Of a stretch of 64,000 nucleotides of DNA, positions 1 to 64,000 are shown piece after piece (position 1 is the stretch's first letter; the number at the start of each line of letters is the position of its first letter). Origin of the DNA: Vibrio sp. SCSIO 43136 (GTDB lineage: Bacteria > Pseudomonadota > Gammaproteobacteria > Enterobacterales > Vibrionaceae). The translations under genes were made by a program, and so were the position numbers. The stretch spans positions 496,001-560,000 of the forward strand of contig NZ_CP071849.1 in assembly GCF_023716565.1 (NCBI RefSeq), written 5' to 3'. Below the pieces are notes generated by a model, which was not told the origin of the DNA, did not search any database, and saw only the letters and a program-made list of their open reading frames with translations.

Positions 1-52
1 TAGAGCGATAGCCACCGATCAACATTGATGCTGTGGCATCTAGTGAGTTCAT
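1..52 (-). CDS. Possible 5' end of a gene leaving the window
   Basis: An ATG on the minus strand at position 52 opens a frame that stays open to the window edge and reads MNSLDATASMLIGGYRS. Only 17 codons are visible and no strong ribosome-binding site precedes it, so neither family nor function can be given. It would be divergent from the VF530-type gene. It could also be a chance open frame. Confidence 0.3.
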   Translation of the reverse strand, partial: MNSLDATASMLIGGYRS

Positions 53-137
53 TTGGGCTATGGGTCTTGTTCTGTTAGAATGCCCAGCCTTTCGACCTTG
101 CTCAGGCAAAAGAGTAAAACCCGCTTAGGAGCTAGCT

Positions 138-554
138 ATGATGACAGATGAAGAAAGAATTGAACTCCAACAAAATAACCCACTGCACGGCCTTAAGCTC
201 GAAACCTTACTTCAAGAGTTGGTGGATCACTATGGTTGGGATATCCTCGACACGGCGATGCGATTTAATTGTTTCCACACCAATCCATCCATCGCTAGCA
301 GTGTAAAGTATTTGAAGAAAACCAAGTGGGCAAGAGAGAAGATAGAGAACTTCTATCTGTATCGTTTCAAGCGTATGCCTCGTGCATCTAGTGAAGAGTA
401 TGAATTGCCTCCACGTGCTCGCACTTTCCCACATGGTCTAAAGCCTAAAGAACCGATGGAGCTAACGGTGGATTCCATTCTGAAATCCCAAGCGAAAGCT
501 GCCTCTGCTCACAAAAAGCGTTCAGCGGGTAATCGCAACTTTCGTCGCACATAA
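138..554 (+). CDS. VF530-type small DNA-binding protein (DUF2132)
   Basis: This 138-residue basic protein carries the VF530/DUF2132 signature in its first 75 residues: NNPLHG, then [10 protein letters not shown], then a conserved [15 protein letters not shown] segment. The family prototype is a small helical protein from Aliivibrio fischeri classed as DNA-binding, but its cellular role is unknown to me. The C-terminal third is a Lys/Arg-rich tail ([14 protein letters not shown]) longer than the core domain, which fits nucleic-acid contact. An AGGAG sits just before the start, and a second ATG follows directly. A possible promoter is TTGGGC (53-58), 17 bp, TAGAAT (76-81). It is convergent with the helicase gene and shares a terminator with it. 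Confidence 0.8.
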
Positions 555-583
555 TCACTTACTTGTTTCGCCAAACATTGAAT

Positions 584-618
584 AAAATTAAGGTCTGACA
601 TTGTCAGACCTTAATTGG
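584..618. terminator. Bidirectional terminator
   Basis: A perfect 15-bp inverted repeat (586-600 and 602-616, around a single base) lies between the convergent VF530-type and helicase genes. A- and T-rich ends on both sides let it serve either strand. Confidence 0.85.
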
Positions 619-1818
619 TTAGGATTCTTGCTCAGGCTTTCGCTTGTGCTTAGGTACATAGTTTAAAATCGAAATTGGGATCGGCTTACGAGGCTCATAT
701 CCTTCCATTTCACGGCGCTCTAACAGATGGTTAAGGCGGCTTTCAATCATGCACAAATTCTTGAAATCATCTTTCGATAGGAAAGAGATAGCTTCACCTT
801 GAGCATTGGCACGACCCGTACGACCAATGCGGTGTACGTAGTCATCTGCTGGGAACGGTAGATCGTAGTTTACCACTCGCTCTAGGTTATCTATGTCGAT
901 ACCACGCGATGCAACCCCTGTTGCAATAAGGAACTGAATCTTTCCATCACGAAAATCTTCTAACAGTTTTTCACGTACCTGCTGGCTACGGCCGCTGTGG
1001 AAAGGCTCTGAGGCAATGCCTCGTTTTTCCAATTGGCTTGCAAGTTTGGCTGCACCTTGCTTAGTTTTGATGAAGATAAGCGCCTGCTGCCATTGATTGG
1101 TTTGGATGAGTTCAGATAGCAGCGCAGATTTACGATCTTTATCGACCGGGATCACCCACTGCTCGATATTGGATTTGCTCGCACTTGCGGCGCTGATGCT
1201 GATCTCTTTCGGGTTGTGAATCGCAGATTTGGCAAGATCACGCACTTTGTTAGACAAAGTGGCAGAGAAAAGTAGGTTCTGTGCATCTTCAGGCACACGG
1301 TCCAAGATACGGTTGATGTCGTCGATAAAGCCCATGTCTAACATACGGTCAGCTTCATCGAGTACCAGCATTTCTACTTCATCAAAATAGAGCGCTCGTC
1401 TGTTCGCCATATCCAATAGACGACCCGGTGTTGCGATGAGAACATCGATACCTTCAATCAGCGCTTGCTTGTGAGGAGCTTCGTCAACACCCCCATAAAT
1501 CGCCAGTGATTTTAGCGGCAGGTGTTTGCTGTATTGGGCAACACTTTTATCGATTTGTAGAGCAAGCTCGCGAGTAGGCGCTAAGATCAGCGCGCGAAAA
1601 CGCTTTTTGCGCTCTGTTTGGCCTCGAGAAAGTTTCTCCAAAATCGGCAACACAAAACTTGCAGTTTTACCCGTACCTGTTTGCGCTGCAGCGATTAAGT
1701 CATCCCCTTGCAAGACCAATGGAATGGCTTGTGATTGAATTTTGGTAGGTTCTTGGTAACCAAGTTCAGTTACTGCTTGGACAAGGGCTTGGTTTAAACC
1801 TAAGCGTGAAAATGACAT
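619..1818 (-). CDS. DEAD-box ATP-dependent RNA helicase, RhlE type
   Basis: This 399-residue protein is an RNA helicase of the RhlE-like branch, which unwinds structured RNA in ribosome assembly or mRNA turnover. In order it shows the Q-motif region (YQEPTKIQSQAIP), Walker A AQTGTGKT (residues 45-52), PTREL, DEAD (154-157), SAT, and the C-terminal HRIGRTGRA motif VI. I start it at the ATG at 1818 (MSFSRLGL) because AAGAGAG precedes it and RhlE proteins begin there; the frame is open 28 codons further but that part has no family match. The C-terminal tail is short and basic (PKHKRKPEQES). A second DEAD-box gene lies at 52501, so the window holds two paralogues. Confidence 0.92.
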   Translation of the reverse strand: MSFSRLGLNQALVQAVTELGYQEPTKIQSQAIPLVLQGDDLIAAAQTGTGKTASFVLPILEKLSRGQTERKKRFRALILAPTRELALQIDKSVAQYSKHLPLKSLAIYGGVDEAPHKQALIEGIDVLIATPGRLLDMANRRALYFDEVEMLVLDEADRMLDMGFIDDINRILDRVPEDAQNLLFSATLSNKVRDLAKSAIHNPKEISISAASASKSNIEQWVIPVDKDRKSALLSELIQTNQWQQALIFIKTKQGAAKLASQLEKRGIASEPFHSGRSQQVREKLLEDFRDGKIQFLIATGVASRGIDIDNLERVVNYDLPFPADDYVHRIGRTGRANAQGEAISFLSKDDFKNLCMIESRLNHLLERREMEGYEPRKPIPISILNYVPKHKRKPEQES

Positions 1819-2237
1819 AAAAACTCTCTTCAAATCCTCAGTTAGGGCATCTAACCGAGAGGCAAAACAGTGCAAAAAAAGCACGGCTAAATTGGGTCGC
1901 AAATCCTACCAGAAAATCCTTCTTTCAGCCATTGTGATCTCCATCATCATTGATGCGTTTAGTTGCGTATTGGTGATTTAACTTTATAAAAAGTGGGTGA
2001 TTTTTGGCATGAGAAATTAATACTAGCCGATCTTCATAATTTGTTTTCGGTACAAAAAAAGATGCTGAATTATGTAACGTACACCATATTGTTTGCGAGT
2101 AACTTTGCCTATTTCGAATATTTCGGGGCGTAAATAATCCCATTCTCCTAGAGTTGATTTGCACAAGATAAAAAGTGTTAGGGGCGGGAAGCTCCAGAAT
2201 TTTGTCGAATGAAACAATCAATTAAGGGAAATGCAAT
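1819..2237. other. Divergent intergenic region upstream of helicase and chitinase
   Basis: This 419-bp AT-rich stretch should carry the promoters of both divergent genes. The open frames inside it show no family features. TGTGATCTCCATCATC at 1933-1948 keeps only a left CRP half site (TGTGA), which would suit catabolite control of a chitinase but is weak. A small GTGC/GCAC hairpin sits near 1871-1885. Confidence 0.4.
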
Positions 2238-5200
2238 ATGAAGGGTGTAAAGAAGGCTAGTGGATTTTTCCCACTAAGCACGATTACCGTCGGTTGCCTG
2301 CTCGCATTCAATAGCTATGCAGCAGTAGATTGTACTGGTATTGAGCAGTGGGACGCAGCCACCGTGTATACGGGCGGAGCGCAAGTTCAGCAAAATAATA
2401 TCGCCTATCAGGCCAACTATTGGACGCAAGGCAACGATCCATCAACTCACGAAGGTCAGTGGGCTGAATGGAAAAAAATTGATACCTGTCAGGGTGGTGT
2501 AGTCGTTAATGAACCACCGACAGTCACACTCTCTTCTCCAGCTGCTGGATCGACCTACCAAGTTGGCGAGCTGGTAGATATTGCAGCAACGGCGGCCGAT
2601 GTCGATGGCAGCGTAGCTAAAGTTGAATTTTTTATTGATGGGGCATTAGTTGCGACATCAACTGCTGCGCCATTTGCTGCCCAGTGGACGGCGACAGAAG
2701 GTAGCCACACAGTAGCTGTTGTCGCAACGGATGATCAAGGTGCACAGAGTACTCAAAGCTCTGCGGCAATTACTGTAGAAGCTTCTGTTGGTCCTATTAA
2801 TGTACCGCCAACGGTTGATGTTGCTCTATCTGCAACTGCGGTGGATGTCGGTGCAACGGTGACTTTAAGCGCAACCGCTGCAGACAGCGATGGCTCGGTA
2901 AGCTCTGTTGAGTTCTTCGTGGCTGGTCAATCGGTTGGTGTGGTTACAGCAGCGCCGTATACACTTGACTATGTTGCCGCTAGTGCAGGCTCAAATGCTG
3001 TGTATGCCAAAGCTACAGACAATCAAGGTGCAACTACAGACTCTGCTGCACAAACCCTGACCGTCAATGGCGGTGCGGTGACCTCGAACTGTCGTCCAGA
3101 TGGTTTGTACCAAACCCCAGGTGTAAATGTTCCATACTGTACTATCTACGATGATCAAGGCCGTGAAATCATGGGTGCTGACCACCCACGTCGTGTGATT
3201 GGTTACTTTACCAGCTGGCGTGCAGGGGACGACCCTCAAGCCGCTTATCTCGTGAAAGACATTCCTTGGGAACAGCTTACTCATATCAACTATGCATTCG
3301 TCAGCATTGGTTCAGACGGTAAAGTCAATGTAGGTGATGTTAATGATCCAAACAACGCCGCGGTAGGTAAAGAATGGCCGGGTGTTGAAGTTGATCCAGC
3401 ACTTGGCTTTAAAGGCCACTTCGGTGCGCTTGCAACGGCCAAGGTCAAACATGGCGTGAAGACGTTAATTTCGATTGGTGGCTGGGCTGAGACGGGTGGT
3501 CATTTTGGGGTTGATGGTAAGCGAGTTGCTGACGGCGGTTTCTATACCATGACCACTAATGCCGATGGCAGCGTTAACCAGCAAGGTATTAATACCTTTG
3601 TCGCATCAGCGATTGAAATGATGCGTACCTACAAGTTTGATGGTTTGGATATTGACTACGAATACCCAACATCGATGGCAGGTGCAGGTAACCCAGATGA
3701 TGTGGCCTTCTCTGAGCCACGCCGAGCTTACTTGATGCAATCGTATGAAGTATTGATGCGTACACTACGTGAAGAGCTAGATAAGGCGAGTGCGCAAGAT
3801 GGTGTTCACTACATGCTGACGATTGCAGCGCCATCTTCTGGCTACTTGCTACGTGGTATGGAAACCATGGCAATGAGTCGCTACCTAGACTATGTCAACA
3901 TCATGTCTTACGACTTGCATGGCGCTTGGAATGACCACGTGGGTCATAACGCCGCCTTGTTTGATACTGGTAAAGATTCTGAGCTTGCTCAATGGAATGT
4001 TTACGGCACCGCAGCTTATGGTGGTATTGGTTATCTAAATACTGACTGGGCTTATCACTATTTCCGCGGCTCGATGCCAGCAGGTCGAATCAATATTGGT
4101 GTTCCATACTACACCCGTGGTTGGCAAGGCGTAACGGGTGGTGAAAACGGCCTTTGGGGGCGTGCACCACTGCCAAACCAAGCGGATTGTCCAGCAGGAA
4201 CAGGTGAAGGTGAGAAGAACAACTGTGGTTACGGTGCACTGGGTATCAACAACATGTGGCACGATTTGGATGCCAATGGCGTTGAAATGGGCGCAGGTTC
4301 CAACCCAATGTGGCATGCGAAGAACCTAGAAAAAGGTATTTGGGGTTCTTATGCGCAAGCGTACAAACTGGACCCTGTGAACGATCCTTCTGATGTATTA
4401 ACGGGTACTTACACTCGTCACTACGACAGTGTCGCCGTTGCTCCTTGGTTGTGGAATGCGGACACCAATGTGTTCCTATCAACCGAAGATAAACAGTCTA
4501 TCGAAGTGAAATCAGACTACGTTATCGATAAGGGTATCGGTGGCATCATGTTCTGGGAGCTTGCGGGTGACTACAACTGTTATGTGCTAGACGCAAATGG
4601 TAACCGAACCAGCATCGATGCAACAGAGCAAGCGTGTGCGACGGGCAATGGTGAATACCACATGGGTAATACCATGACGAAAGCCATGTACGATAAGTTT
4701 AAGTCCGCAGCTCCGTATGGCAACAAAGTTGCGACTGGCGCTATTCCGAGCGAAGTTGTCGATATTGCTGTGTCTATCGGTGGCTTTAAAGTGGGCGATC
4801 AGAACTACCCAATCAACCCGAAAGTGACGTTTACCAACAACACGGGCGTTGAGATCCCGGGTGGTACTGAGTTCCAGTTTGATATCCCTGTATCTGCTCC
4901 AGATAACGCTAAAGATCAGTCTGGTGGTGGTCTTGCAGTGATTTCTTCAGGTCATACTCGCGCCAACAATATTGGTGGCCTTGACGGACCAATGCACCGC
5001 GTAGCGTTTAGCCTACCAGCATGGAAAGCACTACCAGCAGGCGAGAGCTATGAGCTAGACATGGTTTACTACCTACCTATCTCTGGCCCTGCAAACTACA
5101 GCGTGAACATCAATGGTGTTGATTATGCGTTTAAGTTTGAGCAGCCAGACCTACCAGTTGCTGACATTAGCTCTGGTGGCAATAATGGGGGGAACAACGG

Positions 5201-5402
5201 TGGTAACAACAATGGCGGTAGCTGTGATGTAACTGGCTTGAAGACTTACCCAGACTTCCCTCAGGTAGACTGGGCAGGTAACCCAAGTCACGCAAACCAA
5301 GGTGATAAAGTGATCCATAACGGCGTGGTATACCAAGCCAACTGGTGGACTGCTTCTGAGCCGGGAAGTGACGGTAGCTGGAGCACAGTGTGTAACATCT
5401 AA
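2238..5402 (+). CDS. Secreted multidomain GH18 chitinase or chitodextrinase
   Basis: This 1054-residue enzyme hydrolyses beta-1,4-GlcNAc chains outside the inner membrane. A signal peptide ends at SYA28. An N-terminal CBM5/12-type chitin-binding module follows (about 32-85, with [10 protein letters not shown]), then two Ig-like modules (about 93-180 and 188-275, both with DSDGS/DVDGS and VEFF). The GH18 barrel begins near residue 316 ([10 protein letters not shown]) and has the catalytic DxxDxDxE at D468, D471, D473, E475. Next come a probable ChiC-type beta domain (about 830-975), a Gly/Asn linker, and a second CBM5/12 at the C-terminus ([10 protein letters not shown]). The size and two end modules resemble Vibrio chitodextrinases (EndI) of about 1050 residues more than the 850-residue ChiA enzymes. 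AAGGG precedes the ATG. It is monocistronic. Confidence 0.93.
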
Positions 5403-5417
5403 CGTTTTGTAAACTAT

Positions 5418-5455
5418 AAAAAAGCGCACAACTTGGCCTGTTGTGCGCTTTTTTT
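5418..5455 (+). terminator. Terminator of the chitinase gene
   Basis: GCGCACAAC (5424-5432) pairs with GTTGTGCGC (5440-5448) around a 7-base loop, preceded by an A run and followed by seven T. Confidence 0.92.
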
Positions 5456-5462
5456 GTGAACA

Positions 5463-5626
5463 AATACCAATACGACTAATTATGTGATCTTGCATAGCGA
5501 CGGACAGATTTTTTTCTAGTAAGGAAGAAATCTTATGCCTAGCAGGGACTAGGGATACGATTTCTGACGCGGCTAGAAGAAATATGGACTAGCTAGGCTG
5601 ATCAGATAATTGGTTGGATTGGTATT
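5463..5626. mobile_element. MITE-like palindromic element, 164 bp
   Basis: The element is bounded by 27-bp imperfect terminal inverted repeats (5463-5489 and 5600-5626; 23 of 27 positions match) beginning AATACCAAT and ending ATTGGTATT. The inside continues to be roughly self-complementary (for example CTAGTAAGGAAGAAATC against GATTTCTGACGCGGCTAG), so the whole unit can fold. It has no coding capacity. Short non-coding elements with AATACCAATC-type ends are, as I recall, abundant in Vibrio genomes and behave like MITEs moved in trans. It lies just after the chitinase terminator, a harmless landing site. A target duplication is not obvious. Confidence 0.7.
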
Positions 5627-5727
5627 AAGTCCCATCTTTAAAATTGAATCATGTTTACCATCAAGAATTCCTAGTATTAGCCGATACAGAGACAGCCTTG
5701 TCTTTCAATTTCTCGCAAGAGGTTCAC

Positions 5728-6516
5728 ATGCTTAAAAAGGCTCTTTCGTTGACACTGATGTCTTTAATGATGTCAGCTCCGCTCTATGCTCAAACCATGC
5801 GCCTCACCACGGGCGACTGGCGGCCTTTCGTATTTGCTGATGAAAATGGAGTGAAAGCCCAATTGCCCGGTTACAGCATTGAAATCGTTAATACAGTATT
5901 GAGAAACATGGGTTATCACACGGAATACACCAGTCTACCTTTTATGCGCCAGCGTACAGAGACCTATCGTGGTGAATATGATGCAATTGTTGCAACCGCC
6001 GAGGGCAGTGTACCGGGGCTTGTTTTCCCCAAACTAGCGATTGGTGAAATCAATACTTGTTTCTTTGTTGCCCAAAAAAGTCGTTGGCATTACAACAAAC
6101 CTGAATCGCTGCAATGGGTAAAACTCGGTGTCGTTGCTGGGCATAGCTATGGTGAGATCGATTCGTATATAACTCAGTATTGGAACAGCCGAATATATGC
6201 GTATACCGGGGTTGAGGAGAATCGTCTTAGTAGCTTGGTCGAACTGCTGAGTTTGGGGCAGGTGACAGCCATTGCAGAGGATAAAGATGTAATGGAGTAT
6301 TTTTTACAGCAACAGGGCAAAAAAGGGATGTTGAAAAGTGCAGGTTGTTTAGAGCCTACACCGCTAGTAATCGGGTTTACCGCAGCAGATATGCGAGCTC
6401 AAGAGTGGGCAGATCAATTTGATGTTGAGTTAGAGTCGCTCAGGAAGTCGGGTGTGCTCAAACAGATCCTTAATCGATACGGAGTTTACGATTGGGTCGT
6501 CCCTAAGAAGATTTGA
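5728..6516 (+). CDS. Periplasmic solute-binding protein, family 3-like
   Basis: This 262-residue protein has a signal peptide ending near LYA21 and the fold pattern of amino-acid-type periplasmic binding proteins (SBP family 3): TTGDWRPFVFADENG at the start, PGYSIEIVNTVL, and a closing ILNRYGVYDW. Such stand-alone proteins are common in Vibrio, and many have no transporter nearby; this one has none, so it may bind a ligand for sensing or serve a distant permease. The start at 5728 is chosen for the AGAGG before it and because it gives an intact signal peptide; the frame is open 28 codons upstream through part of the spacer. Ligand unknown. Confidence 0.8.
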   Translation: MLKKALSLTLMSLMMSAPLYAQTMRLTTGDWRPFVFADENGVKAQLPGYSIEIVNTVLRNMGYHTEYTSLPFMRQRTETYRGEYDAIVATAEGSVPGLVFPKLAIGEINTCFFVAQKSRWHYNKPESLQWVKLGVVAGHSYGEIDSYITQYWNSRIYAYTGVEENRLSSLVELLSLGQVTAIAEDKDVMEYFLQQQGKKGMLKSAGCLEPTPLVIGFTAADMRAQEWADQFDVELESLRKSGVLKQILNRYGVYDWVVPKKI

Positions 6517-6606
6517 TACGATCATTGCTAGAATTCGTTTATAAAATTACCTATAGCTCACTTTAGATCAAGAGGTTACACTAGCAGCCCAAACAAGAGG
6601 ATTGCT

Positions 6607-7278
6607 ATGAAATATGACTGGATTCTATTCGACGCTGATGAAACATTGTTTAGCTTTGATGCCTATTTAGGGCTTAAAACCATGTTCAGCACTTTTGGCG
6701 TCGATTTCTCTACGCAAGACTTTGCGACTTACCAACAAGTCAACAAACCTCTTTGGGTCAAATACCAAGATGGTGAGATCAGCGCAAGCCAATTGCAAAG
6801 TGATCGCTTTCTAGATTGGGCTAAACGTCTCAATACCAGCGCCCATGACCTCAATCAGAAGTTTCTGGATGCGATGGCCGATATTTGTCAGCCATTGCCC
6901 GGTGTTGTCGAGATGCTTGAATATACCTCTCAGCACGCAAAGTTGGGCATCATAACTAACGGGTTTACCCAACTTCAGCAAGTTCGTTTAAACCGTACTG
7001 GACTTAGTGATTATTTCGAGCACGTGGTTATTTCCGAAGAGGTGGGGCTTGCAAAACCGGCGGTTGGTATCTTCGATTATGCCTTAGAGAAAATGGGACA
7101 GCCGGAACGTTCTAAGGTGCTGATGATTGGCGATAACATTCATTCAGACGTTTTAGGCGGACTGAATGCGGGCATTGATACTTGTTGGCTTAACCTAGAA
7201 AAGCAGCCACAACCTACCGAGATCACACCGCATTACGAACTTCATCACTGGGGTGATTTTGAACGGGTAATTCGTTGA
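6607..7278 (+). CDS. yjjG: Pyrimidine 5'-nucleotidase YjjG
   Basis: This HAD-superfamily phosphatase (223 residues; E. coli YjjG has about 225) dephosphorylates pyrimidine nucleoside monophosphates, including non-canonical ones, a house-cleaning role in the cytosol. Motif I is FDADET with the nucleophile D9 and acid D11; motif II is ITNGF; motif III Lys lies in GLAKPAVGIF; motif IV is GDNIHSDVLGG. An AGAGG stands just upstream. The gene is single, with its own spacer on each side. Confidence 0.9.
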   Translation: MKYDWILFDADETLFSFDAYLGLKTMFSTFGVDFSTQDFATYQQVNKPLWVKYQDGEISASQLQSDRFLDWAKRLNTSAHDLNQKFLDAMADICQPLPGVVEMLEYTSQHAKLGIITNGFTQLQQVRLNRTGLSDYFEHVVISEEVGLAKPAVGIFDYALEKMGQPERSKVLMIGDNIHSDVLGGLNAGIDTCWLNLEKQPQPTEITPHYELHHWGDFERVIR

Positions 7279-7350
7279 GTTAAATCAAGATTTATCAAAT
7301 ACCTCAAAGGTATAGTCGAACAAGTGTTTGAGTGTATTTTAGGAGTAGCG

Positions 7351-7509
7351 ATGAATCACTTCATGCCATCAACCTTGCCGTTGACTTCGTTTGTCGGCAA
7401 GCCAAGAGTCCGAGTATCAGCGCAGCAGTGTAGCCGCAAAGTCGCAGATGATAAGCCTAAACAAGAAGAGCAGCCGAAAAAGAAAAAGCTCGCTTCCAGC
7501 GAGCTTTGA
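7351..7509 (+). CDS. Small basic hypothetical protein, 52 residues
   Basis: An ATG at 7351 preceded by AGGAG opens a 52-codon frame (MNHFMPSTLPLTSF...). The second half is very polar and Lys-rich (KPKQEEQPKKKKLASSEL). The strong ribosome-binding site is the main support. The last seven codons coincide with a perfect 9-bp hairpin (7485-7507), so coding and RNA structure overlap. I do not recognise a family; it could be a chance frame next to an RNA element. Confidence 0.45.
   Translation: MNHFMPSTLPLTSFVGKPRVRVSAQQCSRKVADDKPKQEEQPKKKKLASSEL
7485..7507. terminator. Hairpin overlapping the end of the small frame
   Basis: AAAGCTCGC (7485-7493) pairs with GCGAGCTTT (7499-7507) around TTCCA. On the plus strand only TTT follows. 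On the minus strand the hairpin is followed by TTTTTCTTTTT, which is a better terminator, so it might end a minus-strand transcript arising in the 7510-7814 spacer. Confidence 0.5.
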
Positions 7510-7814
7510 GCAACACGCTCTAACCTATTCGGACCTATTAGGGTAATAGTAAGTAGGTATTTACTATCAATTAGGTGATGAAGCTATTGTGCTGTTTTTT
7601 TGCTCTCTCAATGTCAGTGCGATGTCAAACTATGTTCGATTTTTGTCAGTGCTTTATAAATTAATCGTTCATGAATGGGACGCACTTGGCACCTTTTGAG
7701 CGGTAATTGACGAGTTTGTAATCGCGAGCACATAAGTTAGGCTATTGGTATGCTAGTTTACAGGCTCTAGTAGCATAGATTTCGTTCATAAATACAAGGA
7801 ATTAGGAAGAACGG
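7510..7814. other. Intergenic region, 305 bp
   Basis: AT-rich, without a credible frame. It precedes the membrane-protein gene at 7815. A minus-strand small RNA ending at the hairpin 7485-7507 is possible because that hairpin has its T run on the minus strand, but I see no convincing promoter for it. Confidence 0.3.
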
Positions 7815-8231
7815 ATGTTTAGTCGCAAAGAACCCCCGTATCTTACTTCGGCTGGGCTAAAAGTCGAAAGCTCAGTAATTGCATTATCAAAAATAGATAA
7901 GCTTTACGTCAAAGATTACCACGTTAACGATAAAATCAAGCGCGCAGCGTTGATCGCTTTTGTGATTGGTTTTGTATTGTCTATTGCCCACCCGATATAT
8001 GTTGGATTACCGGGTTTTGTTTTGACTTTCCTTTTGGCTTACTTGCGTTCTCCTAAGTTTGAACTTAGGGCTGAAATTCATTCCAATGACGACCAAGTTG
8101 CCCCAGTCGATACCGGCTTGCATCACACCATAGATCGTTCGAAGTACGATACTGTGGTCGAGAAGTTTAACGCTCTCAAAGCTTATGAAGAGCTTACTTC
8201 TCACCATGATGACGAGCAGCAAGAAGAGTAA
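7815..8231 (+). CDS. Hypothetical membrane protein, 138 residues
   Basis: The protein has a hydrophilic N-terminus (about 1-42), a hydrophobic hairpin of two closely spaced membrane segments (about 44-60, AALIAFVIGFVLSIAHPIY, and 63-76, GLPGFVLTFLLAYL), and a polar cytosolic tail ending in an acidic run (HHDDEQQEE). No enzyme motif is visible and I do not recognise the family. GGAAGAACGG stands before the ATG. It is followed by the 7-bp repeat tract rather than a clear terminator. Confidence 0.7.
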   Translation: MFSRKEPPYLTSAGLKVESSVIALSKIDKLYVKDYHVNDKIKRAALIAFVIGFVLSIAHPIYVGLPGFVLTFLLAYLRSPKFELRAEIHSNDDQVAPVDTGLHHTIDRSKYDTVVEKFNALKAYEELTSHHDDEQQEE

Positions 8232-8677
8232 CTTGCTGTTGTAGCCAAGGATGCGTTTTTGCTGGCAAAATTTCGCTTATATTGTTTGCGCCGTTTTGCC
8301 AGCGGCATTTAGACTTGCACCGTTTCCCGTTTCCCGTTTCCCGTTTCCCGTTTCCCGTTTCCCGTTTCCCGTTTCCCGTTTCCCGTTTCCCGTTTCCCGT
8401 TTCCCGTTTCCCGTTTCCCGTTTCCCGTTCCCCGTTTCTAGATCTTGGTCGGTTTATGGTAAACATCGGTTTAGGCTGCGAGAGATAACTACCCCCTTAT
8501 AGGTAGTTTCTAACGTCGCTCAGCCATTGATTTACCTAGCTTTATTACCCCTAACTTGATCAAATTCACGTTATAAAAGTGACAATGTGTTCTGTCCATT
8601 ATTGTTGTTTATATTCCCTCGCTAAATGAGTAAAACTAAACTAATTTGTTAGAGTGGCTAGGAAAATAAAGGACTAA
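8232..8677. other. Intergenic region holding the 7-bp repeat tract
   Basis: This 446-bp stretch contains the tandem repeat at 8321-8438 and a small hairpin AACTACC/GGTAGTT (8487-8508, followed by TTCT). The rest up to the chemoreceptor start is AT-rich promoter-like DNA. The frames that run through the repeat in all phases are products of the repeat itself. Confidence 0.6.
8321..8438. repeat. Tandem 7-bp repeat (CGTTTCC)n, about 17 copies
   Basis: A nearly perfect array of the heptamer CGTTTCC (seen as GTTTCCC in another phase) runs for 118 bp. One unit near 8427-8433 is altered (GTTCCCC). Because 7 is not a multiple of 3, three units make a 21-base coding period, which produces the false repetitive reading frames across it. 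Length is likely variable by slippage. Confidence 0.95.
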
Positions 8678-10327
8678 ATGATGAAGGGTGCACTTTCGCA
8701 ACTTTCCGTTACTAAACGGCTTATGCTTATTTTGGCGGTATTCGTGGTAACGACCAGTATTATCGTTGCTGACGTCATGGCAACACTTGAAGCCAACAAG
8801 CAAGACGGCACGGTAATTAATGTGGCTGGTCGACAACGTATGTTGACCAAGAAGTTCGCATCAGAAGTGATGTTAACAGTATACGAAGGTCATAAGTCTA
8901 GCCATGGTGCGCTCGACTATGACAATACGATTCGCCTTTACGAAACCTCCCTCAATGCTCTTAAAAATGGTGGGCAAACATTCTCTGACTTAACCATGAA
9001 GTCGCCAATCTCTTTGATAAAGAGTGATGCTTCTGCATTTTTGCAGCAGCTAACAGTGGTTGAGCAACTGTGGAAGAAACAAAAAGCAATGGCGTTTGCT
9101 TTGCTGCCCTTAGGCCGAGATGCAACCGAAGCGCAAGTGGATGAGTTTATGCTTGCGAATCATCAAACCCTTGCTGCAATGCACAAAGCTGTGTTGAATT
9201 ACAACGCTTATGCCGATGCTAATGTTTCGGAACTGAAAAGAGATTTATTGATAATTTCAGTGGTTGGTGTCTTGTTGACATTACTACTTTCCTCTCTGAT
9301 CGGATCTAGCCTTATTCAACCTCTGGGTCACTTGGTTAAAATCAGCCGTGAAATCGGTCGAGGGAATCTTGATGCGACCAACGATCCGGAACACTTAGTT
9401 AACCGGAGCGAGTTGGGTAAATTGGCAACCAATATCATTGCGATGCGCCATTCCATCTCTTCGGTAGTCACGGGTTTGAAAACCAGTGCGGAGAACATCT
9501 CAACGCTATCTAATCGAGTAGATGTCCTGTCAAAAGAAGTGACCGATAGCCATGAGGAAGAGAAACAGAAATACGTTGAGATAAACGAAATCTCAGATGG
9601 TCTTCAAAGCTCTTTCGCTCAAGTATCTGCGGTGGTTGAACAGACCATTGATTCGGCGCAAACTAGCCGAAGCAGTGCAGAGCAGGGGATGCGCTCCGTT
9701 GAGTCCAATATGAATGCGGTACAAGTCGCAACAGAAGAGTCGCATAAAGTGGCGGAAAACATTCAAGAGCTGAGCTCTGTAGCAGAGCAGGTTTACAGTA
9801 TCATTGATGTGATTCAATCCATTGCGGAGCAGACCAACTTGTTAGCACTTAACGCCGCCATTGAGGCCGCACGAGCGGGTGAACAAGGTCGCGGATTTGC
9901 GGTGGTTGCGGATGAAGTTCGTATGCTAGCGAGTAAGACCAATGATTCGACAGGAGAAATTAGTAAGCTGTTGGCAGACTTAACCGAGCGGGTGAATGTC
10001 TCGGTAGAATCTGTGGGTCAATTGCAAAACCATGTAGAAAGTAGCCGTCAGGCGAGTGAAGAAACGTCAGAAAGCATCAGTGCGATTTCGGCGGCGATTG
10101 AAATGACGGTGACTCAGCAAAATGAGATTGCCAGCCTGATTCAAGAACAATCGCAGAGCATCAATAGCTTGCAAGATGCACAGCGTTACCTTTCTGAGCT
10201 GCTGAGCAACACCAACAACAAAATATCCAACAGTTCTCAAATCGCACAAGATATGAGTGACATGGCCTCTGGTATTTCTACCACGCTGGATAACTTCTCG
10301 ATGGATGGCAAAGTACAGAAAATGTAG
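8678..10327 (+). CDS. Methyl-accepting chemotaxis protein with PilJ-type sensor
   Basis: This 549-residue inner-membrane receptor signals to CheA/CheW. It has a first membrane helix (about 15-36), a periplasmic region starting with the PilJ/NarX-like box [14 protein letters not shown], a second membrane helix (about 190-212), a HAMP domain, and a long coiled-coil signalling domain with the near-invariant tip ([20 protein letters not shown], then [15 protein letters not shown]). The PilJ N-terminal domain is a four-helix bundle; in NarX/NarQ relatives it binds nitrate, but the ligand here is unknown. GGA precedes the start. A related sensor domain occurs twice in the protein at 27270. Confidence 0.93.
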
Positions 10328-10342
10328 TCTGCGTTTAGAACG

Positions 10343-10378
10343 AAAAAATCCCCAAACTTAGGTTTGGGGATTTTTTTA
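10343..10378. terminator. Bidirectional terminator
   Basis: A long stem (AAAAAATCCCCAAAC with GTTTGGGGATTTTTT) around TTAG lies between the convergent chemoreceptor and regulator genes and works for both strands. Confidence 0.92.
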
Positions 10379-11050
10379 TAAACTGTTGGCCGTTTGCTCA
10401 CTTTTGATTTCGCGAACATAGCGATAGATGGTGTCTCTAGATACCTGCAAGGTGTTTGCGGTAATGACAATTGCATCTTTAATGTTGAACGCACCGTTTT
10501 CAAATAACTGCTCAACGATGGCGCGGTTACGCTTAGCTGGTGATATAGCACTGTCACTTAGAATGCTTTTTCGAATCGTCTCAATAGAGTCTTGCAGCAT
10601 TTCATCGGGGCTTTTCGCAAACTTCTCAGAAGAGGTGACTTCTGTTTGTGAAGCCGAGATGTTGGTTGCAGGCAACATACTCGTTAGTAGCGAATGGATC
10701 GGCGCATCCATGTCGGAGTTGATACACAATAAGCCGATGGCCGTACCAATGTCATTGCGGATCACTGTGGTTACCGAGCGAAGTAGCTTACCGTGTGGGC
10801 CTTTACTGAAATAAGGTTCAGAGACATCGACACCAGAACGTAGCTTTTCTAGTGCTAAGTTGGTGATAGGGGCACCAATATCACGATCAGTGACGTGACC
10901 ATTTGCAATCTTGATGATCGATGGGTTCTCGATATCCAAACTGTGTAGAACGACTTCCGTGTGGGTGCCGTACATTGCGGCAATGCCATCAACCACATTA
11001 AAGGTGGCTTGTAGAATCAGTTTGTCACTTAGTGATAACGTGACGAGCAT
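10376..11050 (-). CDS. YheO/DauR-like transcriptional regulator
   Basis: This 224-residue regulator has the YheO-type PAS-like domain (about 10-120: GTHTEVVLHSLD, NGHVTDRDIGAPITNLAL) and a C-terminal helix-turn-helix (about 175-218: NIKDAIVITANTLQVSRDTI, then YRYVREI). Family members include Pseudomonas DauR, which controls D-arginine catabolism, and E. coli YheO. Downstream of cyuA-like and ridA in the same direction, it is the likely controller of that cluster or of the divergent azlCD genes. A second, only distantly similar copy lies at 16445. Ligand unknown; an amino acid or a product of cysteine or peptide breakdown is plausible from context. Confidence 0.88.
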   Translation of the reverse strand: MLVTLSLSDKLILQATFNVVDGIAAMYGTHTEVVLHSLDIENPSIIKIANGHVTDRDIGAPITNLALEKLRSGVDVSEPYFSKGPHGKLLRSVTTVIRNDIGTAIGLLCINSDMDAPIHSLLTSMLPATNISASQTEVTSSEKFAKSPDEMLQDSIETIRKSILSDSAISPAKRNRAIVEQLFENGAFNIKDAIVITANTLQVSRDTIYRYVREIKSEQTANSL

Positions 11051-11155
11051 AGATTACTTCCTTTGGCATAAGGGTGTTACAAGTATCCATAAAGATACTA
11101 AGGTTATATAGATCAAAAAAATCGCTACCCCTTACGAGGCAGCGATTGTTCCGAA

Positions 11156-12436
11156 TTAAGAAGCCATGATTTCGATGATTTCTTTATCGGTGATAGCCAT
11201 ACCAGTGCTAACCATACGGCCAATGTTGCGGATAGTTTTCTCAACGTCACCAGCGATAACGCCTTGAAGCGCAACTTCTTGGCCTGCTAGTGCTAGCATC
11301 ATGCCTTTCATTGCTGCTTGAGAAGAGCTACCTACTTTCATCGCACAAGTCGCTTTTGCACCGTCACAAACCATACCAGCAGTGTCGCTTAGTACGTTCT
11401 GGATAGCGAAGCAAGATTGCTCGAAAGAGCCGCCTTTCAGGTAAACCATCGCAAATGAAGCCGCAGAACTTGTCGCAGTGTTACCACAGAAAGCACACAA
11501 TGGAGGGTAGTGTGACTTAATGTAAACAGCGCCAAGGTGGCTCATGATAAGTGCACGAGCTAGCTTCTCATCGTCAGCTTTAACGAACTCAGCCGTCTTA
11601 ACAACAGGTACTGTTGCAGCGATACCTTGGTTACCACTACCGTAGTTGCTCATTGCAGGTAGTGTTGCACCGCCCATACGTGCATCAGATGCCGCAGAGG
11701 TGTACATAAGAACGTCAGTAGTCAGACTAGAACCCATTAGGCCAGTTGCGATGCTGCTGCCCATTGTACGACCGATCTCTAGACCGTATTTGCTGTCCAA
11801 ACCTTCTTGAGAAAGCGCCATGTTTAGGTCGCGAGCTTGAAGGATGAACTCGATGTCAGCAAAGTCAACTTGAGTAGCAAATTCGTAGATCTTCTCAATG
11901 CTGATGTCTACACCTTCACATACAGAAGCAGTAGAAGCAGCAGCGTTGTCAGCTTTGTCAGCAGCAAAGATAACTTCGCCGTTTAGCGTTTTCTCAACGA
12001 TTAGAGTGTGGCCACCACTGATAGTGATAGTTGCGCTCTTGTCACCAAGTGTTGCTTCAGCACGGCAGTAGATGAATTCGTTAGTTTTCTCACGAGAAAC
12101 TTCTACATTACCAGCGTCGATCATCGCTTGAGCTTTCTCAACGTCTTCTGGAGTGATTTTCGCTAGTACTTCTAGACCAGCTTCAAAGTCACCACCAACA
12201 GCGCCAGAAGCAGCAGCGATTGGAAGGCCGATTTTGCCAGTGCCTGGTACAAAAACGCCCATTGAGTTTTTGAACAGGTTGTCAGATACAAATACTTTTA
12301 GTGTATCTGGAGCACCACCTAGCATGCTTGCAACCGCAGAACCTGCGTATGCAGCAGAGATTGGCTCTGTACAACCTAGTGCAGGTTTAACAACAGAGTT
12401 GATGATCTCAATGTATTGCTTCCACTCAGCTTTCAT
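11156..12436 (-). CDS. L-cysteine desulfidase family protein (CyuA/YhaM-like, UPF0597)
   Basis: This 426-residue cytosolic protein belongs to UPF0597, related to Methanocaldococcus L-cysteine desulfidase and E. coli CyuA (about 436 residues), which turn cysteine into pyruvate, ammonia and sulfide using a [4Fe-4S] cluster. The expected cysteines are present: C22 in [10 protein letters not shown], the pair in [10 protein letters not shown] (about 312-316), and those in VCDGAKATC (about 352-360). It is also annotated in many genomes as a serine dehydratase alpha-family protein. It follows ridA after 20 bp; RidA removes enamine/imine intermediates of exactly this type of lyase, so the pair makes biochemical sense. 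Confidence 0.87.
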
Positions 12437-12456
12437 GGCTAACCTCTTAATAATTC

Positions 12457-12837
12457 TTATTTTTTGTGCGCGATAGCTTCAACTTCAACAAGAACGCCTA
12501 GAGGCAGATCTTTAACTGCGAAGCAAGAACGAGCAGGGCATTCGCCTTGGAAAACTTCAGCGTAAACTGCGTTGAATGCAGCGAAGTCTTCGATGTTTGC
12601 TAGGTAGCAAGTAGTCTTAAGAACAGTCTCAGCGCTACCACCGCCCGCTTCAAGAACGCTTACTAGGTTCTTAAGAGACATGATGCTTTGCTCAGTGATG
12701 CCACCTTCAACAACTTTACCAGTTGCAGCGTCTACAGGAAGCTGACCAGAAGTGAAGATCATGCCGTTGAACTCAGTACCGTGAGAGTAAGGACCGATAG
12801 CTGCAGGAGCTGCTGGAGAAGTAACAACTGTTTTCAT
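12457..12837 (-). CDS. ridA: RidA family enamine/imine deaminase
   Basis: This 126-residue trimeric-type protein has the YjgF/YER057c/UK114 signature: [18 protein letters not shown], and [20 protein letters not shown] with the catalytic Arg of active RidA. It hydrolyses reactive 2-aminoacrylate and related imines made by PLP- or Fe-S-dependent lyases. It is the first gene of a two-gene unit with the desulfidase-like gene, which would produce 2-aminoacrylate from cysteine or serine. Its promoter faces that of azlC across a 302-bp spacer with repeated TTGCAA-type motifs. Confidence 0.93.
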
Positions 12838-13139
12838 TGTATTACCTATTACTATGTTGGTTAAAAACGAAAGTTTGTTGTAGTTCCAACTCGATTTCGT
12901 TCAGAATTTGATTTGCATATATTAATGCAAATTTTGTTGCATCAAGCAAGCTTTGTTTTACATCGAACCCCCTTAAATGCCTATTTTTTGGTGATTTGCG
13001 TCTCAATAATGGTAAAACTTTGATGGAGATCACCTTTCAAATTAATTTGCAAAATAAACAAATTGCAAAAAACTTCAACATCGAATAATGTCTGCCTCGC
13101 ATTTAGGTTTGATGTAATCCCAAGGTTTGAATTACCACT
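12838..13139. promoter_or_regulatory. Divergent control region ridA / azlC with TTTGCA-type repeats
   Basis: A perfect palindrome ATTTGCAT-N6-ATGCAAAT lies at 12911-12932, on the ridA side. On the azlC side, AATTTGCAAAA (13044-13054) and AAATTGCAAAA (13060-13070) form two near-direct repeats 16 bp apart. These are candidate operators for a shared regulator, for which the YheO/DauR-like protein is the obvious nearby candidate; an Lrp/AsnC-type regulator is another option. Confidence 0.5.
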
Positions 13140-13910
13140 ATGAATAAGCAGCTAATGTTTGCTGGGGCGAAGACGATAGCGCCACTTTGTATCGGGGCTT
13201 TTCCCTTTTCCTTCATCATTGGAGCTATGAGCATTCAAGCTGGATTGAGTATTACGCAAAGTATTCTCTCTGCAATGCTGACGATTGCAGGATCATCGCA
13301 GTTGGTAGCCTATGGCATGATTCAACATGGTGGCAGCATGCTGGTAATCATGTTTACCAGTTTCGTGATTAACTTACGTCACGTGCTCTACAGCGCATCT
13401 CTGGCGGAAATTGCCAAGGGGCAGCCGTTGCACATACGTGCATTGATGGCATTTGGCCTAACGGATGAAGTTTATGCAGGCACCTATAAAGGGGTTCGAG
13501 AGCACAAATATGGCGCTCATTGGTTTTACCTAGGTGCGATGGGGCTGTTTTACGTCAACTGGGTAGTCGCTAATACTCTCGGTGCATTGGTAGGAAGTTC
13601 TTTCCCTGATATTGCTAATTTTGGGTTGGAGTTCGCTATGGTTGCAGCCTTTATTGCGATTGTTGTGCCTCAGCTTAAAGAGCGAGAGTGCATCGTAGCT
13701 GCCGTGGTATCTATGGTTGCGGGTGTGTTGTTTTCTAGCCTGCCACACTCGCTAGGTTTGGTGGTCGCAGCATCTATCGGTGTATTTGTCGGCTATCAGA
13801 TGGACTTAATGACAGAGCGCGAGCAAGCGGCTGAGATTAAGAAAGCAGAATCTTGCGATGTTGCTATCAAGCAAAGCCACGACGCAACACCAGCTACAAG
13901 TGAGGCATAA
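13140..13910 (+). CDS. azlC: AzlC family amino-acid exporter subunit
   Basis: This 256-residue integral membrane protein matches the AzlC/YgaZ family, the large subunit of branched-chain amino-acid exporters. Early on it has FPFSFIIGAMSIQAGLS, then NLRHVLYSASLA and GLTDEVYA, all typical. About six to seven membrane helices are visible; the C-terminal 30 residues are polar. AzlD follows after 2 bp, so the two are translated together. It is divergent from ridA and cyuA-like; branched-chain 2-oxo-acid synthesis is a main target of 2-aminoacrylate damage, so the arrangement links RidA and branched-chain amino-acid flux. Confidence 0.9.
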   Translation: MNKQLMFAGAKTIAPLCIGAFPFSFIIGAMSIQAGLSITQSILSAMLTIAGSSQLVAYGMIQHGGSMLVIMFTSFVINLRHVLYSASLAEIAKGQPLHIRALMAFGLTDEVYAGTYKGVREHKYGAHWFYLGAMGLFYVNWVVANTLGALVGSSFPDIANFGLEFAMVAAFIAIVVPQLKERECIVAAVVSMVAGVLFSSLPHSLGLVVAASIGVFVGYQMDLMTEREQAAEIKKAESCDVAIKQSHDATPATSEA

Positions 13911-13912
13911 CC

Positions 13913-14236
13913 ATGAATTACAGTGAATTTTTTGTTTTTGTCATGGGTATCGCAATCAGTACATTTGCAATTCGATTTTCGATTTTAGGTTTTGCGGGCT
14001 CATTTGAGATGTCTCCAAGATTGAAAAAGACATTGCGCTTTGTACCTATCACTGTTTTACCAGCGATCATTGCTGTTGAAGTATTAGGCACTGCACCAGA
14101 GGTTGCGTTTCATTTGCACAACCCAAAACTGTTGGCTGCGATAGTCGCTACCATTATTAGTTTGAGATTTGATTTAGTTTGGGTGGTTATCAGTGGCGTT
14201 GGTTCACTGCTGATCTTCCAAAACATATTGGCGTAG
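13913..14236 (+). CDS. azlD: AzlD family amino-acid exporter small subunit
   Basis: This 107-residue protein with three to four membrane helices matches AzlD/YgaH (FAIRFSILGF, then FVPITVLPAIIAVEVL). It is the partner of AzlC in the branched-chain amino-acid exporter and begins 2 bp after it. Directly at the stop codon a 15-bp sequence (GCTACTACGCAAAAA) is duplicated in tandem (14236-14250 and 14251-14265), before the terminator. Confidence 0.9.
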   Translation: MNYSEFFVFVMGIAISTFAIRFSILGFAGSFEMSPRLKKTLRFVPITVLPAIIAVEVLGTAPEVAFHLHNPKLLAAIVATIISLRFDLVWVVISGVGSLLIFQNILA

Positions 14237-14265
14237 CTACTACGCAAAAAGCTACTACGCAAAAA
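14236..14265. repeat. 15-bp tandem duplication
   Basis: GCTACTACGCAAAAA occurs twice head-to-tail, starting at the last base of the azlD stop codon. It looks like a recent local duplication with no evident function. Confidence 0.9.
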
Positions 14266-14291
14266 ATTGGGAACAGGACGCAAATTGTCCT

Positions 14292-14322
14292 AGGCTCGGT
14301 AGGAATACCGAGCCTTTTTTTT
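14292..14322 (+). terminator. Terminator of azlCD
   Basis: AGGCTCGGTA (14292-14301) pairs with TACCGAGCCT (14306-14315) around GGAA, followed by a run of T. Confidence 0.93.
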
Positions 14323-14484
14323 GGCCGTTGGTTTTGTTGGGTTGATTGTTATTCGGCTTACTGTCAATCGCAGGCGAAGATTTTTTAGCGTCTACCCCCG
14401 AATTCATCTACAAATCTATTTGCACTTTAATGCACAGAAATGTTGCAGAAATTATTTTTTCAAAAAATTGAAAATTAGGACAGT

Positions 14485-14796
14485 CTAGGCTTCCATATCG
14501 CCACCTTCATCTTTTTCCGTTTTGGCGAGTGAAGCTCCAACAATACATTCGGCGATCCCCACCGCTATCAAACGAATGGCTTGGTTAGTATCCAGTTCAA
14601 TAAAGCTTGGGAAGGAAAGGGGAGTATGCTCATCACTGGTGGTATTGACCAATATCCACATATCCATACTCAAGGTTTGGATAGCGTCGAGATCTGAGTG
14701 TTGCGTGACGACGGCGAGTAAGCTGAGCCCCGAGATGAGGGTTAGCACACCAATCATTAACAACCAAAAAGCGATCACTCCTTTTATTGCCATCAT
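14485..14796 (-). CDS. Hypothetical small membrane protein, 103 residues
   Basis: It has one strong membrane helix at the N-terminus (about 5-30, GVIAFWLLMIGVLTLISGLS), a polar middle, and a second weaker hydrophobic stretch (about 74-92, AIRLIAVGIAECIVGASLA), ending in an acidic tail. GGGGAGATAGG precedes the ATG. No family is recognised. It is monocistronic between azlCD and pepD. Confidence 0.65.
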   Translation of the reverse strand: MMAIKGVIAFWLLMIGVLTLISGLSLLAVVTQHSDLDAIQTLSMDMWILVNTTSDEHTPLSFPSFIELDTNQAIRLIAVGIAECIVGASLAKTEKDEGGDMEA

Positions 14797-14892
14797 AATC
14801 CTATCTCCCCTGTGACAAACGTCTATTTCGGGAGTTTATACAACAGCTACAGAGTAGCCGTCTAGTATCTAGTTGATAAGTCTATTAGAAAT

Positions 14893-14924
14893 AAAAAAGC
14901 GCCACCTGCAGGTAGCGCTTTTTT
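14893..14924. terminator. Terminator downstream of pepD
   Basis: AAAAAAGCGC...ACCTGCAGGT...GCGCTTTTTT forms a long stem with one mismatch and T runs on both strands. It ends the leftward pepD transcript. Confidence 0.88.
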
Positions 14925-14953
14925 GCAACGGTATTTGCTAATGAAAATGCAAA

Positions 14954-16408
14954 TTATTTTGCAGGGATCTCTTTTAGCATTTGAACCAATTGGTCCCAGA
15001 ACAACGCAACAGTTGCGATGTTAACTTTCTCATCTGGAGAGTGCGGGTTCTTGATGGTCGGACCGAATGAAATCATATCCATGTTTGGATAAGGCTTCTT
15101 AAACAGACCACACTCCAGACCTGCGTGGATCACTTGAATGTTAGCGCTCTTGCCGTACATCTTCTGGTACATGTCACGGAATAGCTTCATCACCTCAGAT
15201 TCTGGGTTTGGTTTCCAACCTGGGTATGCGCCTGTTGCTGTGAAGTTCGCACCAGCAAGTTTAGCGAGTGACTCTAGCTTACCTTCAACCATGATGCGGC
15301 CTGATTCGATTAGCGAGCGGATTAGGTTTTGAAGTACCAGCTTGTTATCGCATACAAAAACCATACCTAGGTTTAGTGAGCTTTCTACTACGCCTTCAAC
15401 ATCATCGCTCATGCGCATCACACCATCGAAGCTAGTGTTGATTAGCGCAACAGCTTTTGCATGACATTCAGCGGTGAGCACTTGCGCTGGCATCTCAGCC
15501 GCTTTAACCGCAGATTGAACACCTGCATCTGCAACACAAAGCTCTGCTGCGATGATCGTTTGGAACTTCGCTAGCGCCGCTTCAACGTCTGTTTGCGCAT
15601 CTTTCGCTACTACGATAGTTGCTTTTGCTTCACGTGGGATCGCGTTGATAAGCGTGCCACCAGTGATCGTTGCTAGACGTGCTTCAGTCTCTAAGTGTTC
15701 TGCTAAAAAGCGAGCAAGCAATTTAGACGCATTGCCACGGCCAAGGTGGATGTCACAACCAGAGTGGCCACCTTTCAGTCCGTTGATCACGATCTCAAGG
15801 GCAATTTGCTCAGCTTTTGGTGCTTCAAACGCTAGCTCAAGTTCCGTGGTTGCTGCGATACCGCCAGCACAACCCATGTAAACTTCACCTTCAGACTCTG
15901 AATCGGTATTCAGTAAGATATCACCTTGTAACCACCCAGCTTCAAGGCCAAATGCACCTTCAAGGCCGTCTTCTTCGTTAGTGGTTAGTAGCACTTCAAG
16001 CGGGCCGTGTTCGATGCCGTCTGCGGCAAGAACTGCAAGACAGGCTGCCATGCCGATACCGTTGTCAGCGCCAAGGGTTGTACCCTTCGCTGTTACCCAG
16101 TCACCGTCAACGTATGCTTGAATCGGGTCATTTTCGAAGTCGTGTACTGTGTCTTCATTCTTTTGTGCCACCATATCTAAGTGAGCCTGAAGAACCACGC
16201 CACGACGATTTTCCATCCCTAGTGTCGCTGCTTTACGCAGCAGTAGATTTCCTGTTTCATCCTGTTCTACGAAAAGGTTGCGCTCTTTCGCCCACTTGGT
16301 GATCGCATCAGCAAGTTTTTGCTCGTGGTGCGATGGGTGAGGGATTGAGCAAATCATGTCGAACATTTGCCATACGGCTTGAGGCTGAAGTTGGTGGATT
16401 TCTGACAC
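14954..16408 (-). CDS. pepD: Aminoacyl-histidine dipeptidase (peptidase D)
   Basis: This 484-residue cytosolic M20C metallopeptidase cleaves Xaa-His and other dipeptides, including Cys-Gly from glutathione breakdown. Metal-site motifs are clear: LQAHLDMVAQKN, TLGADNGIGMA, and LLTTNEEDGLEGA with the catalytic glutamates; a C-terminal IHAGLECG carries the last His/Glu. Length equals that of E. coli PepD (485). It lies 36 bp downstream of a YheO/DauR-like regulator in the same direction, so both probably share a transcript. The regulator's conserved place beside pepD suggests control by a peptide or amino acid. Confidence 0.95.
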   Translation of the reverse strand: MSEIHQLQPQAVWQMFDMICSIPHPSHHEQKLADAITKWAKERNLFVEQDETGNLLLRKAATLGMENRRGVVLQAHLDMVAQKNEDTVHDFENDPIQAYVDGDWVTAKGTTLGADNGIGMAACLAVLAADGIEHGPLEVLLTTNEEDGLEGAFGLEAGWLQGDILLNTDSESEGEVYMGCAGGIAATTELELAFEAPKAEQIALEIVINGLKGGHSGCDIHLGRGNASKLLARFLAEHLETEARLATITGGTLINAIPREAKATIVVAKDAQTDVEAALAKFQTIIAAELCVADAGVQSAVKAAEMPAQVLTAECHAKAVALINTSFDGVMRMSDDVEGVVESSLNLGMVFVCDNKLVLQNLIRSLIESGRIMVEGKLESLAKLAGANFTATGAYPGWKPNPESEVMKLFRDMYQKMYGKSANIQVIHAGLECGLFKKPYPNMDMISFGPTIKNPHSPDEKVNIATVALFWDQLVQMLKEIPAK

Positions 16409-16444
16409 CTTGTTATTCCTATCGTTATATTAATCGGGTGAGGT

Positions 16445-17074
16445 TCAGAGTACCTCGGACTCGTTTTGCTTCATGTATCGGTAGAGTGTCTGTTCTGAGA
16501 TACCAAGGGCTCTCGCTGCTTTACGGCGGAAGCCACGGATCAAGAACATGCCCATCTCGTCGAGCTCAGAGATGACTTGGGCTTTCTCTTCAATACTCAT
16601 CATGGCAACGGAGCGACCTTTTAGTACATCTTGAATCGCTTGAGTTTCAATATCTTGGATATTGGCGACGAACGTTTCTTGAGTGGACTCCATTTCCGCT
16701 GATGGAAACAAATGCTTTAACGTGTTTAAGGCTTCAACGTAGTGACTGTCATCGATATTGATGCACAGCATGTGAGTTGGAATACCTAACTCGTTCTTAA
16801 TCAACATTGATGAAGAGCGCAGGCGAGCACCGTTGCCTTTCACCGATGAGTAGTTTACTTGGTAGGGCTCTTCTTTTGCGCCAGTCTCTTTAAACATCTT
16901 GAGAGCGAGATCTGTCATAGGTGCCCCGATTTGGCGACCTGTAACGTGACCGTTTTTAAGATAAATGAGTGAATGCTCTGGCTTGGATAAGTCATGCAGC
17001 GCAACCTCGGCGGTTGGGCCTAAGATCTCCGACAAAAAGTTAACTAAATGCGAAAAGTTTAATGAGATATTCAT
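16445..17074 (-). CDS. YheO/DauR-like transcriptional regulator, second copy
   Basis: This 209-residue protein has the same two parts as the protein at 10376: a YheO-type PAS-like domain (about 10-125: LGPTAEVALHDLS, NGHVTGRQIGAPMTDLAL) and a C-terminal helix-turn-helix (about 160-205: RRKAARALGISEQTLYRYMK). Outside conserved motifs the two differ much, so they are old paralogues and not a recent duplication. It lies between the permease and pepD genes, all leftward, and likely senses the amino acid or peptide handled by this cluster. Confidence 0.88.
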   Translation of the reverse strand: MNISLNFSHLVNFLSEILGPTAEVALHDLSKPEHSLIYLKNGHVTGRQIGAPMTDLALKMFKETGAKEEPYQVNYSSVKGNGARLRSSSMLIKNELGIPTHMLCINIDDSHYVEALNTLKHLFPSAEMESTQETFVANIQDIETQAIQDVLKGRSVAMMSIEEKAQVISELDEMGMFLIRGFRRKAARALGISEQTLYRYMKQNESEVL

Positions 17075-17212
17075 GACTAAAGTTGTCCCTTATTATGGTT
17101 CTGTGGGCTTCTGCGAGGCAGATTAGAACACGTTAAAGTACATTGTTCAATATCTAATTGTATGACAAATTAAGTGGTTGATATTGAATAATAAACTTAC
17201 TTATATTGTGGG

Positions 17213-17245
17213 CGAAATAAAAAAGGCACCGCTCATGCGGTGCCT
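17213..17245 (-). terminator. Terminator of the APC permease gene
   Basis: AGGCACCGC (17224-17232) pairs with GCGGTGCCT (17237-17245) around TCAT. On the minus strand it is followed by a T-rich run. Confidence 0.9.
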
Positions 17246-17257
17246 CGATTTATTCGC

Positions 17258-18595
17258 TTATTTTGCTTCAGCGGTTGCTGCTTCCGCTTCTTGTGCTGCG
17301 TATTTCTTACGAGCCATGAAGTAGAAAGGAGTGATAGCAACCATAGCGCCAAGACCGATAGCAATCTTGTATGCATCTGAGAAGGTGAGTAGCCAAACAC
17401 AGATTGCTGCTGCTAGGTAAGGTACTACAGGACCGAATGGGATCTTGAAGCTTAGTTCACGCTCAGGGTACATCTTACGTAGTTTTAGTACCGCTAGACA
17501 TGTTGGGATGTACTGAGCAAAACGAGTTACTACTGATAGTGCAGCAAGCATAGTGAACGAACCAGATAGTGCGATTGGTAGCGCTGCCGCACCTGTTAGC
17601 AGGATTGCGATAGTTGGAACGCCTTTTTCGTTCTTCTTACCAAAAGTTTCTGGTAGTAGTTTATCTTCAGCTAGTGCAGTTAGTGTACGTGGTGTCATGA
17701 ATGATGCTGCTACGTTGATACCAGCGATAGACACGATTGAACCAATCATTACGAACATGTAACCCCACTCACCAAGGAATACGCCTGCTGCATCAGCAAC
17801 TGGAACCTTAGTGTTTGCTAGGTCGTCGCCAAGAACACCCATACAAACCATCATGATTAGTAGGTAGAAAGCCGATACGATAGCCATTACCAGCATGATT
17901 GCACGTGGTAGGTTTTTCGCAGGGTCTTTCATGTCTTCAGCAGCAGTTGCTAGGCCTTCGAAACCTGTGAAAGCGTAGAAACAAAGTACAACTGCTAGTG
18001 CCATTACGTCCATATCAAACTCAAAGCCTTTTGCAGAGTATTCTGCAAACTGAGTCATTGGGTTTAGAGGAACGTTATCCCAGTTGATGTAGAAAACACC
18101 AACAACAACGAACACGATAAGTGGTAGTAGCTTACCGATAGTGGCTACGTTGTTTACATATTTAGAGGCATCAACACCCGTCATGTTGACGATAGTGAGT
18201 AGGATAACCATGCCTGCAATGATGTAGGTTTGGTAACCATCAAACACTTCAGGAGCAAAGTTAACCAGTAGAGTAGAGAATGCTGCTGACATTGCTGCCC
18301 AAGCAACACACGCCATTACCCACTTAAGGAAACCAACTTGGAAACCTGCGAATGGACCGTATGCTTCTTTAACGTATACGTATGCTGCGCCGTTCTTGTT
18401 GAAGTGGCCCGCAGCTTCTGCGAAACACACTGCAATCGTCGATACGATCAACATAGTGAAAAGAATTAGAGCGATCGACATTACGTCTGCTTTTGCGTAA
18501 AGCGCATTAGGAAGCAAGAAGATGCCAGAGCCGATGATTGCGTTAAAACCAAGCAATACGATGCTAGGTAGTCCAAATTTGTTTTTATCAGACAT
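17258..18595 (-). CDS. APC family amino-acid permease
   Basis: This 445-residue protein has about twelve membrane helices and the APC-family opening GFNAIIGSGIFLLPNAL, where the unwound TM1 GSG motif binds the amino-acid backbone. A second family segment is FYAFTGFEGLATAAEDMKDP in TM6. Sequence alone does not fix the substrate. It lies 113 bp downstream of the class-C26 hydrolase gene, with a terminator between them that could allow partial read-through. Context (gamma-glutamyl hydrolase, PepD) suggests uptake of an amine, gamma-glutamyl compound or amino acid. The C-terminal tail is Ala/Glu-rich. Confidence 0.88.
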   Translation of the reverse strand: MSDKNKFGLPSIVLLGFNAIIGSGIFLLPNALYAKADVMSIALILFTMLIVSTIAVCFAEAAGHFNKNGAAYVYVKEAYGPFAGFQVGFLKWVMACVAWAAMSAAFSTLLVNFAPEVFDGYQTYIIAGMVILLTIVNMTGVDASKYVNNVATIGKLLPLIVFVVVGVFYINWDNVPLNPMTQFAEYSAKGFEFDMDVMALAVVLCFYAFTGFEGLATAAEDMKDPAKNLPRAIMLVMAIVSAFYLLIMMVCMGVLGDDLANTKVPVADAAGVFLGEWGYMFVMIGSIVSIAGINVAASFMTPRTLTALAEDKLLPETFGKKNEKGVPTIAILLTGAAALPIALSGSFTMLAALSVVTRFAQYIPTCLAVLKLRKMYPERELSFKIPFGPVVPYLAAAICVWLLTFSDAYKIAIGLGAMVAITPFYFMARKKYAAQEAEAATAEAK

Positions 18596-18669
18596 GCGGA
18601 GTCCTTACAAGCTGTCATCCAGCCTGCGATACCTGTAATAAATAATTGGGAAAAATAGGGTTTGTTTTA

Positions 18670-18697
18670 AAAAGGGCTGCCGAAAAGCAGCCCTTTT
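18670..18697 (-). terminator. Terminator or attenuator after the C26 hydrolase gene
   Basis: AAAAGGGCTGC (18670-18680) pairs with GCAGCCCTTTT (18687-18697). Read leftward it ends in a T run. It sits between two co-directional genes and may reduce permease expression. Confidence 0.88.
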
Positions 18698-18708
18698 GGG
18701 AGACTATA

Positions 18709-19467
18709 TTAGTCTGCTAGAGCGCATTCTTTCTCTAGGCGAGCTTTCTTAAGCTTGGTACCTTCGTTCGCTAGGCGAGCGAAAAGCTTAATCATGTTCT
18801 CGTGGCGGTCAACCATTGCTTCTGGGTGCCATTGAACACCAACAGTGTAGTTGTGGTTTACGTTTTCGAACGCTTCTACAAGACCGTCTTCAGCCCATGC
18901 AGTTGGTTTGAAACCTTCACCGAAGTTTTTAACTACTTGGTTGTGGAAAGAGTTAACCATGATGTTTTCTTGACCGAAAACTTCTTGCATGATTGAGTCT
19001 TTTTCTAGCTTCAGCGTGTGAACAGCGAAAGACATGTCGATGTTACCACCCCAGTGGCCGTTAACACCGTCGATTTCATTGTGCAGGTTGCTTACTAGGT
19101 CACCACCGAATGCAACGTTAAGAAGTTGCATACCACGACAGATACCCATCATTGGAACGCCCATTTCAGCTGCTTCGCGAACTAGTAGGATTTCCCACTC
19201 GTCACGCTCTGGGTAACAGCACACGTGGTGCTTAGAGTAAGGCTGGCCGTAGAACATTGGGTGTACAGATTCGTCACCACCAGAGATCACTAGAGCGTCA
19301 ACAGCGCTTAGGATGTCACGAGCTTGCTCACGAGTCTTAAGGATTGGGATGTGTAGAGGAACACCGCCACCCTTAGTGATTGCGTTAGCAAAGTTAGTAT
19401 TTACTTTAGTAAGAGTACCGCGCTCGTATTTGTGAGTAACAGTTGTAACACCGATGATTGGTTTCAT
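18709..19467 (-). CDS. Peptidase C26 family gamma-glutamyl hydrolase (PuuD-like)
   Basis: This 252-residue class-I glutamine-amidotransferase-like enzyme resembles PuuD, which frees GABA from gamma-glutamyl-GABA, and other gamma-glutamyl hydrolases. It has the nucleophile elbow MMGICRGMQLLN with C110, and the distal His/Glu in GVQWHPEAM. The start at 19467 (MKPIIGVTT) follows GAGGAAAATT at proper spacing; the open frame extends 15 codons further without family similarity. No other puu genes (PuuA, PuuB, PuuC) are here, so the true substrate may be another gamma-glutamyl amide or peptide. Confidence 0.87.
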   Translation of the reverse strand: MKPIIGVTTVTHKYERGTLTKVNTNFANAITKGGGVPLHIPILKTREQARDILSAVDALVISGGDESVHPMFYGQPYSKHHVCCYPERDEWEILLVREAAEMGVPMMGICRGMQLLNVAFGGDLVSNLHNEIDGVNGHWGGNIDMSFAVHTLKLEKDSIMQEVFGQENIMVNSFHNQVVKNFGEGFKPTAWAEDGLVEAFENVNHNYTVGVQWHPEAMVDRHENMIKLFARLANEGTKLKKARLEKECALAD

Positions 19468-19521
19468 TATAATTTTCCTCTGACTACATAACGTAGTGAA
19501 AGTTAGTTGCAAATTGAAAAA

Positions 19522-19983
19522 TCAGTTCAAGCGACAGAAAGGTAAGCCATCGACTTCTTGGTAGATAATCTCCAAGCTTTCTATTGCTATTGAGACTCGA
19601 CATGTGTGGCAACAAGTTAGTGCCTCAATGTCAAACCTTAGTTGTTCTTTACTATCTGCATCCGTTGCCGTGGTAATCATGTCACTTCGTAACATTTCCA
19701 AAATTGAATCAGATACGGAAGATTGTTCGGAAAATGGGTTGATATCGTTTTTATTGCTTATGCTGCAATGTCCAACCATATAACCAATGCTCTTTAATGC
19801 TTCTTCAGTAAGGGACTCAAGCTTAGCTTTAGGCCCTGTAATCAAGATATCAATTTCATCTGGAACTTGGCTTAATAGTGCTTTGCATAAAGCACCAGCC
19901 TTGATTCCGCATGCTACAAAAGGTACATCGTCCATATCGAGCTGCTTGAGATTTTCTTGAATGTCTAACAGCTGATTACACAC
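19522..19983 (-). CDS. Hypothetical protein, 153 residues
   Basis: I do not recognise this soluble protein. The N-terminal part has a GIKAGALCKALL helix followed by DEIDILITGP, suggesting an alpha/beta core; the C-terminal part holds LTCCHTCRVS, a cysteine cluster that could bind metal. It lies 54 bp upstream of the C26 hydrolase gene in the same direction and probably shares its promoter. A possible CRP site lies in the spacer upstream. Confidence 0.65.
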   Translation of the reverse strand: MCNQLLDIQENLKQLDMDDVPFVACGIKAGALCKALLSQVPDEIDILITGPKAKLESLTEEALKSIGYMVGHCSISNKNDINPFSEQSSVSDSILEMLRSDMITTATDADSKEQLRFDIEALTCCHTCRVSIAIESLEIIYQEVDGLPFCRLN

Positions 19984-20407
19984 TTAAATCACCTAAGTAG
20001 TTTGATGATTAACTTCTTAACTTGGTGATAAGAATAGTCTCATTTGATATTAAACACAATCTAAAAGGGGGTAAAAAGTGTGATCTCGATCAATTAATAA
20101 TAACTAATTCCTCATCATCCTGAGAAAGGATTCATCACGCTTATTGTTTAAAAGTGTAATATCGTACCTTTAGTATGGTGATTTTATAGAAGAGGTTGGA
20201 GGTGGTGGGTATTTCAGCAATTATCGGGCTTGAAGATAACTGTGACTGATGGGAATAGTTCTTATATGAGAGAAAATTTCTCAAACGAAGGCAGGTAAAT
20301 CATCACGATGAGCAATTATCTCAATGCAAATACAAACAAAAACGCCCTGATCCGATCGAAATCGACCGCTCAGGGCGTAAAGTAAGCGTGAAAACTATAA
20401 TGGTGAC
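19984..20407. other. Intergenic region with possible CRP site
   Basis: No credible gene is seen in this 424-bp stretch. TGTGATCTCGATCAAT at 20079-20094 resembles a CRP site (TGTGA-N6-TCA plus two mismatches) and lies upstream of the leftward gene at 19983. The terminator of the acyltransferase gene occupies the right end. Confidence 0.45.
20328..20378 (-). terminator. Terminator of the acyltransferase gene
   Basis: ACGCCCTGA (20342-20350) pairs with TCAGGGCGT (20370-20378), with an inner CGAT/ATCG stem. On the minus strand TTTTTGTTTGT follows. Confidence 0.85.
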
Positions 20408-21433
20408 TTATGGGATTCGAAGTGACTGTTTAGCTGGCGTGTTTGAAAGCAGTGAAATAGCGCCAAACGTGAGAAGAATTGTCGTAGTGAGAACAAATAC
20501 ATCACGCAAGAAGTCACTTAGGCCAACAAAGTAGACTAGGTTAGCAGCCACGTTTGCCGCCAAGTAGCCAACCAGATAAATCGCTAACGAGAGCTTAGCT
20601 AAGTTTTCAAACACTCTTGCCGGCTTTTTCATGCACGGCATCAGGCTTAGCATACAAAAAGCCCCTGAAACCCAGACGACAGTGCCTAGTAACATTGGGT
20701 GGTAAAAAGCACTCCCTAAGCTATGCAGTAACACCCCTTCTCCCATGTGCAATGTTAACCCCATCAGCATGACGGCTGTCGCACGAGCTAGCGGCATTGT
20801 TTGGCGCTTACAACGCATGTGCATGCCTATCACCATCATCAATGTACTCATAAATGGACCATGGTGGCTCTCAAACCCCCAGTGCAGCCCCGACAATGGT
20901 GAGTAGGCATCGCCTATCAAGCCAAATAGGTACAGACCCCCAGCTATGAGTGGAAGTTGTTTTGTCATTTCCTGTTTGACGCATAACGCGATGACGGCTA
21001 GACCAGATACGAAGGCAGGAAACACCCATAAGTTAGCGCTTCCACCCACTAGAAAGATTCGTTGTGGCTGAGATATATAGGTATCCCAAAACATCGACCG
21101 TTCTGCTAGGTAGCCTGAATCGATCACCATAGGGTAGGCAATTGGTAAGATAAGCCCGATAAGGCTCCACACTAACCAAAGCTGTAATGCAGCCTTTGCA
21201 TAGTGTTTGAATGTTGATATCGGTTGATGGGTCAATTGCTCAGCAAGCACATAGCCGATGAGGGTAAAAAGCAGTGGCGGTGCAAATCGAGTCAGTTCCG
21301 CCAACACTAAACCAAGCCATGGGAATCCATCAGCACTTGGTATACCCATCAAAAATTGGGTGTTCGCTACTAAGATTGCGAGGCTTGCTACTACACACAT
21401 GAAGTGAATAGCGCCGGAATTAGAATTTGTCAT
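20408..21433 (-). CDS. Acyltransferase family 3 membrane protein
   Basis: This 341-residue protein with about ten membrane helices has the look of the acyltransferase-3/OpgC-like family: a helical first segment, an Arg-containing loop after TM2 (ELTRFAPPLLFTLIGYVLA), and a periplasmic loop with NLWVFPAF. Such enzymes O-acetylate or succinylate sugars of the cell envelope. The usual TM1 His-Arg pair is not obvious here, so catalytic activity is uncertain. The start at 21433 (MTNSNSG) follows CTGGAG; the longer open frame would begin with GTG. No sugar-related genes are next to it. Confidence 0.65.
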   Translation of the reverse strand: MTNSNSGAIHFMCVVASLAILVANTQFLMGIPSADGFPWLGLVLAELTRFAPPLLFTLIGYVLAEQLTHQPISTFKHYAKAALQLWLVWSLIGLILPIAYPMVIDSGYLAERSMFWDTYISQPQRIFLVGGSANLWVFPAFVSGLAVIALCVKQEMTKQLPLIAGGLYLFGLIGDAYSPLSGLHWGFESHHGPFMSTLMMVIGMHMRCKRQTMPLARATAVMLMGLTLHMGEGVLLHSLGSAFYHPMLLGTVVWVSGAFCMLSLMPCMKKPARVFENLAKLSLAIYLVGYLAANVAANLVYFVGLSDFLRDVFVLTTTILLTFGAISLLSNTPAKQSLRIP

Positions 21434-21830
21434 AACATCTCCAGACACGGTGACCTTGATAAAGGGAGTAAATAAAACCTTACTTCATAAGCCTTTAATT
21501 AAGCCAAGATAGTTGTGGGGTTTTAGATTCAAGTACAAAGTCAAACAAGTTGGGATTATTGCACACCTTGCCCTGCGAATTTTGTAAATCTCAGGTCAAA
21601 TTTGCCTAAGATCGGCTGGGTAGTTGATTGGATCTTCGACGATCATCTTAGGTGCGTGAGGCTGGAAGGGTTGATAGACCTTAATCGTGTAGGAGTTCTT
21701 TGGCTACACACAAGAAAGGGTACTCATAGGATGCTATCTTTTATGCTTTGAAAAGAGATCAATGATCTCTTCTTATATAGAAGCGATCTTTATCAGAGCG
21801 CTTCGAGTATTTTTGCGAGCACTGCAATGC
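21434..21830. other. Intergenic region, 397 bp
   Basis: No gene is seen. Near the right side lie three inverted repeats: AAGAGATCA/TGATCTCTT (21753-21771), GAAGCG/CGCTTC (21780-21804) and GAGCA/TGCTC around 21817-21832. The first is followed on the minus strand by TTTTC and probably ends the exonuclease transcript. Confidence 0.5.
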
Positions 21831-22460
21831 TCAAAGACGATTATGTTTACTTAGCATATTGGTGACAGACGCTTTCGGTGTCTTTGTGATTTTTTTCATC
21901 AACGCAAAATCAGGATGCTGGATAGCGAAGCGCTGCTTTAACTGCTCGATCTGAATTAACCATAAAGAAGCCGTTACCTGTGCATCAGCCAGTGCTCGGT
22001 GAAAAACACCGTCGTTGGGGATATTGTGGTAACGAACCAAGTCACCTAGCTTGTGTGAGCTAGCCTCTTGGGTAATGCGACGCGAGATAAGGAGCGAACA
22101 AGCAAATTCCCCGTCGTAACCACGACCAATACGTTCAAGTTCTGCATCTAAAAATCTTTGGTCAAACGAAGCGTTGTGAGCCACCAAGTTACTGCCCTGG
22201 ATGAAGTCGGCAAATTCATTCATTACTGCTTCACAGGAATCGGCAGTCGTTAGCGTCGCATTGGTGATCCCGGTATAGCCCTCGATAAATGAACTGACAC
22301 GAAACCCTGGGTTCATTAGACGCTGGAAGGTATCAACGACTTCCCCATTAACGAGCTTTACCGCACCGATTTCGATAGCACGGTCACCCTGATTCGGGGA
22401 CAGTCCCGTAGTCTCGAAGTCAAGTACGATAACAGAGTCTGCATTTCGGTTAGGTAGCAC
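21831..22460 (-). CDS. DEDDh 3'-5' exonuclease, DnaQ-like
   Basis: This 209-residue protein has the DnaQ/RNase T exonuclease fold with all DEDDh residues: D14 and E16 in [11 protein letters not shown], the second Asp in [17 protein letters not shown], and His/Asp in [14 protein letters not shown]. It resembles stand-alone epsilon-like or PolC-type exonucleases that trim DNA or RNA 3' ends, not the polymerase III epsilon chain (about 240-250 residues with a polymerase-binding tail). It is monocistronic and divergent from the dihydroorotase gene. The exact substrate is unknown. Confidence 0.88.
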
Positions 22461-22622
22461 TGTGTTTTCCTCGTTCGCCTTTGGTTAGGCGTAATGATTG
22501 CGATCGGTGGCGAATACTATCGGATCTGTGGGACATAATCTATGAGCAATCTATCAATGGTCGAGTTTGTGTTTTTGTTATGTTATAACATTTCGTAACT
22601 CATTAAACTCTAGGGAATAGAT

Positions 22623-23957
22623 ATGTCTACTACGCTGATAAAGAACGCTCGAATTGTCAATGAAGGGCAAGTGATTCAAGGTGATGTTCGTATTGCCAAT
22701 CAACGTATTGATGAAATTGATGCAAATATCGAAGAGAAATCAACTGACCAAGTTATCGACGCAGAAGGGGCCTACTTAATCCCAGGCATGATTGATGATC
22801 AGGTCCATTTTCGTGAGCCGGGTTTAACCCATAAAGGTTCAATTGCAACTGAGTCTCGTGCGGCTGTTGCCGGGGGCATTACCAGCTATATGGAAATGCC
22901 AAACGTGAATCCGGCCACCACGACGATAGAAGCATTAGAAGCCAAATATGACATCGCTTCTCAAAGTTCAATCGCAAATTACTCCTTCTACCTTGGCGCT
23001 ACCGAAGATAACCTAGAGGAAATCAAACGACTCAACCCAAAAAGTCACTGTGGCGTTAAGGTATTCATGGGCGCATCAACAGGTAATTTGCTCGTGGAGG
23101 ATACAGAGGCGCTAAATGCTATTTTCAAAGAATCTCCAGTGCTTATCGTAACGCACTGCGAGAGTGGTCCCGTGATTGCGGACAATCAGCAACGATTATT
23201 AAGTAAAAAAACTGAGCCTAGCATTGAAGATCATCCTGTCATTCGTGATGACAAAGCGTGTTACGCATCCTCTTCCTTTGCTGTTGAGTTGGCAAAAAAA
23301 CATAACAGCAACTTGCATGTGCTCCACATTACGACCGAGAAGGAACTGGCTCTATTTGAGAAAGGACCACTTGAGAAAAAACGTATCACTGCCGAAGCCT
23401 GTGTGCATCACTTATGGTTCAACAACACTGACTATGCGTTACGTGGCAACCAAATTAAATGCAATCCTGCGATTAAGTATGAGAGTGACCGCTTAGCATT
23501 AATTAACGCCTTGCAAACTGGCCAAATTGATATCATCGCAACCGACCACGCCCCTCATACATGGGAAGAAAAGCAAGTGCCTTATCCACAAGCACCAGCA
23601 GGTCTTCCTCTGGTACAGCATGCATTGCTGAGTTTGTTTGACCATGTCAGCCGTGGCACTCTTTCAGTGCCTCAAGTGGTCGAAAAAACTGCCCATAACC
23701 CGGCCATTCGATATGGGATTCAAGAGCGCGGTTATATTCGAAAGGGATATTTTGCCGATTTAGTATTAATCGATCCTCAAGTATCCACCCCTGTGACCAA
23801 TGAAAACAGTTTATATCACTGTGGTTGGTCGCCGTTCACAGGTCATGAATTCAGTTCTCGAATTGAGAAAACATGGGTCAATGGTGAGCTAGTCTACTCT
23901 GATGGCAAAGTAAACTCGGCGGTAACACCTGCAATGCGATTGGCGTTTGACCGTTAA
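22623..23957 (+). CDS. Dihydroorotase, Bacteroidetes-like type
   Basis: This 444-residue amidohydrolase is of the long dihydroorotase type (pyrimidine synthesis, carbamoyl aspartate to dihydroorotate). It keeps VHFREPGLTHKG, TATDHAPH-type ATDHAPHT, and the Lys in GVKVFMGAST. The first metal His of the usual DxHxH is replaced: residues 58-62 read DDQVH, with Q60 at that place. The DDQVHFREPG form is, as I recall, usual for Bacteroidetes dihydroorotases, so it need not be dead. Enterobacterial and Vibrio PyrC is a shorter, different class, so this is probably an additional, possibly transferred enzyme. Other cyclic amide hydrolases (allantoinase, hydantoinase) are alternatives. Confidence 0.82.
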   Translation: MSTTLIKNARIVNEGQVIQGDVRIANQRIDEIDANIEEKSTDQVIDAEGAYLIPGMIDDQVHFREPGLTHKGSIATESRAAVAGGITSYMEMPNVNPATTTIEALEAKYDIASQSSIANYSFYLGATEDNLEEIKRLNPKSHCGVKVFMGASTGNLLVEDTEALNAIFKESPVLIVTHCESGPVIADNQQRLLSKKTEPSIEDHPVIRDDKACYASSSFAVELAKKHNSNLHVLHITTEKELALFEKGPLEKKRITAEACVHHLWFNNTDYALRGNQIKCNPAIKYESDRLALINALQTGQIDIIATDHAPHTWEEKQVPYPQAPAGLPLVQHALLSLFDHVSRGTLSVPQVVEKTAHNPAIRYGIQERGYIRKGYFADLVLIDPQVSTPVTNENSLYHCGWSPFTGHEFSSRIEKTWVNGELVYSDGKVNSAVTPAMRLAFDR

Positions 23958-24069
23958 ATTGGTGATTGTTCTTAGCTATCTATTGGGTTTTACTAAGCCA
24001 AGAAACTGAAGCAACAAATAACATTCGGCCGATGGCAACATGCTATCGGCTTACGTATGGAGACAATGA

Positions 24070-25077
24070 GTGAGTTCTCAACAAGATAAAATTGAAGCGG
24101 TTCCTACCAATATCATTACCGGATTTTTGGGCGTAGGGAAAACCACCGCCATTCTAAACCTGATGAAAGCTAAGCCTGCGGGAGAGCGTTGGGCGGTGTT
24201 AGTGAATGAGTTTGGTGAAATAGGGGTCGATGGCAGCTTAGTCAAAGGGCAAAGTAGTGGTGAACAACAGGTGTTTGTTAGAGAAGTACCCGGTGGCTGC
24301 ATGTGTTGCACCGCTGGAGTTCCAATGCAAATTGCCTTAAATCAGCTCCTCACCGAAGCAAAGCCAGACAGACTGTTGATTGAGCCGACGGGTCTCGGTC
24401 ATCCTAAAGAAGTGCTAGAGGTGTTGTCTTCAGAGCACTATCGCAGTGTGTTGAGCTTGCAGAAAAACATCACTTTGGTAGATGCACGAAACTTATCCGA
24501 TAGTCGCTATACCTCACATGATACGTTTAACCAACAAATTGCGATTGCAGATACAGTGATTGGTAACAAAACGGACCTCTACCAACAGGGTGATGAACAG
24601 GCGTTGCGTGATTATGTTGCGAGGGTTTCTCGCCCTGAGACCAAGGTTCTGTTTGCTGAGCAAGGCGTAATTCCGCTAGAAGAGTTTAACGGCGCCAGCG
24701 AAGGCGCGAGTTATGCTCCGCATCACCACCACCATCATCACCATTCAGAAAAAGTGATGGCCTCTGAACAAGAGATCCCAGAGTGCGGTTATGTGAAGGC
24801 GACCAATAAAGGTGAAGGTTACCATAGCGTTGGTTGGCGATTTGCACCGACGAAAGTGTTTGACCGACGCAAAGTTGTGCAGCTTTTGGTTGGATTAAAG
24901 GCCGAGCGCATGAAAGCGGTGTTTATCACTAGCGACGGTGTGTTTGGCTATAACTTAACCAAAGATGGTCTAACCGAAGCGGAACTCGATGACTGCCTTG
25001 AGTCTCGCATAGAAGTGATTGCTGAAGATATTGACCCAGCACTTGAATCTAACTTAGTGACATGTCTCGAACTATAA
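24070..25077 (+). CDS. YeiR-like G3E GTPase, zinc metallochaperone family
   Basis: This 335-residue GTPase of the CobW/G3E family has Walker A GFLGVGKTT (18-26), the metal motif GGCMCC (C77, C79, C80), NKTD for guanine recognition, and a run of eight histidines at 218-225 that should bind zinc or nickel. Its start and middle (AVLVNEFGE, RLLIEPTGLGHPK) closely match E. coli YeiR, a zinc-stimulated GTPase. The start is GTG at 24070 with GGAG 9 bases before; the ATG four bases earlier is out of frame and stops after seven codons. It lies 112 bp after the dihydroorotase gene, a zinc enzyme, and could help load it. Confidence 0.87.
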   Translation: MSSQQDKIEAVPTNIITGFLGVGKTTAILNLMKAKPAGERWAVLVNEFGEIGVDGSLVKGQSSGEQQVFVREVPGGCMCCTAGVPMQIALNQLLTEAKPDRLLIEPTGLGHPKEVLEVLSSEHYRSVLSLQKNITLVDARNLSDSRYTSHDTFNQQIAIADTVIGNKTDLYQQGDEQALRDYVARVSRPETKVLFAEQGVIPLEEFNGASEGASYAPHHHHHHHHSEKVMASEQEIPECGYVKATNKGEGYHSVGWRFAPTKVFDRRKVVQLLVGLKAERMKAVFITSDGVFGYNLTKDGLTEAELDDCLESRIEVIAEDIDPALESNLVTCLEL

Positions 25078-25084
25078 TCATTAC

Positions 25085-25114
25085 AACCCAGTGAAAAGCT
25101 CTCACTGGGTTTTC
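25085..25114 (+). terminator. Terminator of the YeiR-like gene
   Basis: AACCCAGTGA (25085-25094) pairs with TCACTGGGTT (25102-25111) around a 7-base loop, followed by TTT. Confidence 0.88.
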
Positions 25115-25155
25115 TATTTCTAGGTCAATGCTGTGACGCTTTGGTGAATCAGAAT

Positions 25156-25521
25156 TTATAAGCTTATCCCACACTCCTTGAAGATCACGTTTCTGGCTAT
25201 CAAGGTTACGTCTTTATACTTGTTCATCGAACCGTACTGAGAATAGTACGGCAGTATTTTGTCACAGGAACCTTTTACGGAAAGTGCCAACCTTAAGAAG
25301 GCTACTGAATCACTGGAATCCATCTCAAGTTGTTTTTGGGATATTTTGAAGGCTTCTAGGTAGTTACTCTTTAGATAGTGCTCGTTATACTCTTCAGTGA
25401 GTTGATTGTACTCGGTAGTTACATCTAACTCCGACGAATAGACGGGCATCGACAGTACGCAAGCTAAGGTACAACTAAAGAGCCTGTACCTGAAGGTACT
25501 GTTTCTAAAAAATCTTTCCAC
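25156..25521 (-). CDS. Small exported protein, candidate immunity protein
   Basis: From a GTG at 25521 the product has 121 residues: a basic start (VERFFRNSTFRYR), a hydrophobic stretch (LFSCTLACVLSMPVYSS) that looks like a signal peptide, then a small helical domain with repeat-like spacing (about 30-120). The gene overlaps the end of the upstream toxin-like gene by 58 bp, so translation is probably coupled. A later ATG in MPVYSS would lose the signal peptide. The family is not recognised. An exported partner right behind an unexported peptidoglycan-active protein is the usual layout for periplasmic immunity to a type VI effector. Start uncertain. Confidence 0.5.
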   Translation of the reverse strand: MERFFRNSTFRYRLFSCTLACVLSMPVYSSELDVTTEYNQLTEEYNEHYLKSNYLEAFKISQKQLEMDSSDSVAFLRLALSVKGSCDKILPYYSQYGSMNKYKDVTLIARNVIFKECGISL

Positions 25522-25910
25522 TGCCCTGGATGAATGGTTGGACAACCAGCTGAACCTTTCCATGTTGTTTTATATCCCCAATGTACGTGAATGTAATTAG
25601 CTCTGTTTCCATACTCAGGATAATTTGGGTTTTCATTCTGGGTTGGAACAAAGAGGTTATCGTTAACTACTAATGCAGCTTTACCTTTGTGGGTTCCATG
25701 ACTTAATTTGTATTCGCCCTTTTTTATAAATGGGTACGCTGCCTTGCCCTGTATGGAAGCATCACTTGGCTTAAATGGGTTAGGCGTTGAACTGCCTTTG
25801 TAGGTTCCAAGTACCTTCCCACATACGTCTACAATCGAAACTTTCTGATTGTAGACAGCATCGTTTGTTGTCCCAATTTCATCAAAAACCACTTTCCAAT
25901 TTTTGCTCAT
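25464..25910 (-). CDS. L,D-transpeptidase-like protein, candidate secreted effector
   Basis: This 148-residue protein without signal peptide has IHVHWGYKTTWKGSAGCPTI near its C-terminus (about 110-130): a His about 13 residues before S-x-GC, the active-site layout of YkuD-fold L,D-transpeptidases and related peptidoglycan enzymes, with Cys as nucleophile. Arg after the Cys is replaced by Pro-Thr. The rest is beta-rich (KVSIVDVCGKVLGTYKGSS, GEYKLSHGTHKGKAALVVND). AGGACGC precedes the ATG at 25910, six codons inside the longest frame. The lack of a signal peptide and the overlapping exported gene suggest a type VI effector similar in principle to Tlde1. No type VI genes are in the window. Confidence 0.6.
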   Translation of the reverse strand: MSKNWKVVFDEIGTTNDAVYNQKVSIVDVCGKVLGTYKGSSTPNPFKPSDASIQGKAAYPFIKKGEYKLSHGTHKGKAALVVNDNLFVPTQNENPNYPEYGNRANYIHVHWGYKTTWKGSAGCPTIHPGQWKDFLETVPSGTGSLVVP

Positions 25911-26177
25911 TAAAGCGTCCTGTTGCATTTAGAAGAAACTGGATATTAGAGTTAACGGCCTTGGAAACTAACCGCATAAATGAGTCATTGCGATGAGGCT
26001 CTGATAAGTTGGTACTTTTTTACGCATTTTCTATTAACCCAATTCAACTAGGAATGTCGTCATTTTTGTAGGAACACATTTATTTACATCACCTGCTAGC
26101 AAAATGTTATCAGGTCGTTATAGTATTGCGCCCGAAAATACTGATTAGACTCGACTTCGTCACAAAGGAAACACCCC

Positions 26178-27017
26178 ATGCTCTCTACACTGCACGTTAA
26201 ACTAACGGCGATTAACAATAACAAGTACTTTCAAGCCTTCACCGTTCTGGTGATTGTGCTTGCGGCACTCTCTATTGGTGCAAACACTTATGAACTACCA
26301 ACTGCCGTTAGCAGTGCAATCTACTGGCTCGATCAGTTTATCTTGTTGTTTTTTCTGGTTGAAATTGTCATCAAGTTCTTTTCTTATCGAAACAAGCTGG
26401 ATTTCTTTAAAAGTGGTTGGAATTGGTTTGATGCCATCATAGTGATTGGCAGCCTGATGCCAACAGCAGGCCAAGGCGTGTTGATTGCACGTTTGCTGCG
26501 TGTGTTCCGAGTGCTTCGTTTGGTCTCCGCAGTGCCACAACTTAAATTGTTGATTAATGCGCTGTTCAAGGCTATCCCTAAGATGGGATACATTGCGGTG
26601 TTAATGTTCATCATCTTCTACATCTATGCGGTCGTTGGTAGCTTAATCTTTGCCCATATTAATGACTTCCTATGGGGAGACGTTTCAATCTCGATGCTGA
26701 CCTTGTTCCGAATCGCTACATTCGAGGACTGGACTGATGTTATGTACGAAACCATGGAAGTTTACCCAACCAGTTGGGTGTTCTACCTCACCTTCATTTT
26801 CCTAACGGCATTTGTGTTCCTAAACATGATGATCGGTGTAGTTATCGAGACTATGACGACAGAGCACGCGCTGGCAGAAAAAGAAAAGCAGTCGCAAGAC
26901 CCTGTGGCTGCAGCTGATGAACATCCACGTCAGATCTTTGCCACTCATCAACAGGTGCAAATGCTGCAACAGGAGTTGGTGGAAATTAAGCAGCTTCTTA
27001 AAAATCAGCAATCATAA
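26178..27017 (+). CDS. Single-domain voltage-gated cation channel (NaVBac-like)
   Basis: This 279-residue protein has one six-helix channel domain, so four chains form the pore. S4 is RLLRVFRVLRL with Arg at every third position; the pore filter is TFEDW (T181-W185), in place of the TLESW of NaChBac. The Glu that sets sodium selectivity is kept, and the extra Asp at the next position adds charge, which in engineered NaChBac pores shifts toward calcium. S6 is FLTAFVFLNMMIGVVIE. The C-terminus has a coiled coil (QQVQMLQQELVEIKQLLKNQ), usual for tetramer assembly. Monocistronic; role may be in motility, pH or osmotic response. Confidence 0.9.
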   Translation: MLSTLHVKLTAINNNKYFQAFTVLVIVLAALSIGANTYELPTAVSSAIYWLDQFILLFFLVEIVIKFFSYRNKLDFFKSGWNWFDAIIVIGSLMPTAGQGVLIARLLRVFRVLRLVSAVPQLKLLINALFKAIPKMGYIAVLMFIIFYIYAVVGSLIFAHINDFLWGDVSISMLTLFRIATFEDWTDVMYETMEVYPTSWVFYLTFIFLTAFVFLNMMIGVVIETMTTEHALAEKEKQSQDPVAAADEHPRQIFATHQQVQMLQQELVEIKQLLKNQQS

Positions 27018-27053
27018 TGGCGCAACTTCCTAGCTAATTTCTTGATGTCTATT

Positions 27054-27095
27054 AAGGCAAACCCAGGACTGAACAACAAGTGATGAGTTTGCCTT
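27054..27095. terminator. Inverted repeat downstream of the channel gene
   Basis: AAGGCAAAC (27054-27062) pairs with GTTTGCCTT (27087-27095) across a 24-base loop. The T run is short, so this is a weak terminator candidate. Confidence 0.4.
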
Positions 27096-27269
27096 TCAAA
27101 GACGGATACCGAAGATCCTCCTTTTTAAACTCCGTTGTAACTAGCCTAAATAAACCACAAAAAATGTGTGACTAAGTTAGCAAACTTGGCACATATGAAT
27201 TCGCAGAGATAATTAGCTCCTAATCTTAATAACAGAAGGTTCTAATTAATCTAAACGAAGGTGCTAGGT

Positions 27270-28160
27270 ATGAAAGTAATAAAACTTTCCGTTTATCTTT
27301 TCCATTTGCTCATTTTGACCTTTGGTCTCACCGCTCACGCTGCGCCGACTCCGGCGGAGTATGGTGTAGTGCTTAACTTATCTGGTAAGCAGCGCATGCT
27401 TACACAAAAGATGTCCAAAGAAGTCACTTTAGTTGCTCTTGATGTTGATGCAAGTGCTAACCTGACCAACCTAAAAGCAACATCCGATCTGTTTGATACC
27501 ACGCTAAAAGGGTTAAGAAACGGTAGCGCCACATTAGGACTGCCGCCAACGGAAAGTAAGCGTATTCTCAGACAGCTGGATAAAATCGAGAAGATCTGGA
27601 TGGAGTTTTACCCTGTTGTGCAAGAGGTGATTGCATCTGGCTCTGTGACCAAAAAGCAATTGGATTTTATAGCGGCGCAAAACTTACCACTGCTTAAGCA
27701 GATGAACAAAGCAGTAGGGCTCTATGAGAAAGACGCCAAGAAAAATGGGCTCAGCGCTAACCCAGGCTTAGCTGCCACCCTCAACTTATCGGGCAAGCAA
27801 CGTATGTTGTCGCAAAAAATGAGCAAAGAGTTCTTCTTAATAGCACTAGGTGAAGATGTCGAAGATAACAAGCTTAACTTGCTCGAAACCTACTCACTGT
27901 TTGATCAAACCTTGGCAGGGCTTAAAGATGGTGATGAAACTTTGGGATTACCCGCAACAGAGCAAGCCCATATTCGAGAGCAGCTAGATGTCGTGAACGG
28001 ACTGTGGCAAAACTTCAAACCTGTTGTAGAGGCTGGAGCAGACCATAGTACCACCGCTATTTCATTAGAGCAGATCAAACAAGTGGCTAACTTGAACTTA
28101 CCTTTGCTTAAAGAGATGAATGCGGCAGTGATGCTGTACGAGGCTGAAGCGGCCAAGTGA
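27270..28160 (+). CDS. Periplasmic protein with two PilJ-type sensor domains
   Basis: This 296-residue exported protein (signal peptide to about THAHA24, start at the ATG 27270 after AAGGTGC) consists of two tandem PilJ N-terminal-type modules: NLSGKQRMLTQKMSKEV (about 35) and NLSGKQRMLSQKMSKEF (about 175), each followed by the same pattern SLFDQTLAGLKDG, TLGLP and VVNGLWQNFKPVV. There is no membrane anchor or output domain, so it must act with a partner. The next gene, 27 bp on, is a chemoreceptor without a recognisable sensor of this type, making the pair a likely split receptor. NarX-like relatives of the module bind nitrate or nitrite; ligand here unknown. Confidence 0.85.
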   Translation: MKVIKLSVYLFHLLILTFGLTAHAAPTPAEYGVVLNLSGKQRMLTQKMSKEVTLVALDVDASANLTNLKATSDLFDTTLKGLRNGSATLGLPPTESKRILRQLDKIEKIWMEFYPVVQEVIASGSVTKKQLDFIAAQNLPLLKQMNKAVGLYEKDAKKNGLSANPGLAATLNLSGKQRMLSQKMSKEFFLIALGEDVEDNKLNLLETYSLFDQTLAGLKDGDETLGLPATEQAHIREQLDVVNGLWQNFKPVVEAGADHSTTAISLEQIKQVANLNLPLLKEMNAAVMLYEAEAAK

Positions 28161-28187
28161 CCCAATGAACAAGCGTGAGGAAAGCGT

Positions 28188-29864
28188 ATGCTTATTCGAA
28201 CTAAGCTAATTGCCAGCGGTTGTTTTCTATTTGTGTCCTTGATTGTGATTAGCGTGATCGCTAAATCTTCGTTTGGTCAATTATCAACTAGCTTCGAGCA
28301 AGTCGTTGCTGGTGCAGCGACCAATTTGGAGAGCTCTAAAAGCATTGCAGAAGGAGCATTTGTAGGCAGTCAAAAAGTACAAGCGATCAACGCTAATATG
28401 CTGGCAATCGTTGATGGCATTAAGAGTGCAAATCAAAGGACTAAACTTCTGAGTAAAAAAGTTGAAGAAATCAGCCTCACGTTGGAAGAGTTGATTGAAA
28501 CCACCGAGGAGCTATCAGAGGATGTAGTAGATGAAGAAGCGATCTCGATTCTCGAAGAAGTCAGTGATGAAATTAGCGATATCAGTGAGCGTTTAAAGCG
28601 AGAAGCTCTGATTAATATTAATCAGTCTTCAAAGACGTTGGACTCTTTTAGTCTTCAGGTAGCATCTGAAGCTGCTCAAGTCGAAGAGCTCAATAATCTG
28701 CTTGAAAAAGAGCGACAACTTAGCCAGCAAAGCCAGTCAAGTAACGAAAACATGCAAGTCTTGGCTCAGCAATCTTCACAAGACGTTGCATGGCAGGAGC
28801 AACTGATCATCACTTCGTTGATTGTGGTCGCTATCTCAAGCTTTGTGATCATCTTCTTGATGGTTCAAGTCATCGTTAAACCGATCAACAAGACGGTAAA
28901 ACTGATGGAAGACATTGGTCAGGGTGAGGGCGATCTAACTCAACGTTTGGAAGTGCATGGCGATGATGAAATGGCGCGAATTGCCAAGGCGTTTAACCAG
29001 TTTGTGAGCCGAATTCAGCATCTAATTCAAGACATTACGCAGTCGACCGAACAGCTGCGTAGCGCATCTTCTCAAACATTAAATGCGATGCAAGAAGGTG
29101 AGCAGGCGATGCAAAACCAAGAGCGAGAAGTCGAACAGATCGCTGCGGCCGTAGAGCAACTTAGCTCCAGTTCGAATGAAGTCGCCCATAACGCAGACAG
29201 TGCCGAACAATCCTCACTCAAAGTGAATGAGCATACCGAGTCGGGGCAAAGCGTAGTGAGTGAAGCGATGACATCGGTCACCAAGTTGGTGGAAGAGGTG
29301 CAAAATGCTGTTGCAGTGATTGATTCATTGAGCGAGAAATCCTCGTCCGTAAACTCAGTAGTGGATGTGATCCAATCCGTGTCTGAGCAAACCAACTTGC
29401 TAGCACTCAATGCAGCCATAGAAGCCGCAAGAGCAGGTGAACATGGTAGGGGATTTGCCGTGGTCGCCGATGAAGTGCGAACATTAGCTTCAAAAGTTGA
29501 AAGCAGTACGTCAGATATCCGAAAAATCATCGACGAAATGCTGTCCATGACTCAAGAAGCCGTCAATGTGATGCGAGCGAGTCAAGAAATTAGTGCAGGG
29601 ACTTTAAGCGGCGCTAATACGACTAAGCAAGCGCTCGACTCTATAACCGATGCGATGCACATGGTCACAAGCCGCAATGCTCAAATCTCAGTGTCAGCAG
29701 GAGAGCAAAAGAATGTCACTGAATCGCTCAATGAAAGAATTGCCCAAGTGCACTTGCTCGCCAACCAAACTTCCGTTCAAGTCTCTAATACACTGGATAC
29801 CTGTGAGTCTTTGAATGAAATCAGTGAGCATCTGTCAGTGCAGCTAAAGCAATTTAAAGTGTAA
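28188..29864 (+). CDS. Methyl-accepting chemotaxis protein partnered with double-PilJ protein
   Basis: This 558-residue receptor has an N-terminal membrane helix (about 8-26), a long, mostly helical and acidic periplasmic part (about 30-200, with [17 protein letters not shown]), a second membrane helix (about 205-228), HAMP (about 230-282) and the chemotaxis signalling domain with [31 protein letters not shown] precedes the ATG. It is co-transcribed with the secreted double-PilJ protein. The periplasmic part lacks a PilJ box and looks like a docking rather than a ligand pocket; that is inference. A stem-loop at 29876-29905 follows. Confidence 0.92.
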
Positions 29865-29875
29865 ATATATTATGT

Positions 29876-29905
29876 GCTAAAGCCTACGTTCGGTAGCGCT
29901 TTAGC
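29876..29905. terminator. Hairpin after the chemoreceptor gene
   Basis: GCTAAAGC (29876-29883) pairs with GCTTTAGC (29898-29905), with an inner CTAC/GTAG stem. T run is lacking, but it lies between convergent genes. Confidence 0.65.
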
Positions 29906-29940
29906 TACATTCCCGCTTTGATATGATGATAGATTTCCCA

Positions 29941-30366
29941 TTAATAAACTTCATATTCGTTGGGGCAAGTACCTTTTGTAAAAAAATCCTCTGTACTTTC
30001 TAAAATAAAGACACCAACATCACTAATGAGACTGTTGTGGTTATATTCGATATTGATGGACATTGGATTGCCGCCCTCTTCAAAACCATTGACAGATAAA
30101 CAGCCGTAGTTGTCATGGATAGTCTCAGCATAGCTGTCTACTTTTTTCATTGGAACAAAGAATAAAACCTGAAATAAGTTTCTATGGTTATTGAGATCTA
30201 TTTGGTTTAATAATTCTGGGTCGTAGTATTTGGGTGCTACTGATGCGGCATTACTTTCGTTTATTTGTTGTATATAGCTTTTATAGGTCGAGTATAAGCT
30301 GGGTTTAGTCATGTTGTTACTGCAGCCAAATGAAAGCAAAAGCGTAAGAAATAGTAGAAATTTCAT
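29941..30366 (-). CDS. Small lipoprotein, candidate immunity protein
   Basis: This 141-residue protein begins MKFLLFLTLLLSFGCSNN: a short lipoprotein signal with C15 as the lipidated Cys (the -3 residue is Ser instead of Leu, slightly unusual). The mature part has no recognised domain; it includes a cysteine pair (YGCLS and GTCPNEYEVY). It starts 2 bp after the gene upstream ends, so both are translated together. Both genes are visibly AT-richer than their neighbours, suggesting transfer. By layout it could protect against the upstream protein; nothing in the sequence proves it. Confidence 0.6.
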   Translation of the reverse strand: MKFLLFLTLLLSFGCSNNMTKPSLYSTYKSYIQQINESNAASVAPKYYDPELLNQIDLNNHRNLFQVLFFVPMKKVDSYAETIHDNYGCLSVNGFEEGGNPMSINIEYNHNSLISDVGVFILESTEDFFTKGTCPNEYEVY

Positions 30367-30368
30367 GG

Positions 30369-30797
30369 TTAATTACCAATTGCTTTAGATAACTGATCTT
30401 CGATATATTTTGGCCTGTTTTTGAGCTTTCTAGCTGCAATACATAGCAGCCCCGAGCAGCTCAAAATCAGCTCCTCTACATTGAAAGACCCTGTGACAGA
30501 TAAACCCATACCAACAAAACTCATTGTCGCTTTATAAGAAGTAACGCCTTGTCCCTCATTTGAAAACTTGACCGATAGCCTTTTAACCTGAACCCCGATT
30601 TCATCAATGGCGTCTTTCCCATTAAAGGTCACTATCCCTACCTTACCTGATAAAATTGCATTCCCTTGATCATCAACTGTTAGGCTAGCTGAACCTACCT
30701 CAAGCAGTATAGCGGACGTCAATCCATTATTTTTTGAATAAGAAATCTCAATCAGTTTAGCAATTGTTAATTTTATTTCGGTATCTTTTATGCTCAT
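30369..30797 (-). CDS. Hypothetical beta-rich protein, candidate toxin of a pair
   Basis: This 142-residue protein has no signal peptide. It is beta-rich with regular alternating segments (AILLEVGSASLTVDDQGNAI, GKVGIVTFNGKDAI, YKATMSFVGMGLSVTGSF) and ends with SCSGLLCIAARKLKNRP and a basic helix. I do not recognise a family. A strong AAGGAGGTTACC precedes the ATG. It forms a two-gene unit with the lipoprotein gene at 29941. A cell-surface or secreted antibacterial protein with lipoprotein immunity, or a structural pair, are both possible. Confidence 0.55.
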   Translation of the reverse strand: MSIKDTEIKLTIAKLIEISYSKNNGLTSAILLEVGSASLTVDDQGNAILSGKVGIVTFNGKDAIDEIGVQVKRLSVKFSNEGQGVTSYKATMSFVGMGLSVTGSFNVEELILSCSGLLCIAARKLKNRPKYIEDQLSKAIGN

Positions 30798-31149
30798 GGT
30801 AACCTCCTTAATGATTCATTTTAATATGAAACTTCAGTGATTTATTTCCATTTATCAAATCAGTTAATTCGAGCCTCATCGCACTTTTTTCGAGGTTTCT
30901 TAATTATGTATTAAAGGAATATTAGTCAATACATTATTCTGTCAGTAGCAACAATATCGTGGGGAAAAGGTATGGATTGGTTAGAATCAGCCTTAAGCCT
31001 CAATTTATAGCAACAAATTTTCGAGCATTGTCTAAACGTAATCCTTGAAAGGATACTTTTTCGCTCCTACCACTAGCTGTTTTTTCTCCTTGCTTAATCA
31101 CCTTACTCTAGGTACTGTTTATGGATACAGTGTTTAGGAGTGGTAGGAT
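30798..31149. promoter_or_regulatory. Leader of the pentapeptide-repeat gene with RBS-masking repeats
   Basis: This 352-bp AT-rich spacer has no gene. TCCTACCACT (31065-31074) is complementary to AGTGGTAGGA (31139-31148), which overlaps the ribosome-binding region of the gene at 31150 (AGGAG 31136-31140). Between them ACTGT/ACAGT (31114-31131) makes a nested hairpin. An alternative ATCCTT/AAGGAT hairpin with ACTTTTTC lies at 31041-31060. The set could form a leader that controls translation. Confidence 0.45.
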
Positions 31150-31749
31150 ATGCAAATTTTGAGTAACGGTGAAAGTTTCTACGATGAAGCGTTTGAAAAG
31201 CGCCAGTGTTCGTTTGCACAGTTTACTGATATCGAGTTTGAAGAGTGTCAGTTTGTCGATTGCGACTTTTCCGAAGCGACCTTTAAAAACTGCAAGTTTA
31301 TCAATTGCTCATTTGAGCGTTGTAATCTCAGCTTAGTTAACTTTTCTAACGCCAAACTATTCGATATTCATTTTAAAGACAGCAAGTTAGTTGGTGTTGA
31401 TTGGACCAAAGCCGACTGGGCTGTCTATCATGTGGACTTTGAACTAAGTTTTACTCGCTGCATATTAAATGACGCTTCCTTCTTTGGTCTAACCCTCAAT
31501 GAACTCAAGCTTCAAGAGTGCAAACTGCACGATGTCGATTTTCGAGAAGGTGACTTTACAGGTTCAGTAATGACTCAATGCAGTTTTAGACACAGCCTGT
31601 TCATGCGAACCAACCTATCAGGGGTCGACTTTAGTGACTCGGAAGAGTATGCGATTGATGTGTTTGAAAACAATATCAAGAAGGCCAAATTCACAAGGTA
31701 TGATGCATTAAGCTTGTTAGATAGCTTGGATATAGAATTGGTGGATTGA
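31150..31749 (+). CDS. Pentapeptide-repeat protein
   Basis: This 199-residue protein is built of A(D/N)LxF-type five-residue repeats, visible as CQFVDCDFSEATFKNCKF and CNLSLVNFSNAKLF, which form a right-handed square beta-helix. A break near residues 92-100 (TKADWAVYHVDFELS) splits it into two stacks, as in Qnr, MfpA and McbG, which mimic DNA and protect gyrase. It is shorter than Qnr (about 218) and I would not call it one; the dimer-like C-terminal helix (YDALSLLDSLDIEL) is similar in style. Its leader may mask the ribosome-binding site. A P-loop protein follows after 19 bp. Confidence 0.85.
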   Translation: MQILSNGESFYDEAFEKRQCSFAQFTDIEFEECQFVDCDFSEATFKNCKFINCSFERCNLSLVNFSNAKLFDIHFKDSKLVGVDWTKADWAVYHVDFELSFTRCILNDASFFGLTLNELKLQECKLHDVDFREGDFTGSVMTQCSFRHSLFMRTNLSGVDFSDSEEYAIDVFENNIKKAKFTRYDALSLLDSLDIELVD

Positions 31750-31768
31750 GGCCATTCAAGGAGGGCAT

Positions 31769-32260
31769 ATGGGAACGCTAGGAAAACTGCATTTCTTCTG
31801 TGGCAAAATGGGAGCAGGTAAATCGACCTTAGCTCAACGAGTAGGGGCTCAGTGTCGTGGTGTTGTGATTTCTGAAGATGCATGGTTATCTGCCCATTAT
31901 CCAAATCAAATCCAAACCTTTGACGACTACATTAAACACGCAATTTTGATTAAACCTTTCATTCACTCTCATGTGCTGAGTGTCCTTGGTGCAGGAGTCG
32001 ATGTGGTGATGGACTTCCCCGCCAATACCGTCAAGCAACGAGCGTGGTTTGCATCGATTTGCCAGCAAATTGGATGTGAGCACCAGTTATATTACCTCAA
32101 TGTCACAGACGAGCAGTGTTTAACACAGATAGCTAAACGACGAACTGAGCAGCCAGAAAGGGCGCAGTTTGATACAGAAGTGGTTTTTCGTCAGGTGACA
32201 CAATTTTTTGAGCCGCCAACTGTCGATGAAGGGCTGAATATACAAAAAGTGAGCCCCTAA
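31769..32260 (+). CDS. P-loop ATPase/kinase-like protein
   Basis: This 163-residue protein has a Walker A GKMGAGKST (12-20) right after its first strand and a later VVMDFPANT that may be the Walker B strand; a basic segment KRRTEQPERAQF resembles the lid of small kinases. It fits the AAA_33/zeta-toxin-like group of small nucleotide or antibiotic kinases, but the substrate cannot be told. Nineteen bases separate it from the pentapeptide-repeat gene and GGAGG precedes its ATG, so the two are likely an operon. Confidence 0.75.
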   Translation: MGTLGKLHFFCGKMGAGKSTLAQRVGAQCRGVVISEDAWLSAHYPNQIQTFDDYIKHAILIKPFIHSHVLSVLGAGVDVVMDFPANTVKQRAWFASICQQIGCEHQLYYLNVTDEQCLTQIAKRRTEQPERAQFDTEVVFRQVTQFFEPPTVDEGLNIQKVSP

Positions 32261-32261
32261 A

Positions 32262-32290
32262 CAATAATGGCCTTTTGAGGGCCATTATTG
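32262..32290. terminator. Terminator between convergent genes
   Basis: CAATAATGGCC (32262-32272) pairs perfectly with GGCCATTATTG (32280-32290) around TTTTGAG. It lies between the P-loop gene and the LacI-type gene. Confidence 0.8.
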
Positions 32291-32310
32291 CTAGATAGAG
32301 TATCAATCGC

Positions 32311-33312
32311 CTAATTCGCTTTCCAAACGGAGTTACGTTTGACTAGCGTTGGGGAGAAGAGTTTAGGTTCGGGTTCTACCTCTTCACCTCGAGCGAGTTG
32401 CAGTGATAACTGAGCGGCTTTTTCTGCCATCATTTTGATTGGATAGCGAACGGTGGTGAGTTTTGGATGCAGGTAGCGAGCAATTAAACCATCATCGAAG
32501 CCGACAATCGACATTTGCTCAGGCACCTGAATACCATTTTCATCCATGATTGAGATAGCACCTGCTGCCATGTAATCGTTGTAAGCCACAACAGCGGTAA
32601 TTGGTAGTGACTTAGTGAGCAAGTTGGTCATTGCTATCTCACCACCATCGTTATTTGGTTCACCGTATTCGATATAGCTTTTTGACAGGCTGATGTCATT
32701 GTCTTTGAGCGCAGCAAGGTAGCCTTGAACACGCTCGTCGGCATCTTCAATTTGATGGGAAGAGCCAATGCAAGCGATCTGGCGATGACCATTTTTAATC
32801 AAGTGCTCGGTGGCGATGTAGGCACCACGGTAGTTATCCAGAGAAATACACCGCTCTTCCAGTTTAGGAACGTGGCGGTTTATTAGCACCATGCTTTTCA
32901 CTTCTTCAGCGTATTCGATCAGTTCTTCATCAGAGAGGGCTTTGCTATGCAAAACCAAAGCCTCACAGCGGCTGTTTACCAGTAACTCCAATACTCGACG
33001 TTCATCATTGATATCGTGATAACCGTTACCGATCAGAATGTGTTTGCCTTGGGCGTGAGCGACGTCATCTACAGCTTTGACCATGGTGCCAAAGAATGGG
33101 TCTGACACATCTCCGACCAATACACCAACAGTATTGGTACTTTGGCTAACGAGAGCGCGAGCATTAGCATTGGGACGATAGCCCAGTTGCTTCATGGCTT
33201 TAGTGACAGATTGGATGGATTTGGCGCTGGCTTTAGGGGAGTTGTTAATCACCCGAGATACCGTGGCAACCGATACTCCGGCTTCACGTGCAACATCTTT
33301 TATCGTAGCCAT
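32311..33312 (-). CDS. LacI-family repressor, GalR/GalS-like
   Basis: This 333-residue regulator has the LacI helix-turn-helix (IKDVAREAGVSVATVSRVIN, about 3-22), the hinge YRPNANARALVSQ, and a periplasmic-binding-like sugar domain. Its sequence tracks E. coli GalS/GalR closely (HILIGNGYHD, ALVLHSKALSDEEL, GFDDGLIARY, LTTVRYPI), so galactose or a related sugar is the probable inducer. No galactose genes are adjacent; the genes around it (P-loop protein, NhaD) are convergent or separate, so it acts at a distance or on itself. Confidence 0.9.
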   Translation of the reverse strand: MATIKDVAREAGVSVATVSRVINNSPKASAKSIQSVTKAMKQLGYRPNANARALVSQSTNTVGVLVGDVSDPFFGTMVKAVDDVAHAQGKHILIGNGYHDINDERRVLELLVNSRCEALVLHSKALSDEELIEYAEEVKSMVLINRHVPKLEERCISLDNYRGAYIATEHLIKNGHRQIACIGSSHQIEDADERVQGYLAALKDNDISLSKSYIEYGEPNNDGGEIAMTNLLTKSLPITAVVAYNDYMAAGAISIMDENGIQVPEQMSIVGFDDGLIARYLHPKLTTVRYPIKMMAEKAAQLSLQLARGEEVEPEPKLFSPTLVKRNSVWKAN

Positions 33313-33483
33313 AAAGCTCCTCTCTATGAAATGACCTAAACCCCAGTAGGGGTTTAGGTCATTAAACTACGATAATAGAACTAGTGCAATCGGGGTTACA
33401 CTAGAATTGAGAGCTAGTTCTTAAACTACCGCCAGTAAAGGGCTGACGGTAGTGTAAATGTTTACCCTCATGTAAAGAAAAAG

Positions 33484-34911
33484 CTAAAAAAGATGCTGGC
33501 TAACGATCAAGTGCAGCCAAATACTAGCCGCATAGCCAAGACCAATCACGGGTGCCCATTTAAGGTGTCCAAAGAACGTGTATTTGCCGTGCGCTGCCCC
33601 CATGAGCGCTACACCAGCTGCAGAGCCAATAGAAAGTAAGCTACCACCAACCCCCGCAGTGAGCGTGACCAGTAGCCAGTTGCCTAGACTCATTTGTGGC
33701 TCCATCGTCAGAACCGCAAACATAACTGGGATGTTATCGACAATCGCAGACAAGATACCCACCATGGTGTTGGCCCAGATTGGGTCCCACTGGGTGTACA
33801 TCACTTCTGAAATCACTCCGAGATAGCCAATGAGGCTTAGGCCACCCACGCACATTACAACGCCGTAGAAGAAGAGTAGTGTATCCCACTCGGCATGAGA
33901 TACACGTTTAAAGACGTCAAACGGCACGACAGAACCTAGACGACGCAGAGCATCTTCATCGTGGTGTTCTTCAGCATACTTACGCTTTTTCGCCAGCGAA
34001 GCTGGAAGTGTTTTGACCAAGAAAAAGCCAAAAATTTGTAGATAGGCGAGGCCCATCATCATCCCAATCACTGGTGGGAAGTGGAGGAAGCCATGGAAGC
34101 CAACAGCCGTGGCAATAGTAAGCAAGAACAGACCCACGATACGCTTGGCCCCACGTTTAAGCTCGACCACCTCAGTAATACTGTCGGGCTTCCCAGTTGG
34201 AATAAAGAACGACATGATGACCGCTGGAATCACATAGTTGAGTACTGAAGGTGCAAACAGGCCTAAGAACTCTTGGAAGGTGACGTGGCCAGCCTGCCAT
34301 ACCATTAAGGTGGTGATGTCGCCAAATGGGCTGAAAGCTCCCCCGGCATTTGCTGCGACAACGATGTTAATACAGGCAAGGTTAATGAAACGGTCATTAT
34401 CTCCACCAACCTTGAGGACCACGGCGCACATCAATAGAGCGGTGGTCAGGTTATCGGCAATAGGTGAGATAAAGAATGAAAGAACCCCTGTTAGCCAAAA
34501 CAGTGAGCGCAAGGTAAAGCCTTTATTGAGCATCCACGCTTTGAGGCAATCGAACAGGCGTCGCTCTTCCATGGCATTGATGTAAGTCATCGCTACCAAC
34601 AGGAACAAGAGCAATTGAGCGTATTCTAGTAAGTTATGTTCAAGTGCATGCTTGGCGACTTCTATCTGTCCCGCTTGCTGGTATGCGTAACCGAGAATGA
34701 TCCAAATAAGACCTGCGGCAAGTAGTACCGGTTTTGATTTTTTAAGTTTTAAGAACTCTTCTCCCATCACTAAAGCGTATGCGATGGTGAAGATGACGAT
34801 GGATAGGTAGCCCACCCAAGAATGGGTAAAATCTAAAGAAGTTGCAGCAAAGGCGGGCGTGGTTGTGGTTAGTAATATCAGGGCGTAAAAAGTTTTCCAA
34901 ATAGGTTTCAT
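33484..34911 (-). CDS. nhaD: Na+/H+ antiporter NhaD
   Basis: This 475-residue integral membrane protein matches NhaD, the alkaline-pH sodium(lithium)/proton antiporter known from Vibrio species, with length and the order of segments as expected: signal-like TM1 (MKPIWKTFYALILLTTT, AFAA), LTGVLSFFISPIADNLTTAL, AANAGGAFSPFGDITTLMVW with conserved Asp and Thr, and the closing GSLLSIGSAAGVALMG. About twelve helices are visible. It exports sodium and keeps cytosolic pH, which also supports the sodium gradient that a sodium-driven motor would use. Monocistronic, divergent from the methyltransferase gene. Confidence 0.93.
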   Translation of the reverse strand: MKPIWKTFYALILLTTTTPAFAATSLDFTHSWVGYLSIVIFTIAYALVMGEEFLKLKKSKPVLLAAGLIWIILGYAYQQAGQIEVAKHALEHNLLEYAQLLLFLLVAMTYINAMEERRLFDCLKAWMLNKGFTLRSLFWLTGVLSFFISPIADNLTTALLMCAVVLKVGGDNDRFINLACINIVVAANAGGAFSPFGDITTLMVWQAGHVTFQEFLGLFAPSVLNYVIPAVIMSFFIPTGKPDSITEVVELKRGAKRIVGLFLLTIATAVGFHGFLHFPPVIGMMMGLAYLQIFGFFLVKTLPASLAKKRKYAEEHHDEDALRRLGSVVPFDVFKRVSHAEWDTLLFFYGVVMCVGGLSLIGYLGVISEVMYTQWDPIWANTMVGILSAIVDNIPVMFAVLTMEPQMSLGNWLLVTLTAGVGGSLLSIGSAAGVALMGAAHGKYTFFGHLKWAPVIGLGYAASIWLHLIVSQHLF

Positions 34912-35501
34912 ATTTGACTCGACTCCGTGAGTGGCAAAAAGAACCTAACACCAATTCCCATTCATATGTGGACTTGGATGGTAAGAAACAGACGATTGTC
35001 TAGCGGGCGAAAAATTAGGGCATGACGACTAAGCATCAGCAAAGGTTATGCCGCTAACAATTGTTGGTTCTCACAGCGTGTTCAGATAATCGATAGAATT
35101 TGGTGAAACTAGGTCAAAAGTGTCGTGTCAATTCTATGCGAGCTTGTGGCACATAACCGTGAGCCAATCCAAATTGCAAATCATGAACTTATATCAGTTA
35201 TGACATAGCTTACAAATATTCAAATTCTTGGCTTAACTGTTGGATATTGATTGATTTGTGGGATTTTTGTTCGAATGAATGGTTAATGAAGGCGCAAATT
35301 AGACCTAACGCTCGATTTCATCATTTTTTTGTCGTATAAGCGATGTATAACATGGATCTTTGGTTTACTCTTAGGTCAGTTTGCCTAAGTGCATAAATCT
35401 TTTTGTATTGATACCACAGGAATGAGTATCTGAGCTCTCTCTATGGAGTATTTAGCCAGTTGCTTTTCCAGATTGGTAAGAGATGTTTTTGGAGAGGAAT
35501 C
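34912..35501. other. Large divergent spacer nhaD / methyltransferase
   Basis: This 590-bp AT-rich region has no credible frame. It must hold the promoters of both genes. I saw no palindrome or tandem repeat worth naming and no terminator; it is long for a Vibrio promoter region, so an unseen small RNA or pH-responsive leader cannot be excluded. Confidence 0.35.
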
Positions 35502-36077
35502 ATGTCCACTGATTGGGACGAATACGCAGAGCAGTGGGAGAAGGACCCTTCGACCGCTGCATATGCTGATAAGGTGTTTGAGACGCTGAACAATATGGTC
35601 AGCCTATCTGGGCTTAAAGTTCTAGATTTCGGCTGCGGAACAGGTCTTCTAACACAAAAACTATCACCTTTGGTTAAAGAAGTCGTGGCTCTAGATAGCT
35701 CAGAGATGATGATCGAGCAATTAGATGCCAAAGAGCTGCCAAACGTAGAGCCAGTTGTTGATGCACTGAGTCGTGGCTTGGTGGCTTACCACCCAGCGTT
35801 CAGAACACAGTTTGATTTAATTGTTGCCTCGTCGGTGTGTGGTTTTCTAGACGATTTCCAGCAAGGTGCCGAGATCATCGCTTCATTGCTTGACGATGGC
35901 GGGCTGTTTGTTCATTGGGACTGGCTTGCAGCGAGTAGCGAAGATGGTATGACTGAGCAAAAAATCAAAGCCACATTGACTAAAGCAGGTTTTAGTTCAG
36001 TAGAAACCAAGGTCGGTTTTACCATAGAGACTGCCATGGGTGAGAAAACGGTTGTTATGGGCATTGGTCAGAAGTAG
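35502..36077 (+). CDS. Class I SAM-dependent methyltransferase
   Basis: This 191-residue enzyme has the SAM-binding motif I VLDFGCGTGLL (40-50), an acidic loop VVALDSSEMMIEQL, and motif IV-like FDLIVASSVCGFLDD. Substrate is not evident; the protein resembles small-molecule methyltransferases of the UbiE/Methyltransf_11 type. The start at 35502 follows GGAGAGG; the frame is open 14 codons upstream. Single gene, ended by the terminator at 36109. Confidence 0.85.
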   Translation: MSTDWDEYAEQWEKDPSTAAYADKVFETLNNMVSLSGLKVLDFGCGTGLLTQKLSPLVKEVVALDSSEMMIEQLDAKELPNVEPVVDALSRGLVAYHPAFRTQFDLIVASSVCGFLDDFQQGAEIIASLLDDGGLFVHWDWLAASSEDGMTEQKIKATLTKAGFSSVETKVGFTIETAMGEKTVVMGIGQK

Positions 36078-36108
36078 CTTGATAACACATCCTAGTCTTT
36101 ATTTACTA

Positions 36109-36134
36109 AGCCAAGCACTTTGCTTGGCTTTTTA
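36109..36134. terminator. Bidirectional terminator
   Basis: AGCCAAGCA (36109-36117) pairs with TGCTTGGCT (36121-36129), with TTTTT after it on the plus strand. It separates the convergent methyltransferase and solute-binding genes. Confidence 0.9.
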
Positions 36135-36884
36135 GTCACTGACGACCGGGTTAAGTTCAAGACCATATTTTGCGTAGAGCTTTTCTAGATATCCGTCCCA
36201 ATACATTTTCGACAGCGCCAGCTCCATCTTTCTCATCTTATAGGGGTTACTGCTAAGGTTGCAGGCCATAGCCCGAAGTGACGTGTAGAACACAAGTTCT
36301 GGTAATAAGTGGTAGCCAAGGCTCTCCATTAGTGGTGTTGCCGTTAAAGTATCCTCCGCCCAAAAGTCTATCCGTCCTATTTCGAGCTTGCGAAAATTTT
36401 GTCGACTGGTTGATGTTGGCTCAGTAGTAAAGCCCATCGAGCTGAGGTATTCATCAACAATGCTACCGCGGTGGGTTCCGATCGTATGATTGCGCACATC
36501 TGCGAGTGTGACGATATCTCTATCATGGTCTAAATCGGCGTACAATGCATAACGAGTGACCAATACAGGGCTTACCCACTGAAAGTCAGCTTCTCGTTCT
36601 TGCGAACGAGCGACGGGCAAAACACAATGATTGTTTTGCAGTCTTGCTATGTTCATCGCACGTTTTAACGGCATGATTTTGATGGTGTATTCAAATTGCG
36701 AACGTTTAAACAACTCATCAATGAGTTCGATGAGTAGCCCTTTGTGTTTGCCATTTTCCGAGTAAGCAAGAGGACGCGACTCGTAGGTGAGTATGGTGTA
36801 ATGATTGACGATATTTGCGACGCTACTAAAGCTTGTTAGTAATGCGACGAAAAGTATTAGCCATATTCGCCTAACGCCAGACAT
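36132..36884 (-). CDS. Periplasmic solute-binding protein, family 3-like
   Basis: This 250-residue exported protein has a signal peptide (to about SVA23) and the two-lobed binding-protein pattern (YESRPLAYSENGKHKGLLIE, FKRSQFEYTIKIMPLKRAM, ending LEKLYAKYGL). It is similar in type to the protein at 5728, not close in sequence. Its start overlaps the end of the large solute-binding gene by 14 bp, so the two binding proteins are made together, yet no permease or ATPase gene is present. A joint sensing or ligand-presenting role is plausible. Confidence 0.8.
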   Translation of the reverse strand: MSGVRRIWLILFVALLTSFSSVANIVNHYTILTYESRPLAYSENGKHKGLLIELIDELFKRSQFEYTIKIMPLKRAMNIARLQNNHCVLPVARSQEREADFQWVSPVLVTRYALYADLDHDRDIVTLADVRNHTIGTHRGSIVDEYLSSMGFTTEPTSTSRQNFRKLEIGRIDFWAEDTLTATPLMESLGYHLLPELVFYTSLRAMACNLSSNPYKMRKMELALSKMYWDGYLEKLYAKYGLELNPVVSD

Positions 36885-38595
36885 TTAACGCCTCCTCATA
36901 CGGCAGGGTAATGCCTTGAGGTTCACCATCGATACGAGCTTTTGGTGAACCTGGCGCATTGAGCCATTTTTCAGGAAAGGTTGCTGCGTTCAGTTTGGGT
37001 GCACATTCATGATCTTGCGAATAAGAGAGGTCTTTGAGGTGCTCATCGACTTCGATAGAAAAGCGTTTGAGCCCTTGCTCGGTGGTAATTTTTCCCTCAA
37101 CAACTTTTGATATGTTCTTCCACCACAGCGTGGAAAGGTATGGGTAATCGGGAACGTTTGTCCCAGTTGGCGTCCATACATCACGGCCTCGGCTTCGATA
37201 GAACTCAACTAAGCCACCAAGGTAAGGGGCTCTTTTGGTCATCACGTTAGAGTGAATATCGGAATAGCGAATGGGTGTATTTGCAATTAAGGTCTTCTTA
37301 AGCGATACCGTTTTAGAAACGACAAATTGAGCATAAAGCCATGCCGCTTGTCGACGAAATAGTGGCGTTGTATGTAAGAAGGTCCAAGCACCAGTATCTT
37401 GGTAACCAGACTTCATGCCCGGTTGCCAATATTTACCCACAGGTGATGGTGCAATACGCCATTTCGGGGTGCCATCACGGTTCATGACTGGCAGATTAGG
37501 TTTGGTAAGATCAGAGACAAATGCCGTATACCAAAAGATTTGCTGGGCAATGACGCCTTTCCCGGGCCATTCTCCTGCTTGGGAAAAGTTAAGGTTTCTA
37601 GCTTCTGGTGGAGCATAGTCGAGCCAATCAATGAATTTGTTGATGGCATAAACCGATGCAGGCCCATTTAGAGCGCCACCACGGCGAACACTCGCCCCCA
37701 CTGGTCGACATCCCTCGACTCGAATACCCCATTCATCCACGGGGTGCCCATTGGGTAAGCCTTTGTCGCCAACACCCGCCATGGATAACCAGGCGTCGGA
37801 CAAGCGCCAGCCCAAAGATGGGTCCGTTTTCGCATAATCCATATGCCCATAGACACGTTGTCCGTCGATGTATTTGACGTCGTTAGTAAAGAAGTTTGCA
37901 ATGGCTTCATACGCAGCCCAGTTTTGCGGGATGCCAAGCTCATAGCCGTAGATTTCCTTAAACTTTTTCTTGAGTTCCGGGCGTTCAAACCAATCGTGAC
38001 GATACCAATAGAGGTTGGCAAATTGTTGATCAGGTAACTGGTAGAATTTTCCATCAGGTGCAGTTGTGAAGGCGAGACCAATAAAGTCATCTAAGTCTAG
38101 ACTGGGTAAAGTGACTTCTTTGCCTTCATTTTCGATAAAATCACTCAAGGCGACAACCGCCCCAGAACGAAAATGGGTGCCGATTAAATCACTGTCATTG
38201 ATGTATGCATCAAACAAGTTTTGACGAGTCATAATTTGAGCCGATAATTTCTTAACTACATCATCTTCTCCGGTCAGTTCGTGCACGACATGAATGCCAG
38301 TCAATTCATAAAATGCTTTTGCTAGCACCTCAGATTCGAACTTATGCGTGTTGATTCGTTCAGATACCACATGAATTGAAAGCCCGCGGTAGGGTTTAGC
38401 GGCATTGATGAACCAATTCATCTCTTCAAGTTGTTGTGGCTTAGATAAAGTCGAGGGTTGGAACTCTTCCAGCCATTTATAGATGATTTGGCTGCTACCA
38501 CTGTCGCGCATTGGTGCACTTTGGGAAGAAAAGGTAGATAGCATTAATGAGCCCAAAAAGAGCCAAAAAACTATGCTATACCTCTTTAGTGGCAT
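36871..38595 (-). CDS. Large family-1 extracellular solute-binding protein
   Basis: This 574-residue exported protein (signal peptide to about SQSA27) belongs to the long carbohydrate/polyol group of ABC solute-binding proteins, similar in size and in the NAAKPYRGLSIHVVSE opening to GlpV-like glycerol-binding proteins. Aromatic-rich segments (NLYWYRHDWFERPEL, QQIFWYTAFVSDL, GYQDTGAWTFLHT) are typical of sugar or polyol pockets. Usual partners, two permeases and an ATPase, are missing on both sides. It overlaps the next small solute-binding gene by 14 bp. It may feed a distant transporter or a membrane sensor. Confidence 0.82.
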   Translation of the reverse strand: MPLKRYSIVFWLFLGSLMLSTFSSQSAPMRDSGSSQIIYKWLEEFQPSTLSKPQQLEEMNWFINAAKPYRGLSIHVVSERINTHKFESEVLAKAFYELTGIHVVHELTGEDDVVKKLSAQIMTRQNLFDAYINDSDLIGTHFRSGAVVALSDFIENEGKEVTLPSLDLDDFIGLAFTTAPDGKFYQLPDQQFANLYWYRHDWFERPELKKKFKEIYGYELGIPQNWAAYEAIANFFTNDVKYIDGQRVYGHMDYAKTDPSLGWRLSDAWLSMAGVGDKGLPNGHPVDEWGIRVEGCRPVGASVRRGGALNGPASVYAINKFIDWLDYAPPEARNLNFSQAGEWPGKGVIAQQIFWYTAFVSDLTKPNLPVMNRDGTPKWRIAPSPVGKYWQPGMKSGYQDTGAWTFLHTTPLFRRQAAWLYAQFVVSKTVSLKKTLIANTPIRYSDIHSNVMTKRAPYLGGLVEFYRSRGRDVWTPTGTNVPDYPYLSTLWWKNISKVVEGKITTEQGLKRFSIEVDEHLKDLSYSQDHECAPKLNAATFPEKWLNAPGSPKARIDGEPQGITLPYEEALNVWR

Positions 38596-38726
38596 GCAGC
38601 CTCCATTGATAAAAGTGTTTTTAAATTGGTCATTTAACTATGGTTCAGCTCGTCAAAAATGCAAATTTAGCATTCTCAAATTGAGCTGCTTTCGCTATGT
38701 TTTTACACAGCACACAGGGAGTTTTT

Positions 38727-39224
38727 ATGTATTGTCCAAAATGTGGTGAAGCGAGTTTTAATCATGTCGCTGCCAATCAGTATGTTTGTCATCAATGTCA
38801 GTTTACTTATTTTCAAAATGTCGCTGCGGCGGTTGCCGTTGCGATTGTTTGTGGCGATGAACTGTTAGTGGTGATCCGTGGTCGAGATCCAATGAGAGGG
38901 CACTGGGATCTGCCCGGTGGTTTTGTCGACCCAGACGAGAGTTTAGAGCAAGCATGCGTTCGCGAACTCGAAGAAGAGCTAGGCCTCAATCAAGCGCTCA
39001 AGTTGGAGTTTATCGGTTCGTTCCCAAACACCTATCCTTATAAAGAGGTGGTGTACAAAACCTGCGATGTTTTGTTTGGTTGCCGATTAGCGACTAAACC
39101 CAATGTGGTCGCCAATGACGATGTAAGTGGTTTTCAGTGGGTAAAAATAGCAGACGTTGTACCAGAGAAATTTGCATTTGAGTCGTCGACTCGCATATTG
39201 CCTTGGTTAAATACGCTCGAGTGA
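38727..39224 (+). CDS. NUDIX hydrolase with N-terminal zinc ribbon
   Basis: This 165-residue protein has a zinc ribbon (C3, C6, C21, C24) and a full NUDIX box: G65, E71, R79-E80 and E83-E84 within GGFVDPDESLEQACVRELEE. The layout resembles NudC-like or ADP-ribose/NADH pyrophosphatases, although it is shorter than NudC and lacks its extra N-domain. It hydrolyses a nucleoside diphosphate linked to another group; the actual substrate is open. Start at 38727 after AGGGA; the upstream ten codons lack a site. It precedes the ferritin-like/ketosynthase pair by 64 bp. Confidence 0.88.
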   Translation: MYCPKCGEASFNHVAANQYVCHQCQFTYFQNVAAAVAVAIVCGDELLVVIRGRDPMRGHWDLPGGFVDPDESLEQACVRELEEELGLNQALKLEFIGSFPNTYPYKEVVYKTCDVLFGCRLATKPNVVANDDVSGFQWVKIADVVPEKFAFESSTRILPWLNTLE

Positions 39225-39288
39225 AATAAAAGTTGTGTTTAGCCTTTCTTAATAACTATTGCATGAAAACCAATAAGTAGGGATACCG

Positions 39289-39975
39289 ATGCGGCCATGT
39301 TTTCCGAGCGTTGAGCAGCAATTTCACAGCAAGACTTCTGTCATCAGTTGGCTCAGAGATTTCGAGCATCAAACGCTCAGCTATCAAACTGGTCACGATC
39401 AAGCACTAGCGAGACTGTTGCCGCTGCTGATTTGCGGTGAGCAGTCCTCTCAGTGGGTGTTTCACAATGAGCGTGAGCGCTTAATTGCACAAGGCCAGCA
39501 AGAGAGTGTAGAAGCGTTTGAGGAAATTGTCGCAGATGAGCAGTATCACGAAGTCGCTTTAGAAGCAGTAATGAATAAGTTGCCTCAGCCAAAAGACATT
39601 ACCTCAATCAAACGACGCAGTCAGCGTTTTTATACCTTATTAGGACGCCAAGAAACCTTGGGTGACCACTTTGCCCAAATCGCTTGTTTGGATGCTCTGG
39701 TGTGCCAGATCATGAAGGTGATGGAAAAGAGTGCGCTTGGCGCTGACCATCCTTTTACCTTGCTTTGTCGAGCCATCAAGCAAGATGAAGCGAAACACGT
39801 TTCCATCGCTAAAAAACACGCCAAAAAGCTAGGGTTTGATCGCAGTGAATGGCATCAGTTTCAACACAATGTTGCGCTTAAACTGCGAGTCCTACTTGAG
39901 TCTGAGCAGCAAGCCTTTTCGGTTTTAAACGTGGATCTTGATGATATCTTTTTGCCAAGGAAGCCAACCCTATGA
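39289..39975 (+). CDS. Ferritin-like di-iron protein
   Basis: This 228-residue helical protein has the metal-ligand layout of ferritin-like di-iron enzymes: E51 in ICGEQSSQWVF, E84-x2-H87 in VADEQYHEVAL, an acid-containing third helix (LGDHFAQIACLDAL, D126 or D135), and E167-x2-H170 in IKQDEAKHVSIAKKH. Two ExxH motifs are diagnostic. The family name is not known to me. Its stop overlaps the start of the ketoacyl-ACP synthase gene by 4 bp (ATGA type), so the two work together: an oxidase, desaturase or oxygenase acting on an acyl or beta-keto product is the most likely role. It follows a NUDIX gene. Confidence 0.75.
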   Translation: MRPCFPSVEQQFHSKTSVISWLRDFEHQTLSYQTGHDQALARLLPLLICGEQSSQWVFHNERERLIAQGQQESVEAFEEIVADEQYHEVALEAVMNKLPQPKDITSIKRRSQRFYTLLGRQETLGDHFAQIACLDALVCQIMKVMEKSALGADHPFTLLCRAIKQDEAKHVSIAKKHAKKLGFDRSEWHQFQHNVALKLRVLLESEQQAFSVLNVDLDDIFLPRKPTL

Positions 39976-41024
39976 CCACTTTTCTCAAAACCAAAGTTAA
40001 GCTGCTCAGTCATGGAGCTGCCCTACCACCAAATCGCTATACCACTGACCAAATGCTCGAAACTCTGCAATCTTTGTCAGGGTGGCGCTACGCAAAATTG
40101 GCCCAGCGGATCAGTAAACATTTAGGTGTGGAATCTCGTCATTTAAGTCGCGATGTGCGCCTAAAAACGTCTGCGCCGACGCCAAGCAACTCCGACTTAG
40201 CCGTAGAGGTTGTGCAGGCGTGTTTAGATCAAGCGCATTTGCAGTCTAGTGATCTTGACTACTTGTTGGCGCATACCTGCACACCAGATACCCAAGTGCC
40301 ACCTAGTGTGGCTTGGGTAGCAGACAAGATAAATTATAAAGGTTTGTATCTAGAGCTTAGACAGGCATGCACAGGTTTTGCGAGTGCGTTGCAGATGGCG
40401 GTACCGAGAATCGAGTCACTGGGTAAACCTGTGATGCTGGTGGGCAGCGAGACAGGATCTGTCTATTTTGATCATGCACCACAGTTTCTCGATCAAGCGC
40501 AACTGGTTAACTATTTGCAAATGGGGGATGGTGCTGCAGGTGTATTGCTTGGCAGTGATGATGGTTCGGGGCAGGGCATCATTAGTGATATCTATATGGG
40601 GCAAATTGGTGTGGGGAAATCACCGGGGCTCTACCTTGATGGAGGATCGACTTCTGTTTATACCCAAGAAGGGCCAGCGCGTTTCCATCATGACGCAGCC
40701 AAGGTAAAACAAAACGGTGAAATGCTATTTAAAGCGGCGATAGATGCGTTAAATGAGCAAGGGCATCAACTCGACAGTTTTGACTATATTATCCCCCACC
40801 AAGCCAGTGGGCATATTGATGTGCATTTCTCTAAAGCAACTGGAATTGCACAGGAGAAAATCATTAATGATGCCAAGCACTTGGGGAATCTAGGCTCATC
40901 GGCAATTTGGATGAGCTTCAGCCGCCTATTAAGCAGCGGTAAACTCGAGCATGGGGATAGGGTGTTAGTGATTGGTGCTGAAGCGACTAAATACCTTTAT
41001 GGTGGTTTTATCTACACTCATTAA
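39972..41024 (+). CDS. 3-oxoacyl-ACP synthase III family protein
   Basis: This 350-residue thiolase-fold enzyme has the complete FabH-type triad: C133 in RQACTGFASAL, H276 in IIPHQAS and N306 in HLGNLGSSAIW. It therefore should condense an acyl-thioester with malonyl-ACP or a second acyl chain. Compared with housekeeping FabH (about 317 residues) it is longer and diverged, and lies outside any fatty-acid cluster, so it is likely a special-purpose condensing enzyme, as in DarB/OleA/quinolone-type pathways. It overlaps the ferritin-like gene by 4 bp. No acyl carrier protein is adjacent. What the product is cannot be told. Confidence 0.87.
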   Translation: MTTFLKTKVKLLSHGAALPPNRYTTDQMLETLQSLSGWRYAKLAQRISKHLGVESRHLSRDVRLKTSAPTPSNSDLAVEVVQACLDQAHLQSSDLDYLLAHTCTPDTQVPPSVAWVADKINYKGLYLELRQACTGFASALQMAVPRIESLGKPVMLVGSETGSVYFDHAPQFLDQAQLVNYLQMGDGAAGVLLGSDDGSGQGIISDIYMGQIGVGKSPGLYLDGGSTSVYTQEGPARFHHDAAKVKQNGEMLFKAAIDALNEQGHQLDSFDYIIPHQASGHIDVHFSKATGIAQEKIINDAKHLGNLGSSAIWMSFSRLLSSGKLEHGDRVLVIGAEATKYLYGGFIYTH

Positions 41025-41127
41025 GTGACGCTGTCACCATGGGGTGTTGTCACAAAATAGTCATCGATTCTCAATGCATCATTCAGTACACTGCGACTTT
41101 ATTTTTTTATTTTGCTTGGATGTCGTG

Positions 41128-41937
41128 ATGTACAAATTGATTGCCCTCGATATGGATGGGACTCTTCTCGATTCAGAGAAAAAACTTAGTCAGCGTAACA
41201 AGGACGCTATTGATGCTGCTCGTGCCCAAGGGGTGACGGTTGTACTGGTGTCTGGCCGCCCAACAGAAGGTATGCTGCCTTATCTTGACCAGCTTGAAAT
41301 GACTGGCGAGCAAGATATCGTATTAAGCTACAACGCATCAGTCGTGCAGAAAGTGGCTTCTCGTGAACTGCTACGCAGTCAGATCCTAACCGGTGTGGAT
41401 GCCAAAAATCTTGCGACGCTGGCGAGAGATCTTGGTGTTCATATCCATGCGTTTACCGAAACTCACGGTTTGATCACTCCACAACTGAACACTTATACCG
41501 ACCTTGAAGCGAGCATCAATGGTATTGAGGTCTCGGTAATGCCGTTCGAATCGCTAGACGATGACGAACCAGTTATGAAAGTGATGATGATCGATGAGCC
41601 TGAGGTGCTTTCGGCCGCTATTGAAAAGATCCACGCTGAGGTGTACCAAGAGTTCACTGTGGTTCAGAGTGCGCCATATTTCCTTGAGTTCTTGAATGCC
41701 AAGAGCAATAAAGGCACTGGTGTTGCGATGCTGGCTGAGATGATGGGCATTGATGCCTCACAGGTTATTTGCATGGGTGACGCAGGTAATGACAAACACA
41801 TGCTTGAGTATGCAGGCGTAGGTGTTGCGATGGGCAATGCTACCGAAGAAATCAAAGCCGTGGCGAATTACCATACGGCTACCAATGACGAGAGCGGTGT
41901 TGCTCAAGTGATTGAAGAGTTGGTGTTAAATAACTAA
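41128..41937 (+). CDS. Cof-type HAD-IIB sugar phosphatase, YidA-like
   Basis: This 269-residue phosphatase has DxD nucleophile motif ALDMDGTLLDS (D8, D10), the Cof-type cap, and motif IV MGDAGNDKHML. Length and sequence match the YidA group (E. coli YidA 270 residues), which dephosphorylates sugar phosphates such as erythrose-4-phosphate. I start it at 41128 (MYKLIALDMDG) by family alignment; the ribosome-binding site (GGATG) is weak and the open frame runs 28 codons upstream with a non-family sequence. Confidence 0.88.
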   Translation: MYKLIALDMDGTLLDSEKKLSQRNKDAIDAARAQGVTVVLVSGRPTEGMLPYLDQLEMTGEQDIVLSYNASVVQKVASRELLRSQILTGVDAKNLATLARDLGVHIHAFTETHGLITPQLNTYTDLEASINGIEVSVMPFESLDDDEPVMKVMMIDEPEVLSAAIEKIHAEVYQEFTVVQSAPYFLEFLNAKSNKGTGVAMLAEMMGIDASQVICMGDAGNDKHMLEYAGVGVAMGNATEEIKAVANYHTATNDESGVAQVIEELVLNN

Positions 41938-41945
41938 CAAATTAC

Positions 41946-41982
41946 AAAAATGGCTAGGTTTAAAACCTAGCCATTTTTTTGG
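41946..41982. terminator. Bidirectional terminator
   Basis: AAAAATGGCTAGGTTT pairs with AAACCTAGCCATTTTT, followed by TTT, between the Cof hydrolase and the convergent diguanylate cyclase gene. Confidence 0.92.
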
Positions 41983-42005
41983 TTAAAGTAGAAGTTTGCA
42001 GGGGC

Positions 42006-43589
42006 TTAAACCTCGTAGCAGACTTGGTTACGGCCTTTTGCTTTTGCTCGGTAGAGAGCTTTATCCGCTCGGTAGAAAGTACGCTGAGTATTTTCCCCTT
42101 CTTTATGAAGAGTCACGCCCACACTGACGGTAAGACCACGTTCTCCAAGAATATCTAGCCAACTAAATTGGAAAATGCGTTCACGGTAATGTTCAGCATG
42201 CATCACCGCTTGTTCGATGTTGGCATTTTCTAGTATGACCAAAAACTCCTCGCCACCAAATCGAACACAGGACGAACCTTTAAAGCGGAAGTGAGATTTA
42301 AGCTCAGTGGCGACGTTAACAATCGCTTTGTCACCCACCAAGTGGCTTAACTCGTCATTGATTGACTTAAAGTGGTCGATATCAATGACCATCAACGCAA
42401 AGTTCGTGTTGTGAAGCAGCAAATCTTTCAGTTTTACGTCCAGCCAACGACGGTTATGAAGGCTGGTCAGTGGATCCGTAAATACATCTTGTTGCAGCTT
42501 AGCCACTGCCGATTTTTGGGTCTCGGTGGTTTCTTTAAGTTCACGGTTTTCTTGCTCAGACATGATCAGCTTGAGCTGAAGCTCGAAGCGTGTCAGACGG
42601 CGCAACTGAGAGCCCGCTAACTCACTAATAGGAATATTCTTCACCAGATCTGAGTGAATGCGGTAGGCGTGTTTTTGATACGCCAATGCACGTTTGTATT
42701 CCTGCTGAGTTTCCAACACACCACTTATGACGTCATAAAGCTTATGCATCAATACTGGCGAGTTGGTCACTTCTAGACGTTTGGTCATGCTGTATAGAAT
42801 CGCTTCTGCCAAGTCCATACGACCAATGCCGTTCAGGTTTCGAGCCAGTTCAAGACGCATCATGTTCGAGAGCCAAAGGGCGCTGGTATTATTCAGTGAA
42901 TAGCGAGCTTTAGTCAGTGTTTTGAGTGCATCTAGGTGGTTCTTCTGTTTGCCCTGAATACGTGCTTGATAGAGGATGATTTGACCAGCCAAAATTTTAT
43001 CGCTGACCAGAATACTTAACTCTTCACACTCTCGCAATTTCTCTTCCGCTTGAACCAAGCGGCCTACCGAAATCAAGCAAGACACCATATACAGTTTGTA
43101 GCGAAGGCGCAGGGTACGGCTAGAGATCGCATGGTCGATACCATCGATTTTCATGTAGTACTTGAGGGCGCGGTGATGATCACCATAGGCGTCACATAGG
43201 TTCCCCATGCCCATTACGGCTATCACATAAAAATCAATTTCACTGAATTCTACCGCCATGGTTGATAGCATGACGTACTCTTTGAGTGCGAGTGCATAGT
43301 CACCGCCATCAAACAGTTGCTCAGCCAAACTGGCTCTAATATTGAGCACATCTTCCGCATGCTCAGGCAAGGATAGCAACTCTAACGCAGCACGCAGCTC
43401 ATCTATTGAGGCGCGAGGCTGCTTTAATTTGACTCGGTACTGAGAGCTTATTGCGTAGCAGTGGGCTCGCTCTTCATTATTAGTGGCTATGTGTTGACGA
43501 ACATGGTCCCAAAAGATGATCGCATCTTCGCCTTGAACCGAGGCCGGGTCTAATCCGGCATCGGAGACTTTAGTTAGGATCGCGTCCAT
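42006..43589 (-). CDS. TPR-GGDEF diguanylate cyclase
   Basis: This 527-residue cytosolic protein has a TPR-like helical-repeat sensor (about 1-340), a short coiled coil (SEQENRELKETTETQKSAVA), and a C-terminal GGDEF domain with an active RFGGEEFLVIL site near residue 444; LTSLHNRRWLD is also present. There is no membrane helix and no EAL domain. The RxxD inhibitory site is missing before GGEEF. It should make cyclic-di-GMP. Its start overlaps the end of the TPR gene upstream by 20 bp, and the TPR repeats of both proteins are similar in type, so the pair probably forms a complex in which the first protein controls the cyclase. Confidence 0.9.
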   Translation of the reverse strand: MDAILTKVSDAGLDPASVQGEDAIIFWDHVRQHIATNNEERAHCYAISSQYRVKLKQPRASIDELRAALELLSLPEHAEDVLNIRASLAEQLFDGGDYALALKEYVMLSTMAVEFSEIDFYVIAVMGMGNLCDAYGDHHRALKYYMKIDGIDHAISSRTLRLRYKLYMVSCLISVGRLVQAEEKLRECEELSILVSDKILAGQIILYQARIQGKQKNHLDALKTLTKARYSLNNTSALWLSNMMRLELARNLNGIGRMDLAEAILYSMTKRLEVTNSPVLMHKLYDVISGVLETQQEYKRALAYQKHAYRIHSDLVKNIPISELAGSQLRRLTRFELQLKLIMSEQENRELKETTETQKSAVAKLQQDVFTDPLTSLHNRRWLDVKLKDLLLHNTNFALMVIDIDHFKSINDELSHLVGDKAIVNVATELKSHFRFKGSSCVRFGGEEFLVILENANIEQAVMHAEHYRERIFQFSWLDILGERGLTVSVGVTLHKEGENTQRTFYRADKALYRAKAKGRNQVCYEV

Positions 43590-45099
43590 GTTCTTGCTCC
43601 AGTTGTGGCTCTTCCTCGACCAACTGCTCGAGAGTAAATGGGAAAGTCAAAATGTTGTGTAATGACAGTGTTGGTGAATCACCTTTGAGTCCACGGCGTT
43701 TCCATGGGTAGATGGAAACCATTTGTTCGAGAACTTTAAAGAGATGCAGTGCACCTTGGTCTTTTTCCGCAATCAACAATCCGATGCGCTGCTTATCGAG
43801 CTGTGAAAGTAAGTCATCACGGCTGCATAAACAGTGCGCAAGCTCCATGCAGATCTCTAGGAAGTTGCTGTCTTCATGCTTAATGATGATCACTGCATGG
43901 TTCGACATTTTGAGCTCAGACTTATAGAGCACCAACTGTTCCCACCAGTAGGTCTCCGAGACGGCATTAGAGAAACGACGTTCGCGGCTGAACTCCATCT
44001 GACCACGAATTCGGTTGATCAGTTTACGAGCGCGTTGCTCTAGTTGTCTTTTCGAACTTCGAGCTTTATCCATTCCGATGCGATTGGTTTGCTCTTTTTG
44101 CATCTGGATGGAATATTGGCGATATTTCTTAAACGCATTGAGTGCGTGTTGGTAATCGCCGCTCTCTTCAGCCACCACAGATTGCTGGAAACAGATTTGA
44201 GACAAAAGCTCGCCGTTATCAAATTTATTGGCCGCCGCTTCGGCTTCAAGTAACAGTTCACCGGCATCAACATAGTTTTTGCGGATAAGTTCAAGACGCG
44301 CTCGACTAATGAAAGAGTGAGCTTTCATCCACTTGAGGTCGTGCTTAACCGCGAGTTGGTGCGCTTCAATCGTGGCTTGCTCTGCATCTTCTAACCGCTC
44401 TAAGCCAATGAGTGCTAGACCGCGAAAATCTAAGATCTCGGCGCGCCACGTTGGGTCTTGGTGATATTTAAGCGCTTCTTCTGCGCCATCAAGCACCGAA
44501 AGCATCTCAACGTAGTTATTGAGTAGGTAGTAATCCCATGCTAAAAGGATTCGAGATTTCCCTTCTAACCAATCGATTCTGGCGTTATTGGCTACCTTAA
44601 CTGCGAGTTCGTGAGTTGAACGAGCCAGTTGCACATCATCTGTGATGCGCCAAATGTTCCCTAAGCCAATCAAAGATTCGATTTCAATGGCGGTTTCACC
44701 AACCAGAGCTGATTGCTCGAGCGCATTAATCCAATATTGCTGTGCGGAGTAGTATTTTGCTTGGCCCCAATATTGTTGGGCAAACACATGGAGTATTTCA
44801 GGCAGGTAGTTGTCATTTTCTAAACGGCTTTGCAGGGTATGAGCGAATTTGATCGCTTTCATACCATTGCGGTAATCCATCAAGCTCCAATAACATTTGG
44901 CAATGATGATTTGGGCGAGAATTTCGCCGTCGTGAAAGATTAACTGTTGAGCTCGCGCTAAGCACTGTTGGGCTTGCATAAGAGTAGTATCAGGATCGAC
45001 ATCGATACGACTCCTAAGCTGTTCGAGTTCAGTTTCTACCAGAAGTTGGGCTTTATCCAAAAGTTGAGTCCAAGCAGTTGAGTTTTTTACCAATAGCAA
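43570..45099 (-). CDS. TPR-repeat protein, partner of the diguanylate cyclase
   Basis: This 509-residue soluble protein consists of helical TPR-type repeats (about 20-330; for example ALIGLERLEDAEQATIEAHQ) followed by a coiled coil (KARSSKRQLEQRARKLINRI) and a C-terminal alpha/beta part (about 370-490, with AVIIIKHEDSNF) that resembles a GGDEF-like fold without the GGDEF residues. Translation seems to begin at TTG 45099 or 45093; no ATG is available near the frame's upstream stop at 45105, and the ribosome-binding site is poor, so the start is uncertain. It overlaps the cyclase gene by 20 bp. Confidence 0.78.
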   Translation of the reverse strand: MLLVKNSTAWTQLLDKAQLLVETELEQLRSRIDVDPDTTLMQAQQCLARAQQLIFHDGEILAQIIIAKCYWSLMDYRNGMKAIKFAHTLQSRLENDNYLPEILHVFAQQYWGQAKYYSAQQYWINALEQSALVGETAIEIESLIGLGNIWRITDDVQLARSTHELAVKVANNARIDWLEGKSRILLAWDYYLLNNYVEMLSVLDGAEEALKYHQDPTWRAEILDFRGLALIGLERLEDAEQATIEAHQLAVKHDLKWMKAHSFISRARLELIRKNYVDAGELLLEAEAAANKFDNGELLSQICFQQSVVAEESGDYQHALNAFKKYRQYSIQMQKEQTNRIGMDKARSSKRQLEQRARKLINRIRGQMEFSRERRFSNAVSETYWWEQLVLYKSELKMSNHAVIIIKHEDSNFLEICMELAHCLCSRDDLLSQLDKQRIGLLIAEKDQGALHLFKVLEQMVSIYPWKRRGLKGDSPTLSLHNILTFPFTLEQLVEEEPQLEQEHGRDPN

Positions 45100-45225
45100 T
45101 ATTCATTATACGGTGCAGTCACTTAAGTAGATACCGCTAATACAATGATCATAGCCGCATTTTGCTGAATCGTCGTCTTTTTGCCCGGCGTTCAATTGGC
45201 TGGTTGCTCAATTTTTGACCGTGAA

Positions 45226-46695
45226 TCAGGATAAGAGTGCTTTAAGCGTCAAAGGTTTGTCTGATAAGCCCATTTGCTGAGCAGGCGTCAATCCATCTTT
45301 ATGTTGGTAGCATAAATTATGCCATGCACGGAAAATATCTAGCAGCGGTAAAAGACCACCTGGTCGTAATTTCCTGCGGGGCTCATTGACAAAGCTTTCA
45401 AACAAAACGTGGAATCTTTGCTGATAAAACTCAGGCTGATTCGTGGTTGCATGCTTCAACCAATATTCGCTATCGTTGCGCTCCCCAGCAAGATGACAGA
45501 TGCCTTTACTTGCTTTCTGGTGCGACTTAATCGCCCATCGGTCACGCCACCAACCAACATGCACGATGTCAATTTTTTGGTCGGTATATGCCGCATCCCA
45601 TTGGCTGTCTTCTTCTACATAGATTAAGTCAGCAGTTTTGTTTTGGATCGGTTTACGGTAAATGCTTAACGCCGCCGAACGCAGCACAGGGTCTTGAGGC
45701 ATATACAAAATGACGGGCTTATCTTCGCCACAAGAGTTAAGGATATTCAGATAGTGCGCATAGCTGGTGTATGGCGGCCTGATCAGTGCCCCTTTTGATG
45801 GGTGATTGAAAGCGGCGAGGTTACCCATAGGATCTTCGACATTCCCACGCGCCAAAATTTGTTGATACTTATGGTCAATTTTCTGGCGTAGGTTGTCGCT
45901 GTTGGTGCTCGGTAGCGCTGCACCTTCAGGAGAATATTCACTCGAAACAAAGCGAGCGGGAAATTCATAAGGGTTGTGTAGTTCAGTGCCTTGAGGCTCT
46001 TCATCAAAAGAGTAGTTCACGTGCTGACTATGTACATAGCCAGAATTTGCGTCGCAGGTAACAAACCAAAATACGCCATTATTGCTTTTTGGTTGTAGCG
46101 GGGTGTATTGAGAGGCCAAGGTAAAGCTATCGGCGTGCTTTAACCAGCGAGCGTCAAACATCGCAAGTTTGCGTCGGCAACGACTAGCAATTTGATCAAC
46201 GTGATCGTAAAAGGTTTTTGGGTTGATGCTAAGTTTTCGGCAGATTTCTCGTACCGAATAGCCTGTGAACAGATAACCGAGCAAAACTTCTTGCAGGGTT
46301 ATCTTGGCATTACTTCCCGACCATTTATCAACGAAGGTCGATTGACAAACTTTACAGCGGTATCTCTGACGATCGCCGCTAAAGCCAAATGAATGGTAGA
46401 GATGTTTGTGGGTATGTACCGTTTTACCAAAGCTATCACACTCAGGGTTTCGGCAGGCAGGAAGGCCGTCGCTGTGAACGTGGCGTAAACGCGTCAGTTC
46501 GTTAACGACCTCCTGATTATTAAGTAAGGGGGGGAAAGCACCGCATTCTCGACAAACCATCGCTGGACGCTTTGGGTTTGCGTGCTGCAAAACATAATGC
46601 TTTGCATCACTCAATCCAAAGTTGTCACACGCCAATGTTTTACAAAAGTTGAGTTGCAGACCTTCGGCGTCCTTTGGTAGTTGGTCGTACGACAC
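45226..46695 (-). CDS. Zinc-ribbon, HTH and DDE-like protein, probable domesticated transposase
   Basis: This 489-residue protein has several zinc-binding cysteine pairs in its first 130 residues (MVCRECGAFPP, ACRNPECDSF, YRCKVCQSTFV), then a helix-turn-helix (SVREICRKLSINPKTFYDHV), a beta-rich region with WFVTCDANSGY that looks like the first DDE strand, a later YMPQDPVLR, and the C-terminus DGLTPAQQMGL typical of DDE transposases. This is the plan of zinc-ribbon transposases such as IS1/IS1595 relatives, but I see no terminal inverted repeats or target duplication and the neighbours are conserved chromosomal genes. Proteins like it appear as single-copy conserved Vibrio genes. Host function unknown. 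Confidence 0.7.
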   Translation of the reverse strand: MSYDQLPKDAEGLQLNFCKTLACDNFGLSDAKHYVLQHANPKRPAMVCRECGAFPPLLNNQEVVNELTRLRHVHSDGLPACRNPECDSFGKTVHTHKHLYHSFGFSGDRQRYRCKVCQSTFVDKWSGSNAKITLQEVLLGYLFTGYSVREICRKLSINPKTFYDHVDQIASRCRRKLAMFDARWLKHADSFTLASQYTPLQPKSNNGVFWFVTCDANSGYVHSQHVNYSFDEEPQGTELHNPYEFPARFVSSEYSPEGAALPSTNSDNLRQKIDHKYQQILARGNVEDPMGNLAAFNHPSKGALIRPPYTSYAHYLNILNSCGEDKPVILYMPQDPVLRSAALSIYRKPIQNKTADLIYVEEDSQWDAAYTDQKIDIVHVGWWRDRWAIKSHQKASKGICHLAGERNDSEYWLKHATTNQPEFYQQRFHVLFESFVNEPRRKLRPGGLLPLLDIFRAWHNLCYQHKDGLTPAQQMGLSDKPLTLKALLS

Positions 46696-46717
46696 AATCG
46701 CCCCCTCGGGATAATTC

Positions 46718-47428
46718 TTAAATATTGATCGCCGTTTCTAGAGCAACTTTCATCATGTCATTGAACGATTTTTGGCGATCTTCAGAAGAAAGTTTCTCAC
46801 CACGTAGAATGTGGTCAGATACGGTAAGGATAGTTAGCGCTTTTGCACCAAGGTCTGCGGCTACACCGTAGATACCAGCGGCTTCCATATCGACGCCTAA
46901 GATGCCTAGCTTCTTCATCGTTTCGAAGATTTCTGGCTCTGGTGTGTAGAACAGATCAGCTGAGAAGATGTTGCCCACTTTGATTGGTACGTCTAGCTCA
47001 CGGGCTTGTTTTACAGACTCTTCTAACAGTCCAAAGTCAGCAATGGCTGCGAAGTCATGGTTTGCAAAACGGATTCGGTTAACTTTAGAGTCGGTAGAAG
47101 CACCCATACCGATCACAACGTCCATCAGTTTAACGTCATCACGTACAGCACCACAGCTGCCCACACGAATGATGTTCTTCACGCCGTAATCTGCGATCAG
47201 CTCATGAACGTAGATGCAGCACGAAGGAATGCCCATGCCGTGGCCCATCACAGATACTTTTTTACCTTTGTATGTACCTGTGTAGCCAAACATATTACGA
47301 ACGTCACATACTTGCTTTACATCGTCTAGGAAGGTTTCTGCGATGTACTTTGCACGTAGTGGATCACCTGGCATCAGAACAGTTTCTGCAAAATCACCAG
47401 CTTGTGCATTGATATGTGGGGTAGCCAT
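46718..47428 (-). CDS. deoD: Purine nucleoside phosphorylase DeoD-type
   Basis: This 236-residue hexameric-type enzyme splits purine (deoxy)ribonucleosides with phosphate. It has [23 protein letters not shown] and [10 protein letters not shown], with the catalytic Asp in TVSDHI, all as in E. coli DeoD. Start at 47428 (MATPHINAQ) follows GGAG at 9 bases; the longer frame adds five codons. It is alone, not with deoCAB, and probably is a second DeoD of the genome, as Vibrio usually has another copy in the deo operon. The zinc-ribbon protein gene lies 22 bp downstream. Confidence 0.93.
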
Positions 47429-47735
47429 AAAGTTGAACTCCATTGCTTGGTAACTGTGGAAGGAGCACAGTGTATTACCAATATTGTTGAAATAAGTTGT
47501 TTCGTTGGATGCAATATTAGCCTTGTAAACAGGAGCTCCTTGCGACGGTTGTCACAAAAACACTGAGGTTATACTTTTTTTTGGTCATTGATAACTAATT
47601 CTGTTGAAAGGGGGAAGGCAATCGATTTGCTTACTTGTACAGAGAAAACTCATGTTGTACATGATAAATGTTTGTACAACTTTTAGGGTTGTGCTATAAA
47701 AGTTGTACAAACAAAAAACTTGTAGAGGGTGAGTT
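47429..47735. other. Divergent spacer deoD / light operon
   Basis: This 307-bp region contains no gene. The deoD promoter lies at the left. The right half holds four TTGTACA copies and a good promoter for the rightward operon, given as separate entries. Confidence 0.6.
47635..47709 (+). promoter_or_regulatory. Promoter with four TTGTACA operators before the MerR/photolyase operon
   Basis: TTGTACA occurs at 47635-47641, 47655-47661, 47672-47678 and 47703-47709, with a degenerate TTGTAGA at 47720. A promoter of TTGTAC (47672-47677), a 17-bp spacer and TATAAA (47695-47700) is embedded: the third copy overlaps the -35 box and the fourth sits directly after the -10 box, ideal for a repressor. TGTACA-type repeats are, from memory, the boxes of LitR/CarH-like MerR regulators of light-induced genes, and such a gene is the second in this operon. 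Confidence 0.75.
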
Positions 47736-48686
47736 ATGGAAAACGTAATTAAGATTGGTGTGAGCGCATGTGTCGTTGGCCACAAAGTTCGTTTCGACTC
47801 TGGTCACAAGACCAGCGCATTTCTTTCTAAGGAGCTCAGCCCCTACGTAGAGTTTATGCCGATATGCCCTGAAGTGGCGATCGGTATGTCGGTACCAAGA
47901 CCAACCATTCGTTTGCAATTTAAAGGGGAACGCATTGCTTTGGTCGAGACGAAGAATACAGACAACGAACATACCGATAAGATGGTGGCATTTTCCGACC
48001 AAAAGGCACGAGAGTTGATTGATGAGCAACTGTGTGGCTACGTGGTATGTCGCAACTCTCCAACTTGTGGCATGGAGAAAGTCAAAGTCTACTCAAAGCA
48101 TAATGCGGAGAAAATTGGGGTAGGTTTGTACACACAAAAACTGATCGAGCACATGCCTTGGTTACCTATTGAAGAAGATGGCCGCTTGACCGACCCATAC
48201 TTGAAAGAGAACTTCATTCTACGCGTGTTTGCATTGAGTGACTTTTATCAAACCATGGGTGACAACCCAACCGCTGGTAAGGTCGTTGCATTTCACTCTC
48301 GCTACAAGTTGACCTTGATGGCGCACCACCCAGAGTCCTACAAGGAACTCGGTCGCTTAGTTGCAAACTTGGGTGATGTAGACATTGATTCTTTTATCAA
48401 TGAATATAGATTGCTGTTTATGAATGCCTTGAAACACCGTGCCAACCGCAAGACAAACACTAACGTCTTGATGCATTTGCAAGGATATTTGAAAAACTCG
48501 TTGGACAAGCAGCAAAAGAAAGAGCTAGCGGAATTGATTTTGGATTATCGTAGCGGTATTTCTCCGTTACTCGCCCCGTTGACTCTGATCAAGCACCATT
48601 TGAGTCTTCACCCTGACGAGTATCTGTCCCAGCAGTGTTTCTTTCAGCCTTACCCACAGGAGTTACGTTTAAGATATGGGATGTGA
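47736..48686 (+). CDS. DUF523 and DUF1722 fusion protein (YbbK/YbgA-like)
   Basis: This 316-residue protein has an N-terminal DUF523 domain (GVSACVVGHKVRFDSG; FMPICPEVAIGMSVPRPTIR; CRNSPTCGMEKVKVY, with conserved cysteines that may bind metal or a cluster) and a C-terminal DUF1722/YbgA domain (about 175-316; FHSRYKLTLMAHHPESYKEL). The biochemical activity is not known to me; in many bacteria such genes lie beside photolyase, suggesting a role in the response to light damage. GAGGGTGAGTT precedes the ATG. The next gene starts 11 bp inside this one. Confidence 0.88.
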   Translation: MENVIKIGVSACVVGHKVRFDSGHKTSAFLSKELSPYVEFMPICPEVAIGMSVPRPTIRLQFKGERIALVETKNTDNEHTDKMVAFSDQKARELIDEQLCGYVVCRNSPTCGMEKVKVYSKHNAEKIGVGLYTQKLIEHMPWLPIEEDGRLTDPYLKENFILRVFALSDFYQTMGDNPTAGKVVAFHSRYKLTLMAHHPESYKELGRLVANLGDVDIDSFINEYRLLFMNALKHRANRKTNTNVLMHLQGYLKNSLDKQQKKELAELILDYRSGISPLLAPLTLIKHHLSLHPDEYLSQQCFFQPYPQELRLRYGM

Positions 48687-49473
48687 ACCAAAATACGCAA
48701 TACGAGATGTTTCAGAAAAAACGGGCGTAAAGCCAGTCACACTACGAGCTTGGCAGCGCCGCTATGGCTTGGTTCAGCCAGAACGCACTGAGAAAGGGCA
48801 TCGTCTTTATTCTGATGCCGATATCGAATTAATAAAGACGATTCAGAGCTGGTTAGAGAAAGGCGTATCCATTGGTAAAGTCAAAGAGCTACTCAACTCG
48901 GACTCATCTCCAGTTTTTGAGCAGCAAGATGAAGCGCCACAGCTTGCAGAAGTTGAATCAGTCTTGGCTGCGATTGCAAAGCTGCAGTACACCAAGAGCG
49001 AACAGATATTGAGCGGCATTTTTAAAGAATACCCAAGCCATATCGTCATCGAGCAAGCAATAAAGCCTATTTTAACCACTTTGGAAGTGGTCAAGAACAG
49101 TCAAAAGTCTCTGCAGTTAGGGCTTTTTAACTCTGTCGTGACTAGTGTCGTTGGAAAAATTGTCGACGCAGAAAACAAGGCTGGCAAAAAAAATAAGCTC
49201 CTGATGGTTAGCTTTGATGCTTTTGGTTCAATCCACGCTCGTATGGAGCTGGTTCAGAAGGTCGAGCAAGGTAATAGAGTGGTTTTAATCGAGTCCGTTG
49301 AAGACCTTGGCGGTCTTAAGGATATGCTGGCGACAGAGTTGTACACCGCCGTCTATTTTTATGCCAGCCAAGATATCCCTGCTAAGTTGGTCAGCAATAT
49401 CAAAGAGCTAAAACAGCAGGTTAATTGTGAGCTCGAGGCTTGTGAACTGCTGACTACACTACATTTCAATTAG
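48676..49473 (+). CDS. MerR-family regulator, LitR/CarH-like
   Basis: This 265-residue regulator has a MerR helix-turn-helix at the very start (AIRDVSEKTGVKPVTLRAWQ, RRYGLVQPERTEKGHRLYSD) and a C-terminal domain resembling the helical and Rossmann-like parts of cobalamin-binding regulators (about 95-265). The cobalamin DxHxxG signature (as ExxH in CarH's helical bundle) is not evident, so light sensing may depend on another protein, as for B12-free LitR homologues in Pseudomonas. It overlaps the previous gene by 11 bp and is followed by photolyase after 17 bp. The operon's TTGTACA repeats are its likely operators. Confidence 0.87.
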   Translation: MGCEPKYAIRDVSEKTGVKPVTLRAWQRRYGLVQPERTEKGHRLYSDADIELIKTIQSWLEKGVSIGKVKELLNSDSSPVFEQQDEAPQLAEVESVLAAIAKLQYTKSEQILSGIFKEYPSHIVIEQAIKPILTTLEVVKNSQKSLQLGLFNSVVTSVVGKIVDAENKAGKKNKLLMVSFDAFGSIHARMELVQKVEQGNRVVLIESVEDLGGLKDMLATELYTAVYFYASQDIPAKLVSNIKELKQQVNCELEACELLTTLHFN

Positions 49474-49490
49474 ACTCAATCGGGGTTGAT

Positions 49491-50909
49491 ATGCAATTAA
49501 TTTGGTTTCGACGAGACTTACGTACCATTGATAACCCCGCACTTTTGCAAGCGATTAAGTCGGGGCAGCCAGTGGTGGCGGTTTATACCGCTACGCCATT
49601 AACTTGGCAGTCTCATAATGTAGCCCCTATTCAGACAGACCTAACTTATAGACGATTACATTGCCTCAAACAGTCTCTCGCTGAGTTGGGCATCCCGCTA
49701 CTTTGTTCATCCTTGCCAACCTACGCAGATAGTGCGGAGGCTGTGGCGACGCTCGCTGAAACAGTTGGTGTAAGTGCAATTCACAGCAATCTAGAGTATC
49801 CCATCGATGAATCCCGCCGAGATGCATTACTAGATAGCAAGCTTGCGGCAAGCGACATCGAGATTTTTTGGTATCACGACCGTTGCGCTATGGTGCCGGG
49901 CAGTGTAATGAATCAACAAGGCGCTTACTTCAAGGTGTTTACACCTTTTAAAAAGGCTTGGATAAAGCAGTTTCTTTGGCATGAATGCTCTGTGACTGCA
50001 CCAGAGGCAGTAAGGCAACAAGCCAAGTTACCCCAGCTACCACAAGGCTGGACTGAGAATATTCCTGAGAGCGATGGAAGTAGCGATGCTTACCCTGTAG
50101 ATGACCAAGCGTTATCGAGCCGACTGAACCAGTTTGTTGAGCTGTCAGCCCCCGACTACAAGCTGCGTCGTGACTTTCCGAGTCAAGCGGCCACGAGTCA
50201 ACTCTCTCCCTACTTAGCTATCGGTGCAATCTCCGTCAAGCAATGTTTGGTGTCGCTACTCAATGTTCGAAATATTGATGAGCTGGGTGAAGGAGAGCAC
50301 ACCTGGCTGAGCGAGCTGATCTGGCGTGAGTTTTACCAGCATTTACTGGTCTTTGAGCCTCGACTTGCCAAAGGAGAAGCCTTTGTGAAGTGGAGTGAAA
50401 ACATTATCTGGCACTCTCGTAACGACTGGCTTTTAGCGTGGCAACAAGGGGCAACGGGTTATCCTATAGTGGATGCGGCCATGAGGCAGCTCAACCAAAC
50501 TGGCTGGATGCATAACCGTCTGCGCATGATTGTGGCGAGTTTCCTCACTAAGGATCTATTAATAAACTGGCGAGAAGGGGAGCGCTACTTCATGAGCCAG
50601 CTAATCGACGGAGATTTTGCTGCCAATAATGGCGGCTGGCAATGGTCAGCATCAACGGGATGTGATGGACAGCCTTATTTTCGTATCTTCAATCCGATCA
50701 CCCAAGGGGAAAAATTTGACCCTAATGGGGAGTTCGTCCGCAGGTGGTTGCCAGAGCTATCTGGCGTGCCAGACAAATTTATCCATAAACCTTGGCTTTG
50801 GCAGGGGTGTCAGGATCTCGCATATCCTTCACCAATAGTTGATCACAGCATACAAAGAGGATTAGCCTTAGAGATGTATCAACAAGCCAAAGAGATGGGT
50901 AATGAGTAA
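49491..50909 (+). CDS. phrB: Deoxyribodipyrimidine photolyase
   Basis: This 472-residue class-I CPD photolyase repairs UV dimers in DNA using light and FADH. It begins with the photolyase domain IWFRRDLRTIDNPAL and ends with the FAD/DNA region: WLSELIWREFYQHLL, WMHNRLRMIVASFL, NGGWQWSASTGCDGQPYF. Length equals that of E. coli PhrB (472). It is third in a light-responsive-looking operon after the DUF523/1722 and MerR genes and overlaps the L,D-transpeptidase gene by 8 bp. Confidence 0.95.
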   Translation: MQLIWFRRDLRTIDNPALLQAIKSGQPVVAVYTATPLTWQSHNVAPIQTDLTYRRLHCLKQSLAELGIPLLCSSLPTYADSAEAVATLAETVGVSAIHSNLEYPIDESRRDALLDSKLAASDIEIFWYHDRCAMVPGSVMNQQGAYFKVFTPFKKAWIKQFLWHECSVTAPEAVRQQAKLPQLPQGWTENIPESDGSSDAYPVDDQALSSRLNQFVELSAPDYKLRRDFPSQAATSQLSPYLAIGAISVKQCLVSLLNVRNIDELGEGEHTWLSELIWREFYQHLLVFEPRLAKGEAFVKWSENIIWHSRNDWLLAWQQGATGYPIVDAAMRQLNQTGWMHNRLRMIVASFLTKDLLINWREGERYFMSQLIDGDFAANNGGWQWSASTGCDGQPYFRIFNPITQGEKFDPNGEFVRRWLPELSGVPDKFIHKPWLWQGCQDLAYPSPIVDHSIQRGLALEMYQQAKEMGNE

Positions 50910-51807
50910 AACATGGAGCGTGCTTGCGTTGTTGCTGCTGACAGGCAGTTGCTTTGCAGCTCAATTTGAATTGCCAAAAGATGGCAGCCGTATCGTGGGG
51001 AAAGTACAACGTCACTTGGTCGGGGAAGGAGAGACCTTCGCCCAAATCGCCAAAGATTACGATATTGGTTTTCTCTCTTTGATGGCGGCAAACCGCGGGG
51101 TTGACCCATTTTTACCTGCCGAAGGCACCGTGCTGACGATCCCTTCCATGTTCATTCTTCCCCCCGTTGAGTACAAAGGTATCGTGATCAACTTGCCAGA
51201 GCTGAGGCTCTATTACTACCCAGAAGGCACTAACCAAGTTCACGTGTTTCCTGTTGGCATCGGACGTATCGGGCGCGATACACCGCAAATGAAAACCCAC
51301 GTTTCGGTGAAGATTCCAAATCCGACTTGGACGCCACCGGCCTCAATTCGTAAAGAGTATCTAGAAGAGAAAGGCATTGATCTACCCAAAGTGGTTCCCG
51401 CAGGTCCCGATAACCCGCTTGGAGATTATGCGCTTCGATTGGCGTACGGACGAGGTGAGTATTTGATCCACGGGACTAATAAGGATTTCGGTATCGGTCT
51501 TCGGGTGAGTGCTGGCTGTATTCGAATGGAGCCCAAAGATATCGAATGGTTGTTTGGTCAAGTACCTAAAGGTATTCAAGTACGGATCATTAATCAGCCA
51601 GTCAAGGTGACATTAGAACCCGACAGAAGCGTGTTTATGGAAGCGCATGAGCCATTGACGGAAAGTAACGGTGACAAACAAGAATTAGTATTACCGATGG
51701 AATTGGAATGGTGGATGGACGAGTTTGGGATATCTAACAGTAAAGCTCGTGCGGTGATTCAAGTTCAAAACGGCGTGCCGATTGAAATTGCAACCCCACC
51801 ACTGTAG
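50902..51807 (+). CDS. L,D-transpeptidase of the ErfK/YbiS/YcfS type
   Basis: This 301-residue periplasmic enzyme has a signal peptide (to about CFAA20), a LysM-like segment (HLVGEGETFAQIAKDYDI, about 33-75), and a YkuD catalytic domain with HGTNKDFGIGLRVSAGCIRM, where His, Ser-Ala-Gly-Cys and Arg form the active site. E. coli relatives (310-330 residues) attach Braun lipoprotein to peptidoglycan. Here the lpp gene lies just beyond, convergent, so enzyme and substrate are neighbours. Its start overlaps the photolyase gene by 8 bp; sharing a light-controlled operon is odd for a wall enzyme. Confidence 0.9.
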   Translation: MSKTWSVLALLLLTGSCFAAQFELPKDGSRIVGKVQRHLVGEGETFAQIAKDYDIGFLSLMAANRGVDPFLPAEGTVLTIPSMFILPPVEYKGIVINLPELRLYYYPEGTNQVHVFPVGIGRIGRDTPQMKTHVSVKIPNPTWTPPASIRKEYLEEKGIDLPKVVPAGPDNPLGDYALRLAYGRGEYLIHGTNKDFGIGLRVSAGCIRMEPKDIEWLFGQVPKGIQVRIINQPVKVTLEPDRSVFMEAHEPLTESNGDKQELVLPMELEWWMDEFGISNSKARAVIQVQNGVPIEIATPPL

Positions 51808-51831
51808 GTGAACACAAACTTCGCCAAACAA

Positions 51832-51864
51832 AAAGCCAGCGTGAGAGTTTTTTACGCTGGCTTT
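51832..51864. terminator. Terminator between L,D-transpeptidase and lpp
   Basis: AAAGCCAGCGT (51832-51842) pairs with ACGCTGGCTTT (51854-51864). It separates the convergent genes and can serve both; a smaller TGACG/CGTCA hairpin at 51878-51891 lies nearer lpp. Confidence 0.85.
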
Positions 51865-51903
51865 CTTATTGGAGCAAGTGACGCAAGCGTCAGTTCGCCT
51901 TAA

Positions 51904-52170
51904 TTATTTTTTGTAAGACTGAGCAATGTTGTCGATACGATCGTTAGCACGCTCTGCTTCTTCTTGAGCAGACATGGCAGCGTTCGCCGCTTTCTCAGCT
52001 TGCATTGTTGCTTGGTTTTGGCCTGATTGAAGGGTCTGAACTTGCTGTGATAGCTGCTCAACTTGGTTTGCTAGGCTGTCAATTTTTTCAGCCATTGGAT
52101 CTGGGCTGCTTGAACAACCAGCCAAAAGTAGAACGGAAGCACCAGCTGCAAGAATAAATTGTTTGCTCAT
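51904..52170 (-). CDS. lpp: Major outer-membrane (Braun-type) lipoprotein
   Basis: This 88-residue protein has a lipoprotein signal with LLLAGC20, an alpha-helical heptad-repeat body (EKIDSLANQVEQLSQQVQTL and following) with an Ala-rich half, and C-terminal SYKK whose last Lys should be joined to peptidoglycan. E. coli Lpp has 78 residues. It forms a trimeric coiled coil linking outer membrane and wall. AAGGAG precedes the ATG. The enzyme gene likely to attach it is next door at 50902. Confidence 0.93.
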   Translation of the reverse strand: MSKQFILAAGASVLLLAGCSSSPDPMAEKIDSLANQVEQLSQQVQTLQSGQNQATMQAEKAANAAMSAQEEAERANDRIDNIAQSYKK

Positions 52171-52500
52171 CTTTAAACTCCTTGTTGGATAGAAAAACGA
52201 ACCATCCTTTCTTTCCGGTTGAATCCAGCGATAGTTCGTTACCCACTAATAATATGGCATAAATTGCGTGATCGATGTGGGATTATTGAGAATTCGGTTA
52301 AAAAACTCCCCAAAACTTCAGCCTTATCCTACGATATCTAAGTTTTAGTGCGATTTAATCGTTATAAATCGATGCTTTTTTTATGTGATCTATACCCCTT
52401 TTTTCTTAAAGGGAGTATCATTGCGGGCTACTTGGCAGCCAGTACCATAGTTCGTGTTGAAATGGGTGGCTTACCATCATCAAACTGTTCGGAGAATCCT
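52171..52500. other. Divergent spacer lpp / helicase with long leader
   Basis: This 330-bp region holds the lpp promoter and that of the helicase. The part 52348-52500 is open in the helicase frame but has no family similarity and is interpreted as an untranslated leader of the helicase mRNA; GATTGAATCC-like AT-rich promoter elements lie around 52200-52350. No gene is seen. Confidence 0.5.
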
Positions 52501-53844
52501 TTGCAATTTAAAGATTTGGGTCTTGATAACCGCCTATTGAAAACCCTAAAGCACTACGACTTTGCTAGTGCTACTGATATCCAGCGTCAAGCGATACCTG
52601 TAGCGATTGCTGGTAAAGATCTATTGGCATCATCAAAAACTGGCTCGGGCAAAACCTTAGCGTTTGTGCTTCCGATGCTGCACAAATCTCTAAAGACTAA
52701 AGCATTTTCATCGAAAGACCCACGTGGTGTTATTCTTGCTCCAACCCGTGAGTTGGCAAAGCAGGTGTTTACAGAGCTTCGCTCTATGCTTAACGGTCTT
52801 TCTTACGAAGCCACACTTGTCGTTGGTGGTGAGAACTTTAACGACCAGGTAAAAGCACTGCGCCGCTACCCAAAGTTTATCGTCGCAACTCCAGGTCGTC
52901 TTGCTGACCACCTAGAGCACCGTTCGCTTTTTCTTGATGGCCTAGAAACGCTAGTGCTAGATGAAGCTGACCGTATGCTTGATCTTGGTTTTGCACCAGA
53001 GCTTAAACGTATCCATAAAGCGGCAAAACACCGTCGTCGTCAAACCTTGATGTTCTCAGCAACGCTGGATCACGCAGAAGTGAGTGATATGGCTTCTGAG
53101 ATGCTTAGTGATCCTAAGCGCATCTCTGTGGGTTCTTCAAATGAACAGCACAGTGATATCACCCAGAAGTTCTACCTATGTGATCACTTAGATCATAAAG
53201 AAGCGATCCTAAATCGTATTATCGATGAAGCTGAATACCGTCAGGTAATTATCTTTACTGCCACACGTGCAGATACTGATCGTCTAACTGATCTGCTTAA
53301 TGAGCGTCAGCTCAAAGCTATCGCTCTTAGTGGTAACATGAATCAGACCAAACGTAACACCATCATGAGTCAGTTTGAGCGCCACGTGTTCAAAATCCTT
53401 GTGACAACCGATGTTGCCTCTCGTGGTCTGGATATCGCTAATGTAACTCACGTTATTAACTTTGATATGCCTAAGCATACCGAAGAATACGTGCACCGTG
53501 TTGGTCGTACAGGCCGTGCGGGTAACAAGGGTGAAGCGATCTCCCTAGTGGGTCCGAAAGATTGGGATAGCTTTAAGCGTGTTGAAGCCTTCCTTAATCA
53601 GGAAATGAGCTTTGACGTATTAGAAGGTCTCAAGGGTAAGTTTAAAGGTTTCCGTCCTCGTAAACCAAATGCGGTGAAGAAAGCGCAAGAAACCAAAGGT
53701 AAGCGCCCAGTGGCTAAAAAAGTGGCGAAGAAGCCAGCCAAACGTGATAAAGGTTTCTACAATAATGTTGCTGTGGGTGATCAGGTATTTATGCCAAAGA
53801 AAAAGCCTAAGCCAACTAAGCCTGTTGAGCCAAGCGAAGATTAA
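52501..53844 (+). CDS. DEAD-box RNA helicase
   Basis: This 447-residue helicase has Q-motif (FASATDIQRQAIPVA), Walker A SSKTGSGKT, PTREL, DEAD in VLDEADRMLDLGF, SAT and HRVGRTGRAG. The basic C-terminal tail (KKPAKRDKGFYNNVAVGD...PKKKPKP) would bind RNA. I choose the TTG at 52501 (reading MQFKDLGLDNRLL), which has CGGAG seven bases before and matches the N-terminus of related Vibrio proteins as I remember them; the first ATG at 52462 has no such site. It is monocistronic with terminator at 53878-53905. Distinct from the RhlE type at 619. Confidence 0.88.
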   Translation: MQFKDLGLDNRLLKTLKHYDFASATDIQRQAIPVAIAGKDLLASSKTGSGKTLAFVLPMLHKSLKTKAFSSKDPRGVILAPTRELAKQVFTELRSMLNGLSYEATLVVGGENFNDQVKALRRYPKFIVATPGRLADHLEHRSLFLDGLETLVLDEADRMLDLGFAPELKRIHKAAKHRRRQTLMFSATLDHAEVSDMASEMLSDPKRISVGSSNEQHSDITQKFYLCDHLDHKEAILNRIIDEAEYRQVIIFTATRADTDRLTDLLNERQLKAIALSGNMNQTKRNTIMSQFERHVFKILVTTDVASRGLDIANVTHVINFDMPKHTEEYVHRVGRTGRAGNKGEAISLVGPKDWDSFKRVEAFLNQEMSFDVLEGLKGKFKGFRPRKPNAVKKAQETKGKRPVAKKVAKKPAKRDKGFYNNVAVGDQVFMPKKKPKPTKPVEPSED

Positions 53845-53877
53845 TTACTGCTCAGAGTACAAGTTAGATTGATAATT

Positions 53878-53906
53878 AGCCAGTGTAAATACGCTGGCTT
53901 TTTTTG
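53878..53906 (+). terminator. Terminator of the helicase gene
   Basis: AGCCAG (53878-53883) pairs with CTGGCT around 53894-53899 with extra pairing inside, followed by seven T. Confidence 0.85.
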
Positions 53907-53944
53907 TATTAAAATTGGTGCATTAATCAAGCAAGAATTTTAAA

Positions 53945-54014
53945 GTTTTACTTTATAATATATATAAACTCAATGTATTCCCGCTAGTCATTCCTGAGGT
54001 GTTTTACTTTATAA
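53945..54014. promoter_or_regulatory. Duplicated 14-bp motif upstream of the motor locus
   Basis: GTTTTACTTTATAA occurs perfectly at 53945-53958 and 54001-54014, 56 bp apart, in the AT-rich spacer before the lipoprotein gene. Each contains a -10-like TATAA. They may be tandem promoters or sites for one regulator. The 303-bp spacer (53845-54147) has no gene. Confidence 0.5.
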
Positions 54015-54147
54015 AATACTCATTTAATTGCCTTGCGTAAATAAGCTTCTTCGGTATATTTACAGCGATTTATCGAACGGATATTGCTGCAAATAATAAT
54101 TAGTAAAGTACTTATTCGTATTTTTAATGTCTATTTATGAGAAATAA

Positions 54148-56493
54148 ATGCAAGTCAAAAAACTCTCTATTTATACTATATTAATGTCAGCAGTGGTGGT
54201 GACTTCTGGGTGTAACCAAGAAGACAAGCGCACATTTGTCGATGTAACGGCCCCGGCTATTTCAATCAAAGGTAATGTGGTTACTCGTCTAGAGGCTGGC
54301 CAGCCCCATATCGATGCAGGTGCAACTGCAAGAGATGATGTTGATGGTCCGGTGCCTGTAGTCGCAACAGGCAATATTGATCAAGATGGCCAAGTTGATA
54401 CCTCCGAACTGGGCCAATCTGCAATTGTGTACACAGCGACTGATAGTTCAAATAACTCTAGCTCTGCTATTCGTACGCTTATTATTGAAGATACGTTGGC
54501 TCCTGTTGTCACTCTTAATGGTGAAAACCCTGTGACTCTAGAGGCAGGTCGAGATGAGTATGTGGAACATGGTGCAACGGCGCTCGACTCCTACGACGGA
54601 GTGCTAGAGCTGACAATCAGTGGGTCGGTTGACCATAATCAATTGGGTCAGTATCAAGTAACCTACAGTGCGATGGACCGATCAAATAATGTTGGCACTG
54701 CGGTAAGAACAGTCAATGTTATTGATACTATTGCTCCGGAACTTACGCTACACGGTGATCGATACATTGAGCTTATTTCACCGCAAGAATTTGTCGATCC
54801 AGGAGCAAGCGCTGTTGATTTATTTGAAGGGGCATTACCTGTCGTTGTGTCAGGGTCTGTTGATCACATGACGCCTGGTACATACCACCTGACTTATCGT
54901 GCGACAGACAGCTCAGGAAACTCAAGTGCTGACTCTAGAACGGTAGTCGTTAAGAGTCTGGACAGAGCTCTTGACCTAAATGTGAAGAACTACTTTGATG
55001 GTACGACAGTAGCTAACTCAAATGTTATCGCAACTATTTATAAAGATGGTGGGGTACATCAAGAACAGCGTTCCGCAGTGACAGATAGTGAAGGCAAAGC
55101 AACACTGTTTGTACCAAAGGACTCTCAACGTATTACTGTGCTTTCTGACGCTTGGGACTACGGTTATTATGGTAAAGCGATTTCAGTTGCTGAAGCTAAC
55201 GTAGACCTATTTCAACAGCCCGTTGTTGCTAAGAAGCGCTTTACACCGGGTCATGATTCTAACTTTACTGTTTCGGTATCTGATATAGATATTATTGAAT
55301 TAGATACCAGTTTTATAATCGACCTCCAAGGCTACGCTCCAAGTATTGACTTAATGAGTGAAGTTACGGTTATCGATCCTGCGCATGATCCTGCGTTGAT
55401 GCCAGGAAACTATGAGACCGTTGGTGAAGATGGGGTTGTTCGTAATATCGAGAGTTTTGGAGCAGTTACATTAGGCATTAATGACGAGAATCGTAACAAG
55501 TACAAAATGCTTGATGGGTTCTATGCTACGGTTCGTATCCCGCTAGCTTCTAGCGTCCAATCTGCTCCAAAGCATCTGTCTTTATACTACTATGACTTCG
55601 AATCAGGATATTGGGTAGAAGGACCACGAGCAGAGCTGATGAGCAATGGCACCAGTCAATATTACCAAGGCAAAGTATCCAAATTTTTGACTTGGAGCGC
55701 AGTTAACCCTATTCAAACCATCCGCATAAACGGTCACGTAGTTGACAAAAACAACAACAGAGTTGCAGGCGTTAATGTAAGTACGCAAGGTGTTGACTAC
55801 TCTGGACGAAATTGGGCAACGACAGACATAAATGGTGAGTTTGCAGTTGCTGCAAAGGCTAACTCTAAAGTCTTACTGTCCGCTTCATCGAAAGATGGCG
55901 AAAGTAGAACACAAACTATTGTGACTGGAAGTGAAGACATTCAACTATCGGAAAGTATTGTTCTAACAGAAAGCGCAGCAGTTGTTACTCTGACTTGGGG
56001 AGCAACACCATCTGATTTAGATACGCAGTTCTTCGGACCAGATTCGGAGTCAGGTGATAGTAGTTTTTTAGTGTACCACGGTAACAAACACCATCATTTT
56101 GAAACCGGATCTGTTTGGCTTGATGTTGATGACACTAGTGGTTTTGGGCCAGAAGTGACGACAGTTGAAACGCTTCCATATCAAGGCAGATACAGTTATG
56201 CAGTTAAAAACTACTCACGTTCGGGTAGCATTGTAAGCTCTCCTGGTCGTGTAGAACTGAGTTTTCAAGGCAGAAAGCAAGTTTTCTCACCACCAGTAGG
56301 TCCGGAGTCTTATTGTTGGGCAGTTTTCGATTTTGTTGTTAATCATGGTGGTGGCATCACTATTGAAGAGAAATCCAGCTGGGAAGATGATGCATATTGT
56401 AGTGGACAGCGTACTTCGAGATTTTCAACGATGTTTGAAGTTGAAAACGTCAGTATTTTGCAAGATCTAATCATCAAGAAATACTACAAGTAA
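54148..56493 (+). CDS. Large surface lipoprotein with Ig-like DUF5011 repeats and DUF2135-like end
   Basis: This 781-residue protein has a lipobox (VTSGC22, next residue Asn, so outer-membrane sorting is expected). Three DUF5011/HYR-type Ig-like repeats follow (about 34-113, 114-191, 192-268), each with VTLEAGxxYVDHGATA-like and YxxxDxSxNxSxxxRTV features. The middle (about 270-520) is beta-rich and unassigned; about 524-595 is a carboxypeptidase-regulatory-like fold (NGHVVDKNNNRVAGVNVSTQ); the end (about 610-781) resembles YfaP-type DUF2135 (WGATPSDLDTQFFGP, WLDVDDTSGFGPE). It is likely surface-exposed. It lies 210 bp upstream of the rotary-motor operon in the same direction, and may be its external part. 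Confidence 0.82.
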   Translation: MQVKKLSIYTILMSAVVVTSGCNQEDKRTFVDVTAPAISIKGNVVTRLEAGQPHIDAGATARDDVDGPVPVVATGNIDQDGQVDTSELGQSAIVYTATDSSNNSSSAIRTLIIEDTLAPVVTLNGENPVTLEAGRDEYVEHGATALDSYDGVLELTISGSVDHNQLGQYQVTYSAMDRSNNVGTAVRTVNVIDTIAPELTLHGDRYIELISPQEFVDPGASAVDLFEGALPVVVSGSVDHMTPGTYHLTYRATDSSGNSSADSRTVVVKSLDRALDLNVKNYFDGTTVANSNVIATIYKDGGVHQEQRSAVTDSEGKATLFVPKDSQRITVLSDAWDYGYYGKAISVAEANVDLFQQPVVAKKRFTPGHDSNFTVSVSDIDIIELDTSFIIDLQGYAPSIDLMSEVTVIDPAHDPALMPGNYETVGEDGVVRNIESFGAVTLGINDENRNKYKMLDGFYATVRIPLASSVQSAPKHLSLYYYDFESGYWVEGPRAELMSNGTSQYYQGKVSKFLTWSAVNPIQTIRINGHVVDKNNNRVAGVNVSTQGVDYSGRNWATTDINGEFAVAAKANSKVLLSASSKDGESRTQTIVTGSEDIQLSESIVLTESAAVVTLTWGATPSDLDTQFFGPDSESGDSSFLVYHGNKHHHFETGSVWLDVDDTSGFGPEVTTVETLPYQGRYSYAVKNYSRSGSIVSSPGRVELSFQGRKQVFSPPVGPESYCWAVFDFVVNHGGGITIEEKSSWEDDAYCSGQRTSRFSTMFEVENVSILQDLIIKKYYK

Positions 56494-56511
56494 TTAAACT
56501 TGTCATTTATG

Positions 56512-56542
56512 AAAGGCTCGCAATATTAATGTTGGAGCCTTT
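56512..56542 (+). terminator. Weak terminator after the lipoprotein gene
   Basis: AAAGGCTC (56512-56519) pairs with GAGCCTTT (56535-56542). The T run is poor, so read-through into the next operon is likely. Confidence 0.55.
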
Positions 56543-56632
56543 AGAAAATTTAGTGACTTTTTGTTGTGCGGTATGTCTTTTTTTAATTTGTTGCTTCGCT
56601 AGGTAAGTTTTTTTTATCAGTTTGGCTCGCGA

Positions 56633-56661
56633 TTGAATAAATGATATTAGCTATGTAATAT
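56633..56661 (+). promoter_or_regulatory. Promoter of the motor operon
   Basis: TTGAAT (56633-56638), a 17-bp spacer and TAATAT (56656-56661) make a good sigma-70-type promoter 42 bp before the TTG start of the outer-membrane protein gene. No sigma-54 or sigma-28 flagellar promoter is seen. Confidence 0.6.
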
Positions 56662-56703
56662 CCACACCTCAATCAGTTACCTCGTCATATCAGGCAAATA
56701 ATT

Positions 56704-57717
56704 TTGAAAAAAATAGCTCTAATTAAGCTAGCAATTAGCTCATTTTTGCTGTCTTTATCGGCAGTCGCATCTGACGTTACTACGTCAAATTTAAATACGG
56801 TGTACGATTTCATCGAAAGTGATGGTGTTTGGTTTGCGGTAAAAGATAGTGCAGCAAATAATGCAGTTAAATCTGTGACCGTTGTTTATCAAGGTCGCAT
56901 TGATGAAACGACCACACAAGGTCAAGTCGACGATATAAATTCGCAGCTAAAAAGTAAGCTGCATAACATGGGCTTAACGGTCCGTGACTGTATCGAATGC
57001 GGTAAACAAACCGTGCATTTGACAAAAACCTCGATCAAATATAAGCGAGGTTTAGAAACGAACGACGACCTGCGTCAATTAGGGCGTGAAATCCAAAGTG
57101 ATGCTTTCCTAAAGTGGGACATGAACATTGCTCAAGATAGCCAAAATATGATCCTTGCGCTGGTCAAATCTGAAAACAATCAGGTGTTTTGGACAGATAG
57201 CTTCTATCGTTCCGAGCTTGTTGACGAGATCGTTGAGAAACAAGACCGTAGCCAGTTTGGTATTGCTCTGAGCAATATTGCCCTAGGTGCATATCCTAAC
57301 TCTCCACGTTTAAATGGCTTCGACAACGTAACTGATTTTAGCCTTCGTTATTACACCGGTCGTCAACCAAACGAAAAGCTTCACTTTGCGGTGATTGCTA
57401 ATCACTTCCGAAGCACCGACCAAAATCGCAACATTGATGTGAAAAGCTATGGTGCTGAAGGGCGTATCCTATATAGCATCACCGACTCTTGGCCGAAGCC
57501 GAGTGTTTATCTGGGGCTAGGCTCGCAGTTTATCGAAGGTCGCAACAATCTATCAGTACGCACAGGTGTTGAGTTTGCGGTGATGAAAAATCTGTTTTTC
57601 GACTTAGGTACCATCTACGTGGAGCGTAACGATTATCACCGTATGGAAGTAAATAGCATTCCACCGGTGACTTTTGGTGGTTTAGCTGTCGATTTTACCG
57701 TTGGTCTTCGCTTCTAA
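56704..57717 (+). CDS. Outer-membrane protein with CsgG/FlgO/FlgT-like domain and beta-barrel
   Basis: This 337-residue protein has a signal peptide (to about AVA22), a periplasmic part (about 50-180) in the style of CsgG/FlgO/FlgT/TolB-N domains (INSQLKSKLHNMGLTVRDC, LGREIQSDAFLKWDMNI, NNQVFWTDSF), and a C-terminal part (about 195-337) of alternating amphipathic strands ending in GLRF, the terminal Phe typical of outer-membrane barrels. FlgT and FlgO are parts of Vibrio flagellar basal-body rings, so this could be the outer-membrane bushing of a motor. The start is a TTG with AGG upstream. First gene of the five-gene motor operon; the next starts 6 bp later. Confidence 0.72.
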   Translation: MKKIALIKLAISSFLLSLSAVASDVTTSNLNTVYDFIESDGVWFAVKDSAANNAVKSVTVVYQGRIDETTTQGQVDDINSQLKSKLHNMGLTVRDCIECGKQTVHLTKTSIKYKRGLETNDDLRQLGREIQSDAFLKWDMNIAQDSQNMILALVKSENNQVFWTDSFYRSELVDEIVEKQDRSQFGIALSNIALGAYPNSPRLNGFDNVTDFSLRYYTGRQPNEKLHFAVIANHFRSTDQNRNIDVKSYGAEGRILYSITDSWPKPSVYLGLGSQFIEGRNNLSVRTGVEFAVMKNLFFDLGTIYVERNDYHRMEVNSIPPVTFGGLAVDFTVGLRF

Positions 57718-57723
57718 GGAGTT

Positions 57724-58302
57724 ATGATGAAATTTAAATACCTACTTTTGGCGACGCTGATCAGTCAACCTGTTTTTGCGTCAGAACAAGATGACGAAAC
57801 CCAAGTAGATCTGGCTCCAGCGATGCAAACCCCTTTGACACCAACCCGCGATGACTTGCTTGTGATTGAAGTGCAAGGGAATCAATATCGCTCATCGGTT
57901 CAAATAGACTTGTCTGATCCAAACTTAATCCTTGTGATTGATAATGATGCGGTAGAAGCTCAACAAGGCGACACAGAAGAGCTTCTTGAATCAGAACTTT
58001 CTGAAGAGGCGGCAGAACTTGATGAAGAAACCGCTCTTACTCTTGATAGAGAAGCTGAGTGCTTGGCTCTGCGTCTTGAAGCGAAAGAAGCTGCTGCTAA
58101 AGGTGACTATGAGCAAGCGCTGAAGTTGTTGGACCAAGCGTTGCCACTCGCTGAGCAACCAGCTCAGGTGCTGGCGACGAAAGGCAGTGTGCTCTATAAG
58201 CTCAAAGACATGCCAGGTGCGATCCAAGCATGGAAAAAGGCTCTAGCTATTGACCCATCGATGACAGAAGTCTCTGAAATGCTTAAATGGTTGGAAAAAT
58301 AA
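57724..58302 (+). CDS. Periplasmic TPR protein of the motor operon
   Basis: This 192-residue exported protein has a signal peptide (to about VFA19), a beta-like segment (about 40-75, DLLVIEVQGNQYRSSVQ), an acidic linker (GDTEELLESELSEEAAELDE), and two or so TPR repeats (about 115-190: AAAKGDYEQALKLLDQALPL and LYKLKDMPGAIQAWKKALAI). TPR proteins act as assembly scaffolds, as PilF or TcpI-like pilotins do. It begins 6 bp after the outer-membrane protein gene with GGAG before it, and ends 1 bp before the FliF-FliG fusion gene. It probably connects the inner- and outer-membrane parts. Confidence 0.78.
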   Translation: MMKFKYLLLATLISQPVFASEQDDETQVDLAPAMQTPLTPTRDDLLVIEVQGNQYRSSVQIDLSDPNLILVIDNDAVEAQQGDTEELLESELSEEAAELDEETALTLDREAECLALRLEAKEAAAKGDYEQALKLLDQALPLAEQPAQVLATKGSVLYKLKDMPGAIQAWKKALAIDPSMTEVSEMLKWLEK

Positions 58303-58303
58303 T

Positions 58304-60031
58304 ATGAGCAAGGTAATTCAATTTATTGGTAGCTTTGCTCTAGTTGCGAGTACTGTTGTCGCAGCACAGTCGTCTCTTGAGCTTGAGCAAATGGCTTTTA
58401 CAGCCGAATTAGAATCACGTCTTAATAACGATATCGAACGTGTGATTGGTCCAAATCGTCATGTTTTAGTGGTTGAGGCAGAGCTTGTTCGAGAGCCTAT
58501 TGGAGTGCCTGAGCAAGCACTAGCACCGCAACAACCTAAACCTGTTGCGTCGACCAAGGTTAATGACGAACGACTCCCAGAACTTCCTGGGCTATCAGGG
58601 ATTGCAACGGCGGATGCACTAGAGGTTGTAGAGCAGGATCTTGATGACACGCAAGTAAATCAAGAAGAGTTGCCTTTACAAGAACAGCCAACCGCTCCTG
58701 CGATGGAAAAGAAAATTCGCTCCATTTCTACAATTCTTCAGCTCGATACCAGTATCGCACAAGATAAGGTTGAACTGGTACGAAGCGTAGCGTTGAAAAA
58801 ACTGCAATACAATGCGCTACGTGGTGACAAGTTTACATTGATCCAAACGGATTTAGAGATAGCAGATCAAAATTTTGCTGGAGCGAAAAGCTGGCAAGAT
58901 TACTGGTGGGTAGTGATCGTCGCAATTGCGCTTCTAATTGCCTTGTGGGGCGTGATGAAAGCTAAGAGAGCGGTTAAAGAAGATGCTCCGGTGATTGATA
59001 TGTCTCCCAGTGCCCCACAAGCATTGCTAGATGCAAAAAAGGGGGAGCTGAAGGAGATCCGTCAGAAACTCGTTAAGTACAGCCTAAGTGAACCTAAAAA
59101 GGTCAATGATGCTCTTAGCCGGCTGAGCTTAAATGAGCAAAATACTCCCGTGTTTGCTTCAGCGTACCAAGAGCTAGGCCGTGCCCTGTTTACGTCGGTT
59201 TTTCCGGTACTCAATAAGCAAATCCCTACTTACTTGAAATACCTGGATGAAAATCCAGCGGATTACGATCGTCTAGTTCGTGACCTGTCTGACTTGCAAC
59301 ATTTATTGGTTGACGCTAACTCAGTGGAGCAATTCGAGTTTCAAACTCGTCCGTTTGAGTTCCTTGAAAAGCTAACGACTAATCAGGTCCGCTGGTTAAT
59401 CGACGATGAAGCGATCAAAATTAAAGCTCTAGTATTAAGCCAACTTTCTTCACAGCAAGCGAGTTCACTGATGGCAACATTTGAGCCAGAAGTACAAGCA
59501 ATGCTGGCCACCGAGATTGTTCAATTTGAATCGATGCCGATGGCTGCATTTAATGAAGTGGCGACTTCGCTGGCTGTAAAAGCGCAAACTGTTCCTGATT
59601 ACAAGACGGTTAAGTCGGACGGTAATCAGATCTTGGTTAATTTGTTGGATAGCATGAATATGAGCCAACAAGAAGGCCTGCTAGCCCAGCTAAAACAGTC
59701 ATCGCCTGATTCGTACATTGAACTTCGTAAGGTTTACTACATCTTTGAAGATTTGGTTAATACACCGAAGAATGTGGTTAGCAACGTACTGCGAACAATT
59801 GACGGTGAAACTCTAGCAATAGCCTTTGCAGATATAGAAGAAGCAGATTTGACTCGCTTACTTAGCTGCTTACCTGATCGTTTTGCTGCAATGGTACAGT
59901 CCGAGATCGAGCGTATGGCTACGATCACAACAGAGCAACGATTTGCTGCGAAGCAACAAGTTGTCGATGCAATGCGTGTCGCCCTTGCAAACAACCAGTT
60001 CCACATGAGTGATCTGGAGCAAGCTGCATGA
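58304..60031 (+). CDS. Natural FliF(C-domain)-FliG fusion, rotor protein
   Basis: This 575-residue protein joins two flagellar parts. Residues 1-22 are a signal or first membrane helix. Residues 30-185 resemble the FliF/YscJ C-terminal ring domain: ELESRLNNDIERVIGPNRHV and, after an acidic Pro-rich insert (65-135), KKIRSISTILQLD with VALKKLQYNALRGDKFTLI. A membrane helix follows (200-219). Residues 245-575 match FliG: middle domain (FLEKLTTNQVRWLIDDEAIK, VLSQLSSQQASSLMATFEPE) and C-terminal domain (SDGNQILVNLLDSMNMSQQE, KVYYIFEDLVNTPKNVVSNV). In the torque-helix region (511-538) R526 and E534 align with E. coli FliG R281 and D289. It would be an inner-membrane ring with its rotor head in the cytosol. 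The stop overlaps motA-like start by 4 bp. Confidence 0.82.
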   Translation: MSKVIQFIGSFALVASTVVAAQSSLELEQMAFTAELESRLNNDIERVIGPNRHVLVVEAELVREPIGVPEQALAPQQPKPVASTKVNDERLPELPGLSGIATADALEVVEQDLDDTQVNQEELPLQEQPTAPAMEKKIRSISTILQLDTSIAQDKVELVRSVALKKLQYNALRGDKFTLIQTDLEIADQNFAGAKSWQDYWWVVIVAIALLIALWGVMKAKRAVKEDAPVIDMSPSAPQALLDAKKGELKEIRQKLVKYSLSEPKKVNDALSRLSLNEQNTPVFASAYQELGRALFTSVFPVLNKQIPTYLKYLDENPADYDRLVRDLSDLQHLLVDANSVEQFEFQTRPFEFLEKLTTNQVRWLIDDEAIKIKALVLSQLSSQQASSLMATFEPEVQAMLATEIVQFESMPMAAFNEVATSLAVKAQTVPDYKTVKSDGNQILVNLLDSMNMSQQEGLLAQLKQSSPDSYIELRKVYYIFEDLVNTPKNVVSNVLRTIDGETLAIAFADIEEADLTRLLSCLPDRFAAMVQSEIERMATITTEQRFAAKQQVVDAMRVALANNQFHMSDLEQAA

Positions 60032-60810
60032 TCTCATTAAGCACCATTACTGGCCTATTGATGGCAGTGGGCGTTCTGTTGGGAGCCATTATTATGAGTA
60101 CAGATAACTACATGTTATTTGTCAGCTTTTCTAGCTTGATAATTGTGCTTGGCGGAACGTTAACAGCAACTTTAATGAGCTATTCATATCCGTTAATTTT
60201 TCAGTCATTTAAAGGTTTTTTGCAAAACCTAATCGATGAAAAAAATGTGGTAAAAGCAAAGCAAGACTCTATATCTCGCACTCTGGAATGGAACCAAATA
60301 TTCCGTACAGGTGGTATGGCTGCGTTGGAAACTTCGCTAACTGAAAAAGAGTTAAAGGACCCATTTGTCAGTTTGGGCATTGAGCTTATCGGTACTGGTT
60401 ACAAAGGAAGTGAGCTTAAGAATATGCTTGACGAGAGTAATCACAGCCAGCGCCAAGCTGAGATGAGTCAAGCGCAAGTGCTCAACTCTATGGGTAACTT
60501 CGCCCCAGGCTTTGGAATGATTGGTACTCTGATTGGCTTAATTACCATGCTAGATAACTTAAATGGTGATTTGGCAGCATTAGGCAATGGCTTAGCAGTA
60601 GCCCTATTGACTACGTTATACGGTATTTTGCTTGCTCAGCTGCTTTTCAAACCGGCTTCAACTCGCGTTGCTCGCCGTGTTGAGAATCACTTTGAGAATC
60701 GTGAGATGCAGATCAATGCTTTTGTCTTAATGACCGAAAAGCGTCCTGAGCTATACCTACAAGACTCCATGAACGCCCACTTGCCATTCCAAAAACGTTT
60801 GGAGGTTTAG
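60028..60810 (+). CDS. MotA/PomA-like stator subunit
   Basis: This 260-residue protein has four membrane helices and close similarity to PomA/MotA: TLTATLM in TM2, NFAPGFGMIGTLIGLITML in TM3 and ALLTTLYGILLAQLLFKPAS in TM4. P160 equals the essential TM3 proline. T167, T195 and T196 correspond to PomA Thr158, Thr185 and Thr186, which mark sodium stators. In the cytosolic loop, R93 and E101 (FRTGGMAALETSL) equal PomA Arg88 and Glu96, residues that contact FliG. TolQ/ExbB lack this loop. It overlaps the FliF-FliG gene by 4 bp and is followed by the MotB-like gene after 1 bp. Confidence 0.88.
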   Translation: MISLSTITGLLMAVGVLLGAIIMSTDNYMLFVSFSSLIIVLGGTLTATLMSYSYPLIFQSFKGFLQNLIDEKNVVKAKQDSISRTLEWNQIFRTGGMAALETSLTEKELKDPFVSLGIELIGTGYKGSELKNMLDESNHSQRQAEMSQAQVLNSMGNFAPGFGMIGTLIGLITMLDNLNGDLAALGNGLAVALLTTLYGILLAQLLFKPASTRVARRVENHFENREMQINAFVLMTEKRPELYLQDSMNAHLPFQKRLEV

Positions 60811-60811
60811 A

Positions 60812-61465
60812 ATGGCACGCCAACGTGTTAATCAAGAGCTTAAGGAGGACAACGAATGGATGACAACCTACAGTGATGCCATCACTTTATTGTTAGCATT
60901 CTTTGTTTTGATTGTTGCGGTATCACAGATCGATGAAGGTAAGCTTGAAGACCTAAAAAAGGGCCGAACTAGTATTATGGGTGAACCAGCCGATGTCCCG
61001 ATGGAGGTTATTCAAGCAGAGATCCAAGAAATTGTGGAGGAACAAAAGCTTGAGTCGGTTGTAATAACCCCAGTCATTGATGGTTTGAAAATCGAGCTGG
61101 ATAGTGAAAATCTGTACCAGTCGGGTTCTGCCGATTTAACGTCTAAAGGTGAACAAGTGATTAGAGAGTTTGCTGGTGCGTTGCTTGAGGTGAACTTAGA
61201 AGATCGAGCGATTGTTGTTGAAGGTCATAGTGATGATGTTCCTATTAATACTTCTAAGTACCGCAGCAACTGGGAATTGTCAGGCTCGCGTGCTGTTCAG
61301 GTTGTGCAGCAGTTGATTGATCTAGGCATCAATAAAAACCTTCTCAGTGCGATTGCATACGCAGACACTCGTCCACGAGCAGACCAATCGCTTACTATAG
61401 AAAAACAGCGAGAACAAAATCGGCGTGTGGTCATCTATATAAAGCGAGATTACACAGACCGCTAA
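60812..61465 (+). CDS. MotB/PomB-like stator subunit
   Basis: This 217-residue protein has one membrane helix starting WMTTYSDAITLLLAFFVLIV, with D22 at the place of the ion-carrying Asp24 of PomB (Asp32 of MotB). A plug/linker region follows (about 45-100), then an OmpA-type peptidoglycan-binding domain (VEGHSDDVPINTSKYRSN, LSGSRAVQVVQQLI, QREQNRRVVIYI) with its Asp/Arg peptide-binding residues. It is shorter than PomB (about 315), with a short linker, so the wall is gripped close to the membrane. Last gene of the operon; terminator at 61473-61500. Confidence 0.9.
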   Translation: MARQRVNQELKEDNEWMTTYSDAITLLLAFFVLIVAVSQIDEGKLEDLKKGRTSIMGEPADVPMEVIQAEIQEIVEEQKLESVVITPVIDGLKIELDSENLYQSGSADLTSKGEQVIREFAGALLEVNLEDRAIVVEGHSDDVPINTSKYRSNWELSGSRAVQVVQQLIDLGINKNLLSAIAYADTRPRADQSLTIEKQREQNRRVVIYIKRDYTDR

Positions 61466-61472
61466 CGAAATG

Positions 61473-61502
61473 GCCCAACTAGTGACTCTAGTTGGGCTTT
61501 AT
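61473..61502. terminator. Terminator of the motor operon
   Basis: GCCCAACTAG (61473-61482) pairs perfectly with CTAGTTGGGC (61488-61497), followed by TTTATT. It lies between convergent genes. Confidence 0.9.
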
Positions 61503-61510
61503 TGAATCCG

Positions 61511-61948
61511 TTAAAATCCACGACGCTTCCAAAACTGCCCCTCATCACGAGCGACGACGGTAAATTTTTTCTCCGCTATGATCTGACCATTCATCTCCAT
61601 CGTCATGTGCCACTCTCCTAGGTTACTTTCAAGCCCATCGACGGGGTGCAGAAGTTGGATGGTATCACCTAAATAAAAATCCCAGTCGTTACTTCCTACA
61701 TGAATTTCTCCGTCAAAAGGCGCAAGAACCTTGCCTTTCTTATTGATCACGCCGGGGTGGTTTACACAGTAGTAGAGCTTGGTGCCTTTGGCTTTTTTGA
61801 TGTTCACGATGAACCCAAATTCTACGTCTTCATCAGCGACAATTTGAGTAGTGAAGTCTTGTATTTTAGGCAGATCTTTTGATGAAAAATCCCACGTAGA
61901 ATAGAGTCCGTAAGAGGTGATCTCAACGATTGGAGAGCGCTTTGCCAT
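61511..61948 (-). CDS. DUF3859 family protein
   Basis: This 145-residue soluble beta-rich protein matches, as I recall, DUF3859: it starts KRSPIVEITSYGLYSTWD, and has EFGFIVNIKKAKGTKLYY, GSNDWDFYLGDT and MNGQIIAEKKFTV. The function of the family is unknown. It has no signal peptide. It is a lone gene, convergent with the motor operon and divergent from the LysR gene. Confidence 0.75.
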   Translation of the reverse strand: MAKRSPIVEITSYGLYSTWDFSSKDLPKIQDFTTQIVADEDVEFGFIVNIKKAKGTKLYYCVNHPGVINKKGKVLAPFDGEIHVGSNDWDFYLGDTIQLLHPVDGLESNLGEWHMTMEMNGQIIAEKKFTVVARDEGQFWKRRGF

Positions 61949-62117
61949 TAGGTCGTGGCCTTTAGAGTTTTGATTACTAATGGGTATTCTATCGGCTATT
62001 ACGTTAGGAATCGACGATTAAGGTCTAATTGGGTTAGGTTGTCAGGATAAGAAAACTCAATCAATGGGCTATAATAACTACTAAATTAGTGTGATTATCA
62101 AGGAATGATTGATAAAG

Positions 62118-63032
62118 ATGAATGTTGAACACCTCAAGCTCTTTGTACGTGTGGCATCTACTCATAATATTAGCCTTGCGGGGCAAGAGCTAGGTCTATC
62201 TCCCGCCGTTTCTAGTGCTCATATCAATAAACTGGAAGAGGGGCTTGGTGTGCGCTTGGTGCATCGAACCACACGTAAAGTATCGTTGACGGAAGAAGGT
62301 CAGGCATTCCTGCCTCACGCAGAAGAGGTGTTAGCGAGTGTTGAGGCGGCAAGGAGTTCAGTAGGTGTTGGGCATAACTTGCCTACGGGGACTTTGAGGG
62401 TGACTGCTCCAGCTTCTTTTGGTCGCATGCATATGGTGCCAGCGCTGAAAGGTTTCTTGGACAGGTATCCTGATTTGATTGTCGACTTTCGTTTCTCAGA
62501 CTCAATTATTGATCTGGTGGAGGGTGGCTTTGATGTCGCTATCCGTAACGCTGAACTTAAAGACTCGACATTGGTGGCTAGAAAGCTAGCCAGCGATCGT
62601 CGTGTAGTGTGTGCGTCTCCAGATTATATTGCCAAATATGGCGCACCATGTACGCCACAAGAGTTGGTAGATCATAGTTGCCTAAACTTAATGGGGTTAG
62701 AAACTTGGTCTTTTCAAACCGATAAAGGGCAGGTGAGCATCAAAACACAAGGCCGTTTCCGTACCGATAATGGGGATGCCATGCGAGATGCTACGGTGGA
62801 TGGGTTAGGGTTGTCGATTAATTCGACTTGGAGTTGTTATAAAGAGCTTCAAAGTGGTCAATTAGTCGAAGTTTTGTCTGATTACCCATTGGTGTCTGAT
62901 ACAGCGTTATGGGCGGTTTATCCAAGCTCTCGTTTGATTGCCCCTAAGGTTCGGGCATTTATTGACTATTTCGTAGAATTCTATGGAGAGCCGACCTATT
63001 GGGACAAATGCTTAGAGCGATCTAAGCTCTAA
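62118..63032 (+). CDS. LysR-family transcriptional regulator
   Basis: This 304-residue regulator has the LysR winged helix at the start (NVEHLKLFVRVASTHNISLA, then LSPAVSSAHINKLEEGLGVR) and a two-lobed effector domain of the CrgA/AaeR-like branch (GTLRVTAPASFGRMHMVPAL, DSIIDLVEGGFDVAIRNAEL). I start at the ATG 62118 because family members begin with this sequence; a TTG three codons upstream is also possible. It is next to the DUF3859 gene (divergent), which might be a target. Effector unknown. Confidence 0.88.
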   Translation: MNVEHLKLFVRVASTHNISLAGQELGLSPAVSSAHINKLEEGLGVRLVHRTTRKVSLTEEGQAFLPHAEEVLASVEAARSSVGVGHNLPTGTLRVTAPASFGRMHMVPALKGFLDRYPDLIVDFRFSDSIIDLVEGGFDVAIRNAELKDSTLVARKLASDRRVVCASPDYIAKYGAPCTPQELVDHSCLNLMGLETWSFQTDKGQVSIKTQGRFRTDNGDAMRDATVDGLGLSINSTWSCYKELQSGQLVEVLSDYPLVSDTALWAVYPSSRLIAPKVRAFIDYFVEFYGEPTYWDKCLERSKL

Positions 63033-63051
63033 GCATTTTAGATTGTCACCG

Positions 63052-63924
63052 TTACCAAGAAAAGGTTTGGATGATGCGCTCTTTTGCCAGTGGGTTAGCG
63101 GCAATCACTCGGTTAAGATTGGCGAGCATCTCTTGACGAGAGTCCAATAAAAAGCCCTTTTGTGGTAGTAAGTTATTGCCATGATCCCCCCAATAGAAGG
63201 TATCAATATTTAAGTTCTCCAGCAGGAACTTTTCTTCTTCGAGAACTTGGAGTTGAGTTGGCATAATAAAGTCACCTCGTTGAAGTTCCCTTTCCAACTC
63301 TGTACCTGGTTGAATGGCCAGTGCCATTGGGGCAATTTCCTCTGGCTGCATAATGTTGAGGATATCAGTGGTCGCCTTAATATGTTCATACGAACGCTCT
63401 GCCCCACCAAGCCCAAAAATAAACGACTGAAGCACCTGAATACCGGCATCTTTTGCCATTTGTGCTCCTTCAATCGCTTGTTTAGGTGTCATATGTTTCT
63501 TAATATTTTTAAGCACGATAGGATCACCTGACTCTAACCCTGAATAGGCCATATCCAGTCCCGCATCTTTGATTTCAATAAGCTCTTGCAACGATTTGCG
63601 TCGAAAGTCGTTGAGGCCACTGTACAAAGAGATCTTCTTAACCTCTGGGAAAGTTGTTTTGAGCTTATCGAGTACTTTTAGCAAGAACTCTGTTCTTGCA
63701 GCCATAACGTTGCCATCAATGAGAAATATTGACTCGACCTCTGGATAGATGCGCCTTGCTTCTTCAATATCTTTAAACACATCTTGGATATCTCGGACTT
63801 TAAAGCGCTTGTCATCAAACATGCTGCAAAAAGTACAAGTGTTGATGCTGCAACCCAAAGTCGTTTGGATCAGGATGCTGCGGTATTCAGGCCAAGGTCG
63901 ATATACTTTACCCTCGTAGTTCAT
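63052..63924 (-). CDS. Radical SAM protein
   Basis: This 290-residue enzyme has a radical SAM core with a CX4CX2C cluster motif (GCSINTCTFCSMF) instead of the classical CX3CX2C; this spacing occurs in a known group of bacterial radical SAM proteins with GCSxNxCTFC. YSGLESGDP and SFIFGLGGAE are further barrel segments. Its reaction is unknown. The start at 63924 (MNYEGKVYRP) follows GGAGAGAC; the longer frame adds ten codons. It is convergent with the LysR gene 19 bp away. Confidence 0.85.
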   Translation of the reverse strand: MNYEGKVYRPWPEYRSILIQTTLGCSINTCTFCSMFDDKRFKVRDIQDVFKDIEEARRIYPEVESIFLIDGNVMAARTEFLLKVLDKLKTTFPEVKKISLYSGLNDFRRKSLQELIEIKDAGLDMAYSGLESGDPIVLKNIKKHMTPKQAIEGAQMAKDAGIQVLQSFIFGLGGAERSYEHIKATTDILNIMQPEEIAPMALAIQPGTELERELQRGDFIMPTQLQVLEEEKFLLENLNIDTFYWGDHGNNLLPQKGFLLDSRQEMLANLNRVIAANPLAKERIIQTFSW

Positions 63925-64000
63925 GGTGTCTCTCCGCTGTTGCTTTATCAGCAATTTCTCATGCCGCTAATGGCGTTAGTTTGCAAAGAGTTTGACCCTT

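What the first reader, a model, noticed from the sequence alone, without database searches (positions are those of the whole stretch)
54148..61465. Self-contained, non-flagellar rotary-motor locus
Seen: in order, a surface-type lipoprotein, an outer-membrane protein with a CsgG/FlgO/FlgT-like domain, a periplasmic TPR protein, a FliF(C)-FliG fusion, a MotA/PomA-like and a MotB/PomB-like protein; the last five are packed with gaps or overlaps of 1-6 bp. Known: stator units turn FliG-bearing rings in flagella, and related 5:2 motors (TolQR, ExbBD, ZorAB, GldLM) power other envelope work, but none of these brings its own FliF-FliG rotor. Inference: the locus encodes a complete minimal rotary machine (rotor ring, stator, outer-membrane bushing, external lipoprotein) with no filament or export system. 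Possible jobs are surface movement, envelope remodelling, secretion or defence. I know of no described system of this composition.
Basis: partly seen in the sequence, partly recalled or inferred. Interest (0 to 1): 0.93.

Follow-up and report, generated by a model that had tools for sequence, protein, structure and literature searches.

The report
Stand-alone flagellum-like rotary motor operon
Five neighbouring genes look like a small ion-driven rotary motor built from the turning parts of the bacterial flagellum but without a flagellum; related gene sets turn up in a few scattered bacteria, two of which show no sign of a flagellar export gate, so it probably does an unknown mechanical job in the cell envelope.

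Summary
Window 56704-61465 is a tight five-gene operon: an outer-membrane protein (LpoB/GNA1162-like domain plus 8-strand barrel), a TPR protein, a rotor-like fusion (FliF ring-building motif 3, membrane helix, FliG middle and C-terminal domains), a PomA/MotA-class protein and a short MotB. The lipoprotein at 54148 is not part of it (no match in 11 related loci). The gene order is kept in six of seven other near genomes (the seventh has a deletion) and in one distant genome; another distant genome has the five genes in another order, and a third lacks the stator. The fusion was found in 7 of 329 genomes of the window's family, in a Shewanellaceae MAG and in three more genomes of the class. Two of those three have no detectable FlhA and no other FliG. 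The window genome has its own canonical FliF and FliG. V. fischeri motA2/motB2, very probably this stator, were dispensable for soft-agar motility in published work. Torque residues of FliG and MotA are mostly kept; the FliM-binding motif is lost. Best reading: a non-flagellar ion-driven rotary machine acting on the envelope. Ring formation, coupling, rotation and job are inferred. Nearest precedent: the Chlamydiaceae FliF-FliG fusion.

The parts
56704..57717 (+). Outer-membrane protein: signal-peptide-like start (by reading), LpoB/GNA1162/TolB-N-like domain (model residues 28-168), 8-strand OmpA/NspA-type barrel (model residues 176-334). Start codon uncertain (TTG; the database form is 334 aa)
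57724..58302 (+). TPR protein, 192 aa, TPR repeats in the C-terminal half; periplasmic location inferred from its N terminus
58304..60031 (+). Rotor-like FliF(RBM3)-TM-FliG(M,C) fusion, 575 aa
58355..58858 (+). RBM3-like ring-building domain (residues 18-65 and 134-185); the beta-collar place is a low-confidence, apparently disordered proline-rich loop (66-133)
58889..58972 (+). membrane helix (residues 196-223 by hydropathy); a second hydrophobic stretch at residues 3-22 reads as a signal peptide
59381..59596 (+). FliG middle domain; EHPQ FliM-binding motif replaced
59687..59989 (+). FliG C-terminal (torque) domain; R526 and E534 at the places of E. coli R281 and D289
60028..60810 (+). PomA/MotA-class stator subunit, 260 aa; equivalents of PomA R88, E96, T158 and T186 present
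60812..61465 (+). short MotB-class stator subunit, 217 aa, with the channel Asp (D22) and OmpA-type domain
61472..61497 (.). 10-bp hairpin just after the MotB stop, probable terminator of the operon (listed by the scan on the minus strand)
   Evidence: sequence printed

Best explanation
The operon encodes a non-flagellar, ion-driven rotary machine. The fusion protein forms a ring in the inner membrane: RBM3 ring in the periplasm, a membrane helix, FliG torque ring in the cytoplasm. The MotA-like and MotB-like proteins form a 5:2 stator held to peptidoglycan and turn that ring through the FliG torque helix. Loss of the FliM-binding motif suggests rotation in one direction without a chemotaxis switch. 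The periplasmic face of the ring, through its long proline-rich loop and the TPR protein, passes motion or force to the outer-membrane protein, whose LpoB-type domain faces the periplasm. The most likely job is mechanical work on the envelope (peptidoglycan or outer membrane), not swimming. Shown here: gene content, conservation, domain homology, retained torque and channel residues, occurrence in two genomes without a detectable flagellar export gate. Inferred: ring formation, stator-rotor contact, rotation, ion (Na+ is a guess from two conserved threonines; the MotB scores best against MotD of the MotCD pair, which I recall as proton-driven), coupling to the outer membrane, and the job.
For: Order OMP-TPR-rotor-MotA-MotB is kept in the window, G003, G004, G218, G219, G105 and the Shewanellaceae MAG L011 and in distant G348; G380 has the five genes in another order. 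Neighbouring genes differ between loci where looked at. Rotor: FliG by Pfam, PDB sequences (E 2e-17) and fold (FliG of the MotAB-bound structure 8ucs_H, rmsd 1.3 over 88 residues); FliF RBM3 by profile and fold. Torque pair: R526 and E534 in 14 of 14 near rows (9 of the 17 database proteins plus 5 locus translations, several closely related) and in G348. MotA: R88 place Arg in 7 of 8, E96 place Glu in 7 of 8 (Asp in the eighth), T158 and T186 in 8 of 8. MotB D22 in 6 of 6. In the MotA tree one split (support 91) parts the eight operon proteins from six other MotA-class proteins. dN/dS 0.005-0.39 in ten gene comparisons. G348 and G425: no FlhA match, and FliG_C only in the fusion. V. fischeri motA2/motB2 insertion mutants: no soft-agar motility effect, not FlrA-activated (PMC3948606, section 18 read). 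G003 and G004 each have only two full-length PomA-class genes, so motA2B2 is very probably this pair.
Against: G425 has the fusion but no PomA-class MotA match in the genome, no OMP match at the locus, and neither torque residue; G380 has K and T there. So in distant members the motor reading is weaker. Other compared PomA positions (D31, D85, K89, K107) are not kept, and FliG D288 is not kept. MotA scores 136 bits against equivalog cut-offs of 237 and more. Region 232-345 between membrane helix and FliG_M matched neither FliG_N nor FliF, so FliG_N is not shown. Models are moderate (rotor pLDDT 62.8, pTM 0.30; OMP 69.3, 0.43). G217's locus lacks about 1.4 kb across OMP, TPR and rotor start. 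In G105 the operon follows flgT on the same strand, and V. fischeri motA2B2 was listed among down-regulated motility genes in one biofilm model (PMC10804989, passage). I found no phenotype reported for loss of these genes.
Confidence: 0.6

Rival explanations
1. It is a force-transducing but not freely rotating device, in the manner of TolQR or ExbBD: the stator drives conformational changes or local pulling through a fixed RBM3/FliG scaffold on the TPR and outer-membrane proteins, for envelope maintenance or transport.
For: The outer-membrane partner has an LpoB/GNA1162-class domain, with a TolB chain also among the Foldseek hits; G425 has the scaffold without a PomA-class stator and has two RBM3 proteins, one without FliG; torque residues vary in distant members. 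A Sel1-repeat protein adjoins the operon in G380 and G425, with a SPOR match over cut-off in G380.
Against: The MotA is of the flagellar class with torque-interface residues kept, and scores far below the TolQ and ExbB cut-offs; the FliG torque domain is kept.
Confidence: 0.22
2. It is an accessory of the polar flagellum, an extra rotor-stator layer or load-dependent stator set.
For: The seven members in the window's family also have FlhA (interrupted in G004) and canonical FliG; the locus adjoins flgT in G105; motA2B2 moved with flagellar genes in one data set.
Against: Not found in 322 of 329 genomes of the family; present in two genomes without a FlhA match or another FliG; V. fischeri motA2/motB2 mutants swam normally in soft agar and the genes are not FlrA-activated; FliM motif lost.
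Confidence: 0.12
3. It is a decaying remnant of a second flagellar system.
For: Motor parts are flagellar in origin; G217's copy has lost part of the locus.
Against: Five intact ORFs, dN/dS below 0.4 in each of ten comparisons, shared OMP and TPR genes, distant members with the same gene set.
Confidence: 0.03

Closest known systems
Bacterial flagellar motor core (FliF, FliG, PomAB/MotAB)
   Same: RBM3 ring domain, FliG_M and FliG_C, flagellar-class MotA with torque-interface residues, MotB with channel Asp and OmpA domain
   Different: RBM1 and RBM2 missing, beta-collar replaced by an apparently disordered loop, FliM motif lost, covalent fusion; own OMP and TPR proteins; no rod, hook, filament or export gene inside the operon (neighbours were only partly scanned, and FlgT adjoins in G105)
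Chlamydiaceae FliF-FliG fusion (PMC4768692, passages read)
   Same: natural FliF-FliG fusion in bacteria not thought to be flagellated
   Different: that protein (about 330 aa) has an RBM2-like part, a second stretch with RBM-like secondary structure, and only the FliG M region; it lacks the SpoIIIAG-like RBM3; the paper names FliF, FliL and FlhA as the few flagellar genes there. Here RBM3 and FliG_C come with a dedicated MotAB pair
Non-flagellar 5:2 motors (TolQR, ExbBD, ZorAB, AglRS)
   Same: 5:2-type ion-driven subunits outside the flagellum
   Different: PMC12505986 (passages read) puts TolQR, ExbBD and AglRS in a generic group apart from flagellar stators and ZorAB further off; none is known to me (recalled) to carry a FliG ring; this A subunit scores as flagellar class
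SpoIIIAG of the sporulation complex
   Different: weaker match than FliF RBM3; no FliG or stator (recalled)
V. fischeri motA2B2 (VF_A0186-VF_A0187)
   Same: very probably the same stator pair
   Different: the 2013 paper treats them as motor-protein paralogs; the section read names no rotor partner (its Figure 8A, which shows the locus, could not be seen)

Membership tests
Flagellar stator (PomAB/MotAB class) | MotA_ExbB domain plus MotB plug/TM and OmpA-type domain over curated cut-offs | tested here: met
Flagellar stator (PomAB/MotAB class) | torque-interface charges (PomA R88, E96) and MotB channel Asp | tested here: met
   R 7 of 8; E 7 of 8, D in the eighth; K89 not kept; Asp 6 of 6
Flagellar stator (PomAB/MotAB class) | over the NCBIfam equivalog cut-off of PomA, MotA or MotP | tested here: not met
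   best 136 bits against cut-offs of 237-394, so a divergent group
Flagellar stator (PomAB/MotAB class) | needed for swimming | not testable with these tools
   literature only: V. fischeri motA2/motB2 mutants not affected in soft agar
FliG | FliG_M and FliG_C domains | tested here: met
FliG | FliG_N domain in N-terminal position | tested here: inconclusive
   weak Pfam match overlaps FliG_M and FliG_C; region 232-345 unmatched and low-confidence in the model
FliG | EHPQ FliM-binding motif | tested here: not met
   alignments
FliF | RBM3 domain followed by the second membrane helix | tested here: met
FliF | RBM1 and RBM2 | tested here: not met
   no YscJ_FliF match; the RBM3-like domain starts at about residue 18
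FliF | first membrane helix | tested here: inconclusive
   hydrophobic stretch 3-22 reads as a signal peptide, but no signal-peptide program was run
Bacterial flagellum | export gate (FlhA) in every genome with the locus | tested here: not met
   FHIPEP in 8 of 10 member genomes; none in G348 (93 % complete) and G425 (98 %)
Zorya defence (ZorAB with further Zor proteins) | ZorA/ZorB models plus other Zor proteins in the cluster | tested here: not met
   weak ZorA (best 17 bits) and moderate ZorB (best 75 bits) hits; no other Zor model among the seven proteins scanned; the rest of the window was not scanned
TolQ/ExbB | TolQ or ExbB family score over cut-off | tested here: not met
   TolQ 17.8 bits against 221, ExbB2 15.8 against 135, ExbB 14.6 against 206
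Chlamydiaceae FliF-FliG fusion | no RBM3, FliG_M only | tested here: not met
FlgT/FlgO H-ring proteins (for the OMP) | FlgT or FlgO sequence family | tested here: inconclusive
   no Pfam hit over cut-off; OMP profile did not list the FlgT of L047 at E 10

The most novel reading that the evidence does not exclude
A separate class of trans-envelope rotary machine: a FliF/FliG-derived ring rotor turned by its own flagellar-class stator and linked by TPR and outer-membrane proteins to peptidoglycan or outer-membrane work, with no appendage, kept also by bacteria that have no flagellum.
Probability: 0.5. Interest if true: 0.93.

Novelty: new variant of a known kind. Interest (0 to 1): 0.83.

Why it matters
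Every FliG ring known to me (recalled) belongs to a flagellum or, in Chlamydiaceae, to a flagellar-gene remnant. A stand-alone FliG-type motor would show that the rotor-stator pair works without export gate, rod or filament, would give a minimal system (one rotor protein, two stator proteins) for torque studies, and would bear on whether rotor and stator formed a unit apart from the secretion part of the flagellum. V. fischeri ES114, a laboratory strain, very probably carries it, so it can be tested soon.

Tried and rejected
Lipoprotein at 54148 as a component: rejected, no match at E 1e-5 in 11 related loci (L010 and L043 are probably the same genome; loci reach about 7-10 kb to each side where the contig allows). 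DUF3859 gene as partner: rejected, it occurs in 41 of 61 genomes of the genus. In 29 of the 30 loci read, none of eight other window genes matched within the 1.5 kb or less held on each side (the thirtieth is the window's own). The intended empty-site comparison therefore gave nothing. FliF_C by Pfam: negative, overturned by profile-profile and fold comparison. FliG_N in region 232-345: not found. Zorya: rejected. More members: family 7 of 329 by E 1.4e-165 or lower. Class sample, 13 of 369 hit: window, three members, and nine others, of which the six with loci were all canonical FliF with FliG; three not examined. Phylum sample, 15 of 398 hit: window and 14 others, of which the 11 with loci were all canonical FliF with FliG; three not examined. 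Both samples are drawn from larger groups, and only a few candidates per genome are scored. The protein database searches scored 8000 and 7999 candidates and gave 17 and 18 proteins, the window's own included; the one added protein is FliG-sized. Other phyla were not surveyed apart from that database. FlgT or FlgO did not appear among listed fold hits of the OMP. Promoter scan: 5 sigma-70-like sites against 14.9 in shuffles, uninformative. Trees: several splits within the near group are weak (31 to 53), so congruence is shown only for the split of the distant members; the rotor tree has a single FliG outgroup, so it cannot test whether the fusions are monophyletic. Literature: ten searches of a partial open-access library showed no description of this gene set in the rows listed; most subscription papers and all bioRxiv preprints are missing there.
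Full report
WHAT IS THERE. The window is part of contig 2 of a two-contig, 4.97-Mb genome. ORFs at 56704-57717, 57724-58302, 58304-60031, 60028-60810 and 60812-61465 run on the plus strand with gaps of 6 and 1 bp, a 4-bp overlap and 1 bp. A 10-bp hairpin follows the last stop. The 781-aa Ig-like lipoprotein at 54148-56493 is 210 bp upstream.

TORQUE AND SWITCH RESIDUES. In the alignment to the window genome's own FliG the places of E. coli R281 and D289 (numbering recalled; D288-D289 and R281 are also named in PMC12505986) hold R526 and E534; D288 is not kept. R526 and E534 are present in 14 of 14 aligned near rows and in distant G348; G380 has K and T, G425 T and T. The MotA-like protein keeps the PomA R88 place in 7 of 8 (His in the Shewanellaceae MAG), the E96 place as Glu in 7 of 8 (Asp in G380), and T158 and T186 in 8 of 8; D31, D85, K89 and K107 are not kept. 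The MotB-like protein keeps the channel Asp in 6 of 6 and is 217 aa against 318 aa for the canonical PomB here. The FliG motif EHPQ is replaced, so FliM binding is unlikely.

DISTRIBUTION. The fusion occurs in 7 of 329 genomes of the window's family, the window's included, with E of 1.4e-165 or lower; the next match is E 3e-15 and FliG-sized. A scan of species genomes gave an Aliivibrio fischeri strain and a Shewanellaceae MAG; G003 and that A. fischeri contig have the same length and are probably the same, and G004 is of the same genus as G003. The gene order OMP-TPR-rotor-MotA-MotB is the same in the window, G003, G004, G218, G219, G105 and the Shewanellaceae MAG; in G217 about 1.4 kb is missing across the end of OMP, TPR and the start of the rotor. 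Neighbours differ: two-component genes and a molybdopterin oxidoreductase in G004, a response-regulator GGDEF protein and an AsmA protein in G218, FlgT in G105. With the N-terminal profile, 13 of 369 class genomes hit: the window, G348, G380 and G425 as members, and nine others, six of which were examined and are canonical FliF. G348 has the same five genes in the same order; G380 has the five in another order with a Sel1/SPOR protein; G425 has TPR, an RBM3-membrane-helix protein without FliG, the fusion and a Sel1 protein, and no OMP match or MotAB at the locus. The phylum sample added no member among the 11 of 14 non-window hits that could be read.

INDEPENDENCE FROM THE FLAGELLUM. The window genome has canonical FliG and FliF on contig 1. 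Of ten member genomes FlhA was found in eight; G348 (93 % complete) and G425 (98 %) have no match, and their only FliG_C is in the fusion. G348 has one other MotA/TolQ/ExbB-family gene besides this one. In G004 flhA reads with stops while the operon is intact; sequencing error is possible. PMC3948606 (section 18 read) reports that V. fischeri motA2 and motB2 insertion mutants had normal soft-agar motility, that the pair was unique among complete Vibrio genomes then, and that it is not FlrA-activated. The genes are VF_A0186 and VF_A0187 and were lower in one biofilm model (PMC10804989, passage). That they are this operon rests on G003 and G004 having only two full-length PomA-class genes each; ES114 itself was not examined.

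SELECTION AND ORIGIN. dN/dS (Nei-Gojobori, own script) is 0.005 to 0.39 in ten pairwise gene comparisons. In the MotA tree one split with support 91 parts the eight operon proteins from six other MotA-class proteins; G348 and G380 group in the MotA, MotB and OMP trees (89, 98, 100). Weak support inside the near group and a single rotor outgroup leave transfer history and monophyly open.

PRIOR ART. PMC4768692 (passages read) describes a Chlamydiaceae FliF-FliG fusion lacking RBM3 and with the FliG M region only. An engineered Vibrio FliF-FliG fusion forms MS rings (PMC11481574, passages read), so covalent fusion permits ring formation. A recent stator survey (PMC12505986, passages read) divides stators into flagellar and generic groups; the passages read do not describe a FliG-bearing non-flagellar set. 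Ten literature searches showed no account of this gene set in the rows listed.

VERDICT. A real, conserved, probably functional operon encoding the turning parts of a flagellar-type motor with its own envelope partners and without a flagellum. Motor action is the best reading; the job is unknown, with envelope work most likely.

Noticed in passing
window 50902-52170: A LysM/YkuD-like (L,D-transpeptidase-like, named from recall) protein and an Lpp-like small lipoprotein lie upstream; neither matched any of the 11 related loci.
   Followed up: partly
L060 2660-3952: In G425 a second RBM3-plus-membrane-helix protein without a FliG part precedes the fusion (profile E 8.8e-18 in a two-sequence search, 28 % identical to the fusion over 267 columns); it looks like a duplicated ring module.
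   Followed up: yes
L046 8001-10065: In G217 about 1.4 kb is missing across OMP end, TPR and rotor start, compared with its close relative L045.
   Followed up: partly
G004:C1:2120593-2122558: flhA reads with stop codons while the motor operon in the same genome is intact; pseudogene or sequencing error.
   Followed up: no
L047 7248-14564: In G105 the operon follows flgT (Pfam) on the same strand, about 300 bp downstream; the genes beyond flgT look like flgO, flgP and further flagellar genes by order and size (recalled, not tested).
   Followed up: partly
L059 12974-14545 and L060 6331-7827: A Sel1-repeat protein (SPOR domain over cut-off in L059 only) adjoins the operon in the two distant members G380 and G425, hinting at a peptidoglycan link.
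   Followed up: partly
window 54148-56493: Lipoprotein-like protein with three Ig-like stretches and a carboxypeptidase-regulatory-like domain; apparently a separate, locus-specific surface protein.
   Followed up: yes
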